A DNA stretch of 8,754 nucleotides from Eubacterium sp. (GTDB lineage Bacteria; Bacillota_A; Clostridia; Lachnospirales; Lachnospiraceae), in the NCBI GenBank assembly GCA_024687845.1, contig JAILEL010000082.1, forward strand, positions 1-8,754, written 5' to 3'. Below the pieces are notes generated by a model. The model searched no databases. It was not told the origin of the DNA and saw only the letters and a list, made by a program, of their open reading frames with translations. Numbering within the stretch: position 1 is the first letter of the stretch; the number at the start of each line of letters is the position of its first letter. Positions 1 to 8,754 of this stretch are shown piece after piece. The position numbers and the translations under genes are program-made.

Positions 1-279
1 ATATTTTTTCTGTTCCTTATCCCTCATATCTATCAGGAGAAGAAACAGAAACAGATAAGTTGAATACCAGCTACTATCTGAAATGTACGAAATATCCGGT
101 GTTGCATCGTAAAACACCATATATAGTTCCCAATATATGTCTCCAAGAAAATATACAAATGACGCAAGACTCAGCATATAAGAAGAACGTTTACCTGAGA
201 GAAGTGCATGACGAAAACACACAGCTGTGCATATTCCCGTCGTTATCAATTGAATGATATTGCAAAAACTCTCAATCAT
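1..279 (-). CDS. Integral membrane protein, N-terminal part (runs off left edge)
   Basis: An open frame of 93 codons starts at ATG 279-277 and is still open at base 1, so the C-terminus is missing. The start lies 2 bases after the TAA of the upstream two-helix gene, with an AGGA about 10 bases ahead inside that gene's end, which suggests translational coupling. The protein begins MIESFCNIIQLITTGICTAV. It shows hydrophobic segments at about 5-22, 33-48 and 78-88, with an aromatic-rich stretch (GDIYWELYMVFYDATP) between them. That pattern is of a multi-spanning membrane protein, and I recall similar uncharacterised proteins in Lachnospiraceae, but I cannot name a family. As the last visible gene of the kinase-sigma operon it may belong to the same envelope-signalling system; that is inference. 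The plus-strand frame over the same bases is best read as a shadow. Confidence 0.7.
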   Translation of the reverse strand, partial: MIESFCNIIQLITTGICTAVCFRHALLSGKRSSYMLSLASFVYFLGDIYWELYMVFYDATPDISYISDSSWYSTYLFLFLLLIDMRDKEQKKY

Positions 280-281
280 GA

Positions 282-614
282 TTATTTATCCTGTTCTTTA
301 TCATCCTTCCACTTCTTAAAACGATAGCAGAATATAGTCAATGATATCCCTAAAAGAAATGCAATTATTCCCGTTACAATAAATCCAAGTACAACATTTT
401 CTGTAAAAATACTACCATTCATAATATTTTGTGAATTCTCATAAACTATATTTTCCTGGAACCCAGACATTTTGTAGGCCGTCAGGATAACACCGACAAT
501 ACAGGCTACAGTAGCAGCAAGATGAACTACAAGGATTTGTTTCATTCTATTCTCTTTTTCAATTTTAGCCGCACGCCTATGCATGGCCTCGATTCTTTCC
601 TCGTTAGTCTTCAT
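282..614 (-). CDS. Small two-helix membrane protein, candidate sigma-factor partner
   Basis: This 110-residue protein starts at ATG 614, preceded by a clear AAGGAA about 9 bases upstream. Residues 1-25 are a charged, probably helical cytoplasmic segment (EERIEAMHRRAAKIEKENR). Transmembrane helices follow at about 26-47 and 74-97, separated by a polar, asparagine-rich outside loop, and the protein ends with a basic then acidic tail (RFKKWKDDKEQDK). It is the next gene after an ECF-type sigma factor, 90 bases downstream on the same strand. Small membrane proteins in that position are often anti-sigma factors, but I see no recognised anti-sigma domain or zinc motif, so the role is inferred from position only. 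The 90-base gap upstream (615-704) holds the ribosome site and no convincing terminator. Confidence 0.75.
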   Translation of the reverse strand: MKTNEERIEAMHRRAAKIEKENRMKQILVVHLAATVACIVGVILTAYKMSGFQENIVYENSQNIMNGSIFTENVVLGFIVTGIIAFLLGISLTIFCYRFKKWKDDKEQDK

Positions 615-704
615 ATATATATTCCTTCATCATCTATATACTTATATCTTTTGTATCACATTTTTCGGATTTTCGCCACACTCATTTATATATAAACTTT
701 AAAA

Positions 705-1247
705 CTATTCTTTTGTAATTCCTTCCTTCTCCAGTTCCCTTCGAAGGTGTTCCTTTCCCTTCTGAAGCAGGCGGTCGATGCGTTTCCTGTTAACCTTCAT
801 GATGTTTGCAGCTTCTATATAACTCATATTTTCAAAATAAACTAGCCACAGTGCCTCTCGGACATCTGCATCTATCCGCTCCATGCAGACATGCAAAATG
901 CTATGCAGGTTCATATCGGATACCTTCTCTTCTAAGGAAAATGTATCAGCAAGCTCTGTTTCCATTTCATCTAGGCTGAAGGCTTCTTTCTTCCTGCTGT
1001 GGAAACGTGTGGCGAGATTACGGGCAGTTTTATAGAGATATGCCTTAAAGCATCCTTCTCCTATGCGTGGTTTTTTTACCATTATCCTCGCAAAGGCCTC
1101 AATCATCATATCTTCTGAATCCTGCCAGTTATGGAGATAAGCATTCATATAGATTGTGAGGCTGTCGCCATATCTTATCATCAATTCATCATATGCAGAA
1201 TTGTTACCTGAAAGAAATGAACTATACAGTTCATCATCATTTTGCAT
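705..1247 (-). CDS. ECF-type RNA polymerase sigma factor (sigma-70 family)
   Basis: This 180-residue protein has the usual ECF length and two-domain plan. Sigma region 2 covers about residues 17-87: the DSEDMMIEAFARIM segment (43-56) is the core-binding 2.2 helix, and FKAYLYKTARNLATRFHSRKK is the 2.3/2.4 part expected to melt and recognise the -10 element. A linker (88-115) leads to region 4 at about 117-172, whose helix-turn-helix (YIEAANIMKVNRKRIDRLLQ) recognises the -35 element. The start ATG at 1247 has a textbook AGGAGG 7 bases upstream. The gene follows the hybrid kinase by only 23 bases and precedes a two-helix membrane protein, so it is almost certainly co-transcribed with both. It has no receiver or other sensory extension, so any control must come from a partner. 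The target promoters are unknown. Confidence 0.93.
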   Translation of the reverse strand: MQNDDELYSSFLSGNNSAYDELMIRYGDSLTIYMNAYLHNWQDSEDMMIEAFARIMVKKPRIGEGCFKAYLYKTARNLATRFHSRKKEAFSLDEMETELADTFSLEEKVSDMNLHSILHVCMERIDADVREALWLVYFENMSYIEAANIMKVNRKRIDRLLQKGKEHLRRELEKEGITKE

Positions 1248-1270
1248 GACATCAGCCTCCTCTCATTACA

Positions 1271-4200
1271 TTATTCCGGGAAAAACTCCATGATTTCATC
1301 ATCGTCATCATCAGAGGTTTTTCCGGTATCATCACTTTCTATCCCCAGAATTTCCACCAGATCATTTACTACCTGCTCATATTTAGCCATCAGTGGTTCA
1401 TAGCCCTTGTCTATAACATTCTCATCACATTCCTTTGAAGCATTTTCCTGCTCCAATGCCATTTCAGATAAGGTATCCGCTCCGATGGTACGTGCAGCGC
1501 TCTTCAGTGCATGAACCTGAATCTTATAATCTGACCAGTTCCTGTCAGCATAATGAGTTCTTATCAGATTTCTCTTCTCCTTCGAAGACTCGATAAATGT
1601 AACAATAAGCTCCTTATAGAATTCTGGATCTTCCATTGCATAGCCAAGTCCTTCCTCTACATTGAAGCCCTTCTCACGAAGCTTTTCAAGAACTTCATTT
1701 TCTGAATGGGACTTTTCAGATGCCTCACTCACTGCAGGCTGTTTTGCATAAGCCTCTTTATTTACTTCCACGAATGTATGGGACTTAATCTTCTGAGATT
1801 CCTGAACGATCATTCCCTCACCATTTGTGGATTCATAACAAGTATAGCTTCCTTCTGGTAAGTACTCACGAAGAGTCTTCTCAAGTGTATCCGGATCAAT
1901 CGGTTTAGAGAGATAATCCTTGAAGCCCTCTGATATATACATTTCCCTTGCACCGGCTATTGCATTTGCAGTCAGCGCTATTACAGCAGTACTTTCATCC
2001 AGCAGTGAGGCTTTACGTATGGCCTTAAGAGTTTCAATACCATCCATATCAGGCATCAGATGATCCATGAAGATGATATCGTAATGCTTCTCCTTTATCA
2101 TTTCTATGGCTTTCTTACCACCATTTGCCAGATCAGGAACGGTGTCAAGACGTTTCATAAGTCCACGGGCAACCTTAAGGTTCATCTCATTATCATCAAC
2201 AACGAGAATATTTGCGTCAACAATATGCATCTGCATGGTACGTTTTCTCAGTTCCTCCGTGTCACGATGACGTTTATATTCACCAAGCGGAGTTGCATCA
2301 ACTATATTCTGAACAATTCTGAAGGAGAAGCTTGAGCCCTTTCCGTATTCACTGCTTATCTCAAGAGAACTTCCCATCAGCTTCAGAATACCATCGACAA
2401 TGGACATACCCAGTCCTGTTCCTTCTATATTACGGTTTCTGCTTTCCTCGATTCTCTGGAAGGATTCGAAGAGCTTCGCCATATCCTCTTCTTTAATACC
2501 GATTCCAGTATCTCTTACCTCAACATAAAGCGTACACTCATTTCCGGAAACGCTTTCATTTCTCATGACAAGGGTAACAGTTCCTTTTTCGGTGTATTTT
2601 ACAGCATTCGTAAGAAGGTTCGTTATTACCTGTCTGACTCTCACATCATCACCATACATGATACGAGGAAGCATCTCATCTATACCAAGTCTGAATTCCA
2701 GTCCCTTCTTTTCCGCTCTGTCGGAGATCATATTTACCAGATTGTCAATCATTTCTGCGGTATCATATTCGACAGAAACGATATCCATCTTACCACTTTC
2801 AATCTTCGAAAAGTCCAGGATTCCATTTATCAGTGAAAGCAGAGTTTTACTGGCGCTCTTGATATCTGACGCATATTCCTTTATGTTGACATCCTCAGAC
2901 TCTCTCAGGATCATTTCATCCATACCAATTACAGCGTTGATAGGAGTTCGGATCTCATGACTCATCTGAGCCAGGAAGTCGGACTTCGCCTTTCCAGCCG
3001 CCTCAGCCTTACTTACCGCCTCGGATAGCTTCTGATTCATATTTGCCTGAGAACGTATAACCTTATTAAGCAGAATAATTATCAGCAAAATAACAACAAA
3101 TGTAATGATAACGTATATTCCCGTATAGAGTATTGGAAGCATATACACTTCCGTCCATTTCCATAAAAGAATAATCGAAAAACCGGTATTCTTATCCTTC
3201 TTGCTGACGCACGCTCTCCTTATATTATCATAATCTTTAAATGTAAATAGACGACCTCTGTCATCACAAGAGGCATCATAATATGGAGTTTTCGTAATAT
3301 TTGTCCTTGAATCACCAACCATCTCATAGTCCTTATTCGGATGATTAATGATATCGCCATTAGGGTCAACCAGGAAAACATATTCGTATTTTGAATAGCT
3401 TTCTCCAAAGATCTGTATAATCTTATCCATATAGAAATCTATTCCGAAGACTCCTAAGAATTCGCCATTTTTGCCATAAACGACCTTTGAAAAGGTTATG
3501 CAGTATTCTCCTGTCTGGGCATCAACATAAGGAGAGGAAATATTATAAGGAGCTTCAGATTTTTCAGTCTGCTTATACCATTCTCTCTCCTCAACCTTCC
3601 AGTCCTCATCAGGCTGCCAGCCATTATTCATGATTATCGCATGCTCACTATAAGGATTTGCCAGGTAGCACACAGAAATGTCTTCGTAATTCTGGGCAAC
3701 ACTGTCAAGCCATTTCACCGCTTCATCATAATCCTCAATAAGCTCTGGTTTTGAAACGATGATATTACTAAACATATTAAGGGTAGTAATCTGTTCCTTC
3801 TCCCATAGGTTCAGCTGATAATAGTATTCATCCAGCCTCTCACTCATCATGTCTACTGAGCCAACTGTACCGGCATCATAGAAGAAGGCTGAACTTATTA
3901 TCATCACAACAAGAAGAAGTAGAACGATTATATTTCTGAAAATACGGATGGTTCTGGAAATGTCATTGTCTTTCTCACGTTTTTCTCTTTTGTTTTTTTC
4001 CAGATTAGAGACAATCGAAGAATACGAACTCAGCTCATTCATTATCTCATTCATTCTGAGACCATTTGTTCTGATGCTCGCAATATCTTCTCCGGTAGGT
4101 ATCCCTTCCTCACTGCTCCAGTCACTTATGCTGATAATGCTATTTAAAGGAGTTTTAAGCTTCTCAAGAATATTCTCAACAAAAACTTCTCTTCCTTCCA

Positions 4201-5134
4201 GCGCCTCTTCTGATCTGATACGGTTTCTTATACCGAAAGCATACATGACAATAATCATAACAAGCATGAGTATATTTATCAGAAAATTTACAGCAATCTG
4301 CTTAGTTATCTCCCTGTAAAGCTCTGTATTGTTAACACAAAGAATCATGTACCAGTTATTCTGGGTAACTGAATGGAATACAGTATTTCTCGTGCCTGCA
4401 ATCTTCTCTATAAATGATTTATCATTATTGTTCTGTTGAACATTCATGAATACATTTACATAATCAGGCAGGGATTTATTTATATCCTTACCAACAAAGG
4501 ACATATCTGAATATCCCGCTATAAGTCCCTCCTGAGTTACAATCATTGCAACACTTCCATCACTCAGGGACATTTTTCCGATAGATTCCTGAATCTCAGA
4601 AAGCGTAAAGTCCATAGCAACCACAGTTTCATTGTCCGAAAGCATGACAGACATTGTAAAACACATTTCACCGGTCATGCTGTCTATATAGGGATCTGTG
4701 ATAAATATATCTCCTGCGCTGTCAATAGCACCGACATACCAGTTTCTTTCTGTAGCATGGTAGTCATCCGGAGCATCGAAGTCCGGAATTATCTGCCATC
4801 CCTTGCCTGCGACATAAACATTGAAGTTTATACCATTCGTTATCTCAAGCTGAGTTTTCTTCTGCGAAATGATGTATTTTTCCAGAGCTGCTCTGTCATC
4901 GTCTTCGTCCTTCAGCTGTTCTGCTCCTACAGCAACTCTGAAAAGAGAGTTTTCTGCGCTCGCGATATAATTTTCAAAATCTGTTTTTATACTACTTATC
5001 TGAGTCTGACCTACCTGCTCAGTCTGGTTCACCATCGAGCGGATAATAAGCCTTGAATTTATAACAATAATGACCACAAATGTGATCACAAGAGCTAATA
5101 TAATTGCCAGATCAGTTTTACGGATTTTTCTCAT
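1271..5134 (-). CDS. Dual-dCache membrane hybrid histidine kinase (HisKA-HATPase-REC-HPt)
   Basis: This 1287-residue protein is a complete phosphorelay in one chain. In order: TM about 9-31; first extracytoplasmic dCache about 36-278; TM about 281-303; a vestigial HisKA-like helix pair about 309-378, with LEKLKTPLNSII where an active domain has SHEIRTPINAVI, so Glu324 stands in for the phospho-His; TM about 400-419; second dCache about 424-662; TM about 664-690; a short coiled linker; active HisKA with H726; HATPase with N843, D875 (DTGIGI) and GTGLG at 905-909; receiver with D980/D981, phospho-acceptor D1024 (FMDHLMP), T1055 and K1077; HPt with H1208 (HALKSAARTIG). The tail is acidic, with five Asp in a row. 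Both sensors keep the R-x-W-Y signature of amino-acid-binding dCache domains. Start: ATG 5134 has GAGG 6 bases upstream. An in-frame GTG at 5206 has no ribosome site and lies in a repeat arm. The sigma gene follows after 23 bases. Confidence 0.95.
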   Translation of the reverse strand: MRKIRKTDLAIILALVITFVVIIVINSRLIIRSMVNQTEQVGQTQISSIKTDFENYIASAENSLFRVAVGAEQLKDEDDDRAALEKYIISQKKTQLEITNGINFNVYVAGKGWQIIPDFDAPDDYHATERNWYVGAIDSAGDIFITDPYIDSMTGEMCFTMSVMLSDNETVVAMDFTLSEIQESIGKMSLSDGSVAMIVTQEGLIAGYSDMSFVGKDINKSLPDYVNVFMNVQQNNNDKSFIEKIAGTRNTVFHSVTQNNWYMILCVNNTELYREITKQIAVNFLINILMLVMIIVMYAFGIRNRIRSEEALEGREVFVENILEKLKTPLNSIISISDWSSEEGIPTGEDIASIRTNGLRMNEIMNELSSYSSIVSNLEKNKREKREKDNDISRTIRIFRNIIVLLLLVVMIISSAFFYDAGTVGSVDMMSERLDEYYYQLNLWEKEQITTLNMFSNIIVSKPELIEDYDEAVKWLDSVAQNYEDISVCYLANPYSEHAIIMNNGWQPDEDWKVEEREWYKQTEKSEAPYNISSPYVDAQTGEYCITFSKVVYGKNGEFLGVFGIDFYMDKIIQIFGESYSKYEYVFLVDPNGDIINHPNKDYEMVGDSRTNITKTPYYDASCDDRGRLFTFKDYDNIRRACVSKKDKNTGFSIILLWKWTEVYMLPILYTGIYVIITFVVILLIIILLNKVIRSQANMNQKLSEAVSKAEAAGKAKSDFLAQMSHEIRTPINAVIGMDEMILRESEDVNIKEYASDIKSASKTLLSLINGILDFSKIESGKMDIVSVEYDTAEMIDNLVNMISDRAEKKGLEFRLGIDEMLPRIMYGDDVRVRQVITNLLTNAVKYTEKGTVTLVMRNESVSGNECTLYVEVRDTGIGIKEEDMAKLFESFQRIEESRNRNIEGTGLGMSIVDGILKLMGSSLEISSEYGKGSSFSFRIVQNIVDATPLGEYKRHRDTEELRKRTMQMHIVDANILVVDDNEMNLKVARGLMKRLDTVPDLANGGKKAIEMIKEKHYDIIFMDHLMPDMDGIETLKAIRKASLLDESTAVIALTANAIAGAREMYISEGFKDYLSKPIDPDTLEKTLREYLPEGSYTCYESTNGEGMIVQESQKIKSHTFVEVNKEAYAKQPAVSEASEKSHSENEVLEKLREKGFNVEEGLGYAMEDPEFYKELIVTFIESSKEKRNLIRTHYADRNWSDYKIQVHALKSAARTIGADTLSEMALEQENASKECDENVIDKGYEPLMAKYEQVVNDLVEILGIESDDTGKTSDDDDDEIMEFFPE

Positions 5135-5139
5135 AGGAT

Positions 5140-5144
5140 TCCTC
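5140..5144 (-). promoter_or_regulatory. Ribosome binding site that fixes the kinase start
   Basis: On the minus strand GAGGA lies 5-6 bases before ATG 5134, a good Shine-Dalgarno spacing. The longer in-frame reading that starts at GTG 5206 has no purine-rich site ahead of it. It would also add 24 polar residues encoded partly by the arm of the structured repeat. ATG 5134 gives a normal membrane-protein start (MRKIRKTDLAIILALV). I therefore chose it. Confidence 0.75.
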
Positions 5145-5164
5145 GATACAGACTTAAGAGTTTC

Positions 5165-5177
5165 TTGTATAATACAA
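5165..5177. promoter_or_regulatory. Short palindrome TTGTATAATACAA overlapping possible -10 elements
   Basis: A perfect 6-bp inverted repeat around a central A lies between the kinase start and the structured repeat. It contains TATAAT on the plus strand and TATTAT on the minus strand, so it could be the -10 of a kinase-operon promoter about 35 bases upstream of ATG 5134, possibly overlapped by an operator. The hexamer at the correct -35 distance on the minus strand (AACAAG) is poor, so the promoter call is weak. Confidence 0.25.
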
Positions 5178-5192
5178 ACATTGTTGTTATAC

Positions 5193-5423
5193 TTGTTACT
5201 ATTCACGGTTTATGAGATAGGTAGCAAAAATGACTGCTCGCAGGCACTTTTTGCTTACCTATCTCATAATACCTGCGAAGCAGGAACTCAAAAAGTATGA
5301 TTCAGTGCCTCCGTAGGAGGCAATAGAACATCGAATATTAGGCTTATTTAAGCTTGCTTAAGGATAAGCCATATTCGATGTGGACTTAAGAATACTTTTT
5401 GAGTTAACCGTGAATAGCAACAA
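5193..5423 (+). repeat. Structured repeat, copy A (candidate non-coding RNA or mobile element)
   Basis: This 231-base element folds almost completely. Outer arms 5193-5210 and 5406-5423 pair at 17 of 18 positions (core CTATTCACGGTT). A long hairpin pairs 5211-5230 with 5248-5268 (20 bp, one bulge), with the loop TGACTGCTCGCAGGC at 5231-5245. A second closing stem pairs 5285-5298 with 5392-5405 (14 perfect bp). It encloses a 7-bp hairpin, TGCCTCC-GTA-GGAGGCA (5306-5322), and a long three-part hairpin (5328-5381) capped by a G-CTTG-C tetraloop. The first loop can also pair with 5272-5283 (CCTGCG, one bulged A, AGCAG), giving an 11-bp pseudoknot. Unpaired GATTCAG (5299-5305) and GGACTTAAGA (5382-5391) are identical in copy B. 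It lies between the divergent kinase and peptidase genes and, read on the plus strand, would be in or upstream of the peptidase leader. No coding content is evident. I do not recognise the family. Confidence 0.88.
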
Positions 5424-5451
5424 TTGGTTACATTCTTTTTACTAATATAAG
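5424..5451 (+). promoter_or_regulatory. Possible promoter for the M13 peptidase gene
   Basis: TTGGTT (5424-5429) and TATAAG (5446-5451) are 16 bases apart, directly after the outer arm of copy A and about 85 bases before the peptidase start. A second TATAAT at 5494-5499 has no good -35 partner. If the first pair is the promoter, copy A lies upstream of the transcript rather than in its leader. Confidence 0.3.
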
Positions 5452-5479
5452 TGGATAACGATGAGGAAGGTAAATACGC

Positions 5480-5503
5480 ATGAACCTTTTCATTATAATT
5501 TGA
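5480..5503 (+). other. Possible 7-codon leader ORF upstream of the peptidase
   Basis: ATG 5480 opens a 7-codon frame (MNLFIII) that ends in TGA at 5501-5503, in the same frame as the peptidase. It has a stronger ribosome site (GAGGAAGG, 5463-5470) than the peptidase start itself. It could be a translated leader, a remnant of an upstream start cut by the TGA, or chance. Confidence 0.2.
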
Positions 5504-5536
5504 AATCAAGTTTGTTACAATAACTTTTTACAAGTA

Positions 5537-7681
5537 ATGGGGTTAAATTGTATGAATTTACGATTGGGGACTGGAAAATATACTTTAAGGCGTATTATTG
5601 CATTTTTTCTATGCATTGCGCTTGTTTTTTCTGTCACAGGATGCGGGAACAAAGCTTCTGATAGTTCCTCAAAAAATTCTGATGAATCTGATAAATCCTC
5701 CAGTAGTTCCGAAAAAACCGGAAAGAATGCCTGGATTGATTCTGAGATTGCTGAAAATGCAGAAGCTGCCGGAAACTGCCGTCTACAGGATGATTTTGCC
5801 GCAGCTGCCAATGCTGAGTGGCTAAAAAACGAGGAGTACAGTACTTATTATGGAAATGGTACATTTGCCGAAGCTGCTGTAATTGTTAATAAGAATAAGC
5901 GCGCAATGCTTGATGATAAGAGCCTGAGCGGTAAGAACCTGGAGCTGCTCCGTACCTTCGACGAGCTATATGACTGGGATTACCGAAATGAGATTGCTCT
6001 TAAACCTATCGAAAAATATCTTGCATATATCGATGAGATAAATTCCATCGATGATGTTTCAAGCTACATGCTTGATAATAGTAAGAATCCTTTTGCTACT
6101 ATGTTAGTTGGCGTCACAACTTCCAAGGTTGATACCATGAAGGATAATCTATGTCTTACTATCACTCAGCCCAAATATTCCGCGGGCGAATCCAAAGTTT
6201 ACTTTTCAATGACTGATGAGGAATTTCAGAAACTCGAGGATTGTGACAAAGAAGTTGGCTATATTCTCGGAAGACTGGGATACTCTGATGCAGAAATAAA
6301 AACACTCGCTAAAAAATGTCATGCATTTGAAAATAAAATGGCTGACATCAATTATAACGGTGAATATGAATATTACCAGAACGAAGTTGTTTCTAAGGAC
6401 GAGCTTATCAAATATGCCAGGAATTACCCGCTAAATGATCTACTCGAGCATTATAAGCTTGGTAATGAAAAGCATTATACAGGAGACTACAAATATCTCA
6501 AGGGTATCGGAAGGCTTTATACTGAAAAAAATGTAGAAGCTATGAAGGCTTATTTCAAATACCGCCTTATCAATCAGTCCATGTATTATCTGGATAAGGA
6601 GTCTATGGATAAATACAGAGAACTATATCAGGACATAACCAATCAGTTTTCTGAGGTTGTCGACAGATATCCTGACAGAGCTGAATTCCTTATCATCAGC
6701 GAGACACCTCTTAAGGCCGCCATGGATCAGGCATATCTGGATACATATTTTGATGAGAGAACCTACAACGATATCGTAAATCTCACTGATATGATAATTG
6801 CCGAATACAAAACCATGCTAAGGGATAAGGACTGGATTTCTGAAGAAAATAAAGAAAGCATATGTAAGAAGCTGGACAATATCTGTTACAACATAATCCG
6901 CCCGTCTAATGAACCGGATTTCGGCGATATGCAGTTTATTTCTAAGACTGAGGGTGGAACTCTCCTTGATGCTGTATGTGTATTAAACAGATTCAAAATT
7001 GAAAACTATACAAATGCTGTTTCGAGACCTCTCGACAGAGGTTTCTGGGATATCTATAGCGAGCAGGATTCAACAACCGAAGTAAATGCATTTTATTCAC
7101 CATGGCTTAACTCTCTATGTATAGATGCTGGAATTCTGTGTGGAGATTTCTACTCTTATGACTGGCCCCTTGAACAGAAGCTTGGCCGTATCGGAGTCAT
7201 TATCGGACATGAGATATCACACGCATTTGATTCTAATGGTGTTTATTATAACGAAGAGGGCGATTACAAATCCATCATCGAAGGAAATGATATGAGCACA
7301 TTTAGCGAGAAAGCCAGCAAAGTGGATGCTTATTATGATGGATATTCTCCATTTGAAGGAGCTGCCGCCTATAATACCTCTAAAAACAGAGTAAGTCCCG
7401 AAGCCATTGCTGATATGGGTGGTATGAAATGCGCTTTAAATATTGCAAAGAAGCAAGGCAGTTTTGACTATGACCTGTTTTTCAGAAGTTTTGCAAGCCT
7501 GTACAAATGCCTGACAACCAAAAGTAATGAGGTTGACTGTGTCAATTCTGACCCTCACCCACTGCAGTTTCTCAGGATAAATGTTACTGTTCAACAGTTC
7601 GATGAATTCTATGAAACCTATGATGTGAAGCCAGGTGATAACATGTACCTCGCACCCGAAGACAGGATTGCAATCTGGTAG
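5537..7681 (+). CDS. M13 family (neprilysin/PepO-like) zinc metallopeptidase, lipoprotein
   Basis: This 714-residue protein has a basic N-terminus, a hydrophobic helix (about 20-33) and the lipobox SVTGC with Cys36, then a Ser/Asp/Lys-rich spacer (41-64). It is probably lipid-anchored on the outside of the membrane. The M13 N-domain begins near 83 (DDFAAAANAEWL). Catalytic-domain marks are NAFY (517-520, substrate-binding Asn-Ala), zinc motif HEISH (558-562) with catalytic Glu559, third ligand Glu622 in EAIADMGG with Asp626, His674 and Arg680 near the end, and the family's C-terminal pattern closing in IAIW. All key residues are intact and the length is normal for the family, whose members cut short peptides. 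The start is uncertain: ATG 5537 and ATG 5552 (M6) both leave a proper signal peptide, and neither has a strong ribosome site, though GGGG lies 9 bases before 5552. The structured repeats A and B flank the gene, and B begins within about 10 bases of the stop. Confidence 0.94.
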   Translation: MGLNCMNLRLGTGKYTLRRIIAFFLCIALVFSVTGCGNKASDSSSKNSDESDKSSSSSEKTGKNAWIDSEIAENAEAAGNCRLQDDFAAAANAEWLKNEEYSTYYGNGTFAEAAVIVNKNKRAMLDDKSLSGKNLELLRTFDELYDWDYRNEIALKPIEKYLAYIDEINSIDDVSSYMLDNSKNPFATMLVGVTTSKVDTMKDNLCLTITQPKYSAGESKVYFSMTDEEFQKLEDCDKEVGYILGRLGYSDAEIKTLAKKCHAFENKMADINYNGEYEYYQNEVVSKDELIKYARNYPLNDLLEHYKLGNEKHYTGDYKYLKGIGRLYTEKNVEAMKAYFKYRLINQSMYYLDKESMDKYRELYQDITNQFSEVVDRYPDRAEFLIISETPLKAAMDQAYLDTYFDERTYNDIVNLTDMIIAEYKTMLRDKDWISEENKESICKKLDNICYNIIRPSNEPDFGDMQFISKTEGGTLLDAVCVLNRFKIENYTNAVSRPLDRGFWDIYSEQDSTTEVNAFYSPWLNSLCIDAGILCGDFYSYDWPLEQKLGRIGVIIGHEISHAFDSNGVYYNEEGDYKSIIEGNDMSTFSEKASKVDAYYDGYSPFEGAAAYNTSKNRVSPEAIADMGGMKCALNIAKKQGSFDYDLFFRSFASLYKCLTTKSNEVDCVNSDPHPLQFLRINVTVQQFDEFYETYDVKPGDNMYLAPEDRIAIW

Positions 7682-7689
7682 TATGATGT

Positions 7690-8033
7690 CACTATTCACA
7701 GTTGATAAGAATTATGCATAATTGGTTATGACTGCTCGCAGGCTAAAACCACATATGCATAATTCTTATCGTACCTGCGAGTTAGCCGTCGATTACACAG
7801 TAATCGATGGTCCGAACGAAGTGAGGATGCGTTCTGCGTAGCAGAACCAAGGCTTGCACAGCAAGACTTGCATATCACGCAGTGATATGGCACAAGCAGG
7901 TGACTCAAAACCCACGATTCAGTGCTGCGTTAGCAGCGATAGAGCATCGCATATAAACTTATTTATGCTTGCATAAGAATAAGTGTTATGCGATACGGAC
8001 TTAAGAGTGGGGTTTGAGTCAACTGTGAATAAT
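7690..8033 (+). repeat. Structured repeat, copy B (with extra hairpin module)
   Basis: A second copy of the element at 5193-5423, in the same orientation, with the same layout but largely different stem sequences. Outer arms 7693-7703 and 8021-8031 pair (TATTCACAGTT, 11 bp). A perfect 17-bp hairpin pairs 7704-7720 with 7754-7770, extended by TGGTT/AACCA, with the loop TGACTGCTCGCAGGC at 7729-7743 identical to copy A. A second closing stem pairs 7902-7915 with 8007-8020 (13 of 14). Inside it are a hairpin with a GTTA loop (7924-7937) and a long hairpin (7946-7994) capped again by G-CTTG-C. Shared unpaired motifs are GATTCAG (7916-7922), ATAGAGCATCG (7940-7950) and GGACTTAAGA (7997-8006). Compared with A, about 115 bases are inserted at 7780-7894. 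The element fills nearly the whole gap between the peptidase stop and the next gene. There is no U-run typical of an intrinsic terminator, although the structure could still affect transcription or mRNA decay. Confidence 0.87.
7786..7889 (+). repeat. Array of five abutting triloop hairpins inside copy B
   Basis: Five hairpins follow one another with few or no spare bases. They are 7786-7810 (TCGATTAC-ACA-GTAATCGA plus wobble and CC/GG extension); 7811-7827 (TCCGAAC-GAA-GTGAGGA, with a tandem G-A mismatch); 7831-7847 (GTTCTGC-GTA-GCAGAAC); 7848-7870 (CTTGC-ACA-GCAAG, extended by CAAG/CTTG across one mismatch); and 7871-7889 (CATATCAC-GCA-GTGATATG). Stem sequences are unrelated, but every loop is a purine-N-A triloop closed by C-G. 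Copy A has no such module here, only a single base. Confidence 0.85.
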
Positions 8034-8063
8034 AACCGTAAAAGTAAAGAATAGGACGAAAAA

Positions 8064-8754
8064 ATGGGAAAACTAATCTGGAATGATATAAAAAGATGCC
8101 TTACCTTAAAAAGGTTCTGGGCGTTATTGATTCTTTCAGAAGCACTTCTGATAGGCTGCGTGATTGATGCTAAAACCACTTTCTTAAATTATTTTGTATA
8201 TACCACTGAGATTCATGAGTTTATAGTATTAGTCTTTAATATGATAGCAGGTGCGACTGCATTTATCTGCCTGTATAAGCGTAACTTCACGCTTAAATCT
8301 ATCGAGCAGTCAGAGGCGCTTGGGGGAAGAAGGTTTCCTATTGTCCTGTCCAAATGGATATCCGGAACTATCATCATATTCATGCAATATGCCATTCTTG
8401 GTATTTCCATTCTTTTGTTAGGCAAAATAATTGGTGCTGACAGTCCTGCCATGCATATCAAAGCACTGATACTTCTGGTATTCTATAACATGGTAGCGGC
8501 AATCGGGAGCTTCGGTTTTTCAATGATCTCATTTTTCCTGATACCATTTCCTCTTGTGCCTATTACAGTATACGGACTATTCTTGTGGATTTATTCGCTG
8601 ATCATTCATTATACTACTATCAGAGGACTTAGAGCAGTCATATATACAGCTGCAATGGAAGGCTATACAGATAATATGATGGGTTGCATTAATGTTAAGA
8701 TAATAGTAATATTCTTGGTGTATGCGTTCTGCTCACTCGTATTATCCTATGGAA
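8064..8754 (+). CDS. Multi-spanning membrane protein, probable ABC-2-type permease (runs off right edge)
   Basis: The frame opens at ATG 8064 with AGGA at 8053-8056 and stays open for 230 codons to the window end, so the C-terminus is missing. Predicted membrane helices lie at about 17-34, 53-71, 99-120, 132-158, 160-182 and 211-229. A cytoplasmic segment (72-98) reads IEQSEALGGRRFPIVLSKWI. Its form, acidic residue, then R, then a hydrophobic stretch and SK before a helix, resembles the loop of ABC-2-type permease subunits in bacterial export systems. That suggests a transporter permease, but no ATP-binding subunit is visible in the window, so the family call is moderate. Only about 30 bases separate it from copy B, so its transcript either starts within the repeat or reads through from the peptidase gene. 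Confidence 0.72.
   Translation, partial: MGKLIWNDIKRCLTLKRFWALLILSEALLIGCVIDAKTTFLNYFVYTTEIHEFIVLVFNMIAGATAFICLYKRNFTLKSIEQSEALGGRRFPIVLSKWISGTIIIFMQYAILGISILLLGKIIGADSPAMHIKALILLVFYNMVAAIGSFGFSMISFFLIPFPLVPITVYGLFLWIYSLIIHYTTIRGLRAVIYTAAMEGYTDNMMGCINVKIIVIFLVYAFCSLVLSYG

Follow-up and report, generated by a model that had tools for sequence, protein, structure and literature searches.

Two copies of a strongly folded, putatively modular intergenic element with compensatory stem changes in a Lachnospiraceae contig

The ends of IS200/IS605-type elements and the REP elements are short palindromic hairpins, which HUH enzymes use as substrates in the form of single-stranded DNA. The outer boxes of attC sites follow the consensus RYYYAAC...GTTRRRY, and usual attC sites are smaller than both copies of the element described here, which itself is smaller than ROOL, GOLLD and OLE. 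The attC sites are described as folded single strands with poorly conserved sequence, conserved structure and a terminal part whose size varies (PMC2727003). ROOL, ‘rumen-originating’ by name, is placed among the large ornate bacterial RNAs (PMC12286853). The BOX repeats of Streptococcus pneumoniae (boxA-boxB-boxC) are presented as small repeats lying between genes, with inverted repeats at their ends and a strong predicted RNA fold; their middle module can be missing or occur more than once with little effect on the remainder, and several of them were shown to be expressed (PMC3049150).

We found two copies of a structured element, A and B, in an 8.75-kb contig of Eubacterium sp. (JAILEL010000082.1, 8,754 nt; the whole stretch is called the window here). 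Copy A (5193..5423, + strand, 231 nt) was delimited by an inverted pair of 18 nt and by its own fold. Copy B (7687..8036, + strand, 350 nt), made of an A-type core and a 114-nt module, was delimited by its inverted repeats and its own fold; the first-pass annotation had given it bounds (7690-8033) that we corrected to about 7687-8036. Terminal inverted repeats with 18-nt arms make up the outer stems on the + strand: 5193..5210 pairs with 5406..5423 in A (94% complementarity), and 7688..7705 with 8019..8036 in B (89%), the left arms being seen in the fold as well. The outermost bases of the outer stem of B paired, partly as G-U, when the - strand was folded, but stayed single in the + strand fold. 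All four outer arms have TATTCACNGTT in common (inverted at the right end), preceded in three of the four by TGTYRC.

The likeness of A and B ends at the outer arms, where the repeat extension goes no further; for the 150-nt flanks, 76 of 100 shuffles on the left and 93 of 100 on the right were as good. The two copies are about 25% diverged, and a likeness of the flanks could have decayed anyway. Both copies lie between genes of unrelated kinds. Similarly to BOX, A and B are small and intergenic, with terminal inverted repeats and a strong fold; B also holds a module absent from A. However, BOX insertions produce target-site duplications, while reading the sequence around the two copies by eye showed none (it may have been lost if the copies are old); besides, only two copies are known, no transposase or integrase was found among the six ORFs scanned, and the likeness is one in kind, not drawn from a comparison of sequences or folds.

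Copy A consists of an outer stem, a stem 1, a small hairpin and a three-way-junction arm, and its core architecture is common to the separate folds of A and B. The earlier statement that the copies share their layout is true only outside the module, since B holds 114 extra nucleotides; with two copies only, the inner modularity is the presence of this stretch in B and its absence from A. The module (7781..7894, + strand; fold, z -5.52) is closed by CCTGC (7774-7778) and GCAGG (7896-7900), and has the hairpin loops ACA, GAA (weak), GTA, ACA and GCA. The three-way-junction arms (5299..5391 in A, 7916..8006 in B, + strand; defined by fold, alignment and joint structure) carry GATTCAGTG, a small hairpin with the loop GTA in A and GTTA in B, ATAGA, a long hairpin with a G(CTTG)C loop, and GGACTTAAGA. 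In the alignment, GATTCAGTG, ATAGA, GGACTTAAGA and the 16-nt loop of stem 1 were letter-for-letter identical, in agreement with the common single-stranded motifs reported at first pass.

This invariant loop, ATGACTGCTCGCAGGC, occupies 5230..5245 in A and 7728..7743 in B (+ strand; sequence and alignment). Its TCGCAGG (5238-5244 in A, 7736-7742 in B) is complementary to CCTGCGA (5272-5278 and 7774-7780, respectively). Judging by this match, the loop could form a long-range pairing with the downstream ACCTGCGA. The folded hairpin CCTGC-GAA-GCAGG of A (5272..5284, + strand), which includes GCGAAGC, has bases in common with the putative long-range pairing, and therefore the two would be mutually exclusive.

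Folded alone with a few flanking bases, A had a z of -11.90 (0 of 200 shuffles as good) and B of -10.55 (0 of 100). The exchanges named at first pass are present: the outer pair G5207-C5409 becomes A7700-T8024, the second stem AGTAT/ATACT becomes CCCAC/GTGGG, the small hairpin TGCCTCC/GGAGGCA becomes GCTGC/GCAGC, and the long hairpin CATCGAATAT/ATATTCGATG becomes ATCGCATA/TATGCGAT. A joint structure of 69 pairs had 138 of 138 cells paired, with both partners changed in 15 pairs and one partner in 2, counts reached by 0 of 500 shuffles; when it was slid by 1-3 columns, only 35-41% of the cells paired. Since the joint structure was fitted to both sequences, the transfer of each single fold to the other copy is a fairer test. 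The fold of A gave 91 usable pairs on B, 57 unchanged and 34 changed; 18 of the latter were changed on both sides, 2 on one side, and 14 were broken. Thus 20 of 34 were kept, compared to a mean of 11.9 in the null, where 9 of 10,000 shuffles were as good. The fold of B, applied to A without the 114-nt module, gave 76 usable pairs (54 unchanged, 22 changed), with 16 changed on both sides, 2 on one side and 4 broken; 18 of 22 were kept, and 0 of 10,000 shuffles did as well. The claim that the arms differ while pairing is kept is borne out by these counts. Of the 14 pairs broken in the first transfer, 5 lie in upper stem 1, 4 in the small hairpin, where the alignment is out of register by one base, and 2 at the foot of the outer stem; the other 3 are isolated and include the outermost C-G of the long hairpin, replaced by C.A in B.

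Partner letters often change together between A and B, and therefore the shape is probably under selection. The covariation is most likely to be read as selection acting on the fold, whether of RNA or of single-stranded DNA. To call this ‘direct’ evidence, as was done at first pass, is too strong for two sequences, which provide one comparison and not a family-wide covariation test. Multi-base compensatory changes are described as possible by template switching without step-by-step selection (PMC8794818), and the two blocks of jointly changed neighbouring pairs (alignment columns 26-29, and 112-116 except 115) fit such a mechanism. With each copy's own fold, 33 of 37 unpaired positions were conserved versus 111 of 155 paired ones (Fisher p 0.033); with the joint structure, where upper stem 1 was counted as unpaired, the figures were 58 of 88 versus 106 of 138. 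The higher conservation of unpaired motifs depends on the definition of ‘unpaired’.

Covariance-model searches of Rfam 15 placed none of the 4227 families above the gathering threshold, consistent with the earlier failure to recognize a named family. While ROOL, GOLLD and OLE also have a large branched structure, no Rfam match of A or B to any such family was seen even at E up to 1. Two miRNA-like matches at this cut-off were rejected as far below threshold: stem 1 of B, read on the - strand, reached 25 of 93.5 bits with MIR5148, and a stretch elsewhere in the window reached 22.1 of 70 bits with mir-1256.

No third copy was found in the genome-collection, viral-contig, plasmid and phage searches made. 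In the species-genome collection, the exact pattern of loop plus CCTGCGA gave one stretch (L001, in a Deltaproteobacteria MAG), which was judged a chance match; it adjoins a CRISPR-like array, and the rest of the element is absent. As this pattern was exact, diverged relatives would go unseen. Among 40 genomes akin to this match, an uninformative sample, model R1 found none at E up to 0.01. Eight patterns gave 0, 4, 0, 3, 5, 7, 22 and 2 stretches in viral contigs; 12 of these 43 were read and folded, and all 43 together with L001 were searched with model R1, where a single match fell within E up to 1 (L017, 12.2 bits, E 0.3) and was not accepted. With blastn, there was no match at 1e-5 for A against plasmids and B against phages, and none at 1 for A against phages; at 10, B had five short matches in plasmids, judged to be due to chance. 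Model R1 matched one of three Butyrivibrio plasmid records (pCY186), in two places. The first match (E 0.108, 12.7 bits, 64 nt) spans stem 1, some of the loop and a hairpin GCTGC-AAA-GCAG; in searches restricted to short loci, its E was 0.016 and 0.0036. The second had E 0.596 and 10.1 bits. We rejected the first match as a copy because it has neither an outer helix nor a junction arm; it may still be a remote relative of stem 1 alone. A protein search with the ORF crossing B, for copies miscalled as genes elsewhere, gave no candidate, and the - strand ORF at 7726-7908 was rejected as a gene, with no homologue. A plasmid search with the kinase had no Lachnospiraceae record among the best 60 of at least 5000 records. 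Among the matches listed for literature on structured RNAs, intergenic repeats and MITEs of Lachnospiraceae and Butyrivibrio, a scope with most subscription papers outside it, no title described such an element.

With respect to strand and chemistry, the marks of the element are mixed. Nearly all pairs are Watson-Crick: G-U pairs made up 4 of 219 (1.8%), compared to 9.8-13.6% in three E. coli RNAs folded identically. The - strand folds at least as well as the + strand (-108.6 versus -107.3 kcal/mol for A, -147.9 versus -144.6 kcal/mol for B), with z of -14.5 (A) and -12.0 (B). We observed that GNA or GNNA loops were 6 of 12 short loops on the + strand and 0 of 11 on the - strand, compared to 77 of 632 in shuffles; the + strand excess had a binomial p of 0.0016 (0.0066 without the weak GAA loop); in this statistic A and B contribute related loops, which are not independent. 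For this reason, and because a shuffled pair has on average only 4.2 short loops (632 for 150 pairs) versus the 12 observed, the shuffled maximum of 3 such loops is an unfair yardstick. The loop bias probably points to the + strand as the working strand. The G(CTTG)C loop, kept in A as well as in B, is known as a stable tetraloop of RNA and so counts against a single-stranded DNA reading. On the other hand, the 4 of 219 G-U pairs, the chance-level promoter matches and the failure to find a + strand terminator count against an RNA reading.

Our preferred explanation, to which we give tentative credence somewhat short of even, is that A and B represent one structured and modular intergenic element, restricted to a lineage, bounded by its own ends and BOX-like in kind. 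It most likely acts in folded, single-stranded form, and the acting strand is probably the + strand. Its outer helix would join the ends of the element. As a two-state switch, the invariant loop of stem 1 could capture the downstream ACCTGCGA by pairing or let ACCTGCGA form a local helix; the variable module would tolerate additional hairpins, and the three-way-junction arm may offer GATTCAGTG, GGACTTAAGA and the G(CTTG)C loop to a partner. Such a small element may have spread between genes and may be transcribed with its neighbours, the fold serving its own spread, transcript stability, or both.

A possible but doubtful alternative is that A and B are paralogous non-coding RNA genes, transcribed from the -10-like sites in front of them, whose products bind a protein or switch conformation. 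The covariation, the identical loop motifs, the conserved G(CTTG)C loop and the putative long-range pairing agree with it, as do two -10-like sites equally spaced (within 1 nt) before the copies. Directly before A, TATACT (5188..5193, + strand), seen by eye and absent from the consensus scan, is a weak site with TTGTAT 17 nt upstream as a poor -35; directly before B, TATGAT (7682..7687, + strand), also weak, was listed by the scan with AAGACA 17 nt upstream (9/12). However, the scan found 2 sites versus 1.6 expected by chance, promoter-like matches being no commoner than in shuffled DNA, no + strand terminator was found after A or B, and the G-U share is low. An exact-motif scan of the genome collection with no true relative would also be odd for an inherited RNA gene, if the motif is essential.

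We consider it unlikely that A and B are recombination or transposition sites, with folded + strand DNA as a recombinase substrate and the gene between them as a movable, integron-like cassette. The copies bracket an M13 peptidase gene in the same orientation, as attC-like direct copies would, B beginning 5 nt past its stop codon; the outer inverted arms, the near-pure Watson-Crick pairing and the equal folding of the strands also fit. DNA mini-hairpins in which a G-C stem carries a GNA or GNNA loop, GCGAAGC among them, are described as extraordinarily stable (PMC4686876). On the other side, none of the six ORFs scanned in the window is a gene for a transposase, for the integrase or other recombinase that would go with attC sites, or for the Y1/HUH enzyme that would go with IS200/IS605 and REP elements, and the GC of the M13 peptidase gene (0.394) is like that of its neighbours (0.397 and 0.375). 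The fold is multi-branched, unlike the one interrupted hairpin of attC; the copies are larger than usual attC sites, and the outer arms read CACGGTT...AACCGTG and CACAGTT...AACTGTG, with GTT...AAC inward, in the polarity opposite to that of attC boxes. The specific form of this idea, an undescribed system of rumen-type Lachnospiraceae with large folded single-stranded sites and the M13 peptidase gene as cassette, seems quite unlikely; if it were true, the Watson-Crick covariation, the DNA-stable GNA/GNNA loops on one strand and the partner-exchanging invariant loop would be its recognition code.

It is rather improbable that the copies are 5' UTR leaders controlling downstream genes: each precedes a + strand gene, with 113 nt from the end of A to the listed start of the M13 peptidase gene (5537) and 27 nt from the end of B to that of a membrane protein gene (8064), but these genes differ in kind (the membrane protein has no Pfam match), no + strand terminator was seen, and no riboswitch or leader family of Rfam matches. 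Least probable, and in our view highly so, is a fold without function, in which template switching in replication, a described mechanism, keeps quasi-palindromes matched: in its favor, changes come in blocks, intermediates of the one-side or G-U type are nearly absent and the two strands fold equally well, yet it fails to explain the identical 16-nt loop, GATTCAGTG, ATAGA and GGACTTAAGA beside differing stems, an objection softened as overall loop conservation varies with the definition used.

For the structured intergenic element that we prefer, the RNA-type tetraloop, the DNA-type triloops, the few G-U pairs and the equal folding of the strands make RNA versus single-stranded DNA the question. 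As a structured element with no Rfam match and with covariation within one window, it offers a good starting point for an undescribed family, of RNA or of DNA recombination, in gut or rumen Clostridia.

Copy A (5193-5423) and copy B (7687-8036), two related structured non-coding elements, lie in the two gaps bordering an M13-family peptidase gene and share one orientation. The peptidase (5537-7681, plus strand) has a lipoprotein-like start as judged by eye, and its closest named relatives were those of Butyrivibrio sp. AE2032 (50% identity), a Lachnospiraceae MAG (50%) and a Saccharofermentans MAG (48%), with a further relative at 98% among the matches. The host is probably a bacterium of Lachnospiraceae-like affinity that has yet to be described. 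The minus strand encodes a large hybrid histidine kinase (ORF 1271-5206) with Cache-type sensor domains, a receiver and an Hpt domain. Beside it, on the same strand, lie a small factor of sigma-70-like type (705-1247) and a pair of small ORFs; the two ORFs had no Pfam match. By eye, the ATG at 5134 is the more likely kinase start, and with this start copy A is non-coding. A partial protein, represented by its N-terminal part, runs from 8064 on the plus strand; it had no Pfam match and looked membrane-like by eye. A sigma-70-like promoter match (TTGTAA-17-TATAAT, 10/12, the number of such sites being at chance level) was observed on the minus strand at 5520-5492, directed towards the kinase, so that copy A would be reversed within the leader of a kinase transcript.

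Each copy had a highly significant fold as RNA, and copy A folded with DNA parameters as well (z -15.0). In both copies an outer helix formed the outermost part of the fold, the loop of stem 1 held the 16-mer ATGACTGCTCGCAGGC, and a CCTGC/GCAGG helix was present along with a second long helix, ACTCAAAA.../...TTTGAGT. Within the latter, a three-way junction carried two hairpins, one small and one long, the long one capped by G(CTTG)C. The CCTGC/GCAGG helix of A is a simple hairpin with a GAA loop, whereas that of B encloses a 114-nt module made up of extra hairpins (7781-7894; z -5.5 for the module alone). The likeness between the copies ended at the outer arms, and their 150-nt flanks were no more alike than shuffled flanks.

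The joint structure, one 69-pair fold fitted to A and B together, had 15 pairs changed on both sides, two changed on one side and none broken. Because this structure was fitted to both sequences, the count was redone by projecting the fold of one copy onto the other. With the fold of A on B, 20 of the 34 changed pairs were kept and 14 were broken (9 of 10000 letter shuffles did as well); with the fold of B on A, 18 of 22 were kept and 4 broken (0 of 10000). Both counts exceed those of letter shuffles and bear out the compensatory stem changes reported in the first-pass annotation. The 14 breaks fell in upper stem 1 (5), the small hairpin (4), the base of the outer stem (2) and single positions (3); in the small hairpin, B's own pairing was one base out of step with that of A. 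The loop sequence TCGCAGG was complementary over 7 nt to CCTGCGA slightly downstream, which also takes part in the CCTGC/GCAGG helix. Since the two pairings are mutually exclusive, a conformational switch is possible from the sequence; both partners are identical in A and B, which leaves covariation neutral on it.

When each copy's own fold defined pairing, 33 of 37 columns unpaired in both copies were identical, compared to 111 of 155 paired in both (p 0.033). With the joint structure the order was reversed (58/88 unpaired vs 106/138 paired), because upper stem 1 was then scored as unpaired. The argument from conservation leans on the long motifs, the 16-mer, GATTCAGTG, ATAGA and GGACTTAAGA, which are identical in A and B. 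Template switching could produce matched stems, but it leaves the identity of these motifs unexplained.

The first-pass annotation had matched the element to no named family, and Rfam 15 indeed holds no such family. No third copy was accepted from an exact-pattern scan of the species-genome collection (diverged patterns being outside its scope), exact-pattern scans of viral contigs, blastn of plasmids and phages, or a search of three Butyrivibrio plasmid records with R1, the model of the element. These negatives are weak, the patterns having been exact and the model search having reached Lachnospiraceae through plasmid records rather than chromosomes. A partial match to stem 1 in the Butyrivibrio proteoclasticus plasmid pCY186 (E 0.108 over the record) was rejected on reading, as it lacked the outer helix and the junction arm. 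This weak match (L012, a stretch of pCY186, 1501-1564; pCY186 53098-53161) spans 64 nt with stem 1, the loop piece AAATGACTG and a GCTGC-AAA-GCAG hairpin. A chance pattern match in a Deltaproteobacteria MAG stretch (L001) adjoined what looked by eye like a CRISPR-like array (about 2100-2433, repeat about 36 nt). Within the window, CGATACAGACTTAAGAGT at 5144-5161, in the gap that separates A from the likely kinase start and 31 nt ahead of A, was identical at 17 of 18 positions to 7991-8008 of B. Its score was 15, compared to a best of 14 among 20 random windows, and a relic of a further copy is therefore only suggested.

The main rival explanation is that A and B are a pair of RNA genes, and the evidence on RNA versus single-stranded DNA points both ways. 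G(CTTG)C, a stable RNA tetraloop, was kept in both copies though its stem covaries, and -10-like hexamers preceded both copies with placement equal within 1 nt (TATACT, 5188-5193; TATGAT, 7682-7687); we count both for RNA. Consensus promoter scans gave matches at chance level, and the scans found no plus-strand terminator. G-U pairs were few (1/94 in A, 3/125 in B) compared to E. coli RNAs folded alike: ssrA, at what we take to be its genomic position (14/103), ssrS (6/61) and rnpB (15/124). The reverse strand folded as well or better (-108.6 vs -107.3 kcal/mol in A, -147.9 vs -144.6 in B), while that of the three RNAs folded 9-15% worse. Both observations speak against plain RNA, on a small yardstick of three RNAs from another phylum than the host.

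Minus-strand z-scores (-14.5 and -12.0) were more extreme than those of the plus strand, for stretches differing slightly in length. Among loops of 3-4 bases, 6 of 12 on the plus strand were GNA or GNNA (GAA and GTA in A; GAA, GTA, GCA and GTTA in B), compared to 0 of 11 on the minus strand and 77 of 632 in shuffles (p about 0.0016, or 0.0066 without B's weak GAA loop, if loops are taken as independent; between A and B they are not entirely so). Mini-hairpins with such loops on G-C stems are described as extraordinarily stable in DNA, e.g., GCGAAGC (PMC4686876), a sequence found in A. Loop type and location ahead of plus-strand genes favour the plus strand; folding energy does not. In the boldest reading, A and B may be attC-like single-stranded DNA sites flanking a cassette.

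The element is real and outside the Rfam families. An interspersed modular repeat of the kind of the pneumococcal BOX (PMC3049150) fits the outer arms, the likeness ending there, the optional module and the location of each copy between genes of unrelated kinds.
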